Source of the DNA: a virus
Reading direction: 5' to 3' (one strand)
Virus record (IMG/VR): IMGVR_UViG_3300008050_000104
Location: 1-42,030 of that record
Length of the DNA stretch: 42,030 bases
Shown one piece after another: positions 1 to 42,030 of the stretch (the stretch's first letter is position 1; the number at the start of each line of letters is the position of its first letter). Both the position numbers and the translations under genes were made by a program. The notes below the pieces were generated by a model. The model did not search any database. It was not told the origin of the DNA and saw only the letters and a list, made by a program, of their open reading frames with translations.

Positions 1-290
1 GACACCGAGAGTGAAGACACCGAGAGTGAAGACACCGAGAGTGAAGACACCGAAGATTCGGCTTCGGACGAAGACTCTGACGAAGACTCTGACGAAGACT
101 CTGGTTCGGCTTCTGGCGAAGATTCCGACGAAGACGAAGATTCCGACGAAGACGAAGACTCTGACGAAGGTTCTGGCTCCGCTTCGGACGAAGACTCTGA
201 CGAAGACTCTGACGAAGACTCTGACGAAGACTCTGACGAAGACTCTGACGAAGACGAAGATTCCGCTTCCGATGAAGATGAGGATTCGGA
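1..290 (+). repeat. Tandem repeats coding an acidic D/E/S tract
   Basis: The 15-base unit gacaccgagagtgaa is repeated three times at 1-45. It is followed by many copies of the 12-base unit gacgaagactct and variants to about 290. All are in frame with the VWA gene and encode DTESE and DSDE blocks. The tract is likely to vary in length by slippage. Confidence 0.85.
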
Positions 291-1437
291 CGATGACGGT
301 TCCGGCTCCTCCGACGATGAGGGTGGCGAGACGGATGACGAAGACGACACCGAGGGGGGAGACTCCGCAGGTGGTGGCGGCCCCGATCTGGATAAGGAAG
401 ACGAGTTCCACAGCAGTTTGAAGAGCGATCTCATCCGTGATCTCAACTCATTGTTGGACAACAATGAGGCATTGGCCTCCGTGGTGAATGAACACCGAGA
501 CACCGACTGCGAGGAAAACGAGGAAGTCTGGCGACCCTTCAACCCCGATCTTGATCGGATTGTGCGCCCTCGCGGCGACAAGAGGGTTGCCGCTTCTTAC
601 CGAGATCAGGTCAAGCCTCTAACCGCTGCTATCCGAGCGGAGTTCCGCGCCCGATTCCTTCAGGCCCGTAAGCCGCTGGTTCGTCATGGTGTGCGCCGAG
701 GTAAGGATCTCTCGGAACGTCGGCTGGTTGAGAGCTTTGTGGAGATCCGTAGTGGTGTCCGCCCCTCCCGCCCCGACTATCGCATCGACAAGAAGCCGGA
801 TGTGAGTCTTGCGCTCGCAGTGGTGGGTGACGAGAGCGGTTCCATGGGCGGGCAGCCCTGTCAGTATGCGGCCATGGCTATGATGAGTATTGCAGAGGCT
901 TTCGATAGCCTCGGTTCTCCGGTCATGTGCTGTGGTGTCCGCAACGGTGATCGTTGCTACATGGACCGGGAAGAAAAGGCCTCCTTGGATCGCTCCCTTT
1001 ACCACCGCTTCCGTGGAGTGCGGGTCGATCTCTTCAAGGATTGGGATGAGAGTTTCCAGAAGAACGAGCAGCGGTTTGCTGCCTACACCGCAACCGGCAA
1101 CACCCCTCTCTCCGATGGGATTCAGTTCGCCATGCAAGAGTTGGGGCAGCGTTCCGAGAGGTTCCGCGTCATTCTTGTCTTGACTGACGGGATGCCTAAC
1201 AACGCTGCTGTTGTGCGGCGTCAAGTTCGCCTCGCTCGTGAGGCGGGCGTCTTCGTGGTCGGCGTTGGCATCGACGGGGCTGGTTCCTATGTGAAGAGCC
1301 TGTTCCCCGAGCACAACATTGATGTTCCTACTCTTTCGGCTCTCCCCAAGGAGATGTTCGCTGTCTTGTCCTCCATCATGTTCCCCACCCGGGGAACCCG
1401 TGCCCGCTTTGAAGGTTCTTTTCGCCGAAGCGGCTAA
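1..1437 (+). CDS. VWA-domain protein, CobT-like, with acidic repeat region (5' end cut by window)
   Basis: Frame 1 is open from the first base, so the gene starts upstream; 478 residues are visible. Residues 1 to about 120 are almost only Asp, Glu, Ser and Gly in DSDE-type repeats. The C-terminal half is a von Willebrand A domain with a complete MIDAS: DESGSM, then TGNTPLSDG, then LVLTDGMPN. An acidic stretch followed by a C-terminal VWA domain is the layout of cobaltochelatase subunit CobT. The next gene is a CobS-like AAA+ protein, the usual CobT partner, so the two probably form a metal-dependent chaperone or chelatase-like complex. Phage copies are usually not tied to cobalamin synthesis, and no other cobalamin gene is seen here. 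The VWA call is firm; the role is inferred. Confidence 0.85.
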   Translation, partial: DTESEDTESEDTESEDTEDSASDEDSDEDSDEDSGSASGEDSDEDEDSDEDEDSDEGSGSASDEDSDEDSDEDSDEDSDEDSDEDEDSASDEDEDSDDDGSGSSDDEGGETDDEDDTEGGDSAGGGGPDLDKEDEFHSSLKSDLIRDLNSLLDNNEALASVVNEHRDTDCEENEEVWRPFNPDLDRIVRPRGDKRVAASYRDQVKPLTAAIRAEFRARFLQARKPLVRHGVRRGKDLSERRLVESFVEIRSGVRPSRPDYRIDKKPDVSLALAVVGDESGSMGGQPCQYAAMAMMSIAEAFDSLGSPVMCCGVRNGDRCYMDREEKASLDRSLYHRFRGVRVDLFKDWDESFQKNEQRFAAYTATGNTPLSDGIQFAMQELGQRSERFRVILVLTDGMPNNAAVVRRQVRLAREAGVFVVGVGIDGAGSYVKSLFPEHNIDVPTLSALPKEMFAVLSSIMFPTRGTRARFEGSFRRSG

Positions 1438-1446
1438 CTTTTTCTC

Positions 1447-1482
1447 GGCAGGGGGGTTCAAACCCCCTGCCCTTCTCCGTAT
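1447..1482 (+). promoter_or_regulatory. Recurring hairpin / bipartite promoter-like element, copy A
   Basis: A perfect 9-bp stem, GGCAGGGGG with CCCCCTGCC, encloses loop GTTCAAA. CTTCTCCGTAT follows directly. TTCAA (1457-1461) is separated by exactly 16 bases from CGTAT (1478-1482), as in copies B, C and D. It may be a -35/-10 pair, a terminator for the gene before, or both. The downstream leader CCTCATTGAGAGGCCC also recurs at copy D. Confidence 0.6.
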
Positions 1483-1537
1483 CTAAGTGAACGACCCACA
1501 CCCTTCCGCCTCATTGAGAGGCCCACAGGAGTTTCCC

Positions 1538-2752
1538 ATGGCAACAGCCCTTTCCATCGTCGATACCCGCCTCTCTTGCCTTGAGTGCGGATTCCAGTCC
1601 CATACACTCCTCGACCATATTGTCGAGGTCCACGGTATGGCTGTGGCCGAGTACGCCGCGAAGCACCCGGACGCTCCTACTGTTTCCCAGACCCTCCAAG
1701 ATCGTTTGGATGTGGATCTAAAGGGGCGGCGACGCACCCCCGCTCCCCCCATCACCGAGTTGACCGTGGATATGTGCGGGATCACGCATCGCGTGGACCA
1801 CGCCATTCGCCCCGAGCAGTGCCTCGTTTATCCTCCGGGCTACGCTTGGCCTACCAAGGGTTCGGCCAAGAAGCGGGTCCAGCGAGCCGTTCTCGCTCTC
1901 AAGCGGGGTCGCCCCGTCTTCATTCACGGTGATCCGGGTGTCGGTAAGGACGCTTGTGTTCACGCATGGGCCGCGCAGACCCGGAAGCCCTCGTTCATCT
2001 ACACCTTCTCCCCCGGAACCGACGTAAAGCGTTGGTTCTACAGCCGCGAGATCGGTTCCGAGGGAACCTCGTGGTCGATGGGTGTTCTGTTCCGCACTCT
2101 TGTTGAAGGAGTCGCGGGTAGTGACGGTGTGGCTCGTCCCGCACTGGTCCTGTTCAGCGACATTGACCGGGCCACCCCGGATCAGCTTGAGGAGTTCCGC
2201 CTTGTCTTGGACACCATGTCTAAGCGTATCGTTGGACCCACCGGGCAGGTACACAACATCATGGAGGGCACGCAGTTCGCTTTCACCGCGAACAGTTGTG
2301 GTTTCGGTGATGAGCGTGGCCGGATGTCTTCCCAGCAGATGGATGCCTCTATCCTTGACCGGATGGGACGGTTCATCGAGTTCACCCACCTCCATTGGGA
2401 TGACGAGTCTGCCATTCTTCGGTCGAAGTTCCCTTCCCTCGTGGCTGCGGCTCCCCAAGTCTTCGATGAGTTGGGGAACGCTACCAAGGCGTTGCGGGCT
2501 GCTATCGGTGGAAAGGGTGATGTGACGCTCTACGCTGATCTCACTCACCGGGGTCTCTGTGAGATCCTTGCCGAGTGTGAAGACCTCGTCTGGATGAAGG
2601 ACGGAGAAGCTCCGGCTAATCTCCTGAAGTCCGGCTTCAAGGCTTGGCTGGATCGGCTTGATACCGACAACAAGCTCAACGCGAAGCGGCTCATCGACGC
2701 TTCCATCAGCGGTGGCTACTTCGTCGCCGATGAGGAAGAAGATGAGGATTAG
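1538..2752 (+). CDS. MoxR/CobS-like AAA+ ATPase with N-terminal zinc finger
   Basis: The 404-residue protein starts at ATG 1538, six bases after AGGAG; an in-frame GTG 51 bases upstream has no such site. Residues 14-32 hold CLEC followed by His22, His27 and His32, a C2H2-like finger. The AAA+ core has Walker A GDPGVGKD (131-138), a Walker B region VLFSDIDRA (204-212), sensor 1 FTAN (249-252) and SILDRMGRF (271-279), which match the CobS/MoxR order. The P-loop Ser/Thr is Asp, and the Walker B DE pair aligns to SD, so ATPase chemistry may be altered. It probably acts with the VWA protein upstream. It is preceded by element A. Confidence 0.85.
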   Translation: MATALSIVDTRLSCLECGFQSHTLLDHIVEVHGMAVAEYAAKHPDAPTVSQTLQDRLDVDLKGRRRTPAPPITELTVDMCGITHRVDHAIRPEQCLVYPPGYAWPTKGSAKKRVQRAVLALKRGRPVFIHGDPGVGKDACVHAWAAQTRKPSFIYTFSPGTDVKRWFYSREIGSEGTSWSMGVLFRTLVEGVAGSDGVARPALVLFSDIDRATPDQLEEFRLVLDTMSKRIVGPTGQVHNIMEGTQFAFTANSCGFGDERGRMSSQQMDASILDRMGRFIEFTHLHWDDESAILRSKFPSLVAAAPQVFDELGNATKALRAAIGGKGDVTLYADLTHRGLCEILAECEDLVWMKDGEAPANLLKSGFKAWLDRLDTDNKLNAKRLIDASISGGYFVADEEEDED

Positions 2753-2792
2753 GAAAGGCAGGGGGGTTCAAACCCCCCTCCTTTCTCCGTAT
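2753..2792 (+). promoter_or_regulatory. Recurring hairpin / bipartite promoter-like element, copy B
   Basis: The inner stem is GGGGGG with CCCCCC and loop TTCAAA; the outer stem is GAAAGG with CCTTTC. It is followed by TCTCCGTAT. TTCAA (2767-2771) and CGTAT (2788-2792) are again 16 bases apart. It starts directly at the stop codon of the AAA+ gene and lies about 70 bases before the next start. Confidence 0.6.
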
Positions 2793-2862
2793 AGAACTGT
2801 CCGATACCACCCCTCCCAAACTCTTTTCCATGCCTCGCATTGAGCGAGCAACTGGAGTCGAA

Positions 2863-3768
2863 ATGTCAACATTTGCTATCCCCGCTGTCTCCGCCACCGA
2901 TGCCCGTTCGTGGGTTCCGGCAGTGCGTTCCTCCCTTTCCATTCTCGGAGCCGACGGTTCCGAGGTTCGCTTCCGCACTCTGTTGGAGCAGATCGCTAAC
3001 CACCCCGATTTCCCCGGCTGGGACCATTGGGGAACTTCCCTCAAGAGGAACAAGCCCTACCCGAAGGCCCACCGAGCCGTCACCCTTGCCGCTGGCAAGC
3101 TGAAGGATGCAGGGTTTCTTTGCCAGCCTCGTCGGGGCTACTACATGCTGACTCCCACCGAAGAGGTCATCGAGGAAGTGGTCGAAGAGGTCATCGAGGA
3201 AGTGGAGATTGTCCCCGCAACCCCACCTACACCGGTTGCTGTCGTCAAGCCTCTCCGCCCCCCCGCCTTGGGTCTTACAGTGGTGCCTGCTCCTCCCCCC
3301 TCCACCCCCTCCGTCTATGAGCACGATGCGGGCTTGGCTCGTATCGCTATCGCCCAGACCCGCTGCTACGGTTGGTTTTCGGAGCGGTCTTCTTCGTGCA
3401 AGGGTTGCCCTCTCGCTGCTCTGTGCCAGCAGGCCAAGATGGTGACTGTGGCGGAAACCGCTGCACTCTTGGATGAGGAGATCGAGGATAAGATTCGTCA
3501 GCAGGAGCAGGAAGAAACGGTCGCCGAAGCCAATGCAGCGGCAGCAGCGACTGCTGCGGAAGAAGCGGCGGATGCTCCGGCTCCGGCCGAGGCGGATGCT
3601 GCTTCGGACACGGTAGACAAGCGCAATCTCCCTGCCGACGCTACCCAGATGCAGTCGTTGCCTTTTGAGGTGTACTGCTCCGGGTGCAACAGCACTATTG
3701 CGGCTGGTACTCCCGCTGTCCATCTTCCCGGAAAGGGGGCATTCCACCCCACTTGCGCTGCTGAATAA
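2863..3768 (+). CDS. Winged-helix-like and cysteine-rich zinc/cluster protein of unknown role
   Basis: The 301-residue protein starts at ATG 2863, five bases after GGAG. Residues about 25-110 look like a winged helix, ending in a GFLCQPRRGYYMLT wing. An acidic VIEEVVEEV repeat and a Pro-rich linker follow. Next comes a C-x(11)-C-x2-C-x5-C group (from CYGWFS through CKGCPLAALC) that could hold zinc or an Fe-S cluster. A long Ala/Glu coiled coil then leads to a C-terminal CSGC...H...HPTC zinc motif. It has its own element B and follows the AAA+/VWA pair, so it may be an adaptor or regulator for them. No family name can be given with confidence. Confidence 0.75.
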   Translation: MSTFAIPAVSATDARSWVPAVRSSLSILGADGSEVRFRTLLEQIANHPDFPGWDHWGTSLKRNKPYPKAHRAVTLAAGKLKDAGFLCQPRRGYYMLTPTEEVIEEVVEEVIEEVEIVPATPPTPVAVVKPLRPPALGLTVVPAPPPSTPSVYEHDAGLARIAIAQTRCYGWFSERSSSCKGCPLAALCQQAKMVTVAETAALLDEEIEDKIRQQEQEETVAEANAAAAATAAEEAADAPAPAEADAASDTVDKRNLPADATQMQSLPFEVYCSGCNSTIAAGTPAVHLPGKGAFHPTCAAE

Positions 3769-3812
3769 CTCACCCCGTGGGGTGGCGTCAGCCGCCCCGT
3801 TTGGAGAACCTC

Positions 3813-4259
3813 ATGGATACCCTACAAACCCTTATTGACACCGCTCACGATCTTGATCCTGAAGCGTCTTCGGTAGAGGAGATCGCCGAAGTCGCTTGTG
3901 CGCTGGCTTCCTATGTGAACCTCGCCCAGAAGGCTCTCGACCCCTTGAAGGTTTACCTGCGAGCACTCACAGGAACCACCGAGGAGACGCATGTCCACTA
4001 CTCAACGCCTACCGGACAGGTGAGTGTCACTTTCCCGAAGCCTCGGTATGTGGCTCGGAAGAGTGTGCAGTGGGAGACCGTCCGCGCCGCCCTTGGCGAT
4101 AACTTCGACCGCTACTTCACCACCACGGTGAAGCACGCACCCCGGAAGGATATTGAGGAGGTGCTGCGCGTCCGCACTGCCTCGGAGGAGTTCAGCACTG
4201 TGTTGGATTTCATCGAGCGGGAGGAGCCCACCCCTCGGGTTGGCTTTAAGCCTTCCTGA
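3813..4259 (+). CDS. Hypothetical phage protein
   Basis: The 148-residue protein starts at ATG 3813 with GGAG six bases upstream, preferred over an earlier in-frame start at 3777. The N-terminal half is helical and acidic (TLIDTAHDLDPEASSVEEI). The C-terminal half is mixed and ends in a basic/acidic helix. I see no catalytic motif and do not recognise the family. It is transcribed with the preceding gene or from the short G/C-rich gap before it (CACCCCGTGGGGTG). A strong hairpin terminator follows. Confidence 0.75.
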   Translation: MDTLQTLIDTAHDLDPEASSVEEIAEVACALASYVNLAQKALDPLKVYLRALTGTTEETHVHYSTPTGQVSVTFPKPRYVARKSVQWETVRAALGDNFDRYFTTTVKHAPRKDIEEVLRVRTASEEFSTVLDFIEREEPTPRVGFKPS

Positions 4260-4273
4260 TCCCTTTTGACGAT

Positions 4274-4326
4274 AGCCCCCGTCCCCAGACCAATCGGTTT
4301 TCCGAGGGGTCTGATGGATGGGGGCT
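4274..4326 (+). terminator. Three-tier hairpin terminator
   Basis: Nested stems AGCCCCC/GGGGGCT, CAGACC/GGTCTG and TCGG/CCGA enclose a TTTT loop and are followed by TTCGTTG. It lies 15 bases after the stop of the preceding gene and just before element C. Confidence 0.75.
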
Positions 4327-4336
4327 TTCGTTGTAG

Positions 4337-4367
4337 GGGGTTTCAACTACCCCTTGTTTCTCCGTAT
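4337..4367 (+). promoter_or_regulatory. Recurring hairpin / bipartite promoter-like element, copy C
   Basis: Stem GGGGT with ACCCC and a 7-base loop TTCAACT, followed by TTTCTCCGTAT. TTCAA (4342-4346) to CGTAT (4363-4367) is 16 bases. The following GTAAGTGA matches CTAAGTGA at copy A. The ATG of the kinase gene lies only 18 bases beyond, so a transcript from here would have a very short leader. Confidence 0.6.
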
Positions 4368-4385
4368 GTAAGTGAGGAGTTTGCC

Positions 4386-4844
4386 ATGATCGTTTCCCCG
4401 GACCACCACCTGCTCACTGCCGATGGCGTGTACCACTGGACCCCCGAGAGGGTGAAGTCTGCATGGCAGAAGGCCAAGACCCAGTTCAAGTCTGCCCTCG
4501 GGTGGCCCATCAAACCCGACAAGGTCGTGCTGTTGATGGGAATCCCGGCCAGTGGGAAGTCCACTTGGCTGACCCACCACGAGGATGAGCGTGTGCTCTA
4601 TTTCGATGCGTGTTTCGACCTTCCGTGGAAGCGGAAGCCCTACATTGACATGGCCCACAGCGTGGGTGTTCCTGTGGAGGTGGTTTGGCTCGACACGCCG
4701 TTGGAGGTGTGTCTTGAGCGCAACGCTGCTCGCAGCGAGGACCGCCGGGTTCCGGAAGACATCCTGCGGGCCATGTGCCGTAAGATCCAGTCGTCCCCTC
4801 CCACCAAGGATGAGGGTGTCACTCTCATGCGGGTGACCCCATGA
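4386..4844 (+). CDS. P-loop kinase, polynucleotide-kinase-like
   Basis: A 152-residue protein from ATG 4386, after AGGAG. Walker A is GIPASGKST (52-60). An acidic YFDACFD strand follows (72-78), then VVWLDTPLEVCLERNAAR (99-116) and a DRRVPEDIL lid region. This order is typical of AAA_33/zeta-type kinases and the 5'-kinase domain of phage polynucleotide kinase. No phosphatase domain is attached. The substrate could be nucleic-acid 5' ends or a small molecule. It has its own promoter-like element C and overlaps the next gene by ATGA. Confidence 0.8.
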   Translation: MIVSPDHHLLTADGVYHWTPERVKSAWQKAKTQFKSALGWPIKPDKVVLLMGIPASGKSTWLTHHEDERVLYFDACFDLPWKRKPYIDMAHSVGVPVEVVWLDTPLEVCLERNAARSEDRRVPEDILRAMCRKIQSSPPTKDEGVTLMRVTP

Positions 4845-5029
4845 TCCTGCGACACCTGACTGCCCTTCTGCATCGGGCACGCTGCGACCGCGCAGTGTTG
4901 ATCCCGATGCTTGAGCGGCTCACCCCACAGGAGCAGAGAGCCCTCTGGCGACTGTTTCAAAACATTCAAGACGACGCCCAGCGCGAGGGTGCCCGAAAGG
5001 GTGCGCGTCAGCCTTGGCGTCATGGATGA
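4841..5029 (+). CDS. Small hypothetical helical protein
   Basis: A 62-residue, Arg-rich, mostly helical protein (LTALLHRARCDRAVLIPML then LTPQEQRALWRLF). Its ATG overlaps the stop of the kinase gene as ATGA, the usual sign of translational coupling. No domain is recognised. The coupling suggests a role with the kinase. Confidence 0.6.
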   Translation: MILRHLTALLHRARCDRAVLIPMLERLTPQEQRALWRLFQNIQDDAQREGARKGARQPWRHG

Positions 5030-5043
5030 GCACCTTTCACCCC

Positions 5044-5070
5044 GCACACCACACACCACACACCACACAC
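5044..5070 (+). repeat. CACAC-type simple repeat
   Basis: Short tandem ACACC units in the spacer just before the ribosome site of the next gene. Length changes here would alter the leader, not a protein. Confidence 0.8.
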
Positions 5071-5081
5071 GGGAGCCCCTC

Positions 5082-5930
5082 ATGGCCAACCTTATCGACA
5101 ATCTCATTGAAGGATGGGCGAAGAAGCAAGCCGCTTCAGTGCGCCAGAACCCGGATGCCCCGGTAGAGGGGTTGGAGGACTTTTCTCTGGAGGAGCGTGC
5201 CCCAGCTACTCCGCTGGAGGCTGCCCACGCCGTGCGACAAGCGGTGGCCGCTAAGACTGGTCGGCGTCCCACGCTGGCTTACTGGAAGCCTGTCGCAGCT
5301 AAGGCTCTGGGGATCTCACGCCTGTACGCCAAGCGGTGGCAGGGGGTCCTTGACGCAGGCATTGAGGCCGGACTGTTCGGCATCGACGAAGAAACCCTCA
5401 ACCACCCCTTCCTTGTGGCCTTGGACCCTCCGGAAGAAGTCTCTCCCGACGAGGTGGAACACATCGCCACCTCTATGGTCGGCTGTCCTGCCGTGGGCGA
5501 CGACGATGACTTTGAAGACCACGGCCTCCCCGACGATTGGGTTGCTCCCGCAGTCTTCCCCTGTGGTCATCGGAACCATAAGGGCCACGGAACTGATCCC
5601 GAGGATGCGCGTCAGGTCGCGGCACGGGGGGAGGGGTTTTGCTGCGCTGCCCTCAAGCACGCTGGCGAGGAACACCAACGGATCAACCCTAACCAAATCA
5701 CTAAGAACGCTTATCTCTCCGTTGACTGGCGCGTGAAGGGACTGCACACCTCTCTCCCGGCCCACCTCCGGCGCACTCCCGAAAAGGAAAGCGGCATGGG
5801 CTTCCCGGGACTCTGTGCTGACTCTGTTACGGGTCTCTACATCGGAGGTCTGGGTAACAACTGCCGCCACTACCACGACGGCCCCGAGCGGTGCGTCGTC
5901 CATCGCAGCAAGTATGCGAAGGAGGAATGA
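5082..5930 (+). CDS. Hypothetical phage protein with acidic centre
   Basis: A 282-residue protein starting at ATG 5082 with GGGAG eight bases upstream; longer in-frame starts would overlap the previous gene. The first 120 residues are helical (RRPTLAYWKPVAAKALGIS resembles a small DNA-binding or packing helix). The acidic segment DDDDFEDHGLPDD follows. The C-terminal part carries scattered Cys and His (PCGHRNHKGHG, FCCAALKH, NCRHYHDGPERC) that could bind zinc. I do not recognise the family. It overlaps the next gene at TGATG. Confidence 0.7.
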   Translation: MANLIDNLIEGWAKKQAASVRQNPDAPVEGLEDFSLEERAPATPLEAAHAVRQAVAAKTGRRPTLAYWKPVAAKALGISRLYAKRWQGVLDAGIEAGLFGIDEETLNHPFLVALDPPEEVSPDEVEHIATSMVGCPAVGDDDDFEDHGLPDDWVAPAVFPCGHRNHKGHGTDPEDARQVAARGEGFCCAALKHAGEEHQRINPNQITKNAYLSVDWRVKGLHTSLPAHLRRTPEKESGMGFPGLCADSVTGLYIGGLGNNCRHYHDGPERCVVHRSKYAKEE

Positions 5931-6181
5931 TGGGTCGCAACACGAAACATCGGAAGCGGCTTCGCAAGGAACGCCGCAAGAAGGAGCGGGAGGAATCCCC
6001 CCCTTTGTCGGTGGAGCACCGGGACCCCCGGACGCGCTGGACTGGCCTGACCGCTTCGCGAGGTCTTCACCCTGTGGGCTTTCAACCCACAGGGGTGAGA
6101 GTGCCTGTGGATTTGGCTGCGGAGGAACCGGCTCTTGAGGCGTTGGCTTCTATTCAGGCAGCGGCTTTGAAAGACAACTGA
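5930..6181 (+). CDS. Small basic hypothetical protein
   Basis: 83 residues. ATG 5930 is chosen over the adjacent ATG 5927 because GGAGG at 5921-5925 leaves four bases to 5930 but only one to 5927. The N-terminus is very basic (GRNTKHRKRLRKERRKKE), as in nucleic-acid-binding or ribosome-like tails. A perfect 9-bp hairpin with a TTCAA-containing loop lies within it at 6070-6094. Its end overlaps the end of the reverse-strand gene by 28 bases. Confidence 0.65.
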   Translation: MGRNTKHRKRLRKERRKKEREESPPLSVEHRDPRTRWTGLTASRGLHPVGFQPTGVRVPVDLAAEEPALEALASIQAAALKDN

Positions 6182-6780
6182 CCCTTCTCCAGCAACTTGG
6201 TCAAGCCTTTGCGGGTGTAGGGGCTGCTGCCGTTCCACGGGATCTTCTGGCCCCAGAGAAACCCGAACTCAAAGGAGAGTCCGCGAGCTTTGGAGTAGAG
6301 ATCTTTGTTGGCTTCCCACGCCGCCGCGAGTGAGCCGTCTTCCCGAACAGCGAACTCCACTTCGTGGGAGCGGAGGTAGTACATCCCAATGACCCCACTC
6401 TTGTCTTTATAGATGACGCTGATCTGATCGAACTCCCGGCCCAGCCGGACGAGATCGTTGAACTTCATCTTGGGCACCAGCACGGACTTCTCCGCAACGC
6501 CCTCCCATGATCCTTTGAGGGGGTGGATGCGGTACCCCATCCTTTGGAGTTGGGCATAGAGTTCGCCGTGGCGCGTTTTGTTTTCTTTCTTTGACCCCGT
6601 CCCGTAAGCGGAGAGAATGCCGAAGGCTTGACCGAGCCCCATCATCTTTTCCATCTGCTTTAGACGGAGTGCTACCTTGAGCCGGGCGAGGATGTAGCGG
6701 CGAGCTTTATCTCCCACAGGCAAGGAGGAAGCTATCTTCAGCAGGCTGGTTTGGTCACGGGCGGTCAGCAGACGGGGCAT
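6154..6780 (-). CDS. Hypothetical protein with DUF3293-like region and shared LP-GS N-terminal motif
   Basis: A 208-residue protein from ATG at 6780 with GGAG upstream on the reverse strand. The N-terminus (DQTSLLKIASSLPVGDKARR) resembles that of the 17.2-kb gene (RKNLIRLASTLPKGSEERR). The middle, with SWEGVAEKSVLV and LVRLGREFDQISVIY, resembles the DUF3293 pattern of a W-G-x-x-E-x-S-x-L-V strand followed by a gate-like helix. It is the only reverse gene between 1 and 11.5 kb, so it looks inserted into a forward operon. Function unknown. Confidence 0.7.
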   Translation of the reverse strand: MPRLLTARDQTSLLKIASSLPVGDKARRYILARLKVALRLKQMEKMMGLGQAFGILSAYGTGSKKENKTRHGELYAQLQRMGYRIHPLKGSWEGVAEKSVLVPKMKFNDLVRLGREFDQISVIYKDKSGVIGMYYLRSHEVEFAVREDGSLAAAWEANKDLYSKARGLSFEFGFLWGQKIPWNGSSPYTRKGLTKLLEKGQLSFKAAA

Positions 6781-6821
6781 TTGTTTCTCCGAGCGTTTCA
6801 CATAAGAGCTATCACCTCACC

Positions 6822-6878
6822 GGGCCGATAGTCGTTTTACCGTCCTTCTGGCGGTAAAGCGGCTATCGGCCCTTTATC
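6822..6878 (+). terminator. Rho-independent terminator between divergent genes
   Basis: Stem GGGCCGATAG/CTATCGGCCC plus inner stem TTTACCG/CGGTAAA with loop tccttctgg, followed by TTTAT. The U-rich side faces forward, so it stops forward transcripts that would run antisense through the reverse gene. Confidence 0.8.
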
Positions 6879-6895
6879 GTTGACGGAGGCTCTCC

Positions 6896-8044
6896 TTGAG
6901 TATCGAAATCCAAACCGGGTTCCCCTGCCCCCACCTCATCATGGAAGAGGTTGTAGCTTTGGGGGCTGATCGCCGTTCCCTGAAGACCAAGGGGCCAGTG
7001 GCAAATGCTGGGAGTGTTCGCGTGCTGGTCAACAACCAGTTCTACGTCCCCCCCGAAGGGCTGCACACGCCTGCTGATCTTCTTAGTTCGGTGGGTCCCT
7101 TCAACATCTCCCAGTGTGAGGGTTTGCGCGGCCCAGATGCCAACCTTCTGGTCGTCACCGCTTCCGGCGGCACGGTCTCGGTTCGGCTCCCCGAAGGACC
7201 ACGCCTTTCTGCCGAAGAAGTAGCGCGTAGCCTTCGCCTTTCCCGGCTTACTTCCATTGTTTCCGTGAGCGTGCAGGGGGGAGCACTGCTCTTGCGCGAC
7301 AACCAACAGGTGGGGGTCAACTCCATGGTGCGCGTGAGAGGCGACGGAGCCACGCTGTTGGGGTTTGAGCAAAAGGGCGCACGGGGTCGTCAGCTTTATC
7401 CGGGGTGGCGGTTGGTAGCGGAACCCAGTGTTATCCCCACCCCCGGCCCCCGGCGTCGTTATCCCGGCCCATGGCGGTATCCCCAGTTCGTGTCCGATGT
7501 GCGGAGCAACCCCGTTGTGAAGGTGACCTATGTGGCAGTGCCCAACAGGTGCCCCCGCTGTCGGGCCACCTATGTCGAGAACGATTACCGCTTCGATATG
7601 GAAGGGTCTCTGATCACTATCGCCAACGAGGATTTGCTGTACCAAGCATGTCTGAAGGCCATTCTTACTATTCGGGGGTCTAACCCCTACCACACCGCTT
7701 ACGGGTCTACGGTGATGACACGGGTGGGCCGCAAGAGAGCCAACGCTACCGCAGCCGATTTGCAAGAGGATGTTGTGCGAGTCTTGGGGCAGGTGCAGTC
7801 GATCCAGAGGAGTCAGGCACGATTCCAGCAGATTACCAATAAGGAAAGGCTCTATGCTATCAGCAGTGTGAATGTGCGCCCCTCCCCTACCGACCCCTCC
7901 AGTTTTCAGATTGCTGTTGTAGTTCGGAACGGCTCCAACCAACCGGTGAGTCTCAACATCGTATACTCCGCACCCGGGGCTGTTGCCTTGGCGGGTTCCA
8001 ATGGATTGTCCTTGGGCCAGCAGCCAACTCCGGTTGGGGGGTAG
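6896..8044 (+). CDS. Baseplate protein with C-terminal gp25/GPW-like wedge domain
   Basis: 382 residues. The start is TTG 6896, set by GGAGG seven bases upstream; no ATG is suitably placed. The first 200 residues are strand-rich and unassigned. A CPRC pair (219-222) follows. Residues about 231-330 (DMEGSLITIANEDLLYQACLKAILTIRGSNPYHTAYGSTV, cited here only as the span 235-272) match the gp25/W-like baseplate wedge pattern of a Leu-rich helix followed by R-G-x-x-P and a conserved YG. It lies directly upstream of the J-type baseplate gene, the standard order in contractile-tail modules. Confidence 0.8.
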   Translation: MSIEIQTGFPCPHLIMEEVVALGADRRSLKTKGPVANAGSVRVLVNNQFYVPPEGLHTPADLLSSVGPFNISQCEGLRGPDANLLVVTASGGTVSVRLPEGPRLSAEEVARSLRLSRLTSIVSVSVQGGALLLRDNQQVGVNSMVRVRGDGATLLGFEQKGARGRQLYPGWRLVAEPSVIPTPGPRRRYPGPWRYPQFVSDVRSNPVVKVTYVAVPNRCPRCRATYVENDYRFDMEGSLITIANEDLLYQACLKAILTIRGSNPYHTAYGSTVMTRVGRKRANATAADLQEDVVRVLGQVQSIQRSQARFQQITNKERLYAISSVNVRPSPTDPSSFQIAVVVRNGSNQPVSLNIVYSAPGAVALAGSNGLSLGQQPTPVGG

Positions 8045-8053
8045 AGGTGATCC

Positions 8054-11000
8054 ATGGCTGATATTCCTTTGATTTATGGGCCGGACGGGGGTCTCCGCCA
8101 AACGGTAGAATACTCGGTGTCCGAGTACACCCTCCAAACGGCGGCGGTGACTCGCTTCTTTGAGGGCACCCTCCCCCTCTCCGCTGTTGAGGTGCAAGTC
8201 TCGATTAACGGGAGTGGTTTCAGCAGCGATGAGACCTTGGTGTTGTGGGGTGATGGGAAGTGGACTGTCCCAAACCCCGCGTATGATCCGGACGGGTTGA
8301 AACTACTCAATGGCCGTAACACCGTAGAGGTGCGTGCTGTGCTCCCCTCCGGGACCACCACGGGTTCCGCCTCGGCGGTGGTTCGCTTGGCTGCTGAAGC
8401 CGCAACTATCGAGGTGCAAGCCCCTACCAACCTTTCTGTTGTGCAGGAGAGCTTGGCCGTGGTCGTGCGTGCGGAAGGTCCGGCTATCACCACCTATCTG
8501 CAAGGGTTTAACTTCTACGCTTCGACGGAAGCTGGGGGTGGGGCTTCGGGATACACCCGAATCAATGTGAATCGGGTTTCCGAAGGGGTGGTTTCAGAGG
8601 AAACCGAGGAGTTCGCTTCCCAGACCATCGAAGTGAAGGTGAAGGTGGATGAGAATGGTGACCCTGTCGCCGACCCTCTCTACATGCGACTTACGGCAGA
8701 GCAAGAATACTACAAGGTGGACCCCGAAACGGGTCCGGAGTGGGTTGTCGCTCAAAGCGACTACGATCAGCGGTACGAGATCCCAGAGACTGCCCGCACT
8801 GTGCGTCTGGCTAATGCCCTTTCGGAAGTCCGGGAGGCCATTCTTTATGAGTTCTCCCACAATCGGACGGCAGGGCCGTCTGCGCTCCCTTCTACCGTCC
8901 GGGTGACCCCTTTCGCTAACTTGGCCTCCGACCGCCCTCTTTACTATGTAGTGACCGCCCTCTACTACGACCCTACGGCCAACGTAGAGTACGAGTCGGC
9001 TTTTTCTGTTGAAGTGGTAGGCCACCCGATGGTGGTGACGACGGCCATTGGCTCTATTCCCGCCGTCAAGCGCCAAGACATCATCACCCAGTTCATCCAA
9101 GGGATCTTTCGGAGCAATCCTCAAATCAGAGTCGAGGCGGGGAGTGTATTGCGCGACACCGTCATCGACCCTTTCTCCTCGGAAAGTGAACGGGTCCGGT
9201 TCTTGTTGGACTTCTACCAGCGAGCACGCACTCCTACGCTGTTGCTTCAAGTGGATGACCCTACGGGGTCAGGTACGTCGGTGAGCGTGAGGGGCAGCAC
9301 TTACAAGCAAGCTCTCAAGCAAGCCCTCTATCTGGGGGCTGATTCCGAAGTCCAAGCATTGATCGACTCGGCTTTTGAAGCGTATGCCAGCAACTTTGGA
9401 GTGCTGCGGCGAGGCGGTATTGCGGCACAAGGTGAAATCCTTTTCTATACCACTTCGCGCCCCACTTCTTCTCTGCTCATCCCGCTGGGGACTACGGTGG
9501 CGGGAGGCCAAGTGGCTTTTTCTACCACCCGTGAGCAGCTTCTGCCCCTTTCCCGCACCGCCAGTTTCTACAACCCCTCGACGGGAGCCTACCAAGTCTC
9601 GGTTCCGGTGCAGGCCACTGTCACCGGGGCCACAACCAACCTCGGGGCCGGGCAGGTGAAGAAGATCTCCAGCAGCCTCCCGGGTAACTTCTCCGCCACA
9701 AACATCAACGCGATGGTGGGGGGACAGGACCGGGAATCTAATCTGATGTTGACTGCCCGAGTTCACAACCGCTTGGCTTCAGTGGATTCAGGCACAGCCC
9801 GAGGATACCTCCAGACGGCTGCGGATGTGGCGGGTGTTGTCAAAGCTAACGTCGTGGACGCAGGCAACCCTCTCATGCAACGCGATCTGAACGCAGACGG
9901 TGAGCACAAGGGCGGAAAGGTGGATGTGTGGGTGCAGGGGGCTAACGAGGCTACCGTCACGGACACCTTCGCCTTCACTTTTGAGATTGGACAAGACATT
10001 CAGTTTGAGGTGATCGGGGCTGTGGGGGATTTGCTCTTCCGAGCTATCGACCCCTCCCTCACTGCCATTGACCCCATTGTGGAGATGTTGGATGACCCAG
10101 CGGTGGGGTATGAGTTCCGAAACGCCTCAACGGGTGAAGTGTTTAATCTGACCGGGGTGACCTACCCCTCCTACAACACTATCCAGTTGGACACGAGTCT
10201 CATTCAGCCTGCGGTGGACCTCACCGATGTGCTTCTGGGATCTTATCGGCGACGAACCGGAACAGCTTTCGTGCTCCCTCGTCAGCCAGTATCGGCTATC
10301 ACTTCGGTGGTGGGAAATGTGTCGGGAACGCTGCCTGCCGAGGCTTATCTCCTCATCCACCCTAATGCTCCTCTGGAGATGGGGCGGTCTACGCTGGCGG
10401 GGGATTATCTTCAGGTCAATGGCTATAGGGATAGTTCTGGGCAGTGGGTTCCTACCGGGGAGACCCTCGCAGTGACGGACGAGAGCCATGTTATGCTGGG
10501 CCAGTACCCCGAGTTCCTTAACTTCTTGGGGGGTAACTACCTCTCGGTGGTGGTGAAGTCGGCGGATGGTCTCATCACCTACGCTGGCCCTAATGATCCA
10601 AGCGGTATTCCGGACTACACCATCTCTTTGGGCACCCAAACCACGCCGGTTTCCCTCACACGGACTGCCACGAGCGCCATCTCCAGTGGGGCTACCGTGC
10701 TCATTTCCTACGAGCATGACGAGAACTTCTCGGTCACCTACATCACTAATCTCATCACCTCCCTTACGCAAAATGCGTTGGATGCGGACAAACATGCGAC
10801 TGCTGATGTGGTCGCCAAAGAGGCACTTCCTGCGCCTCTTGATGTTGAAGCGACAGTAGTGGTCCGTCAAGGACGCGAGACATCGACCGTGGACACGGCA
10901 CTCCGGACCAACCTCACCAACTTCTTTGGGGGTCTCCGGCTTGGAGATCCTGTCCGACAGTCAGACATCATTGATGTGATTGAACAGACTTCTGGCGTGA

Positions 11001-11563
11001 GCTATGTGGTGGTCCCTCTCACCAAGATGGTCCGTCAGGCCGGATCTACCGTGGTGCGTGAGTCTCTCTCTACCGACACGGTGAGCGAGAGCGCATTTAT
11101 CGCCTCCCTCACAACTAACGATGCCGTAGTCTACATTCTCACGCAGGAGTTGTCGGCCGCCACCGTAGACGGCGGCGGCCAAAAGGGGGATTTCAAAGCT
11201 GTCTTCCAAGACGATATGGAGATGTCCCTTCTTCCCACAGCCAGCACCCTTTCGGGCTTGGGCATCCTTCCCGAGCGAGCCTACATCCTTGGGAATGCGG
11301 GTCGTTCCATCGAGGGCTACTCCGATGACGCCACTCTTAATGCACAGGGGTACATCACTGCTGCTTCCATCACGCAGCGTCGGAGGGAACTGACAGCCAA
11401 CCGAGTGCTGGTTTCCCTTTCCCCCGGTGCTGCTCCCACGGAGCACTCTTACGCTCTCACCTATGTGGTGGGGGAGGGCTCCGGGGCGCGGAATGTGGAC
11501 CCCGGAGGGGCCGAGTATGGTTCCGAAGGCTCGTTCGTCTTCACTTACGACGAGGACCGATAG
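8054..11563 (+). CDS. Baseplate J/gp6-like protein, large form
   Basis: An 1169-residue protein from ATG 8054, nine bases after the previous stop. The N-terminal third (residues about 20-330) is built of Ig/FN3-like strands (EVQVSINGSGF, NTVEVRAVLPSG). From about residue 340 it becomes J-like: VEAGSVLRDTVIDPFSSE and LLDFYQRAR, then FSTTREQLLPLS and GQDRESNLMLTARV, then TARGYLQTAADVAGVV. The GQDxES segment and the paired strand repeats are hallmarks of baseplate J proteins. It would join wedge and tail hub. The extra N-terminal domains make it longer than the common 300-500-residue forms. It ends 11 bases from a convergent gene. Confidence 0.88.
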   Translation: MADIPLIYGPDGGLRQTVEYSVSEYTLQTAAVTRFFEGTLPLSAVEVQVSINGSGFSSDETLVLWGDGKWTVPNPAYDPDGLKLLNGRNTVEVRAVLPSGTTTGSASAVVRLAAEAATIEVQAPTNLSVVQESLAVVVRAEGPAITTYLQGFNFYASTEAGGGASGYTRINVNRVSEGVVSEETEEFASQTIEVKVKVDENGDPVADPLYMRLTAEQEYYKVDPETGPEWVVAQSDYDQRYEIPETARTVRLANALSEVREAILYEFSHNRTAGPSALPSTVRVTPFANLASDRPLYYVVTALYYDPTANVEYESAFSVEVVGHPMVVTTAIGSIPAVKRQDIITQFIQGIFRSNPQIRVEAGSVLRDTVIDPFSSESERVRFLLDFYQRARTPTLLLQVDDPTGSGTSVSVRGSTYKQALKQALYLGADSEVQALIDSAFEAYASNFGVLRRGGIAAQGEILFYTTSRPTSSLLIPLGTTVAGGQVAFSTTREQLLPLSRTASFYNPSTGAYQVSVPVQATVTGATTNLGAGQVKKISSSLPGNFSATNINAMVGGQDRESNLMLTARVHNRLASVDSGTARGYLQTAADVAGVVKANVVDAGNPLMQRDLNADGEHKGGKVDVWVQGANEATVTDTFAFTFEIGQDIQFEVIGAVGDLLFRAIDPSLTAIDPIVEMLDDPAVGYEFRNASTGEVFNLTGVTYPSYNTIQLDTSLIQPAVDLTDVLLGSYRRRTGTAFVLPRQPVSAITSVVGNVSGTLPAEAYLLIHPNAPLEMGRSTLAGDYLQVNGYRDSSGQWVPTGETLAVTDESHVMLGQYPEFLNFLGGNYLSVVVKSADGLITYAGPNDPSGIPDYTISLGTQTTPVSLTRTATSAISSGATVLISYEHDENFSVTYITNLITSLTQNALDADKHATADVVAKEALPAPLDVEATVVVRQGRETSTVDTALRTNLTNFFGGLRLGDPVRQSDIIDVIEQTSGVSYVVVPLTKMVRQAGSTVVRESLSTDTVSESAFIASLTTNDAVVYILTQELSAATVDGGGQKGDFKAVFQDDMEMSLLPTASTLSGLGILPERAYILGNAGRSIEGYSDDATLNAQGYITAASITQRRRELTANRVLVSLSPGAAPTEHSYALTYVVGEGSGARNVDPGGAEYGSEGSFVFTYDEDR

Positions 11564-11574
11564 GCTACTGTTCG

Positions 11575-12174
11575 TTACCCCTCCCTGAACCACAGTTTGT
11601 CGTTGAGATTGTAAGTGTGACACAACTCCTCGCCCGGCGAGATGTCCCGTTTGGCCGTGATGTCGAAATAGAGGCGTTGGGTCTCCGGGTCCACATGACC
11701 CTCGTACTGTACGTTGCTGGTGGGGAACGGCGCATGGTTGTAGAGCATCCCGTAGCCCAGAACCAGACAGGAGTGTCGGGTGTTTTCGTCTTCGTCCCAC
11801 GGCATCACCATGTGAACGAGGCTTTGGCCGACGTTGCTATCCGCGTAGGGGAGAATCTCCAGCCCGTGCAACAACGTCTTGTAGTTGATCTTTTTGCCCT
11901 TGGCTGTTTTGCTCGCTATCACATAAGCCGGGCACCTCTCTACGAGGTCTCCCTTTTTATAGGCTTGGGTGGCAAACACTCCTAATCCTTTGTTGGGGGT
12001 GTGCCGGAGTGCCAGATGCCCAGTTTGAGTAACCGGTCTCACGGTCGCGGCAGGGCGCAACAGTTGGTTGCACCCTTCGCATTTCATCCCGTAGTCGCCC
12101 ACGGTTCGACGGCCCAGCTTTTCGTTCAGGAGGCCGCAGTGGCTGCACTGGAGATGGTAGACGTTACGGTTCAT
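11575..12174 (-). CDS. SET-domain protein with N-terminal zinc ribbon
   Basis: A 199-residue protein. Cys10, Cys13, Cys32 and Cys35 form a CxxC...CxxC ribbon. The SET fold is seen as KGLGVFAT (62-69), then LGYGMLYNHA (139-148, the N-H motif) and ISPGEELCHTY (178-188, the E-E-L...Y motif). SET proteins transfer methyl groups from S-adenosylmethionine to lysines. The target here is unknown: host or phage proteins are both possible. It is the last gene of a four-gene reverse operon that begins with a sigma-like factor, and it overlaps the GIY-YIG gene by 11 bases. Phage SET proteins are known but uncommon. Confidence 0.85.
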   Translation of the reverse strand: MNRNVYHLQCSHCGLLNEKLGRRTVGDYGMKCEGCNQLLRPAATVRPVTQTGHLALRHTPNKGLGVFATQAYKKGDLVERCPAYVIASKTAKGKKINYKTLLHGLEILPYADSNVGQSLVHMVMPWDEDENTRHSCLVLGYGMLYNHAPFPTSNVQYEGHVDPETQRLYFDITAKRDISPGEELCHTYNLNDKLWFREG

Positions 12175-12526
12175 GGGGACACTCTACCCGGGGGTCTTTG
12201 GTGCCCAGACCTCGGCACCATTTTGAGTCGCTCGGTGACCAGTGGCATCGGGCCTCTCCTCGTTTTCCCTTCTTCAAGGCTCGTTCGGCTTTCAGGGCTT
12301 CCGACCGATTGGCGTAGGGTCCGAAGACAGCTTTGATTCGCCATGGGCGGTGCTTACTCGTGTACTTGCCGCCGCCCTTAATCTCCCCGTTGTGTTGGCG
12401 TAGCCTCCGCTTCGGGTCCGTTGTCATACCGACGTAGTGAAACCCGGCAAGGGGGTTACCTCGTTTGCCCACGCGGACCTGTTGACTCTGGATGACGTAG
12501 ACCCAGTAGGGGTTGGGGTCACTCAT
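12164..12526 (-). CDS. GIY-YIG nuclease, SLX1/UvrC-type
   Basis: A 120-residue protein. WVYVIQS (8-14) is the GIY strand, FHYVGMT (29-35) the YIG strand, and the DPKRRLRQHNGEIKGGG segment (37-53) carries the conserved Arg and His. The later RSEALKAERALKK helix holds the metal-binding Glu region. The short single-domain form with a GGGKYTSKHRPW loop is like the SLX1/YhbQ branch, which cuts branched DNA. It may serve recombination, repair or homing. It lies in the sigma-factor operon and overlaps both neighbours. Confidence 0.85.
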   Translation of the reverse strand: MSDPNPYWVYVIQSQQVRVGKRGNPLAGFHYVGMTTDPKRRLRQHNGEIKGGGKYTSKHRPWRIKAVFGPYANRSEALKAERALKKGKRGEARCHWSPSDSKWCRGLGTKDPRVECPHEP

Positions 12527-12974
12527 CTTCCACCTTGCCCGAAAGAATGTACCCGCCCAGTTGGTCCGTCAGAGCGGCTTCCGCCAAGGTCCACTGGGAC
12601 ATGGTGGCTTTCATTTCTTGTCCCCCTTCGGTCTGTATGAGGAGGTCGTACCCTTGTCGGCGAAACACTCCACGGATTTCGTGAGGGTAGGGTTTCCCCT
12701 CCGGAGTGATGAGAGGGATGCGGCTTCGGTCCTCGGGATAGGAGAACTTCGCCCAGTGGGGTTCTCCACCACCGGTCGCCGGAACGGCACTCTGTGTGTC
12801 GAGAGCGGAACGCAGGGCGGTGGCCGCACGGGTTCGTCCTTGAATCGTGCGGATTTGACTCCCCACGGGTCCGGCATCCACCTCACAACTCACAGAACAG
12901 AAGTAGATAGGAGCGCCATCATAGTAGGTGTAGTCTCGCCCACAGACGAGACATTGAAGGGTGTGGGCAGCCAT
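12519..12974 (-). CDS. Hypothetical protein with zinc-binding N-terminus
   Basis: 151 residues from ATG at 12974, preceded only by a distant AGGAGG (19 bases), so the start is less certain. The N-terminus HTLQCLVCGRDYTYYDG with the following FCSVSCEVD gives a treble-clef-like CxxC...CxxxC zinc site. The rest is unassigned (GVFRRQGYDLLIQTEGG and a Leu-rich end). It overlaps the GIY-YIG gene by eight bases and follows the sigma-like gene by 23 bases, so all four are likely co-transcribed. Confidence 0.65.
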   Translation of the reverse strand: MAAHTLQCLVCGRDYTYYDGAPIYFCSVSCEVDAGPVGSQIRTIQGRTRAATALRSALDTQSAVPATGGGEPHWAKFSYPEDRSRIPLITPEGKPYPHEIRGVFRRQGYDLLIQTEGGQEMKATMSQWTLAEAALTDQLGGYILSGKVEDE

Positions 12975-12997
12975 GGGGCCACAATACCCGCTGCCTC

Positions 12998-13906
12998 CTA
13001 CTGGAGAAGGGACCGCCACTCCGCTCCAACAGTCCGAATGATGCGAAGGATTTTGGCTACCTGATGGGGAGTTTGTCCCGTGTGGGTTGCAATCTCGGAC
13101 TTGCGGAAACCGGCTGACAAAAGCTGAACACACTCCTCCACCACGTTGGGGTTGAGGTTAGTGGTGGCCGTGTGGGAGAGGGTCATTTCGGTTAGTCTGT
13201 CCACCAAAGATTGGCCTCGCAGGAGGTCTGCTTGAAGGGGGCCAACCGAAGCCAAGTCCGCCGTGGCTACGTCTTCCAGTTCATTGTCATGGTTCACTAC
13301 TCCGATGACCTCGTTGCGGCTCAACCGCGAGTAGCGGCGGTGGTAGTTGGAGACAATGCAGCCACACACCATGTGAACGTAGTGGCCGAAGGAAGATTTG
13401 TTTGGGTCGAAGGGGCATTTCCCCCCGTTACGGACCAGAAGACCTTTATAGATCTCCTGCAATACATCTTCGGGGTCATATCCATAGCGGGCTACTCTCC
13501 GGCCGAACCCGGCAAAGAAGAGTTTGCGTACCTCATGGCCTCGCCGTGCGAGATCCACCCCAATGGGAGCCGCCGCGACCGAGAGTGCGGTGCTGGTGTG
13601 GATGACCGCTGCCCTTTTGGCGACGGTGAGGGCAGGGCTTCCTTGGAACAAGGAGAGGGTGTCGAAGGCTGGTTCTGAAGGGCGGAAAGAGCCTTGTCGG
13701 AAGTAACGGTCGAAAGTGAGTTTGGGGTCTCGTGCCCGCCGAGCCGGTGCTGGGGTGCGGTTTACAAGAGCGATGATGGTTTGCCGGGCTGATGGGTAAC
13801 GGACAGACCCTCCGGGCCACGAAACCAGAAAACCAGTGTTATCGGCGACAACACGATGGCCTCCGTGTTCGGTTCGGGCGTAGTAGGTTCCTTCCGTTCT
13901 CAACAT
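12998..13906 (-). CDS. Sigma-70-like RNA polymerase factor
   Basis: A 302-residue protein from ATG at 13906 with GGAG upstream. Residues 1-60 form an unassigned N-terminal domain. Sigma region 2 is seen at about 120-195: YGYDPEDVLQEIYKGLL with the diagnostic EDVLQE (146-151), then SSFGHYVHMVCGCIVSNYHRR. Region 4 is a helix-turn-helix at about 255-293 (GFRKSEIATHTGQTP). The layout is that of a small two-region sigma factor with an added N-terminus. It probably redirects host RNA polymerase to phage promoters. The recurring motifs in this window are candidate targets. It heads the reverse operon. Confidence 0.8.
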   Translation of the reverse strand: MLRTEGTYYARTEHGGHRVVADNTGFLVSWPGGSVRYPSARQTIIALVNRTPAPARRARDPKLTFDRYFRQGSFRPSEPAFDTLSLFQGSPALTVAKRAAVIHTSTALSVAAAPIGVDLARRGHEVRKLFFAGFGRRVARYGYDPEDVLQEIYKGLLVRNGGKCPFDPNKSSFGHYVHMVCGCIVSNYHRRYSRLSRNEVIGVVNHDNELEDVATADLASVGPLQADLLRGQSLVDRLTEMTLSHTATTNLNPNVVEECVQLLSAGFRKSEIATHTGQTPHQVAKILRIIRTVGAEWRSLLQ

Positions 13907-13949
13907 AGTGCGGCTCCAGCAAAGTAGGGGGGGTTAAGCGACGTACAGG

Positions 13950-13965
13950 ACTATACCAATGTCAA
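13950..13965 (-). promoter_or_regulatory. Host-type promoter candidate for the sigma-like operon
   Basis: On the reverse strand, TTGACA is followed after four bases by TATAGT preceded by TGG (extended -10 look). The two boxes are too close to pair with each other. TATAGT as an extended -10 is the more likely signal, giving a leader of about 40 bases before the sigma-like gene. Confidence 0.4.
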
Positions 13966-14097
13966 GAGAAGTCCTACCCCCCATTAGCAAGGTTTTAGAG
14001 GGGGGTCGAACCCTTGGGGTCGGTATTTCCCCTATGGGTTTTCTGGGGGTACCCCTAACAGGGGGACGCCAAGGCTGTCCGCCGCCGGAGTTTTATC
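13966..14097. other. Intergenic region rich in G and C runs between divergent genes
   Basis: It holds several G4-G7 and C4-C6 runs (tagaggggggtcgaaccc, gggggtacccctaacagggg) able to form alternative hairpins, and a ribosome site GGAG before ATG 14098. No copy of the TTCAA-16-CGTAT element is present, and no gene is seen. Confidence 0.6.
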
Positions 14098-14490
14098 ATG
14101 TCCGATCCTTACGCTCTGGGTCTCGTTAAAGAATGGGCTGATGCCCTCACTCATGGTCGTTTGGAGGAGCTTCTCGATATGTATATCGACAAAGCTGTGT
14201 TGGTTCCCACATTTGGGACAGAGATTCTCCGAGGCCGTGAAGCCCTTTCAGGGTACTTTTCCGGGCTGATGGAGTACCCCAATCTGCATGTGGCGGTACA
14301 TGAGGAGATCAACCAGAACACCCATGAGGGTCATCGGGTGGTGTCTGGTCACTACACTTTTAGTTGGGGTTCCCCGACCGAGGAGAAGACCTCGGTCGAT
14401 GCACGCTACACCTTCGCCATCGAGCAGGGAGAAGGCGCGGAGGAGTGGGTTATCAATACGCACCACTCGTCTGAACAGCCCAAGGGATAA
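14098..14490 (+). CDS. SnoaL/NTF2-like domain protein
   Basis: A 130-residue protein, close to the full length of a single NTF2-like domain. The pattern is typical: an N-terminal helix VKEWADALTHGRLEELLDMY, then the DKAVLVPTFG strand, REALSGYFSGLM, and four long strands ending YTFAIEQGEG and WVINTHHSS. Such domains bind small ligands or form dimers, and some associate with kinases. No catalytic residue can be assigned. It is the first gene of the forward block after the sigma-like operon and is followed by element D. Confidence 0.7.
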   Translation: MSDPYALGLVKEWADALTHGRLEELLDMYIDKAVLVPTFGTEILRGREALSGYFSGLMEYPNLHVAVHEEINQNTHEGHRVVSGHYTFSWGSPTEEKTSVDARYTFAIEQGEGAEEWVINTHHSSEQPKG

Positions 14491-14500
14491 TCCTTTTTTG

Positions 14501-14538
14501 GGAGAAAGGGGGTTCAACTCCCCCTTGCTTCTCCGTAT
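14501..14538 (+). promoter_or_regulatory. Recurring hairpin / bipartite promoter-like element, copy D
   Basis: Inner stem GGGGG/CCCCC with loop TTCAACT, outer stem GGAGAA/TTCTCC, then GTAT. TTCAA (14513-14517) to CGTAT (14534-14538) is 16 bases. A TTTTTT run lies just upstream. The leader CCTCATCGAGAGGCCC matches the one at copy A. Confidence 0.6.
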
Positions 14539-14586
14539 GGGGTTGTTCATCACCCCTTTGCCTCATCGAGAGGCCCGGAGATTCTC

Positions 14587-14793
14587 ATGGCACGCAAGAT
14601 TAAACGCACTCGTGGAAAGACCGCAAAGGTCGCCACCCAGATGGCTCACATCAAGGCCCAGCGCGGGCTGGACCGTGAAGCCCACTTCGCTGAAGGCAAG
14701 GATCTTGCCTCTTGGCGTGGGTGCCACACCGTCACCAAGGACCGCAAGCGAGAAGCCTCTCGTCGTGCTTGTCGCACCAAGGTCCAGTTTTAA
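14587..14793 (+). CDS. Small basic hypothetical protein
   Basis: 68 residues from ATG 14587 after GGAG. It is strongly basic throughout (ARKIKRTRGKTAKVATQMAH, KDRKREASRRACRTKV) with a Trp and two Cys. Such proteins usually bind nucleic acid. It is driven by element D and shares that element's leader with the AAA+ gene. No family is recognised. Confidence 0.65.
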   Translation: MARKIKRTRGKTAKVATQMAHIKAQRGLDREAHFAEGKDLASWRGCHTVTKDRKREASRRACRTKVQF

Positions 14794-14838
14794 CCACTCT
14801 CACTTCCCGTCTTGCACCGAGCAAGCAAAGGAGGCTCT

Positions 14839-15345
14839 ATGTCTGATTTCACGTTTCTTAGCGGTGCCCTCGTTCTTGCCGTAGAAGGCATGAAGGAGGG
14901 TTCGGAGAGAGTCCGTATCGTCACGGACAAGGGCACCATCTCCTTTTTCCACTACCAAGATTGCTGCGAGAGCGTTTCGGTGGAGGATGTGACCGGGGAT
15001 GTGGAAGACTTCACTGGTTCTCGGATCGCCGAGTTCCGCGAAGACACCAACCACGAGGCGAGCGGTTACGGCGAAACCCTGTGGACGTTCTACAACATCA
15101 TCACCGATGTGGGCGACTTCCAGATTCGTTGGTGCGGCACCAGCAACGGCTACTACAGCGTGAGTGTCAGCCACAACTGGGAACCCGGTAAGGCGGTGCC
15201 CGTTTCTCTTTGCCTCCACCCCCCGTTCGCTGCTATTCGCCGGATCGAGGAGGATGGGACCGCGTGGGATGGCAACGGCGACTTCTTGGTGAAGCTCACC
15301 AAGGAAGCGGCCCAAGACCTCTTGGAAAACTACACCCTCAACTAA
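14839..15345 (+). CDS. DUF7448-like hypothetical protein
   Basis: A 168-residue protein from ATG 14839 with AAAGGAGG upstream. The segments HYQDCCESVSVEDVTGDVED, then LWTFYNIIT, then IRWCGTSNGYYS are the recognisable signature of a small family common in phages and bacteria (DUF7448 by memory). The function is unknown; the paired Cys and Asp/Glu could bind a metal. It is followed after 11 bases by the next gene. Confidence 0.65.
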   Translation: MSDFTFLSGALVLAVEGMKEGSERVRIVTDKGTISFFHYQDCCESVSVEDVTGDVEDFTGSRIAEFREDTNHEASGYGETLWTFYNIITDVGDFQIRWCGTSNGYYSVSVSHNWEPGKAVPVSLCLHPPFAAIRRIEEDGTAWDGNGDFLVKLTKEAAQDLLENYTLN

Positions 15346-15356
15346 AGGAGAGGCCG

Positions 15357-16121
15357 ATGACACCTTTGAAGATGCCGATGCGTCGCCTCTCGGAAGAGGA
15401 GATGCGAGAAATCGTCGTGGGCCGCTTGGCCTGTGACCTCATGTTCAGTGGGGAGATCTCACCCAGTGTGCGTGACATGTGTATGCTCCCGGTGGGCATG
15501 GGGATACTCGCCCCCCCACCCCAACTGGTTGAGGCGTTGCTTGGCTCTGCCGAACCGCCTGAAACCTTGGAGGGCGACCCACCCAAACCCACCCATCCCG
15601 GCTATCCCCCGGGGGCCGGGGAGCCTCCCCCTAAGCCTGTTCTCGGAGCGGTTCCGGAGAAGCTCCTTAACGCTTTGGAGTGGGGGGATGTTGAAGAAGA
15701 AGAAGTCGCGGAGGCCCGAGCCGCTGTGGAAAAGGACAACCGCCGTCGCATCAATGAATGGACGGAGGCTACATGGCGTTGGCAGGAAGCCATCGACAAC
15801 GATTCCCGTGACCGAGCCACCATCGACGCGGCCCATGAACAAGCGTTGGAGGAATGGCGGGCATCCCTGCCGGACCATGAAGCCGCTAAAACTGCTCGCC
15901 AAGAAGCCCATGATGAATGGAAGGCTCGTTATGACGAGGCCTTCTCGGAATGGCTCGCTGACCTCGGCGAGATCATGGGGCGTATGAAGGATGCTTTTCC
16001 TCGTGGAGTGAACGGCTTTCCTATGTTTCATGCGGTGACTCTCATCCATAAAGAGGATTGGGAGCGTATCGAAGGAGCCATCATGCGAGAACAAGAGCGT
16101 CGCTCTACCCTTTCAGTCTGA
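15357..16121 (+). CDS. Hypothetical Trp-rich coiled-coil protein
   Basis: A 254-residue protein from ATG 15357 after GGAGAGG. The N-terminal helical part is followed by a Pro-rich linker (GYPPGAGEPPPKP) and then a long charged, Trp-rich helix from about residue 115 (RRINEWTEATWRWQEA, ALEEWRASLPDHEAAK) that looks like a coiled coil. It ends with a short mixed domain. The family is not recognised; a scaffold or virion-associated role is possible. Its last nine bases overlap the convergent GIY-YIG gene. Confidence 0.65.
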   Translation: MTPLKMPMRRLSEEEMREIVVGRLACDLMFSGEISPSVRDMCMLPVGMGILAPPPQLVEALLGSAEPPETLEGDPPKPTHPGYPPGAGEPPPKPVLGAVPEKLLNALEWGDVEEEEVAEARAAVEKDNRRRINEWTEATWRWQEAIDNDSRDRATIDAAHEQALEEWRASLPDHEAAKTARQEAHDEWKARYDEAFSEWLADLGEIMGRMKDAFPRGVNGFPMFHAVTLIHKEDWERIEGAIMREQERRSTLSV

Positions 16122-16538
16122 ATCTCCCGTACCTTTCCAAAAGCCCTGCTCGTAGAGCGCATCGAACCAATGAGGTTCCGGTGGTTCTGCGGGCAGGGCT
16201 TTTGTTGTATCTGGCCCCCCCTTCCACCAGTCTTGGTCTTCGATGTGGAGGAGTTTCTCGTAGAGATCGTCGGGCAGTTCGGCCAATGCGTCTTCCTCAA
16301 ACCACTCCCCATCCCACCGGGTGCGTCCTCGCTCCATGCGGCGGTGGACATCCCGCTCTCGGTGGCCTTCACCGGGTGCGTGGAGAATAAGACGTAGCCG
16401 ATGCGGGCTGCCGGTCTGAAGCTGTTTGAGTCTACGGTGGACATTCTTGGAACGTCCTACCTTTACATCTCCGGTGGTGTTCATCTGCACCACATAAAGA
16501 TCTGCACCTGCCGGGATCACACTCCTTCTCCTCCCCAT
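16113..16538 (-). CDS. GIY-YIG-superfamily nuclease domain, T5orf172/MUG113 type
   Basis: A 141-residue protein from ATG at 16538 (AGGGGG four bases upstream). It shows DLYVVQM (13-19), then VKVGRSKNVHRRLKQLQTG (25-43), then GHRERDVHRRM (58-68) and GEWF (77-80). This is the standard order of the T5orf172/MUG113 branch: strand, K-x-G, R-x-x-x-L-Q-T, E-x-x-x-H and E-W-F. Such proteins occur as lone phage genes or fused to DNA-binding domains. It sits alone on the reverse strand, as mobile or homing-type nuclease genes often do. It is a different branch from the 12.2-kb GIY-YIG gene. Confidence 0.8.
   Translation of the reverse strand: MGRRRSVIPAGADLYVVQMNTTGDVKVGRSKNVHRRLKQLQTGSPHRLRLILHAPGEGHRERDVHRRMERGRTRWDGEWFEEDALAELPDDLYEKLLHIEDQDWWKGGPDTTKALPAEPPEPHWFDALYEQGFWKGTGDSD
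16139..16203. terminator. Bidirectional terminator-like hairpin inside a gene end
   Basis: AAAAGCCCTGC (16139-16149) pairs perfectly with GCAGGGCTTTT (16193-16203). An inner GAACC/GGTTC stem lies between. It ends in TTTT on both strands. It sits just past the forward gene's stop and within the 3' coding part of the reverse GIY-YIG gene. Confidence 0.65.
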
Positions 16539-16563
16539 TAAACCCCCTATTCTCTCACGAGAG

Positions 16564-16590
16564 GGCGGTAGCCTCGCTATACCCCCTACG
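16564..16590 (+). promoter_or_regulatory. Second recurring promoter-like motif, copy E
   Basis: GGCGGTAGCCTCG runs into CTATACCCCCTACG. It matches copy F almost base for base and copy G partly. CTATAC could act as a -10. It lies about 30 bases before the ribosome site of the first membrane gene. Confidence 0.45.
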
Positions 16591-16609
16591 AGGGCAGAGG
16601 AGCCTTTTG

Positions 16610-16912
16610 ATGACCCCAGAAACCCCCCCGGCACGCCCCCACTCCATCCAATGGGCAAAGGATGTGTTGGTTATTTTGGTCATTCCTGCTCTACTCTGGA
16701 TTGTGAAGTTGGAGGTGGGGAACGCCCAGCGGGACATGATTTTGTCCCAGTACCAAGAGGAGACTGTGCGCTTGGAAGCCCGTATCTCCGAAATCAAAGA
16801 GATCGACGCTCGTGTTCAAGCCAATGCGCTTCATTTGGCTCGTCTGGAAGGGAAGCTCGACACCGCCAATGGGAGGCTGGATGAGATTCGCGCCATTCTT
16901 CTTGACCGCTAA
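16610..16912 (+). CDS. Single-TM coiled-coil membrane protein, holin candidate (first of a pair)
   Basis: 100 residues from ATG 16610; GAGGAG lies seven bases upstream, and a TTG just before is the alternative. One hydrophobic helix (DVLVILVIPALLWIVKLEV, residues about 19-37) is followed by a cytoplasmic- or periplasmic-side coiled coil to the end. Small proteins with one N-terminal transmembrane helix and a charged tail are typical of holins or XhlA-like lysis proteins. No endolysin gene is next to it, so the lysis role is uncertain. Its end overlaps the next, similar gene by 32 bases. Confidence 0.65.
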   Translation: MTPETPPARPHSIQWAKDVLVILVIPALLWIVKLEVGNAQRDMILSQYQEETVRLEARISEIKEIDARVQANALHLARLEGKLDTANGRLDEIRAILLDR

Positions 16913-17153
16913 AGGGAAAGTCTGCGGAGCCACGATTATTGTGGCCTCTCTGCTGCTCGGTCTCGCGGTTTATCGGGTGGTCTGTGAAGGAGGAAGCGGA
17001 GACGCTAACTCCCCCCGCGCTGTCGAACATGAGGAGATGTCGCGTTCCCTCCAAGAGCAGACTCGGATGTTGGAGGTTCTTCAGCAAGATGTGGACGCTG
17101 CTAATGTTAACTTGGATGAGATCAGTGAGATTCTCAAGGAAGAGACCCCGTAG
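16881..17153 (+). CDS. Single-TM coiled-coil membrane protein, second of a pair
   Basis: 90 residues from ATG 16881 with GGGAGG upstream, inside the end of the first gene. The helix VCGATIIVASLLLGLAVYRVV spans about residues 13-33. The tail ends VDAANVNLDEISEILKEE, matching LDTANGRLDEIRAILLDR at the end of the first protein, so the pair are likely paralogs. A holin/antiholin or spanin-like pair would fit. The stop codon overlaps promoter-like motif F. Confidence 0.65.
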   Translation: MRFAPFFLTAKGKVCGATIIVASLLLGLAVYRVVCEGGSGDANSPRAVEHEEMSRSLQEQTRMLEVLQQDVDAANVNLDEISEILKEETP

Positions 17154-17180
17154 GCGTTAGCCCCTCTATACTCCCCTACG
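17153..17180 (+). promoter_or_regulatory. Second recurring promoter-like motif, copy F
   Basis: GGCGTTAGCCCCT runs into CTATACTCCCCTACG. Compared with copy E there is one inserted base and a few changes. It begins at the stop codon of the second membrane gene and precedes the GTG start at 17203 by 22 bases. Confidence 0.45.
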
Positions 17181-17202
17181 GTTTGCACTACCGGAGGGAC
17201 TC

Positions 17203-18003
17203 GTGGCTACATCTGATCGTAAGAACCTGATCCGCTTGGCTTCAACGCTGCCCAAAGGGTCGGAGGAGCGGCGCGTTGTGCTCGCCCATTTGAAGGCGGA
17301 CAAAACTTCGGTCACGGATGAGACCACTTCCTTTATTGATTGGGTCATGCTCAATCAAGACCCCATGAGCGAGCGGGCGATGACCACCTTGGTTGAAAAG
17401 CTCCTCGGACGCGGCCCCTCCCCCTATGTAAAGAAAACCAAACGCGGCCCCACTATCGAGGTGGGCGATCTTCTTATCCCCAAACCCAACAAGGCACCTG
17501 CCCAGAATGAAGATGTGGCAGAGCAGTTCAAGTTTGAACCGGGGACCGTGGAGAAAGTAGATGCGGATGGAGTTCTCATTAAGTTCAAAGGCCAGACCGC
17601 CCGTTTCTTTGGGCACTCGACAGGCAGCAAGACCGGCCTCTACCGCTACACACCCAAGTCCAAATACCCCACTGACAAGGTTCATATTGAGGCGGTTTAC
17701 TTTGCCTCCAAAGGGGATGTAGAGCCCTACCGCCGCCATGTGGTCGAACAGTACGAGGAGCGGGGTGCGGCTCGCGGTGAAGATCGCCGCCGCCCCTATT
17801 ACAGTGGCTACATCATTGGCTTCAAGACCACCAAAGACGGAAGCACTGTCGTGACTGTGATGACGCAGCAGCGCCCTTACCCGGTCACCTTCAACCCCAA
17901 GAAAGGGGAACTCCTCTATCTCGCTCGCATGAGAAAGCGGCCGGACTGGAAGAAGGAGTACCGTCAAGATGTGGCAGAGCTTCAGGAGGATGCACGCGGG
18001 TAG
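17203..18003 (+). CDS. Hypothetical protein with shared LP-GS N-terminal motif
   Basis: A 266-residue protein starting at GTG 17203, six bases after GGAGGG; no ATG fits. The N-terminus RKNLIRLASTLPKGSEERR resembles that of the reverse gene at 6.2-6.8 kb. After a helical domain (to about 75) there are strand-rich segments (GTVEKVDADGVLIKFKG, STVVTVMTQQRPYPVTF) that could be SH3-like barrels. The function is unknown. It is driven by motif F and precedes the structural genes. Confidence 0.7.
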   Translation: MATSDRKNLIRLASTLPKGSEERRVVLAHLKADKTSVTDETTSFIDWVMLNQDPMSERAMTTLVEKLLGRGPSPYVKKTKRGPTIEVGDLLIPKPNKAPAQNEDVAEQFKFEPGTVEKVDADGVLIKFKGQTARFFGHSTGSKTGLYRYTPKSKYPTDKVHIEAVYFASKGDVEPYRRHVVEQYEERGAARGEDRRRPYYSGYIIGFKTTKDGSTVVTVMTQQRPYPVTFNPKKGELLYLARMRKRPDWKKEYRQDVAELQEDARG

Positions 18004-18043
18004 AATCCCCCTCACCCTCGATGTATTCAAAGGAGCATCAATC

Positions 18044-18337
18044 ATGGCAACGACGAAGCGAAAGAAGAAGGCCGACAAGAAGGCTGCCGAGCAGGACATG
18101 ACGGTTACACCCGAAGTTCTGGCTGGGATCACCCAACTGCGTACCCGGGCCGAAGGTCTCTTGGGAGAAGTGGGTCGGATTGAACTCCACAAGGCCAATC
18201 TGCTGGGAGAGATCACCGACCTCAACACGCAGGCCAACAACCTTGTGAAGCAGGAGTCCGCACGACTCGGCATCCCGGCTGGTGCTCAATGGAAGATCAC
18301 CCCGGAAGGCAAGGCTTCTATTGTTGAGGCAGGCTGA
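18044..18337 (+). CDS. Small coiled-coil hypothetical protein
   Basis: 97 residues from ATG 18044 with AAAGGAG upstream. A lysine-rich N-terminus (ATTKRKKKADKKAAEQD) is followed by a heptad-like helix (LRTRAEGLLGEVGRIELHKA, then LLGEITDLNTQANNLV). The C-terminal strand pair QWKITPEGKASIVEAG is short. It is probably virion- or assembly-associated, since its stop overlaps the start of a large structural gene (TGATG). Confidence 0.65.
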   Translation: MATTKRKKKADKKAAEQDMTVTPEVLAGITQLRTRAEGLLGEVGRIELHKANLLGEITDLNTQANNLVKQESARLGIPAGAQWKITPEGKASIVEAG

Positions 18338-20448
18338 TGACTACTGGCTGGGAGCCAATATCGGGATCTTTCCCGTGGCCTCCGGCCAATGGTACAGCGA
18401 TGTCCGCTTTCCATTCTTCGGATACGGACATCCGCTGGGATGACCCCTCTACTTTGAGCACAGGTCCTGCTACCCCCACCACCCGGGCTACGGTGTCGGT
18501 GACGGTGGCGGGGATTCCCGATGTTCTCACGGCGGCCACAGCTACTTTCACTCTCGTTGGTGCCCCCATCACTGCTGGGGACACCATCGAGGTGGGAGGG
18601 GTCGTGCTCACCGCTTCCGCCGGGGTGCCCGGCGTTGATGAGTTTGACGGCTCGTCGGGTGACACCGCTGTTGTGGCCGCCAACATCGCTACCGCTATCA
18701 CGACAGGCAGTGTGGGGGCATGGGGGATTGCCACTGCTATCTCGGCCTTGGCAGTCGTGACTTTGACAGCCGGGACGGCTGGGGAAGCCGCTAATGCGAC
18801 GACCTTGTCCTCCGACTCTGACCGCATCGCTGCGTCTGGTGCCACCTTCTCCGGGGGGCTGGATGCCGACACCCTCACGATTGGTGGGCAGGTGTTGAGT
18901 GCGGAAACTGCTCGTACAGCGGGGGGTATGAACTTTGGTGTGGGGCCGACCAACTTCGACACGGCCCAGAGCATCGCAGATGCTATCAATGATGCTACCA
19001 ACACTTTGAGTTTTGTGACGGCTACGGTGACGGCGGGGGACCAAGTCCTTATCGCCGCCTTCCGGGACGGCACGATGGGTGATGGGATCACCATCACTAC
19101 CACCAACACCACCGCTTTGGTTACCAGTGACTCCCAAACCAGCGGAGGACTCGGGGTTCCCTGTGAGGGGAAGTCCAACACCCAGTGGAACATCCTCGGG
19201 GTCAATGTTTATAGATCCGACACAGGGGAGCGGGGTCCTTACTTCCGGGTGAACCACATTCCGGTGATGACTAACTTCTTCCGCGACCGCACCGATATTG
19301 TGGAGCAGATGGGAGAGGTCATCCCGTGGGATACCGGCTGGGTATTCCGGGGTTCGATGCCTAATGTCGAAGGAGTCTGGCGTCTCCAGACCCGTAACCG
19401 CCCAATGGTGAAGAAGACGGGGAACGGAGTAGCAGCCGATTCTCCCTTTGATGTGGAGGTTTACATCGGCGGGGTGCGCGTGCCCGTCGCTGATGTGTTT
19501 GGTCCTACGGGTCAGATCACTCTGGACACTGCGCCGGTATGGGATGCGAGCACTGAACAATGGATTCAGTTCACTGCCCCCACGGAAACCACCCCCGTTA
19601 CCGTCAACTACTATTGGAAGCGAGGGGAAACCCTCGTCAATGTGTTGGACGAAAAACATAAGGTTTTCTATCGTCTCACGACCGTAGCCATCGACGAGAG
19701 TGGGGAAAGCCCCACCGGTCTGGTGGAAACTCCCTTGGGATACACCGAACCCATCTCGCCTATGAACAGCGAGAAGATGGACTACATCTGGAAGGAAGCC
19801 ATCCGGCGTAACCGGTGGATTCTGGAACAGGGGGGTGAGCGGGTTAAACTTTTCATCCGCCGTGTGACAGGGGTGGAGTGCGATTGCGTGTGGGACCCTC
19901 GATTGGAGGAGTACACCCAACAGCCTTCCAACACTTGCATCAAGTGTTACGGCACCGGGTTCGTGGGAGGCTACGAAGGTCCCATTGACATCATTGTTGG
20001 CCCCGACGATAGCGAACGCCGTGTGGCGCAGACAGCTAACGGGCGGCAGCTTCAGAATCAGTACGAAGTATGGATCGGTCCCTCACCGATGCTTTCCCAG
20101 CGTGACTTCATCGTGAAGCAGAACGGGGAACGCTACTCTATTGGCCCGGTGCGCCGAACCCAAGTTCGTGGTTTGGTGCTCCAACAAGCCTTTCAGATCG
20201 GCTACCTCGACTCCACCGACATCCGCTACAAGGTGCCCATGGGGGCTTTGGAACGATTGCCGTGGCCCGAGACCCGCTACAACAACCCGGAAGACTCGCC
20301 CTGCGAGGATGCTAACCCCTATCCGGTTGGGTACGACTATCAGGCCTCCCCTATGGCCACGGAAGTGCCGAAGATTGATGACGCTCGGGAACAGCGAGGC
20401 CGCACTCCGGTGTGGGCCAACATCACCTACGGTGGCAAGGGGTCGTGA
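18337..20448 (+). CDS. Large virion structural protein with internal four-Cys zinc motif
   Basis: 703 residues. The N-terminal 270 residues are Thr/Ala/Gly-rich strand repeats with two related blocks (TIEVGGVVLTASAGVPGVD and TLTIGGQVLSAETARTAG), as in phage surface or decoration domains. The middle has more strands (DVEVYIGGVRVPV). Near residues 510-550, CDC and, after a spacer, CIKCYGTGF form a DnaJ-like four-Cys site. The C-terminus is rich in Pro, Tyr and Arg. The position between accessory and neck genes fits a head-tail or tail-associated protein. No firm family name. Confidence 0.65.
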   Translation: MTTGWEPISGSFPWPPANGTAMSAFHSSDTDIRWDDPSTLSTGPATPTTRATVSVTVAGIPDVLTAATATFTLVGAPITAGDTIEVGGVVLTASAGVPGVDEFDGSSGDTAVVAANIATAITTGSVGAWGIATAISALAVVTLTAGTAGEAANATTLSSDSDRIAASGATFSGGLDADTLTIGGQVLSAETARTAGGMNFGVGPTNFDTAQSIADAINDATNTLSFVTATVTAGDQVLIAAFRDGTMGDGITITTTNTTALVTSDSQTSGGLGVPCEGKSNTQWNILGVNVYRSDTGERGPYFRVNHIPVMTNFFRDRTDIVEQMGEVIPWDTGWVFRGSMPNVEGVWRLQTRNRPMVKKTGNGVAADSPFDVEVYIGGVRVPVADVFGPTGQITLDTAPVWDASTEQWIQFTAPTETTPVTVNYYWKRGETLVNVLDEKHKVFYRLTTVAIDESGESPTGLVETPLGYTEPISPMNSEKMDYIWKEAIRRNRWILEQGGERVKLFIRRVTGVECDCVWDPRLEEYTQQPSNTCIKCYGTGFVGGYEGPIDIIVGPDDSERRVAQTANGRQLQNQYEVWIGPSPMLSQRDFIVKQNGERYSIGPVRRTQVRGLVLQQAFQIGYLDSTDIRYKVPMGALERLPWPETRYNNPEDSPCEDANPYPVGYDYQASPMATEVPKIDDAREQRGRTPVWANITYGGKGS

Positions 20449-21011
20449 GACTCTTTCACACTACCTCGTGGAATAAGCTGAAGCGCACTCTCCAATCCGG
20501 AAAGCTGAAAAGCCTCTCCCCCTACATCTCCCTCTCCGAGAAGCCTCTGTTTGGAGGTGACATTCGACATGGGGACGTAGCACTGGTGTTGGATAGCTCG
20601 GATTTGGGCAACCAGATTATGCAGGTGAAATACACGGAGAAGTGGGCGGAGCAATACCCCGAACAGGCCTCTTACATCGCTGGGGAGGGGTGGGAGGAAC
20701 AGTTCGTCTACCCAGAGGAGTGCATGGATGAAGATGGCTTCGACGACGAAGCGTGCATGGAGCAGGCGTGGATGAACGGGATGCTCAACTCCTTCCTTTG
20801 GAAAAAGGGTGAGGACGAGTGGATCACCAAGAGGGAGAGCACCACCCTGAACGTGCGTGGTGCTCTGCTGGGGTTGCTGGTCCCTTCTGAACGAGGGAGA
20901 GAGCCAGCCCAAGAGATCGCTGGAGAGACCCTTCCCGTTTGGGTTGGCACCACCCCCTCGGCCGCACGGGTGGCGGCTCGGTACGGGGGGCGGAGCAACA
21001 GTGCCGGGTAG
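20445..21011 (+). CDS. ART-like (RNA phosphotransferase / ADP-ribosyltransferase fold candidate) protein 1
   Basis: 188 residues. The start is GTG 20445, overlapping the previous stop (GTGA). It opens with RLFHTTSWNKLKRTLQSGKL, then ISLSEKPLFGGDI, then DVALVLDSSDL and YIAGEGWEEQF. The F-H-x-T/S strand, the helix to a Gly-Leu, the I-S-L-S strand and a final E-E-x-F region parallel the next two genes and the ART/Tpt1 fold. NAD-dependent activity is only an inference. The C-terminus is TPSAARVAARYGGRS, a peptide shared with the neighbouring proteins. A terminator follows. Confidence 0.55.
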   Translation: MRLFHTTSWNKLKRTLQSGKLKSLSPYISLSEKPLFGGDIRHGDVALVLDSSDLGNQIMQVKYTEKWAEQYPEQASYIAGEGWEEQFVYPEECMDEDGFDDEACMEQAWMNGMLNSFLWKKGEDEWITKRESTTLNVRGALLGLLVPSERGREPAQEIAGETLPVWVGTTPSAARVAARYGGRSNSAG

Positions 21012-21023
21012 GTAAGGATGGGT

Positions 21024-21050
21024 GAGGGGGGTGTTCCCCCTCGGTTTTTT
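21024..21050 (+). terminator. Rho-independent terminator
   Basis: Perfect stem GAGGGGG/CCCCCTC with loop GTGTT, then GG and TTTTTT. It lies 12 bases after the stop of the first ART-like gene. Confidence 0.9.
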
Positions 21051-21094
21051 GCCAATCCTGTATGAGTAGCAGCCCGCTACGCCGGGGAGCCTTT

Positions 21095-21424
21095 ATGTCC
21101 ATGTCCATCACCGAGATCTTGAACCACCTTGAAACCACCAACCCGGAGGCTCTCCTGTTGGAGCCTCGTGCGGTTTACGATGCGGCTTTGGTTGGGATCA
21201 CGGACCACCCACAGGATCATTGGCCTCGGGCTGAAAAGAAGACTGTGGCGGTTTACGACACCGCGAAATGTCTGGAAGCCCTGATGGAGTGGATGGAGTG
21301 TGACTACTCCGAGGCCCAAGACTGGTTCGGCTACAACACCAGCGGGGCGTGGGCCGGGGAAGGCACCCCCACCTTTGTGGGGCTGGATGAGGCCCATGAT
21401 CCTCTGGGGGACCACGCACTATGA
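21095..21424 (+). CDS. Conserved-looking small phage hypothetical protein
   Basis: 109 residues from ATG 21095 with GGGGAG five bases upstream, preferred to the ATG at 21062. Features are LLLEPRAVYDAALVGIT, VAVYDTAKCLEALMEW and DWFGYNTSGAWAGEGTPTF, a pattern I associate with small phage proteins of unknown role. There is no catalytic motif. Its stop overlaps the start of the fusion gene as ATGA, so the two are translationally coupled. Confidence 0.7.
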   Translation: MSMSITEILNHLETTNPEALLLEPRAVYDAALVGITDHPQDHWPRAEKKTVAVYDTAKCLEALMEWMECDYSEAQDWFGYNTSGAWAGEGTPTFVGLDEAHDPLGDHAL

Positions 21425-22797
21425 CACTCCCTCGTTCCGCCTCATGGATGAAGGTGAAGCGACTCCTCCCCGGAGTCTCTGCTCCCTTGTTCCATGCCTC
21501 CACGGGACCTCGGGCCGCTAATATCGCTCTGCGGGGGCAGGGCTTGAAAGCCGATTCTGGGTTCTCCAATCACGGGGGCCAAGCCGGGATCTCGATGAGC
21601 CGGGACTTGGGTTTGCTCCTACGAGGGGGTTTCGGCAACGTCATCTTTGTTTTCGATGGGCGCGAACTTGGCCAGAAGTTCGGTATGGCTCCCGTTCAAC
21701 ACCCCGGTGTGGGGGATGAGTTTGAGGAGCGGATAGACACGACCAAGATCCCCGCCTCCTTCATCCGTGGGGTCATCTTTGCAGGCAAGGCACCCCCTGC
21801 TTTCGTTTTGCGTGAATGGGACGAGAAGGTTTCGTACCCGGTCCTCCACCTCTCTAAAGAGGAAGGGTGGAAAGTGGCTGGCCCACCGTCGGCAGCACGA
21901 GTAGTGGCTCGCTTCGTAGACGAGGGCACCGTCGGAGAGGCACCCCTCCGGGCCGCTTCCGGCAAGGCGTCCTCTCTCCGGGTCTACCGGGACTCCGACG
22001 GGGTCAGCGTCTCCAACGATGAAGGAGATTTCCTTCTGCTTGGTCCATTGGGGGGCTACCGCCTGACCAAAGAGTGTCGTGAATCCCTCGGTGAGACTGA
22101 TTTACCGATCTGGCGTATCAGGGATGTTGAGGTAGCCGGGGAACGTCGAAGGCAGGGCATTGGGCTGTCTTTGTATGAGAAAGCGTTTGAAGCGGTGGCT
22201 CCCGCAGTAGTCGTTTCCGGGGGTTGTACGGGGATGGGGACGACCCCCGCAGCCCAAGCAGTGTGGAGGCGACTCCGGCAGAGGTATTCGGGCATCGAAC
22301 AAGTAAGCAAAAAGGAGTGGTTGGTTCGGTTGGCCTCGGGCCGTACCGCTGCCCCCTTCGTGGACGAAGGAATGGTCGGAGAGGATTGGGGGTCGTCTGC
22401 CTCCGGTCTGCTCGTCACCGACGGTGACCGGGTGCTCCTGCTCAAGCGGTCGCCCTACGTCCAAGACCCCGGCTTGTGGGGCATCCCGGGCGGGGCTATT
22501 CCGGTGGACTACGGCACAGGGAAGCGAAAGGACGCCAAGCGGTCTGCACTCGACGAGGCTCGGGAGGAAATGGGCGGCATCCCGTCCGGCTCGGTGGGCG
22601 GCAAACATGTGTTCCGCAAGCCGAGCGGGTTCACTTTCACGACCTTTGTGTGGGAAACCGACCGCGATTCATTGAGCAAGTTCCGACCCCGGTTGAACTG
22701 GGAACACACCGATTGGGGTTTGTTCGACCTCGGTGACATGAAACCTACAGGCATCCACCCCGGTGTGGTCTGGGTGCTCAAGAGGATGGGACCATGA
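21421..22797 (+). CDS. Three-domain fusion: ART-like + GNAT acetyltransferase + Nudix
   Basis: 458 residues. Residues 22-125 are ART-like: LFHAST (23-28), GISMSR (56-61), NVIFVFDG (73-80) and EFEERI (100-105). Residues about 185-305 are a GNAT domain with WRIRDVEVAG and the acetyl-CoA motif RRRQGIG (242-248). Residues about 327-455 are a Nudix fold: GLLVTDGDRVLLLKRS, WGIPGGAI, then ALDEAREEMGG (377-386), with an insertion in the Nudix box and Asp where the first Arg is usual. The joints carry SAARVVARFVDEGTVGE (158-173) and APFVDEGMVGE (311-321). The domains could act on NAD-related nucleotides or on proteins. The GNAT and Nudix calls are good; the ART call is moderate. Confidence 0.75.
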   Translation: MTLPRSASWMKVKRLLPGVSAPLFHASTGPRAANIALRGQGLKADSGFSNHGGQAGISMSRDLGLLLRGGFGNVIFVFDGRELGQKFGMAPVQHPGVGDEFEERIDTTKIPASFIRGVIFAGKAPPAFVLREWDEKVSYPVLHLSKEEGWKVAGPPSAARVVARFVDEGTVGEAPLRAASGKASSLRVYRDSDGVSVSNDEGDFLLLGPLGGYRLTKECRESLGETDLPIWRIRDVEVAGERRRQGIGLSLYEKAFEAVAPAVVVSGGCTGMGTTPAAQAVWRRLRQRYSGIEQVSKKEWLVRLASGRTAAPFVDEGMVGEDWGSSASGLLVTDGDRVLLLKRSPYVQDPGLWGIPGGAIPVDYGTGKRKDAKRSALDEAREEMGGIPSGSVGGKHVFRKPSGFTFTTFVWETDRDSLSKFRPRLNWEHTDWGLFDLGDMKPTGIHPGVVWVLKRMGP

Positions 22798-23903
22798 AGC
22801 CTGCCGAATCTGCTGCTATCAGTTTGCTCCAAGATGCACCCCACGAGTCTTTGGCCACCTTGCTTCAGATGGTGGGGGAGGAAACGCGCCTCTTTGATCC
22901 GGTGAGTCGGTCGATGGTGGATGCGGGTGAGGTTGGGGAGGCACTGCGCCGTCTGGCCCCCAAACCCTATGAGGTCTCTGGGGGCATCAAGGTTTACCAT
23001 GCCACCACCCCTTCGGCCGCCAAGATGCTGTTGCGTCGAGGTTTTATCCCAGCCACCAAGCCCCGCAGCCGAGTGGAGACCTATGCGCCGGGGCGCGGGA
23101 TAGACCAAGGGCTATACGTTGGAGCCAGTGCGAGGGCTGTGGGTGGTTACGGCCCGGTGGTGCTGGAGGTCACAGTCCCCCGCAAAGAACTTTCGGTGCC
23201 GACCGAGATGGCCCAACTGGGAGAGACCAGCCCAAGGCAGGCCCTGAAGTCCCATGACGGAGCCATCATCAAGCGGGCTATCCCCAGTGAAGCCTTCCGA
23301 GTGGTGGGGGGGCAGAGGTATGTGTCGGCTGCCCGCGTGGCCTCCCGCTACGCTTCCCGTGACAAGCATGGCTATCACGCCACTTTTCTCAAGAACCTCG
23401 ACAGCATAGGCTCGCACGGGCTTTTGCCGAGTGGGGGTTCGCAGTTCAGTGGGGGTTATGAAGGCCACAGCCGAGGTCGCGTGTTTCTCTCTGACTGGGG
23501 CGGTGTGGACTTCTGGATGTCCAAGATGGAAAACCTCGCCCACCACAACTCCGACTTCAAAGACATTGAGGAGGATGCTGGGTGGACTCCCGTTACCCTT
23601 CGGGTGGATGTGAAGGAATGGGCGGACCAACACCTTGAAGACTTGGAGGAGGACGCCCCCGGATCACAGGACTCTTACAGTGGAGCTTTTTGGACCGATG
23701 TTGAGATCGAGCCGGAGTTCATTGAAGTGTGGGACGGTCGGAAATGGACCCGGGTGCGTTCTGTAGATACTGCGGCGATGACTCAAGAGGTGGAGGATGC
23801 CTCCTCCTATGAGTCGGATAGCGACGAGGAGTATGACGAGTACGGTCAGCCTACAGGGTGGTGGGAGATGGACTTTGAGATCTTTGCCCCCGGGAAGGCT
23901 TGA
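22794..23903 (+). CDS. Protein with two ART-like domains
   Basis: 369 residues, overlapping the fusion gene by ATGA. After a 60-residue helical lead, the first domain has KVYHATTPSAAKMLLRRGF (66-84), GLYVGAS (106-112) and VVLEVTVPRKEL. The junction is YVSAARVASRYASRD (177-190). The second domain opens GYHATFLKNLDSIGSHGLLP (193-212), then GRVFLSD (228-234) and TLRVDV. Each has the Y-H-x-T and Gly-Leu helix of ART/Tpt1-type folds, with a strand and Ser/Asp following. An acidic C-terminus (EDASSYESDSDEEYDEY) ends the protein. The catalytic set is not clear, so activity is uncertain. Confidence 0.6.
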   Translation: MKPAESAAISLLQDAPHESLATLLQMVGEETRLFDPVSRSMVDAGEVGEALRRLAPKPYEVSGGIKVYHATTPSAAKMLLRRGFIPATKPRSRVETYAPGRGIDQGLYVGASARAVGGYGPVVLEVTVPRKELSVPTEMAQLGETSPRQALKSHDGAIIKRAIPSEAFRVVGGQRYVSAARVASRYASRDKHGYHATFLKNLDSIGSHGLLPSGGSQFSGGYEGHSRGRVFLSDWGGVDFWMSKMENLAHHNSDFKDIEEDAGWTPVTLRVDVKEWADQHLEDLEEDAPGSQDSYSGAFWTDVEIEPEFIEVWDGRKWTRVRSVDTAAMTQEVEDASSYESDSDEEYDEYGQPTGWWEMDFEIFAPGKA

Positions 23904-23904
23904 T

Positions 23905-24219
23905 ATGGCGCGATGCGGGCGATGCGGGCTGTGGAATGAATACCCCAAACACCACCCCGAGAAGATCTACGGGGGGGTGTGTGTCTGGTATCAACTGCGC
24001 CTTCACAGTAGCGATGTATACGAGAGCCGTGAGTGTCCCGACTTTTTGGAGCGCATCCCTGATGTGACTCCCCTTGAACACATGACCTACAAGATTCAAC
24101 GGGACAATCTCGGGGAAGCCTACACACAGGCCCGGTTCTCTAAACGGTTGGCCCTTCTGGGAATGGGGATCTCGGTAGTGTCTTTTGCAGTGTCTATGTG
24201 GCAGGTGTTCCATGAATAA
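23905..24219 (+). CDS. Small zinc-ribbon membrane protein
   Basis: 104 residues from ATG 23905. The N-terminus has CGRCG and, later, a Cys in GGVCVWY and RECPDF, giving a four-Cys site. The C-terminal segment LALLGMGISVVSFAVSMW is a single transmembrane helix. The family is not recognised. It could anchor a complex at the membrane. It overlaps the next gene by eight bases. Confidence 0.6.
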   Translation: MARCGRCGLWNEYPKHHPEKIYGGVCVWYQLRLHSSDVYESRECPDFLERIPDVTPLEHMTYKIQRDNLGEAYTQARFSKRLALLGMGISVVSFAVSMWQVFHE

Positions 24220-24832
24220 TCGCAAGTACGCCAAGATGACGGGGCTGTACGGCAAGCCTCTCCTCAAAGCCGGGGACAAGGCTGCCGTGAACACTAAGCT
24301 GCTTCGCCAAGCAGCCGCCATCATTCTCCGGTCGGTGAAGAAAGAGATTCGACGGGACATGGAGAAGTCGAAAGGGCTGCGAGGCGGCACTTGGCCGAAA
24401 CCTTATGATGATCGAAAGCCCATCCCTATCCCCCAAGGGGAAGCCTTCATCCGTTCCTTCCACTGGAAGATAAAAGGCACCTCAACCATCGAGATTTGGT
24501 CCTCATGGCCTACCGCTGAAGCCCATACAGTCAAGCCGACAACCCGCGACCTGAACGCGGCGATTCCCGGTAAGCCAGCGCAGCACCCCAAGAAGGGGAT
24601 TCCAATGACTTGGCTCGTCCAGCCCAAGGTCAAGTACGTCCCTATTGTGACCGAGAACGGTCAGGTCATCATCCGAACTGCCCCTCTCACTACCGACGAC
24701 GCATGGATTCATCCCGGCTTCACGCGCTACACCTTCATCGAGCGGGGTATTCGTAAAGGGAGAGTAGAAGTGGTCAAGAAACTCAAAGATGAGATCGTGG
24801 CCGCCTTTCTGGAATCCGGGAGTCTATTTTAA
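24212..24832 (+). CDS. Neck / tail-completion-like virion protein (gpG/HK97 gp10-like by pattern)
   Basis: 206 residues from ATG 24212. A basic N-terminal helix (KLLRQAAAIILRSVKKEIRR) leads to FIRSFHWKIKGTSTIEIWSS, then a Pro-rich stretch, a strand pair, and a final helix VEVVKKLKDEIVAAF. This helix/strand/helix plan with an I-E-I-x-S-x-W-P turn resembles the HK97 gp10 or Mu gpG head-tail joining proteins. The position among structural genes agrees. Its stop overlaps the next start (TAATG). Confidence 0.5.
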   Translation: MNNRKYAKMTGLYGKPLLKAGDKAAVNTKLLRQAAAIILRSVKKEIRRDMEKSKGLRGGTWPKPYDDRKPIPIPQGEAFIRSFHWKIKGTSTIEIWSSWPTAEAHTVKPTTRDLNAAIPGKPAQHPKKGIPMTWLVQPKVKYVPIVTENGQVIIRTAPLTTDDAWIHPGFTRYTFIERGIRKGRVEVVKKLKDEIVAAFLESGSLF

Positions 24833-25518
24833 TGAGTCAACAGATCCGATTGGACGCAGACGAGCCCGTTTGGGTGGAAGACCTCGGTGTGAGGGTTGGC
24901 CCCGGCCCTATCTGGGTGGACAAGACGGCAGCGCAGGCTTCCGCCTGTCTTCAAGCGTTGTTGAAGCTCAAAAAGGTCCGGCAATCTGCTGGCGCGAGGT
25001 GCCGTGTGTCTAAAGATCCCCCTAAGAAACCCGCTGTTCATTCGGTCCACTTGTCCCGCAACCGGGGACTCAACCGGCACCGGGGCCAACAACCCCCGCC
25101 GAAGATCGACGGCCTCACCCCCGAAGAAGCCCAAAAGATGGTGGCGGAAGCCGCAGCGGCGGCGGCACAGCAAGCTATTGCTTCCATGGCTCCTATGATG
25201 CAGTCAATGATGAACGCGGCACAGACCACTCCGGACGCATCGGCGTTGGAGGACAGGCTGGAGCAAGTAGTCACTAAGGTGTTGGGCAACGTCCGTATGA
25301 TGGGCGGGGCAGGAGGAGGCACCGAAGGTGAGGCTTTTGGCGGCCCCGAAGAACCTTTGTTCATTCCCACGGGTATTGTGAGGGACGGTGCCGAGAGTCT
25401 TGATGTCCAATCCGAATCTTCGGGGGGAGGCGAAGGGCTGGATGATGCGGCATCTGCTCTTAAAGCTCTGCGGAAGAGCAGCCCTGCAAAGAAGAAAACC
25501 TCTCGGAAGAAGAAATAG
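24832..25518 (+). CDS. Hypothetical virion-associated protein
   Basis: 228 residues. The N-terminal segment VWVEDLGVRVGPGPIWVDK looks like a small strand pair common in phage structural proteins. A basic, Pro-containing middle, then an Ala/Met-rich helix (MVAEAAAAAAQQAIASMAP) follows. The C-terminal half is low-complexity Gly/Ser/Glu and ends in KKKTSRKKK. No catalytic motif. It is placed between the neck-like gene and the actin-like gene. Confidence 0.6.
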   Translation: MSQQIRLDADEPVWVEDLGVRVGPGPIWVDKTAAQASACLQALLKLKKVRQSAGARCRVSKDPPKKPAVHSVHLSRNRGLNRHRGQQPPPKIDGLTPEEAQKMVAEAAAAAAQQAIASMAPMMQSMMNAAQTTPDASALEDRLEQVVTKVLGNVRMMGGAGGGTEGEAFGGPEEPLFIPTGIVRDGAESLDVQSESSGGGEGLDDAASALKALRKSSPAKKKTSRKKK

Positions 25519-25527
25519 GAGACTCTC

Positions 25528-26544
25528 ATGGCCACCAAGAAAAAAGCCCCGTTGGGGATCGGGCTCGATGTAGGCACCATGAACCTTGTCGGTGCGCGGC
25601 GTACCGCTGACGGTTCGATTGAAACGAGCCGGATGCGAGATGCGTTCTTGGATCTGGAATCCGGTGCCAAGAAGATGTTGAAGCTCTCTGGGGTCAACTT
25701 TATTGATCACGGTGAGGATGGGATTATTGTCGTTGGCGATGCCGCCATGGACATGGCCAACGTCTTTGGCCGGGAAGCTCGCCGCCCTTTGTCGCAGGGT
25801 CTGATCTCGGCGGGAGAGATGGACGCCCTCGATGTGCTCGGAGTTCTTATCAAGAACGTCCTCGGAGAGCCGACGGAGAAGAACGAGATCTGCTATTTCA
25901 GTGTCCCAGCCGCTCCTGTGGATGCCGACCGCGATGTGGTTTACCACCGAGGTGTGTTTGAACGCATCGTGACCGAGTGCGGCTACGAGGCCTACCCCAG
26001 CAACGAAGCCATGGCTATCATTTACGCCGAGACTGCCGCCGACGGTTTCTCGGGACTGGGCATTTCGTTTGGCTCCGGCATGTGCAACCTTGCTCTGGCG
26101 GTGTCAGGCGTTGAGGGTATGGTGTTCAGTGTTGCGCGAGGTGGTGACTGGATTGATGCCGGAGCCGCGAAGGCCACGGGGTCCACTCACAGCCGTATGT
26201 GTGCGCTCAAGGAGAAGGGGTTTGACCTCATGGCTCCCGAGGGGCGCGAACAGGAGGCCTTGGCGCTCTACTACAAGAGTCTCATTGAGTATTGCATCGA
26301 CCAGACCACCCGAGAGTTCATCAAGATTAAGGACAGGTTTGCTCTCCCCAAGGCTATCCCCATTGTGGTTAGCGGAGGCACGAGTCTGGCCGGAAACTTC
26401 CTCCCCTTCTTTGAGCAGGTTTTTGCTAAGAAACGCCGGAAGTTCCCGTTTGAGGTAAGCGAAATCCGTCACGCGAGTGACCCCCTAAATGCGGTGGCCC
26501 GGGGTCTCCTGATTCAAGCCATGCAAGAGTACGAAACCGAGTAG
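25528..26544 (+). CDS. Actin-like (ParM/MreB/Hsp70-fold) ATPase
   Basis: 338 residues from ATG 25528 after AGGAG. The five-motif actin fold is visible: phosphate 1 GIGLDVGTMNLVGAR (10-24, Asp14), connect 1 near YPSNEAMAIIYAE (156-168), phosphate 2 GISFGSGMCNLAL (178-190), the adenosine motif IVVSGGTSLAGNF (279-291) and connect 2 near DPLNAVARGLL. Phosphate 2 has Ser180 where MreB and ParM have a catalytic Asp. Filament formation and a role in moving phage DNA or positioning assembly are inferred from the family. The next gene encodes a small basic protein that may be its partner. Confidence 0.85.
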   Translation: MATKKKAPLGIGLDVGTMNLVGARRTADGSIETSRMRDAFLDLESGAKKMLKLSGVNFIDHGEDGIIVVGDAAMDMANVFGREARRPLSQGLISAGEMDALDVLGVLIKNVLGEPTEKNEICYFSVPAAPVDADRDVVYHRGVFERIVTECGYEAYPSNEAMAIIYAETAADGFSGLGISFGSGMCNLALAVSGVEGMVFSVARGGDWIDAGAAKATGSTHSRMCALKEKGFDLMAPEGREQEALALYYKSLIEYCIDQTTREFIKIKDRFALPKAIPIVVSGGTSLAGNFLPFFEQVFAKKRRKFPFEVSEIRHASDPLNAVARGLLIQAMQEYETE

Positions 26545-26547
26545 AAC

Positions 26548-26856
26548 ATGAAAAAGCGTCAGGCAAAGAAGATCGTCAAGCACCACGAAAAAGGTGTGTC
26601 CAACAGTCCGTGGGCTTCCATCGTCAAGGCGTTTCGTCGCCTTGGAAAGAAAGCCCCTGTGAAGGAGGCCGTGGAAGAAGTGGCCGCCGAGGTGTTGGAG
26701 GCTAAGGAAGCCGTGGAGGAAGCTATCACCCAAACTCACGAGGCAGTGGATTTGACTAAGATGAAGGTGGCCGAACTCAAGGCTGTGGCCAAGAAACGCG
26801 GTGTCAAAGGCTTCTCTTCTATGAAGAAGGCCGACCTGATCGCGATTCTGTCCTAA
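26548..26856 (+). CDS. Small basic protein with SAP/HeH/Rho-N-like tail
   Basis: 102 residues, ATG four bases after the actin-like stop. The N-terminus is basic (KKRQAKKIVKHHEKG), a Glu/Ala-rich helix follows, and residues about 68-102 (DLTKMKVAELKAVAKKRGVK then MKKADLIAIL) form the two-helix SAP/HeH/Rho-N-type motif that binds nucleic acid. It may be a DNA adaptor for the actin-like protein, as ParR is for ParM, although it has no ParR ribbon-helix-helix. It ends before a convergent terminator. Confidence 0.65.
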   Translation: MKKRQAKKIVKHHEKGVSNSPWASIVKAFRRLGKKAPVKEAVEEVAAEVLEAKEAVEEAITQTHEAVDLTKMKVAELKAVAKKRGVKGFSSMKKADLIAILS

Positions 26857-26866
26857 GTACCCGGAA

Positions 26867-26909
26867 GCAAAGAGGCCCCCCCGAAAGGAATCCGGAGAGG
26901 CCACTTTGC
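26867..26909. terminator. Convergent-gene terminator hairpin
   Basis: GCAAAG-A-GGCC (26867-26877) pairs with GGCC-A-CTTTGC (26899-26909), one A/A mismatch. It lies between a forward and a reverse gene and can serve both. Confidence 0.7.
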
Positions 26910-26922
26910 AGTGTGGGAGAGA

Positions 26923-27123
26923 TCAGCCCGAGAAGGACACGTTGACCTTCATGCCACCACCACCACCCGAGTTGGCGGGGGCAACACACATGTTGGCTTT
27001 GGTGTTGTTGGTCGCGGTAGCGCGGACAACGCGGTTGACTCCCGTTCCTACCTTTCCGCTGGAGCGGAGGCGCAGGTAGGGTGGAGAAGGCTGGTACTCG
27101 GAAGTAGTAGATCGGACTGGCAT
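26923..27123 (-). CDS. Small hypothetical protein with Gly-rich tail
   Basis: 66 residues from ATG at 27123 with CAGGAG six bases upstream on the reverse strand. It has SEYQPSPPYLRLRSSGKVGT, then VVRATATNNTKAN and a NSGGGGGMKVNVSFSG end. A strand-rich small protein with a glycine linker would suit a surface-exposed or chaperone-bound role. Unknown family. It is downstream of the exonuclease gene on the same strand. Confidence 0.6.
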   Translation of the reverse strand: MPVRSTTSEYQPSPPYLRLRSSGKVGTGVNRVVRATATNNTKANMCVAPANSGGGGGMKVNVSFSG

Positions 27124-27157
27124 AGGAGGCTCCTGTATGGGGTTCTTCCATACCCCG

Positions 27158-27697
27158 CTAAATAGAGGAGGTACCGGACCTCCACAAGAGATCAAACAGG
27201 CGCATCGCATCATCCGCGTCTTTGGACGCGGTGTGGGCACCTTCTGCTGACCAGCCGAGAAACTCTCTTACGGACCCCATGGAGGCTCGCTTCAACCCTT
27301 TGGGGAACAGGTGTTCGTAAACTAAGGTGACGGTGTCGATCTTGTGGTAGGGGACTCGCCCTTCTACTCCGGCCCGTTTTAGGTGGGCCGCCAACATCCT
27401 CTCATCAAAGGCGACGTTGTGCCCCACCAACACTCCTCCTTCAAGGAAGGCGAGGATTTGAGGGCCGACCGTGCTCATAGGGGGGGCGTTCTCCCAGCGC
27501 GAAGGGTTGTCGGCGTAGCCGTTTATCTCTAAGGCTTTTGGGGAGGCATCCTCGATGTTCTCTGGGAGGACGAGGGTATAGTAACGAGATTCTTTCCCAT
27601 CGGGTTCACGCCGAGTGATAGCGATTTCAATCACCTCCGCCACAGCAGGGTCCAGACCAGTGGTTTCAGTGTCAACAAAGCATAGAGGACGGTCCAT
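27158..27697 (-). CDS. DnaQ-like 3'-5' exonuclease (DEDDh)
   Basis: 179 residues from ATG at 27697 with AAGGAG upstream. Exo I is CFVDTETTGLD (Asp9, Glu11), Exo II GHNVAFDERML (Asp99) and Exo III HTASKDADD (His155, Asp160), a complete DEDDh set. The length fits a stand-alone exonuclease of the DnaQ/RNase T group. It may proofread, trim DNA or RNA ends, or recycle nucleotides. It is transcribed away from the forward gene at 27764. Confidence 0.88.
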   Translation of the reverse strand: MDRPLCFVDTETTGLDPAVAEVIEIAITRREPDGKESRYYTLVLPENIEDASPKALEINGYADNPSRWENAPPMSTVGPQILAFLEGGVLVGHNVAFDERMLAAHLKRAGVEGRVPYHKIDTVTLVYEHLFPKGLKRASMGSVREFLGWSAEGAHTASKDADDAMRLFDLLWRSGTSSI

Positions 27698-27730
27698 GAG
27701 GCTCTCCTTTCTTGTACCTACCGGGGCTGC

Positions 27731-27747
27731 GGGGGTTTTCCACCCCC
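27731..27747. other. G/C hairpin between divergent genes
   Basis: GGGGG and CCCCC enclose the loop ttttcca. The shape resembles the element A-D hairpins, but there is no TTCAA and no CGTAT. Promoters for the divergent pair must lie in this 66-base gap but none is clear. Confidence 0.45.
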
Positions 27748-27763
27748 CCTGTGAGGTTGGGGG

Positions 27764-28288
27764 ATGACCCGTAAGCTCCGCCCTGTGGATATTCCTGTAT
27801 CTCCCGCTTTGAGAGAAGCTCTTTTCGGTTTGGCCGTTCCTACAGAGGAGGGGACACATACCACGGTAGGTCTTCTGGTCGAAGAAGCGAAAGAGGCTCT
27901 TCGGAGAGCCAACAAGGTTCTGGCAGAGAGCGAACTGGTGGCTGTCACGGCACGGACGCTGATGAAAGAACAGAAGCGACGAGGAAACCCCTCGTTGCGC
28001 GTTAACCCCGAGGGAGTCGTTGTGCTGCGGGTGCAGTACGACCGGGAGGGAAAACCCGCGCCAGTTGTAGGAGCCTTGGGTGGGGCCGGTCTCCCCTCTC
28101 TTGACGCCTTGCGCCAACAAGCAGCAGAGGTGGGGGTGGACATTAGTGACTTGGGGAGGCAGAAGCGTCAGATCATGGCTCGGCTGACATCTGTTCAACA
28201 GAAAGTGGGCGAGGAACCGCCGCCGAGGTTGCGCGACGAAGTTCAAACAAAACCCCTCGGGAAAGTAAAACTCCCCCCCACACGGTAG
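27764..28288 (+). CDS. Hypothetical protein
   Basis: 174 residues from ATG 27764. An N-terminal domain (LRPVDIPVSPALREALFGLA) is followed by an Ala/Glu helix (VEEAKEALRRANKVLAESEL). Then comes a strand pair (VNPEGVVVLRVQYDREGKP) and a Gln/Arg helix to a basic end. No motif is recognised. It opens the forward block to 30.1 kb. Confidence 0.65.
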   Translation: MTRKLRPVDIPVSPALREALFGLAVPTEEGTHTTVGLLVEEAKEALRRANKVLAESELVAVTARTLMKEQKRRGNPSLRVNPEGVVVLRVQYDREGKPAPVVGALGGAGLPSLDALRQQAAEVGVDISDLGRQKRQIMARLTSVQQKVGEEPPPRLRDEVQTKPLGKVKLPPTR

Positions 28289-28323
28289 AAACCCTATGAA
28301 GGGTCACGGGGACAGGAGAGCGC

Positions 28324-28698
28324 ATGGCATCACCATACGGATACTGGGACTTCATGGGGAAGAACGGTTTGGCAGGGGCGGAGTCTACCGTCGTTGAACT
28401 TCCGGACGGGTCCACCTATGTGAAGAAAGACACCGACTACCCGTGTGTCTTGCAGGACGAGTTCATCCTCTTTGCGGTGAAGAACAGTCCTATAGCCCTT
28501 AATCAGTTCTACCAGTTGTTTCCTACCATGGACGCAGTGAGCCAAGCACGGCTCACCAAGTTGATGAGGCGGAATAAACACTTGTTCAAACGTCCCATGC
28601 CGGGGGATGAAATGGCCATCAACGACGCTATCCAAAAGAAGGAAGCTACCGCTGGTATCCATGTCACTCCACCGGGTCCTGTCAATCGCTACAAATAA
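28324..28698 (+). CDS. Hypothetical protein
   Basis: 124 residues from ATG 28324 after CAGGAG. The N-terminus has GKNGLAGAESTVVELPDGST, then a helical region (IALNQFYQLFPTMDAVSQAR) and a basic LMRRNKHLFKRPMPG. It has no catalytic motif and no known family to me. A small hairpin ACCCT/AGGGT (28291-28304) lies in its leader. Confidence 0.65.
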   Translation: MASPYGYWDFMGKNGLAGAESTVVELPDGSTYVKKDTDYPCVLQDEFILFAVKNSPIALNQFYQLFPTMDAVSQARLTKLMRRNKHLFKRPMPGDEMAINDAIQKKEATAGIHVTPPGPVNRYK

Positions 28699-28709
28699 GG
28701 AGATACCTA

Positions 28710-29015
28710 ATGTCTCGCCGTGTCATGTCCGTCCTTCTCTCGCGTAACCCCAAGGTTCGTCGTACTTCTACCGCTGCCCGTGCTGCTGCACCTGCTGCAC
28801 CTGCTGCACCTGCTGCACCTGCTGCACCGGAAGCCGCTCCTGCTGCACCGGAAGCCGCTCCTGCTGCACCTGCTGCACCGGAAGCCGCTCCTGCCGAAGA
28901 ACGGCTCACCATGAGCAACACCAAAGCCGAGCTTTTGGCCGAAGCAGAGGCGAAGGGTGTGGACACCCCCCCGGGAGCGACTAAAGCGCAAATCCTTGAG
29001 GCGCTCTACGCTTAA
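28710..29015 (+). CDS. Ala-Pro repeat protein with HeH-like C-terminus
   Basis: 101 residues from ATG 28710 with AAGGAG upstream. A basic N-terminus (SRRVMSVLLSRNPKVRRTS) is followed by APAAP and EAAPAAP repeats (residues about 25-63). The C-terminal 35 residues (NTKAELLAEAEAKGVDTPPG then TKAQILEALYA) match the HeH/LEM-like two-helix motif seen in many phage capsid-gene neighbours. It probably binds nucleic acid or a virion component, with the repeat as a flexible arm. Confidence 0.65.
   Translation: MSRRVMSVLLSRNPKVRRTSTAARAAAPAAPAAPAAPAAPEAAPAAPEAAPAAPAAPEAAPAEERLTMSNTKAELLAEAEAKGVDTPPGATKAQILEALYA
28780..28893 (+). repeat. GC-rich minisatellite coding Ala-Pro tract
   Basis: Tandem 9-base units of the type GCTGCACCT, with interspersed CCGGAAGCCGCT units, all in frame with the Ala-Pro protein. 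The tract is likely to vary in copy number. Confidence 0.85.
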
Positions 29016-29042
29016 TAGGTTTCACCGCTTAGGGGGTTCCCG

Positions 29043-29477
29043 ATGGCTCTCATGCGGGTGGACATGTATTCAATAAGCCACGGCTACGGCTTTTGTGTGG
29101 CGTTGGAGGGGGAGGGGCGCGTCTTCTTTCGTGTGGAGGACTTTGTTGCCTCGGATGCGGTGCTTCCTCTTATGGGGGAGAGCGTGGAAGTGCCCCAGAT
29201 CGTTGAAGGCACAGGAAACCCCCGCGCCGTCTCTGTCCACCGCACTACTTCCCCCACGCCTTGTTTGGGGACGGTGGCTTCCTTTGATGTGGGGAAGGGG
29301 TGGGGGTTCATTAGAGCAGGCCAGATCCTTTACTTTCTTCATCGAAGTGATCTGCTGGAGAAGTTCTCCCCTCTGATTGGTACCACCCTGTCGTTTTATG
29401 CTGGGGTCCGAAGGGGGAGACCTCGCGCTTGTTATGTGAAGCAGACGGGTAAAGTGGGGGGCACTAAAGTCCCGTGA
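29043..29477 (+). CDS. Double cold-shock-domain protein
   Basis: 144 residues from ATG 29043 after AGGGGG. The second half (residues about 74-135) is a clear cold-shock domain: GTVASFDVGKGWGFI, then LYFLHRSDLL. The first half repeats the plan in degenerate form: GYGFCVALEGE, then RVFFRVEDF and GESVEVPQIVEGTGNPRAV. Cold-shock domains bind single-stranded RNA or DNA. A doubled domain could act as an RNA chaperone or transcription antiterminator. It is followed 12 bases later by the next gene. Confidence 0.75.
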   Translation: MALMRVDMYSISHGYGFCVALEGEGRVFFRVEDFVASDAVLPLMGESVEVPQIVEGTGNPRAVSVHRTTSPTPCLGTVASFDVGKGWGFIRAGQILYFLHRSDLLEKFSPLIGTTLSFYAGVRRGRPRACYVKQTGKVGGTKVP

Positions 29478-29489
29478 AGGAGAAGCGTC

Positions 29490-30122
29490 ATGGATAAAAA
29501 CCCATTTGGGGGGGTGAAGGGGAGTCTCTACACCCCTTTGTCGGAAGACGAGCAAGAGGTTCTGGCTCGTCTGGTGGAATCCCAAGACCTGCGGGTCATC
29601 GTGAAAAGTTGGGCCACCATCGACCAGCCCCGGGTGATCTATGGGGACTTGCGGCTGTCGCTTGCCTTTCGGATTAACTTCACTCGGCCGGAACTTCCTA
29701 CCCCAGTTCATTTCTTTGATCTGGAGTTGAGGACTGGGGCCGGGTTGCTCTTGTTCAAAGAACGCCAATCTACTTTGTATAACGGGAAGCCCATTGAAGT
29801 AGCCGATGGGGTTTTCATGGACATGGTGTGGGACATCGCCCTCATGGCGATGGACCCCAAAGTGGTGAAGGCATTGAAGCCCGGTGCGCGGGGTCTCACT
29901 TCACGATGGCAAGACCGGGACACCGGGGAACTCACGCTAATGGGCAACGCCCGGCTCTCCCATGAGCAGCAGAAGCTCCTCCGCAAAGCTCGTCACGGCG
30001 AAGCGCGGAGCCGAGCGGATACTCGGGAGCAGGTCCATAAAGCAGAAGTGAAAGCCGCCGAGGTGAAGGCTGGGCGGAAGACCGCGACCGAGAAGATCCT
30101 CAAACTCAAAAGTGACGCTTAG
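29490..30122 (+). CDS. Hypothetical phage protein
   Basis: 210 residues from ATG 29490 after AAGGAG. The N-terminal 110 residues are strand-rich (VIYGDLRLSLAFRINFTRPE, HFFDLELRTGAGLL). The C-terminal 60 residues are a basic/charged helix (QQKLLRKARHGEARSRADT, VHKAEVKAAEVKAG) ending in ILKLKSDA. It has no catalytic motif. Its stop overlaps the end of a convergent small gene by four bases. Confidence 0.65.
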   Translation: MDKNPFGGVKGSLYTPLSEDEQEVLARLVESQDLRVIVKSWATIDQPRVIYGDLRLSLAFRINFTRPELPTPVHFFDLELRTGAGLLLFKERQSTLYNGKPIEVADGVFMDMVWDIALMAMDPKVVKALKPGARGLTSRWQDRDTGELTLMGNARLSHEQQKLLRKARHGEARSRADTREQVHKAEVKAAEVKAGRKTATEKILKLKSDA

Positions 30123-30289
30123 TTCCACTCGGAGGGGCTTTGGCCCCAGAAGTGAGCGATCAACACCCATGCCTCAACAGGGATGTGGTGCCCATGGCGA
30201 TGGGCAAGGATCGTGAGGTAGACCGCAGTCTCTCGGGATTCTAAGGCAGGTAGGTTGCGGGTGGCAGCCCATTCTGAAAGATGCGTCAT
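30119..30289 (-). CDS. Very small hypothetical protein
   Basis: 56 residues from ATG at 30289 with GGAGG six bases upstream on the reverse strand. It reads THLSEWAATRNLPALESRE then AVYLTILAHRHGHHIPVEAW. No family is recognised; the His-rich HRHGHH may bind metal. Last gene of the reverse-strand group that begins at 31.43 kb. Confidence 0.55.
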   Translation of the reverse strand: MTHLSEWAATRNLPALESRETAVYLTILAHRHGHHIPVEAWVLIAHFWGQSPSEWN

Positions 30290-30314
30290 GTTACGCCTCC
30301 ATACAGAATATAGC

Positions 30315-30404
30315 AGTAAACCCCCAAACATGAAAGTTAAGACCTTACTTTCATGTTCAGGGGCTTTACTTTCACTCTCGGCAGTCTGACAATCACACTG
30401 CCGA
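30315..30404. promoter_or_regulatory. Two tandem hairpins in a 128-base intergenic region
   Basis: The first is a long symmetric stem (30315-30370): AGTAAA, CCCC, AACATGAAAGT with a 9-base loop, then ACTTTCATGTT, GGGG and TTTACT, broken only by a CA/CA bulge and one C. The second stem is TCGGCAGT (30378-30385) with ACTGCCGA (30397-30404). TTACTTTCA is also directly repeated. On the reverse strand a TATATT box follows, before the last small gene. The region could be an operator, an RNA processing or attenuation site, or a small RNA. Confidence 0.6.
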
Positions 30405-30417
30405 TGTGATTTCTCGG

Positions 30418-30597
30418 TTATCCGCGAGCGGCGAGGACACCCTTACGAATCTCATCAAGACTCTTCTTAGCTTCTTGGGCGACTTTGCGGAGGCGTGTGC
30501 CGGGGGCACCTGCTTTTCCAGAATCTACCTTCCCTGCGTCTTCGACGGCAGCTTGGAGGTTGGTGATGATAGCGTTCAACTGATCAGAAACAGACAT
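30418..30597 (-). CDS. Histone H1 (Hc1)-like small protein
   Basis: 59 residues from ATG at 30597 with AAGGAG upstream on the reverse strand. It reads SDQLNAIITNLQAAVEDAGK, then PGTRLRKVAQEAKKSLDEIRK. The A-G-T-R-x-R-K-x-x-Q-E-x-K-K core is the mark of the small Hc1/histone H1-like family of bacteria and phages (PF07432 by memory). Such proteins are helical hairpins that bind DNA. It lies between the two intergenic hairpins and the next reverse gene. Confidence 0.75.
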   Translation of the reverse strand: MSVSDQLNAIITNLQAAVEDAGKVDSGKAGAPGTRLRKVAQEAKKSLDEIRKGVLAARG

Positions 30598-30642
30598 TGA
30601 GATCTCCTTGTCTGGGTAGTGGGGAAGACCCCCGGAATGGAA

Positions 30643-30831
30643 TCAACGGAGGCGGTAGACTTCGGTACGGTATTCGACGGAAGGTTTGGGTGACGCCTTT
30701 TCTTGAGCCACCATCTCTTTCTCCCATTGTCGCGCACCCACCAAGGCCGCCTCCAAAGAAATGTAGGCGATAGGGAGTTCACCGTTGGCGGTGTCGGTGC
30801 TCCATCGAATCGCATAGACAGGGGGGTTCAT
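30643..30831 (-). CDS. Small hypothetical protein
   Basis: 62 residues. Its ATG overlaps the stop of the upstream gene (ATGA). It has NPPVYAIRWSTDTANGELP, then an ISLEAALVGARQWEKEMV helix and a short basic end. The strand-helix plan is like many phage small proteins of unknown function. It is coupled to the next upstream gene. Confidence 0.6.
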   Translation of the reverse strand: MNPPVYAIRWSTDTANGELPIAYISLEAALVGARQWEKEMVAQEKASPKPSVEYRTEVYRLR

Positions 30832-31148
30832 AGTTCGTCTTCTTCACGAACCAGATGGTTCATTCCGCTCTGCCGAGCGATGTCGTTAGCCAAGGCTCGC
30901 ATGTGTCGGATGAGCAAACCTACCTCGTAGGAAGTCTCGGGGGGACGCAGCGGAAGGTTCTCCCCTCCTCTACGCATGGCTTCAATATCTACGATGACGG
31001 CATTCCAGCCATAAGCATCGGTGCCCCAGATACCTTCGATGTACGCCACCGGATCGGTGTCGAGATCAGGTACTCCGTCCTTGCCCTCTCCGGCAAGGCG
31101 CAGGCGATGTTGGTCGAGGTCTATGACCTTTTTGGTGTCGTCAGCCAT
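30828..31148 (-). CDS. Hypothetical protein
   Basis: 106 residues from ATG at 31148 (GGGTGG upstream is weak). It reads DTKKVIDLDQHRLRLAGEG, an acidic DLDTDPVAYIEGIWG, then EAMRRGGENLPLRPPETSYE and a helix RHMRALANDIARQSG. No catalytic motif. It overlaps the downstream gene (ATGA) and follows the next upstream gene by eight bases. Confidence 0.6.
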   Translation of the reverse strand: MADDTKKVIDLDQHRLRLAGEGKDGVPDLDTDPVAYIEGIWGTDAYGWNAVIVDIEAMRRGGENLPLRPPETSYEVGLLIRHMRALANDIARQSGMNHLVREEDEL

Positions 31149-31156
31149 AGGCCACC

Positions 31157-31426
31157 CTACCCCGGTGGGGCGAGGATCGAACGTGCAAGGGTAAGCTGGT
31201 GGCCCTGCTCCGCCATGCGGCCCAACAGGAGGAGCAATCTCTCCTCCCCGGCGGCATCCCACGGTTCACTGGTTTTCTCCAGCAATCCGGGACGTTTGTA
31301 GACCGTGACAGGTGGTTCGTCCCTCTCCCCCGTGGCGTCACACGGAGCCACACACCAAGCCACCCGCTCTCCATTTGGGCCAATGGTCTCAAAGCCGATA
31401 CAATCACATGAGTATTTACGAAGCAT
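31157..31426 (-). CDS. Hypothetical Cys-containing protein, first of a reverse operon
   Basis: 89 residues from ATG at 31426. The N-terminus LRKYSCDCIGFETIGPNG and a later WCVAPCD give two Cys pairs, a possible zinc site. The C-terminal part is a Leu/Arg-rich helix (EERLLLLLGRMAEQGHQL). It heads the reverse-strand run of five small genes ending at 30.12 kb. Its promoter should lie in the 86-base divergent gap before 31513, but none is clear. Confidence 0.6.
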   Translation of the reverse strand: MLRKYSCDCIGFETIGPNGERVAWCVAPCDATGERDEPPVTVYKRPGLLEKTSEPWDAAGEERLLLLLGRMAEQGHQLTLARSILAPPG

Positions 31427-31512
31427 GGCCCCTCTTACCCGCCCGCACTCTTTTCCCACCCCCTTTCTCGGTACTCCTCCTATGTTTCGCTGGGGGGGGC
31501 GGAGGAGACTTG

Positions 31513-31740
31513 ATGCGACTCGACGGCCATGACCCCCACACTTTCCCTTACCGGGTAGCGACCCGGTGGGCTCTGGAGACCAGAGTGAAAGAAGCTGGGT
31601 GGGCCGGGAGCGGGTACGGGGGAACTCTGATCCCTTCTACGCTTCAAGACGGCGAGGCTTCGCGGATTGTTTCCCAAGGGGGCACCCTCCACGGATGGGA
31701 CAAGTATGTTCAACTGGTAGGTCAAATGAGGAGCCACTGA
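31513..31740 (+). CDS. Small hypothetical protein
   Basis: 75 residues. ATG 31513 is chosen because GGAGGAG lies five bases upstream. A longer reading from 31408 has no ribosome site and overlaps the divergent gene. It reads GHDPHTFPYRVATRWALETR, then GTLIPSTLQDGEASRIVSQG. Unrecognised. Its stop overlaps the SNase start (TGATG). Confidence 0.6.
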   Translation: MRLDGHDPHTFPYRVATRWALETRVKEAGWAGSGYGGTLIPSTLQDGEASRIVSQGGTLHGWDKYVQLVGQMRSH

Positions 31741-32123
31741 TGAGCGACACCCCCGAAGTCCCCACCCCTTATGTGTACCGAGCGTTGGTGCAGTCCGTTT
31801 ATGATGGGGACACCATCAGGGTAGACATTGATCTGGGTCTCTCTATTAAGGTCCATGCTTCCTGTCGGCTCTTGGGCATCGACACCCCCGAGATTCGCAC
31901 CAAGTCCGCTTCTGAAAAGAAGCTCGCTTATGAAGCCCGGGATCGTCTGCGTGAGATCGTGCTCAACCAATGGGTCACCCTTCATTCCGTAGCTAAACCC
32001 GACAAGTATGGCCGTCTTTTGGTAAAAGTGTGGTCGGATGAGTTTGGGTACATCAACAGCCTTCTAATCGACGAAGGTCTCGCTCGCCCCTATGATGGGG
32101 GCACCCGTTCTTCTTGGGGTTAG
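31740..32123 (+). CDS. Staphylococcal-nuclease-like (SNase/TNase) nuclease
   Basis: 127 residues, the length of a bare SNase domain. It has the metal-site SVYDGDTIRVDIDLG (19-33), the active loop CRLLGIDTPEIRT (42-54) with Arg43, Asp48 and Glu51, and KYGRLLVKVW (89-98) with Arg92. The catalytic Arg, Glu and Arg are all present. It ends with INSLLIDEGLARPYDGG. There is no signal peptide, so it should act in the cytoplasm, perhaps on host DNA or RNA. It is followed by the tail module. Confidence 0.88.
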   Translation: MSDTPEVPTPYVYRALVQSVYDGDTIRVDIDLGLSIKVHASCRLLGIDTPEIRTKSASEKKLAYEARDRLREIVLNQWVTLHSVAKPDKYGRLLVKVWSDEFGYINSLLIDEGLARPYDGGTRSSWG

Positions 32124-32144
32124 CACTCAATACCCCGTCTATAG
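32118..32144 (+). promoter_or_regulatory. Second recurring promoter-like motif, copy G
   Basis: GGTTAGCACTCA is followed by ATACCCCGTCTATAG. The GTTAGC-x-CTC-x-ATACCCC part matches copy F. It overlaps the SNase stop and precedes the tail tube candidate by about 35 bases. Confidence 0.4.
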
Positions 32145-32177
32145 CTGCCAACAAGCAGCACCTCTGGAGGCTCCATC

Positions 32178-32969
32178 ATGGCTACTGGCGACAACCTCGA
32201 TCTAAATCCGCAGAACGGAATACAGGGTTCCTCCCGACTCTATAAGTTCGGCACCTCTCCCAACACTCGTAGTGTTGTTACCCAGAAGGTGCGAGTGTTG
32301 GCTCCGGCCTATGGAGCGACTAAAGCGCAAACTCTTTTCCAGATTGGTGTTCTTTCCAACTTCGGTCCTTCGGAGTCTCGTAGCATCGAGCCGGTTCGCG
32401 GGATCGGTTTCGGTGACATCATCGCCGAACTCGTGCCGGGCAACACCGAGCCGATGACGGCTTCGGTCGAGCGCACCATGCTTTACCTCTCCAACTTGTG
32501 GCAGTCTACGGGCTACGCTTCCGGCGTTTCTGGTCCTGTGCGTTCTTTGCGCCACCATCGTTGGCCCTTTGATGTGCAGCAGGAGATTGTGTTCTCGGTT
32601 ATCGCTGACCATGGCGTTCCGGGTGCTACCGGTGACGGTAAGTTCTCCAAAAACGGGTTCAACCAGACAAGCGGTGCCATCGACAGTCTTGAGTACAGCG
32701 GCAACCTCGGCGGAGGTGGCCCCTACGGTAAGGACAACAAGCCCGGCTCGCACCAGATCCTCATCACCTACTACGAAGGTTGCTGGTGGGGTGATTGGAG
32801 CACGAGCTTCCAGAAGGATACGGCTTTGGTCATGGAGTCGGGGACAATGACGATCACTGACGTACACGACTTCTCCGAGGTCCAGTACGGTGAGTTCCTT
32901 GCTACGGGTAACGATCCAAGTAACGATCAGTTCTCCTCCAACATCTACAACGCAGCCACCTTCACTTGA
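32178..32969 (+). CDS. Tail tube protein candidate
   Basis: 263 residues from ATG 32178 after GGAGG. It is strand-rich with no catalytic motif (NTRSVVTQKVRVLAPAYG, GPVRSLRHHRWPFDVQQEI, GTMTITDVHDFSEVQYGEFL). The position is directly before two chaperone-position genes and the tape measure, as for major tail tube genes in contractile phages. A strong hairpin follows the gene, and its own promoter-like motif precedes it, as expected for a highly expressed protein. The family is not recognised by motif, only by position and shape. Confidence 0.55.
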   Translation: MATGDNLDLNPQNGIQGSSRLYKFGTSPNTRSVVTQKVRVLAPAYGATKAQTLFQIGVLSNFGPSESRSIEPVRGIGFGDIIAELVPGNTEPMTASVERTMLYLSNLWQSTGYASGVSGPVRSLRHHRWPFDVQQEIVFSVIADHGVPGATGDGKFSKNGFNQTSGAIDSLEYSGNLGGGGPYGKDNKPGSHQILITYYEGCWWGDWSTSFQKDTALVMESGTMTITDVHDFSEVQYGEFLATGNDPSNDQFSSNIYNAATFT

Positions 32970-32980
32970 TTTCTTGACCC

Positions 32981-33006
32981 ACCCCGCTGGATGACTCCAG
33001 CGGGGT
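32981..33006 (+). terminator. Perfect hairpin after the tail tube candidate
   Basis: Stem ACCCCGCTGGA/TCCAGCGGGGT with loop TGAC, 11 perfect base pairs. No T run follows, so it may protect the 3' end or partly terminate rather than stop all transcription. Confidence 0.6.
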
Positions 33007-33056
33007 AGAGTCTCCCATCGTGGTACTGAAACACCAGAACCAGATGGAGGACTCTG

Positions 33057-34235
33057 ATGTTGGATCTCACTTCACTCAAGCAGGCTTTTGAACCTCTCTC
33101 CCAAGTGGGGAGAGATGAGAAGACCTTTGACGTAGAGGGGACCACCCTCACCCTCCGCCCCCTGCTTCCCATGGAGGAAGTGCAGGTCCAGCGGTTTGCT
33201 GCCTCGGTACTGGATGAGATTCAGGGGCAGGAGGGTCTCTCCAATCAAGACCAGATGAGCCGTGCAGCGGCCATGGACTACTTCGACCGCTTTCGGATTG
33301 AGGTCATCGCTTACTCGGTGATTCAGGTGGATGACACCGACCTCCGGGAAGTCGAGCGCATACCCACGGGAGAGGTGTTGGATAACGGCACTCCGGTTCA
33401 GGTGCCCCGCACTATCGCGATGCGCGGAATCGTTCAGACATGGTCCCGGGCCATGATCACCGTTTGTTTTGCCAAGTACGGGGATCTCGTACAGGGGATT
33501 GCTGATCGTGCAGACAAGTTGGTGAGCCAATCTCTCGCCGATCTCGATGCCGAGATCGAAAGGAGCGAGAAGCGGCTGGAGGAACTCAAGGCTGACCGGG
33601 AAACCCGAGCCAAGGGTGATCCCAGTGTCACTTCGATGCAGATCACGCAGCTTGTTCAGGCCGGAAATGAAATGCAGGCTGACCTCAAACGAGCCGCTGC
33701 CAAGGCTGAAGCCGAAAGGATGGCGGCACAGGCTCCTGCTCCGGAACGGAAGTCGGTTATCCCTGCCGCTTCCCCACCTCCTTCTACCCCTTCTTATTCA
33801 ATGCCTCCTCAAGAGGAGGAGACCTTCCCTCCCCCTGCGGCAGCAGGGGCACCGTTGGAAGACATCCGATCTTCCTTTGAGGACGGGGAAGATGCCGAAG
33901 TCATCGCCGCCGAAGAGGGGCGTATTCTGGAAGCGCAGCGACGCGCCGCAGCCGCCTCCCGGCAGAAAGTGGCGGAGCCGACTCCACCCCCCCAACCAAC
34001 GGAGCCGACCCCACCTCCCCAACCAACGGAGCCGACCCCACCTCCCCCACCCCAAGACCTTCGTGACCCGCTCTCCCAAGCCCAGCCCGCTGGTAGTATC
34101 GAGGGAGTGGATGCGTACCGCCTCCCCGCCGAGGAGATGAGTCCCCGTGGGCGCAAGGGAAAAGCAAAGGGGAAGAAGGGAAGCCCGCCCCCTGCCGACA
34201 CGACTTTGAATCCCAACTTTAAGCCCAACTCCTAA
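33057..34235 (+). CDS. Tail-assembly (chaperone-position) protein with Pro-rich repeat
   Basis: 392 residues from ATG 33057 after GGAGG. Residues about 1-180 resemble a tail assembly chaperone: KTFDVEGTTLTLRPLLPMEE, then VQRFAASVLDEIQG. The DAEIERSEKRLEELKADR helix follows. From about 250 the protein is low-complexity, with three 9-residue EPTPPPQPT units and a basic end (GRKGKAKGKKGSPPPADT). The place between tail tube and tape measure supports the chaperone role. I see no clear slippery site between it and the next gene. Confidence 0.6.
   Translation: MLDLTSLKQAFEPLSQVGRDEKTFDVEGTTLTLRPLLPMEEVQVQRFAASVLDEIQGQEGLSNQDQMSRAAAMDYFDRFRIEVIAYSVIQVDDTDLREVERIPTGEVLDNGTPVQVPRTIAMRGIVQTWSRAMITVCFAKYGDLVQGIADRADKLVSQSLADLDAEIERSEKRLEELKADRETRAKGDPSVTSMQITQLVQAGNEMQADLKRAAAKAEAERMAAQAPAPERKSVIPAASPPPSTPSYSMPPQEEETFPPPAAAGAPLEDIRSSFEDGEDAEVIAAEEGRILEAQRRAAAASRQKVAEPTPPPQPTEPTPPPQPTEPTPPPPPQDLRDPLSQAQPAGSIEGVDAYRLPAEEMSPRGRKGKAKGKKGSPPPADTTLNPNFKPNS
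33975..34053 (+). repeat. 27-base tandem repeat, three copies
   Basis: Units starting GAGCCGAC at 33975, 34002 and 34029, nearly identical, in frame with the chaperone-position gene. They encode EPTPPPQPT. Confidence 0.85.
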
Positions 34236-34246
34236 GTAGGTGAGCG

Positions 34247-35476
34247 ATGGATCGGGAGGCTCTTGAAAAAGAGGCCGCCGAGAAAGCTCTCCTTGAAGAA
34301 GCAGACCGGCGCAGACCCTTATACAAGGATGTAGAAGACCTCATCACTCCGGGGTTTTTGACGCATACCTTGGTCGTGGATGGCGTTTCGATAGTCTTCC
34401 GGTCATTGGACGGCACGCGCACCATTCCGATGCTTCACCGTCTTGATGGTGCCAACGGTTTGGATTGGAAGCGGTGGTATATCGCCACTTCTGTGTGGAT
34501 GATTGATGGCTTCATCATCGACGGCACCCCCCGGGGAAACGATGCCTACTATGTGTTTCACACATGGGCTAAAAACCTGCGCTACGAATGGGTCGAAGCT
34601 CTCTTTGCCACCGTCATTGGCATCCGCAATCGAGTGGCAAGGGCGCTCAAGATTGTAGAAGCCTACTCATGCGAAAAGTTCTCCCGCTCACTGTGGCACA
34701 CCAAGCCCCCCCTTAGCGGTGAGCCGACTCTTATCCAACGGTTGTGGGACGCCCATAACCGTGGCCAAGATGACTTTGAAGCAGAGAACAACCAGTGGGG
34801 TCACACTATTGCTCTGGTGGGATCAATGTCCGGCAAGGGGGCGAAGTCACTTCGCAAATCCATCGAGAAATGGGAGCGAAGCCGGGAAGACCGTCGTCGT
34901 CGGGTCATTGAAGATGCGGTGAACTGGATCATTCAAGGGGAACGCTCGGAACAAGCCCCTGTTTTCATCAAAGTGGGCGACACGGAGTACGAGGTCCCCA
35001 AGGTCCATGCGTCCCAGACCGTGGACGAGATGCAAGAGGAACTGATGCGTGCCATGCGTGGGGAGAAGGACTACCACGACATGGTGGTGGACGCATACAA
35101 GGCCCACAGCATGGCCATCAAGAAAGAGCGGGAAGACGAACGCAGGGCCGCTCTCCGAGATGCTTTGGCGGAGCGGATGCAGGAAGGGTTGGAGGGTCAA
35201 ACCTCTCTCGTCGGGTACACGGCGGAGCAGTTGCGGGAACTCAACCCCGAGGTGCTTCAGCGGCGTACTACCCATGAGGCTCAACCAGCGGGGCACGATC
35301 CGGCCTTCGACCGTTACATCAGCACGGAAATCAAACCGGGCTGGCTCGGTGCCCAAGGACGCCCCGAAGCTGCCGATGCTGGGCCAACTTCGGCCCCCGA
35401 CAGCGGGGCAGAGAACAAGGGTCCTGAATCCCTCCAAGACAAAATCAGCCGAAGGAAACCCACGCTCAAGTCATAA
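34247..35476 (+). CDS. Hypothetical tail-module protein
   Basis: 409 residues from ATG 34247, 11 bases after the previous stop. The N-terminal 160 residues form one domain (GVSIVFRSLDGTRTIPML, then KRWYIATSVWMIDGFIIDG). A charged helical part (RKSIEKWERSREDRRRRVI) and a disordered Pro/Gly end follow. It lies just before the tape measure, a place where many phages encode an extended chaperone or tail-assembly factor. No firm family name. Confidence 0.6.
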   Translation: MDREALEKEAAEKALLEEADRRRPLYKDVEDLITPGFLTHTLVVDGVSIVFRSLDGTRTIPMLHRLDGANGLDWKRWYIATSVWMIDGFIIDGTPRGNDAYYVFHTWAKNLRYEWVEALFATVIGIRNRVARALKIVEAYSCEKFSRSLWHTKPPLSGEPTLIQRLWDAHNRGQDDFEAENNQWGHTIALVGSMSGKGAKSLRKSIEKWERSREDRRRRVIEDAVNWIIQGERSEQAPVFIKVGDTEYEVPKVHASQTVDEMQEELMRAMRGEKDYHDMVVDAYKAHSMAIKKEREDERRAALRDALAERMQEGLEGQTSLVGYTAEQLRELNPEVLQRRTTHEAQPAGHDPAFDRYISTEIKPGWLGAQGRPEAADAGPTSAPDSGAENKGPESLQDKISRRKPTLKS

Positions 35477-35510
35477 TCTCTCTATGGGTGTCCGAGGGTA
35501 GGAGAACTCC

Positions 35511-36167
35511 ATGTCCGTAACTACAGCAGTTGGCCTCGACTTCATGGTGAATAGCATCACCGGGCAAGCCGATCTCCAGCGCGTCATTCAACAGGCGACT
35601 GCGGGTGGTGCGGCTAAAGGTCTGGGCGGTGCCATTGAGGACACCCAGAAGATGATTGAGGCCAAATACGGAAGGGCCTACACCAACGCCTTGAAGGTCG
35701 GTGCGAAGCAAGAAGCAGATCAGCTTGAAAACCACTTCAAAACCCGCCAGAGAAAGATTGAGGCCGAAACCGCTCTGCTTCTGAAGGCGAATGAGAAAGT
35801 GGAGGCGTACAAAGACCGTGCCGACTCCAATCGAACCAAGAAGCGGTGGAAGGCAGAGCAGAAGCGACTGCAAGACTCCATCCGGACGCAACAGGTGGCC
35901 CAAGAGAAGCTCGTCCAGACCCAAGAGGACGCCCAAGAACGCATGGTTGATCTCATGGATCGAGGGATGCAGCAGGCGGCCGACAATCTGGAGACCCGAA
36001 CCGAGAAGATTGGTAAGGGCTTCGGGGCCACGCTGGAAGGCATCTTTGCCAGCGGTGGCAGTGTTGACCCTTCCCAGATGCTCAAGAGTGCCGGAGGAGG
36101 ATTGAAGGAAGCCGCTCCCGGTTTGGTGGCGAAGGGCGGCAAATGGCCGGTAGCAGCAACAAGATGA
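35511..36167 (+). CDS. Tape measure N-terminal part (separate frame)
   Basis: 218 residues from ATG 35511 after GGAG. A long coiled coil runs through it: KTRQRKIEAETALLLKANEK, KRWKAEQKRLQDSIRTQQ and onward to LKEAAPGLVAKGGK. The last residues run out of frame (WPVAATR). The next gene begins 25 bases before this stop, in the -1 frame, with its membrane/spanning part. The join KGGK to MAGSSNKM would make one continuous tape measure, so this is either a separate subunit or the first part of a frameshifted one. Confidence 0.7.
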   Translation: MSVTTAVGLDFMVNSITGQADLQRVIQQATAGGAAKGLGGAIEDTQKMIEAKYGRAYTNALKVGAKQEADQLENHFKTRQRKIEAETALLLKANEKVEAYKDRADSNRTKKRWKAEQKRLQDSIRTQQVAQEKLVQTQEDAQERMVDLMDRGMQQAADNLETRTEKIGKGFGATLEGIFASGGSVDPSQMLKSAGGGLKEAAPGLVAKGGKWPVAATR

Positions 36168-38761
36168 TTGCCATGCTCGGCAAGGGGGCGATGGCCCTTG
36201 GTGCGGCTGCTGGGGCGATTGCCGGGGTGGTGGCCGGTCTCGCAGCGGTTGTGGCTGTCTTTGGGATGGCTTACGGGCGAGCCAAGGACATGAACAAGGC
36301 GCTGCTGGAATCGGGTTCGGCGATGGACATTGTGGGGGGAGGCAGCACTTCATTGGGGAGGGGGCTTGCGAATCTCCGACAAGCCTCACAAAATGTGGCC
36401 ACGAGTCTCCGGGTGACCAATGATGAAGTGACAAAGATGCTGGGGTCTTTTAATGAGGTGGGGCTTACCTTCCGTGAGATGCGGCAGTATGCGAGCTTCG
36501 CCCATGATGACTTGACGGCCTACACCGCAGTCGCCCAGCAAGCCATCAAAGCCTCCACAGCTTTTGGGGTGCAAGGGGAAGAAATAGCCTCTTTCACCAA
36601 CATGCTTTTCCGAGACATGGGTCAGAACTTCTTAGGGGTTCAAGAGGCCTTGGGGGGCATCTTCGGGTCCGCCCAGCTTGCCAACATGTCCATGCGGGGG
36701 TTCTTCACTTCTATCAATGAGGCGACCTCGGCCATGGCGTTGATGAACTTCCGCATGGAGGACACGGCAGAGCTTCTTATCGCCATGACAGACATATTGG
36801 GGGAAGACATGGCCAAGGAAATGACCAAGTTCAGTGGCCGGTTTAGGGACATGGGCCACACTGATCGGATGCGCTCTGTGATGACTGCGGGGAGTTCGGG
36901 CCGGGCCGTGGTGGGGGCTATGGCCGAGAGGCAGACCGATAACTTCTTGGCTGATCTGAGAACTGCTGTCGGAGGAAAGGGGGCGATGGGTGCCCTCAAG
37001 AGCATGGGTCTTCTCAAAAACGGCAAGTTGGACGTTGGCGGCCTCAAGGGAGCCGAACTTGGGCGAATCCAAGAGATTGTGGCTTCCGCAGCGGGAGAGG
37101 GCGGCGAAGCGATTGCGATTCGCCTCGGGAAGCTCTCCCGAGCGCAGCGAGGCACCCGAGAGGGCGCGACTCTGGGCCAGCGGGCTACCGCTCTCGGGCA
37201 GGCGGATGATCTGGGCGAGTTGGCCTACGGCTTCGTGGAGGCAGCCTCAATCCTCGGCGATAAAACCGTCGGCGAAATGGAGAATCTGGACAGAGCCACC
37301 TACGAGAGCGTCACGGGACGTTCCGGAGGTGAGCTTGAAGCGATGATGGATATTTCCAACCGTATGGCGGCCCGAATCGCTCGGGACCGGGGGGTGGAGG
37401 CAGACTCCATCACTGCGGAGGACATCGCCGTGGCTATTGCGAAGGGTGATATGCACCTATCTTCGACGGATAAGGAGGCGTTGGAGAAAGCCCGAGAAGC
37501 ATCTCTCCCCGAGATGGAGAAGATCGCCCGTCAGCAGTTGTTGGAGATCACCAGTATTGGTCAGACTCTCAAGAACAAGATCGGCGGGATGCTGGAGAAA
37601 GTCTATGCGGTCATCACATGGTGGGCCGGGGATGAGGTGGATACGTCGGAGATAGACAAGTTTATGGAGTCCTCGCAAGCCTACGCAAAAGACGCCGCAG
37701 CAGCAAGGGAGGCGTATGAAAAGTCGAGCGGAAAAGACTTCCAAGCGGAGGCGAAGGAGGCCCTCAAGCAACGCGGCATTACCGACGACACGACCGGCTT
37801 CGATGACCTGCTTGCCGCAGAAACGAAGAAAGTACAAGTGAAAAGACTTGGCAGCGTTATCCATCGGGAGCAGATCGCGGAGCAACACCAAGCTGGATAT
37901 ACGGCTGCGTTGGCAGGCACCTCCACCGACAGTGCCATAGCGGGAGTCCGGTACGATCAACTGAAGGCAAGCGACACCAAGGCCGGTCGGATTGTTGGCA
38001 AATATGACCGCTCGGATTTCACGGACGTTGAATCTTACAACCGATTCGGCCGCGCATCAGCGGCAAAGGCCTCCGGGGAAATCGGGCTTCAGGACGCGAT
38101 GGGCAACAGGATGGGCGGTGGCGGGCGCAGCGGAGGCGGAGGGGGCGCACTGTTAGGCGTTGGCGCATTTATGAGCGAGATGGTGAACTGGATTCCGGGT
38201 GTCAGTTGGGGCGAGGCCGAAGGCACCAAAGAAGACAGCGATCTTCTGGAAGGTGCTCTCTACAGCGCCTCGCAAGAGCAGGCCAGCGAGGTGGTGGAAG
38301 GAGGCAAGAAGAACACCGCAAAGATGGTAGACACGACGAAGATGACCTCAAAGCAGATCATCGAGGCCATCAACGCAGGCAACAGAGACATGGCTCTGTC
38401 CCAGATCGCGGGGGCTACCGGCAAGGGCGTCGGCGCGATTCAGAAGATGAGCAAGACGGAACTGCGAACGGCCATGGGGGCTGTCACCGATGCCTCCCCG
38501 GCGGCCAAGGCCGCTTTGCAGTTCCGTCTCGCCCAGCTTGAGCAAGGAGTAGAGGACTTCGTCTATCGGGGTGGGTCCAACGGGGGGCGCATCACTCCTA
38601 TTAACCGAGCCGACGAGTTCCTCGGAATGAAGCCCGGAGGGGCCATCAGTCAAGCCATGGGTGGCCGAGGAGTGGTCAACAACTTCTACATCAACGGGAA
38701 CAACCCCAATCAGATTGTCTCTGTGGTGCGGCGAGCCGTCAAAGCGGCTCTGGGGAACTGA
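36143..38761 (+). CDS. Tape measure protein, main part
   Basis: 872 residues from ATG 36143. Residues 8-45 are a strongly hydrophobic helix (ALGAAAGAIAGVVAGLAAVV), followed by helical repeats such as ASQNVATSLRVTNDEVTKM. A Gly-rich region (MGGGGRSGGGGGALLG) precedes the end. The C-terminus VVNNFYINGNNPNQI, then a helix RRAVKAALGN, is typical of tail tape measures. The protein would set tail length and be packed inside the tail tube. It overlaps the upstream reading frame by 25 bases; its own ribosome site is weak (GAAGGGCGG). Confidence 0.8.
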   Translation: MAGSSNKMIAMLGKGAMALGAAAGAIAGVVAGLAAVVAVFGMAYGRAKDMNKALLESGSAMDIVGGGSTSLGRGLANLRQASQNVATSLRVTNDEVTKMLGSFNEVGLTFREMRQYASFAHDDLTAYTAVAQQAIKASTAFGVQGEEIASFTNMLFRDMGQNFLGVQEALGGIFGSAQLANMSMRGFFTSINEATSAMALMNFRMEDTAELLIAMTDILGEDMAKEMTKFSGRFRDMGHTDRMRSVMTAGSSGRAVVGAMAERQTDNFLADLRTAVGGKGAMGALKSMGLLKNGKLDVGGLKGAELGRIQEIVASAAGEGGEAIAIRLGKLSRAQRGTREGATLGQRATALGQADDLGELAYGFVEAASILGDKTVGEMENLDRATYESVTGRSGGELEAMMDISNRMAARIARDRGVEADSITAEDIAVAIAKGDMHLSSTDKEALEKAREASLPEMEKIARQQLLEITSIGQTLKNKIGGMLEKVYAVITWWAGDEVDTSEIDKFMESSQAYAKDAAAAREAYEKSSGKDFQAEAKEALKQRGITDDTTGFDDLLAAETKKVQVKRLGSVIHREQIAEQHQAGYTAALAGTSTDSAIAGVRYDQLKASDTKAGRIVGKYDRSDFTDVESYNRFGRASAAKASGEIGLQDAMGNRMGGGGRSGGGGGALLGVGAFMSEMVNWIPGVSWGEAEGTKEDSDLLEGALYSASQEQASEVVEGGKKNTAKMVDTTKMTSKQIIEAINAGNRDMALSQIAGATGKGVGAIQKMSKTELRTAMGAVTDASPAAKAALQFRLAQLEQGVEDFVYRGGSNGGRITPINRADEFLGMKPGGAISQAMGGRGVVNNFYINGNNPNQIVSVVRRAVKAALGN

Positions 38762-38764
38762 TAG

Positions 38765-39385
38765 ATGCCTACGAACCGCCCCATCTTCAGACCAGCTTTC
38801 CCGGGAGGGGCAGAGGATGAGTTTTCTTCCACTGGGAGGCGTCCCGTCATCTTTGACATTATTGCGCCTGATGGGATCACAAGCGTTCTCCCCGACAGCT
38901 TGAAGCTCGTCCTCCATGTGAACCCTACTTCCATGAAGATTGCCTATGAGCGAGTCGTGGAGCGCACACAGACCAAGAGCGGCTACGTCGAGCAACACTG
39001 GGGCGACGGCACCCAGACCATCAACTTCGATATGGCGACCGGGGGCTTCATGCGGCTCTACGCTGGTCTGGCCAATAACACCTCACCCGAAATGACCCAA
39101 GGAACGAGGCGGGAGAGCTTGGCCTACGACTCCTACTTGGACATGCTGGCTCTTTTCCACAACAACGGAAGTGTCTACGACATCTCTGGGCGCATCGCTC
39201 TCCAAGGGCAGATCAAGGTCACCTTTGATGGTGGCGTCTACTTCGGTTGGTTTACTACTTTCAATGTGACGGAGAGTGCTGACAAGCCTTTCCAGTTCAC
39301 CCTGTCCGCTGCCTTTGAGGTCTCCTCCGAGGTCCAAACGTGGCGCACTTCTGCTGACTCTTCATCTTCGGTCTTTGATCTGTAA
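38765..39385 (+). CDS. Tail / baseplate hub-associated protein, paralog 1
   Basis: 206 residues from ATG 38765. It contains LKLVLHVNPTSMKIAYERV, GYVEQHWGDGTQTINF, RRESLAYDSYLDMLALFHNN and GSVYD, then strands (GVYFGWFTTFNVTESADKP). The same order of segments occurs in the next gene. This repeated tail-protein fold, just after the tape measure, fits a tail-tip or hub component. No catalytic motif. Confidence 0.65.
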   Translation: MPTNRPIFRPAFPGGAEDEFSSTGRRPVIFDIIAPDGITSVLPDSLKLVLHVNPTSMKIAYERVVERTQTKSGYVEQHWGDGTQTINFDMATGGFMRLYAGLANNTSPEMTQGTRRESLAYDSYLDMLALFHNNGSVYDISGRIALQGQIKVTFDGGVYFGWFTTFNVTESADKPFQFTLSAAFEVSSEVQTWRTSADSSSSVFDL

Positions 39386-39396
39386 GGGGGTGTTCC

Positions 39397-40716
39397 ATGG
39401 CTGGCGGTTTCTTTGAGAGCTTTGCGGCGGACCCTGCGGCAGCGGACACCTACCGCGCTGACCGTTACGAGTACGTCCCCAGTGGTCCCGGACTCACTTC
39501 TAACTTTGAAGTGCAGGAGGGTATCCCGGTAGACGGGAGCAATAAGATTGCTCGCCAACTCTCCCCTTTTACCTTGCGGCTTATCATCCCTCCCGCCCTT
39601 CTTGAAGCCCTTGATGTCAAGGGGGTGGACGTAAACCTCATGGGGCGCGTTGGCCAAGAGAGTAAAGAGCGGGACCTTCAGATGAAGACGATCCGGGAGG
39701 CTCTGGGGATTCCGATTGCGGGAGTAGGGTCCGCCTCCCAACAAGTGCTGACCAACCTGCGTTCGACGGTGTCAGCGGGACAGTATCTCCAGTCCACTAT
39801 GGGCACCGATGTGCGCTCTGTGTTGACCGACCTCACGACTGTGGCCGACATCCGGTATCAGGTGGAGGCGATGATGCAGACTCCGCCTCTCACGTTGCTC
39901 ATCAATCCCGAGAGCATGGCTATCGCTTATGTTTCAACCCAGCAGTTTTCTAACCGTTCCCGCTCCGGCTTTATCTTTGAGCGGTGGGGAGAGGCTCAAC
40001 CTACCATTAGTTTCTCGGGAACCACGGGAGCTTGGGCGGCAGGCCAGAACCCTGCGCGGGTTTTCCCCGGCATGGACGAAACGGTGTCTCCTACAGGCGT
40101 TCAGTTCGCCACGAAGCGGGACAGCGCCGCCTTCCAGAACTTCATCTCTCTCTATCAGTTCTACCGCAACAACGGCTACATCTACGACACGGTTACCGGG
40201 ACGGAGGCGCACCTCTACATTGGGGCCGTGGCTATCGACTACGACCAGTGGACCTATGTCGGGCATATCGACAACTTTGAATACAGCTACGATGAGCAGA
40301 ACCCCCACAACCTCAAGTGGTCAATGAACTTCACCGTGGGGCGCATGTACGACCATGCAGAATCCCCCATTGTGATCCTCCCGGAAACTTCCCCCACCCC
40401 CGCTCCCGGCTCCCTCTCTCTTAGTGAGATGGGGGATATGATTGGAAACACCCCCCAGCAGAGCGATGTGGAGGGCAGGGCCGGAGGCTGGTTGGAAATG
40501 TCGGGCCGTGACGGCTTGGCTGGTCGTGGGGCCACTGCAACAGAGGAGTGGGTGGCGCGGCAGATCGAGGACGGCATCGCACAGGCCCAAGAAGCAGTGG
40601 AGTATCTGGCGGAGCAGTCCCAACACGGCCAGAGTCCGCTTCAAAATCTGGGGGTTCCCTTTAGCGGGGCTCCCGAATCGCTAACCCCCCCGAACCTCAC
40701 GCCGGGAGGGGAGTGA
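39397..40716 (+). CDS. Tail / baseplate hub-associated protein, paralog 2
   Basis: 439 residues from ATG 39397 after AAGGGGG. Residues about 165-325 repeat the fold of the preceding protein: TLLINPESMAIAYVSTQQ, GFIFERWGEAQPTISF, KRDSAAFQNFISLYQFYRNN and GYIYD, then YVGHIDNFEYSYDEQ. The N-terminal 160 residues are extra and include LLEALDVKGVDVNLMG. The C-terminal part is Pro/Ser-rich then helical. Likely a larger copy made by duplication, placed at the tail tip. Confidence 0.65.
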   Translation: MAGGFFESFAADPAAADTYRADRYEYVPSGPGLTSNFEVQEGIPVDGSNKIARQLSPFTLRLIIPPALLEALDVKGVDVNLMGRVGQESKERDLQMKTIREALGIPIAGVGSASQQVLTNLRSTVSAGQYLQSTMGTDVRSVLTDLTTVADIRYQVEAMMQTPPLTLLINPESMAIAYVSTQQFSNRSRSGFIFERWGEAQPTISFSGTTGAWAAGQNPARVFPGMDETVSPTGVQFATKRDSAAFQNFISLYQFYRNNGYIYDTVTGTEAHLYIGAVAIDYDQWTYVGHIDNFEYSYDEQNPHNLKWSMNFTVGRMYDHAESPIVILPETSPTPAPGSLSLSEMGDMIGNTPQQSDVEGRAGGWLEMSGRDGLAGRGATATEEWVARQIEDGIAQAQEAVEYLAEQSQHGQSPLQNLGVPFSGAPESLTPPNLTPGGE

Positions 40717-40738
40717 TGGTTGAGCGGTATGGTGCAAC

Positions 40739-42030
40739 ATGTCTGTAGGTGACAACAGCTTTGGCAACCGCCCTTACGCGGGCACTTACCGTTTGGGTTC
40801 TCAAACGGTGGTGCGCCATACGCCGGATTGTATCGTTCTGATCAACGGCCACACCCAGTTCGCTTCATGTGCCACCTGTAACAACAAGCTCGACTTCAAC
40901 AAGTACATCACACAGGTGTCGTGTGACCCCACGACCGAGCCGGTCTCGACGGCCAGCCTGTCGATGTCCATCCCTACCAATGATGCGTCCGTTTTCTCTC
41001 ACGATGGGAACTACGTTCTGGTACCCGGCCTTGAAGTCCTCATCCTCATGCGAGGGTATTTCCCGGTGGCGGGCTACGCGGCCAAGGGGCAAGAGAGCAC
41101 CACAGATGCCGATGAGAAAGTTCCCGTCTATCCGTACTATCAAACCTTCCGGGGAGTGGTGACGGAGGTCTCCCATGAGTATTCGGGTGGCTTCTACACG
41201 GCCAACCTGTCCTGCTCCAACATCCTCCATTTCTGGCAGTACCTTCAGATCAACACCAACGGGTCGGTGTTCGGAACTTCCCCCAAGGATGACGGGGGCG
41301 GCATCGATCTGACGGGCCACAAGATGAATGGGATGTCCCCTTATTCCATCATCTACACGTTGATGCGGGTGGGGTTTGGATCGGCGTTTGGGGTGAACTG
41401 GACGATTGCCCAGAAGGCTAACATCTCCGCTGTGGCGGATGGGACCGGCAAGAGCCTCTACAAACATGCGGCTCTATGGTGGGAGAAAAGATGGGGGGAG
41501 GCATCTACGCGGCTGCGTATGTATGGAGCCGATGGCTCTCTTTTTAATGCTTTTGAACAAGCCTTTATTGGCATGTTCGATGTGAAAGGGAACGCTGCCA
41601 AAGGGGCGGAGTTCATTAAGTCCTTTGGCATTGAGCTTCCCAAGAACTTCAACCCTGATGCTAAGGCCAACTACCAAGCCGCCGCCCGCACGGTGGGCTA
41701 CCGGGCCAGTGCGTTTGAGGAGGCTATTGTCGATCAGGAGGGCACGAAGCAGAGCGTGCTGAAGATGCAGGCGTTCGTGTTGGACCTTGGCCGGATGGGT
41801 CAGCCCAACATGTTCGATGCGGAATACATGTCGAAGATGGAGATTGCCGACACGGTCAAGGGTGTCTCGGGGTTTGAGTTCTATCAGGACGTAGACGGCG
41901 ACATTGTCTTTAAGCCCCCTTTCTATAATCCCGACACCAGCACCGACCCCGTCTACTGCATCAAGGATCGGGATCTCATCTCCATTTCTGAATCCCACAG
42001 CGAGCCTACGTCTACCTACGTCAAGGGGTC
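40739..42030 (+). CDS. Baseplate hub-like tail protein (3' end cut by window)
   Basis: Open to the window end from ATG 40739, 430 codons visible. Early residues have SCATCNN, then EPVSTASLSMSIPTNDASVF and a FRGVVTEVSHEYSGGFYTAN strand set, as in hub and D-protein-like tail proteins. Helical insertions follow (YKHAALWWEKRWGEASTRL). Then DGDIVFKPPFYNPDTS, the usual end of the hub barrel. The start has only a weak ribosome site. The position after two hub-associated paralogs supports a gp27/gpD-like hub role. Confidence 0.6.
   Translation, partial: MSVGDNSFGNRPYAGTYRLGSQTVVRHTPDCIVLINGHTQFASCATCNNKLDFNKYITQVSCDPTTEPVSTASLSMSIPTNDASVFSHDGNYVLVPGLEVLILMRGYFPVAGYAAKGQESTTDADEKVPVYPYYQTFRGVVTEVSHEYSGGFYTANLSCSNILHFWQYLQINTNGSVFGTSPKDDGGGIDLTGHKMNGMSPYSIIYTLMRVGFGSAFGVNWTIAQKANISAVADGTGKSLYKHAALWWEKRWGEASTRLRMYGADGSLFNAFEQAFIGMFDVKGNAAKGAEFIKSFGIELPKNFNPDAKANYQAAARTVGYRASAFEEAIVDQEGTKQSVLKMQAFVLDLGRMGQPNMFDAEYMSKMEIADTVKGVSGFEFYQDVDGDIVFKPPFYNPDTSTDPVYCIKDRDLISISESHSEPTSTYVKG

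Follow-up and report, generated by a model that had tools for sequence, protein, structure and literature searches.

The operon at positions 11575-13906, on the minus strand of the phage DNA analyzed here (the window, 42,030 nucleotides), raises the question of what a sigma-type factor does in a unit that ends in a SET-domain protein, and whether the two act together. The original prediction of a reverse operon was confirmed, with all four open reading frames on the minus strand at the coordinates claimed. The head gene (SIG, 13906-12998, 302 residues) is followed by a zinc-ribbon-like small protein with CxxC and CxxxC motifs, a GIY-YIG domain protein of 120 residues (12526-12164), and a SET-domain protein of 199 residues (12174-11575) with an N-terminal two-CxxC ribbon. 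The predicted overlaps hold for the zinc and GIY-YIG genes (8 nt) and for the GIY-YIG and SET genes (11 nt), but not for SIG and the zinc gene, where the long zinc reading frame (13133-12519), which overlaps SIG, is probably an over-call. In two other loci (L036 and L037), the stretches homologous to the zinc gene, which adjoin SIG there, start with the short form, so the likelier start is the ATG at 12974, located 23 nt past the SIG stop and giving a protein of 151 residues (12974-12519); a third start, at 13019, was chosen by a simple gene caller. A baseplate wedge gene (phrog_6, 8054-11563, plus strand) is convergent with the operon, and its stop faces the SET stop with 11 bases between them. 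Between 11300 and 14300, no sigma-70 promoter was detected by a consensus scan, nor were terminators in excess over shuffled sequences. Judging from spacing and overlaps, the four genes would be co-transcribed.

The assignment of the head gene to the sigma-type factors was borne out by a family profile and a predicted fold. SIG matches PF04542 (Sigma70_r2) with 12.4 bits (E=0.14), under the curated cut-off of 24. This family is weakly matched by 11 of 18 SIG family members, and Sigma70_r4_2 by 3 of 18, with generic HTH families giving better matches for single members. When the SIG family profile was compared with the PDB sequences, the sole match at E<=1 was a sigma-H factor (3.6e-5), in register across regions 2 to 4. 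In the predicted structure, region 2 (approximately residues 113-202; 13570-13301), the best-conserved part of the family, superimposes on region 2 of E. coli sigmaE (VIA Z 8.3, rmsd 2.6, 79 residues), and region 4, a helix-turn-helix (approximately residues 226-302; 13231-13001), superimposes on region 4 of M. tuberculosis SigD (VIA Z 7.8, rmsd 2.0, 61 residues). A viral structure search also matched the predicted fold to phage sigma factors; Foldseek returned no PDB match at E<0.001. The sigma fold is a computed observation, and profile and fold together indicate that in SIG the phage most likely encodes an ECF-like sigma factor carrying an additional domain at its N-terminus.

This N-terminal domain (residues 1-76; 13906-13679, minus strand) is predicted to consist of four strands and a helix, with a pLDDT of 84.5 when modeled alone, and is possibly RAMA-like. 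Its best VIA row was the C-terminal domain of CcrM (6pbd_B), a weak match (Z 4.1, rmsd 3.1, 58 aligned residues). Foldseek gave nothing better than E=1.5, and comparison of the domain profile with the PDB sequences gave nothing credible. The Pfam RAMA family (PF18755) does not match SIG, and a RAMA identity for the domain was disfavored when profiles were compared, a single RAMA-like phage protein giving a probability of 1.9%. A new sigma architecture, in which a RAMA-like, DNA-contacting domain joined to regions 2 and 4 would draw host RNA polymerase to phage DNA, perhaps chemically modified, and to lineage-specific promoters, is in our judgment distinctly unlikely; if true, every huge-phage lineage would possess an orthogonal pair of sigma and promoter of its own, governing tens of genes. 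Elsewhere than in SIG, PF18755 matches were seen in G010 and W01 only.

The SIG family occurs in huge phages, in records of up to 536 kb, which is new here. Among 50,697 phage records, SIG matched one (LR745208.1, 35%) and SET none, and positions 1-25000 of the window had no megablast match. The comparisons include 22 other SIG loci (L036-L057), mostly with 8 kb per side and with some near-duplicates; several records were read in part (G005, 400 of 536 kb; G008, 200 of 402; G009, 300 of 436; W01, 400 of 485; and G017, 200 of 230). Alignment A2 omits L040 (broken reading frame), L045, L046, and L054 (near-duplicates), and L042; alignment A4 omits these plus L053, L055, and L057; and the SET alignment, A3, comprises 11 of 34 SET loci and the window.

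The SET protein expected to close the operon is supported by a PF00856 match over the cut-off (41 bits, cut-off 22.4, E=2.9e-10, residues 63-189), and by the conserved GxG, NH, and Tyr, which are invariant columns in A3. The GIY-YIG protein, a predicted nuclease, matches PF01541 (43.8 bits, cut-off 22.6, E=3.2e-11), and the zinc protein matches no Pfam family above cut-off. A further suggestion was that SIG and SET jointly control the expression of host genes; as a module for its takeover, SIG would redirect and SET would methylate the host polymerase. In the window, the two do share an operon with overlapping genes, SET exceeds the Pfam cut-off in 5 of the 14 records searched (all five SIG-bearing), and zinc-ribbon SET proteins occur in G001, G003, and G004, as well as in the window. 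However, SET is beside SIG in none of the 22 other loci, where GIY-YIG is a partner in four (L036, L037, L039, and L043) and the zinc gene in two (L036 and L037). The zinc-ribbon SET genes lie approximately 65 kb (G001), 14 kb (G003), and 76 kb (G004) from SIG, in other minus-strand clusters, and other large phages carry SET genes without SIG. The joint-control proposal is not supported by these comparisons, and we regard such a module as very unlikely. SET is a putative protein methyltransferase, probably with a role of its own unlinked to SIG; a literature search on SET-domain proteins in phages found no on-subject paper.

SIG probably targets phage genes, through a promoter class that is repeated in the phage genomes. 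This class (class A) is a bipartite, ECF-like candidate promoter, whose -35 and -10 starts are approximately 20-22 bp apart. It was found in 11 of 13 SIG-bearing records (not in G002, a 68-kb fragment, or G011), clearly above shuffled nulls in 10, and mostly in intergenic positions just upstream of genes. The window contains four copies of TTCAA-N15-CCGTAT, compared with 0.02 expected for this pattern, which was written after the sites had been seen; on the window alone, the motif finder was barely over shuffles (129 versus 93-111). All four candidates are on the plus strand and were identified by motif count and orthologue comparison. They precede an AAA_5/CobS-like gene (promoter 1457-1482, gene 1487/1538-2752), whose orthologues in G001, G003, and G004 have class A, the gene at 2830/2863-3768 (promoter 2767-2792), an AAA_33 kinase-like gene (promoter 4342-4367, gene 4266/4386-4844), and a 68-aa gene (promoter 14513-14538, gene 14587-14793). 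The distance to the gene is 26-78 bp, and the products include an AAA protein resembling CobS/MoxR, one resembling kinases, and small proteins of unknown kind.

The class A boxes are GTTAAAA/CCGTAAGTA in G001, where a GTTAA box lies 21 bases upstream of 15 of 16 copies of CCGTAAGT (14 of 16 intergenic), and CTTATTT/GAGTAGTCTA in G009. Despite sequence drift between phages, class A is kept at orthologous genes (p=1e-7 to 0.035, six pairs); for G001 and G004, both orthologues carry it in 7 cases, a single one in 1 and 6, and neither in 119 (p=1.1e-7). The promoter class and the partial conservation of its regulon are observed by computation, with motif counts based on our own simple gene caller, motif-finder seed words picked by counting k-mers within the very records searched, and shuffled nulls seeded with their own commonest 8-mers. 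In two SIG-less controls, one had no clear motif and the other returned the host sigma-70 consensus. A hairpin is possible in the GGGGGTTCAAC...CCCCC part of class A in the window and in G004, as might be expected if class A were terminator hairpins or operators instead of promoters. This reading is highly improbable, since the form at the orthologous genes of G001, GTTAAAA, has no hairpin, divergent gene pairs of G001 have one copy per direction (39459 and 39524), and class A is located mostly within 150 bp upstream of same-strand starts (25 of 30 in G004, 55 of 59 in G007).

The sigma fold, the repeated class A, and the lack of any match to the RNA polymerase beta subunit (RpoB family) in 12 related records (controls positive in 14 of 14) make recruitment of the host polymerase to promoters of the phage the most likely role of SIG. 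The single-subunit RNA polymerase (PF00940) had no match in the records or in the controls. We infer that SIG would bind the host RNA polymerase core and steer it to class A promoters, with SIG itself as the presumed reader. The promoter sequence would drift from phage to phage with the set of controlled genes partly kept, and the zinc, GIY-YIG, and SET genes would be loosely linked passengers, occupying a slot of variable content that separates SIG from the baseplate operon. We consider such a lineage-wide phage promoter system, using host polymerase, to be the probable explanation. Timing (early, middle, or late) would be a further supposition, as few class A and class B genes are named by PHROGs.

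Alternatively, class A might be read by another factor, whether an ECF sigma of the host or some other regulator of the phage, and SIG might serve a different class such as class B or, by mimicking a sigma factor, block transcription in the host. Class B (CGGTAG-N5-CTAT) is a second phage element in near relatives, with 18 copies in G001, 23 in G004, and 11 in G002, all lying between genes, and it is also kept at G001-G004 orthologues (8/8/4/113, p=2.6e-6). Class A in G006 and G007 is not assignable to SIG, because other sigma matches, stronger than SIG, are present there. Promoter similarity was not significantly linked to SIG identity (rho 0.26, p=0.052), and GC similarity tracks it equally well (rho 0.34). 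However, exact class B occurs 0 times in G007 and once in G009, in contrast to the wide occurrence of class A among SIG-bearing records, and a two-box layout like that of class A is what would be expected for a sigma possessing both region 2 and region 4. SIG is the single Sigma70_r2 match in each of G000, G001, G003, G004, G002, G008, and G011, and the first four have no other sigma-like match. We consider a different reader of class A unlikely, and favor recruitment of host polymerase by SIG.

Among the phages tested, G003 (score 20.4) is the sole one whose own SIG is preceded by a class A site above threshold. An element upstream of SIG (13950-13982, minus strand; GGGGGGT...GGTATtGT-like), which by-eye comparison also places in L036, L037, and L043, does not match class A of the phage that carries it, and is possibly the promoter of SIG. 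Of 19 upstreams tested, those of SIG at L051 and L042 had a significant host sigma-70 promoter (0 of 200 shuffles in either case), and that at L055 was marginal (p=0.045). Because it was significant in only these 2 of 19, the description of SIG as an early gene in general was dropped.

It is already known that jumbo phages without an RNA polymerase encode sigma factors; the available portions of that literature describe promoters mapped in few phages, the uncultivated phages compared here not among them. In 11 records of 42 to 536 kb, the sequence now allows both a sigma factor and a promoter class that matches it to be recognized. The outcome is a set of testable sigma-promoter pairs with a predicted regulon per phage, and a case of promoter drift under a partly kept regulon.

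The region 2 and 4 fold of SIG resembles that of the bacterial ECF sigmas (E. coli sigmaE, M. tuberculosis SigD, SigH), whose promoters consist of two boxes with a spacing similar to class A. SIG shares very little sequence identity with them, and differs in its phage regulon, its long linker, and the approximately 75 residues of its N-terminal domain. The closest sequences of known structure to SET are PBCV-1 vSET (1n3j, E=4.7e-5) and P. falciparum PFL0690c (4rz0, 2.3e-7), and unlike both, the phage SET has the N-terminal two-CxxC ribbon. The sections available on the "group 2" RNA polymerase-less jumbo phages describe sigma factors that are thought to recruit host polymerase and have a minimal single-HTH or an RpoD-like form (PMC7824862, PMC13282480); relative to these, the SIG family is a third layout, with promoters proposed here phage by phage. 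In the parts available of the phiEco32 reports, gp36 is a phage sigma that sends host RNA polymerase to phage promoters (PMC8948821, PMC4331800), as SIG presumably does, but its promoter is a single element, tAATGTAtA, and it has no region 4 homology (PMC8948821), in contrast to the two-box promoters and region 4 of SIG. The closest known system is that of Salmonella phage 7-11, whose sigma factor gp47, in the same partially available source, has region 4 and was shown by experiment to read bipartite promoters (GTAAtg-16-aCTA) with host RNA polymerase, eight of them before late genes (PMC8948821). SIG matched the sigma of the 7-11-like phage GAP52 with E=0.044 in the viral search, a kinship by fold only. 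Like gp47, SIG would be a phage-encoded sigma with region 4 and bipartite phage promoters, whereas SIG has tens of candidate promoters per genome, of other sequences, carries the extra N-terminal domain, and belongs to huge phages.

The original prediction had placed a sigma-like factor, a zinc protein, a GIY-YIG nuclease and a SET protein in one reverse operon (11575-13906), and all four minus-strand genes were present in the window, a virus record of 42,030 bases. The SET and GIY-YIG genes passed the Pfam cut-offs, and the sigma-like head gene (SIG, 302 aa, 13906-12998) fell below them. The zinc and GIY-YIG genes overlap by 8 nt, and the GIY-YIG and SET genes by 11 nt. A zinc gene start at 12974 appears more likely than one at 13133, because the homologous stretches of two other SIG loci, L036 and L037, begin there. 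A baseplate wedge gene lies at 8054-11563 (phrog_6, E=1.2e-28). A DUF7448 protein gene (14812-15345; phrog_2650, E=1.6e-30) adjoins the operon, and a homologue lies near SIG in L043.

Searches of IMG/VR with the window protein recovered six loci, and the six-sequence alignment recovered 21; a further place was found in LR745208.1, a 485-kb uncultured phage, and SIG-bearing contigs reached 536 kb. An alignment of eighteen members divides the protein into an N-terminal part (~70 residues), a linker that varies, and a C-terminal part. Conservation is highest in the core of this C-terminal part, approximately Y143-H178 in the window protein. In L040 (8001-8905), from a phage near-identical to that of L038 (8001-8930), the reading frame of SIG is interrupted after its N-terminal part and ahead of region 2. 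The AlphaFold2 model of SIG (mean pLDDT 78; low confidence at 80-110 and 214-231) retrieved ECF and other sigma factors as the top Foldseek rows against the PDB, with a best E of 4.7e-3 and no row below 0.001. Residues 113-198 aligned with region 2 of E. coli sigmaE (VIA-align Z 8.3, rmsd 2.6, 79 residues) and residues 229-300 with region 4 of M. tuberculosis SigD (Z 7.8, rmsd 2.0, 61 residues), values that, taken alone, unrelated helical proteins can also reach. Three other lines agree with the sigma reading: the family profile matched, at E<=1, a single PDB sequence, a sigma-H factor (3.6e-5), with the alignment staying in register across regions 2 to 4; 11 of the 18 members matched Sigma70_r2 weakly (best E 0.0062); and among predicted viral proteins the top row was a phage "sigma-E" protein (7.4e-4), followed by many phage sigma factors. 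The N-terminal domain, modelled alone (pLDDT 84.5), found no Foldseek match; its top VIA row was the CcrM C-terminal domain (6pbd, Z 4.1, 58 aligned), described in a passage of PMC9963953 as a RAMA domain contacting the DNA backbone. Pfam RAMA did not match SIG, and a RAMA-like fold is offered as a lead.

Counts of 6- to 8-mers upstream of genes in G001, the 205-kb contig of L036, singled out CGTTAAAA and CCGTAAGT. The latter occurs 16 times, with a GTTAA[A/T] box 21 bases upstream in 15 (start of CGTTAA to start of CCGTAAG). Fourteen copies fall outside the report's own gene calls, all 52-196 bp ahead of a same-strand gene, and at some divergent gene pairs there is a copy in each orientation. 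In the window, TTCAA-N15-CCGTAT, a pattern written after the sites had been seen, precedes genes at four sites, compared to 0.02 in shuffles. A small expectation-maximisation motif finder was run on each record and on three shuffled versions of it as nulls; the log-likelihoods, each versus the highest null, were 412/142 (G001), 559/153 (G004), 375/130 (G003), 732/151 (G007), 1108/186 (W01), 719/143 (G009), 833/131 (G005), 461/158 (G008), 607/148 (G010), 276/135 (G006) and 129/111 (window). The sequence of these putative promoters (class A) varies by phage (GGTTCAACT/CTCCGTATA in G004, GACTTACTT/GCGTAGAT in G005, GGATCATC/GAGTAGA in G010), and the two-box layout is common to them, at ~20-22 bp start to start as judged from consensus strings. 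Hits scoring above the best in a random genome were largely intergenic: 18/19 in G001, 28/30 in G004, 31/36 in G003, 56/59 in G007, 54/56 in W01, 58/61 in G009, 66/67 in G005, 60/64 in G008, 62/62 in G010, 22/22 in G006 and 7/11 in the window. In G002, a 68-kb fragment, the finder arrived at a different motif (158/111), and none of the patterns tried there matched more than one class A-like site; G011 gave a diffuse motif (367/171; only 4 of 18 genome hits intergenic). Two large phages with SET and no SIG match, in a search that had no internal positive control, served as controls: C013 gave no clear motif (142 vs 132), and C017, which itself has a weak Sigma70_r2 match (20.6 bits), gave the sigma-70 consensus TTGACA/TATAAT (231 vs 129); two controls are few.

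SIG is likely the factor that reads class A. It is the sole Sigma70_r2 match in G000, G001, G003, G004, G002, G008 and G011, and none of 12 related records had an RpoB-family match (controls positive in 14/14 genomes). Against this reading, stronger non-SIG sigma matches occur in G006 and G007 and additional weak ones in G005 and G009, the SIG proteins of W01, G009 and G010 have no Pfam match at all, and promoter similarity does not significantly track SIG identity (rho 0.26, p=0.052). Near relatives also carry a second element, class B (CGGTAG-N5-CTAT). However, class B is absent from G007 and nearly so from G009 (one copy), both with SIG and class A, and class A therefore fits the SIG distribution better. 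Besides SIG, two SIG-bearing phages carry canonical-looking sigma factors (G007:191336 and 155358; G006:65769).

Class B, possibly a second, late-type promoter or an operator, was intergenic in 18/18 (G001), 23/23 (G004) and 11/11 (G002) cases, and occurs twice in the window (16566-16580 and 28283-28297; 0.02 expected). It typically lies ~40-60 bp ahead of starts, often with long ORFs and a helicase downstream. A long inverted repeat, GGGCCGATAG...CTATCGGCCC (window 6781-6895), between divergent genes has class B-like words on both strands.

Class A sites were shared beyond expectation at orthologues (reciprocal best hits; counts in both/first only/second only/neither): 7/1/6/119 for G001-G004 (p=1.1e-7), 8/1/6/75 for G001-G003 (p=3.3e-7), 8/4/5/80 for G004-G003 (p=3.6e-6), 4/2/2/27 for window-G004 (p=0.0039), 3/0/3/15 for window-G003 (p=0.015) and 2/2/1/27 for window-G001 (p=0.035). 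The form at these genes is GTTAAAA/CCGTAAG in G001, and GTTCAAC/CCGTAT in G004 and the window. They include AAA_5/CobS-like, VWA/CobT-like (G004), kinase-like AAA_33 and phosphatase genes. The CobS-like and CobT-like neighbours (window 418-2752; L085:6272-9307) are kept between the window and G004, tied to class A.

Near SIG in 22 loci (L036-L057, some near-duplicates), GIY-YIG occurred in four, the zinc gene in two, the baseplate gene in 11 and SET in none. SIG directly abuts the baseplate gene's end in L038, a 322-aa reverse gene lies behind GIY-YIG in L036, and the GIY-YIG homologue of L037 is on the opposite strand; the stretch separating SIG from the baseplate operon is thus a variable slot. 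Zinc-ribbon SET proteins are encoded elsewhere in G001, G003 and G004, and LR745208.1 also has a SET match. Every one of the 12 rows of the SET alignment (A3; 11 loci and the window) keeps the GxG, the NH and the C-terminal Tyr, and the protein is therefore probably an active enzyme. Tandem pairs of SET matches, ~430 bp apart, occur in other large phages (L012, L014, L015, L016, L019, L021, L022, L023).

The SIG family and its promoters appear new, since a literature search of titles and passages found no description of either. Phage sigma factors with their own promoters are already known. Passages in PMC7824862 and PMC13282480 describe sigma factors as frequent in jumbo phages without RNA polymerase, and PMC7162821 notes huge phages that have a sigma-70 together with AsiA-like proteins. 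According to passages of PMC8948821 and PMC4331800, gp36 of phiEco32 uses a single promoter element; gp47 of phage 7-11 is described in PMC8948821 as a sigma factor with region 4 and bipartite promoters that works, by experiment, with the host RNA polymerase.
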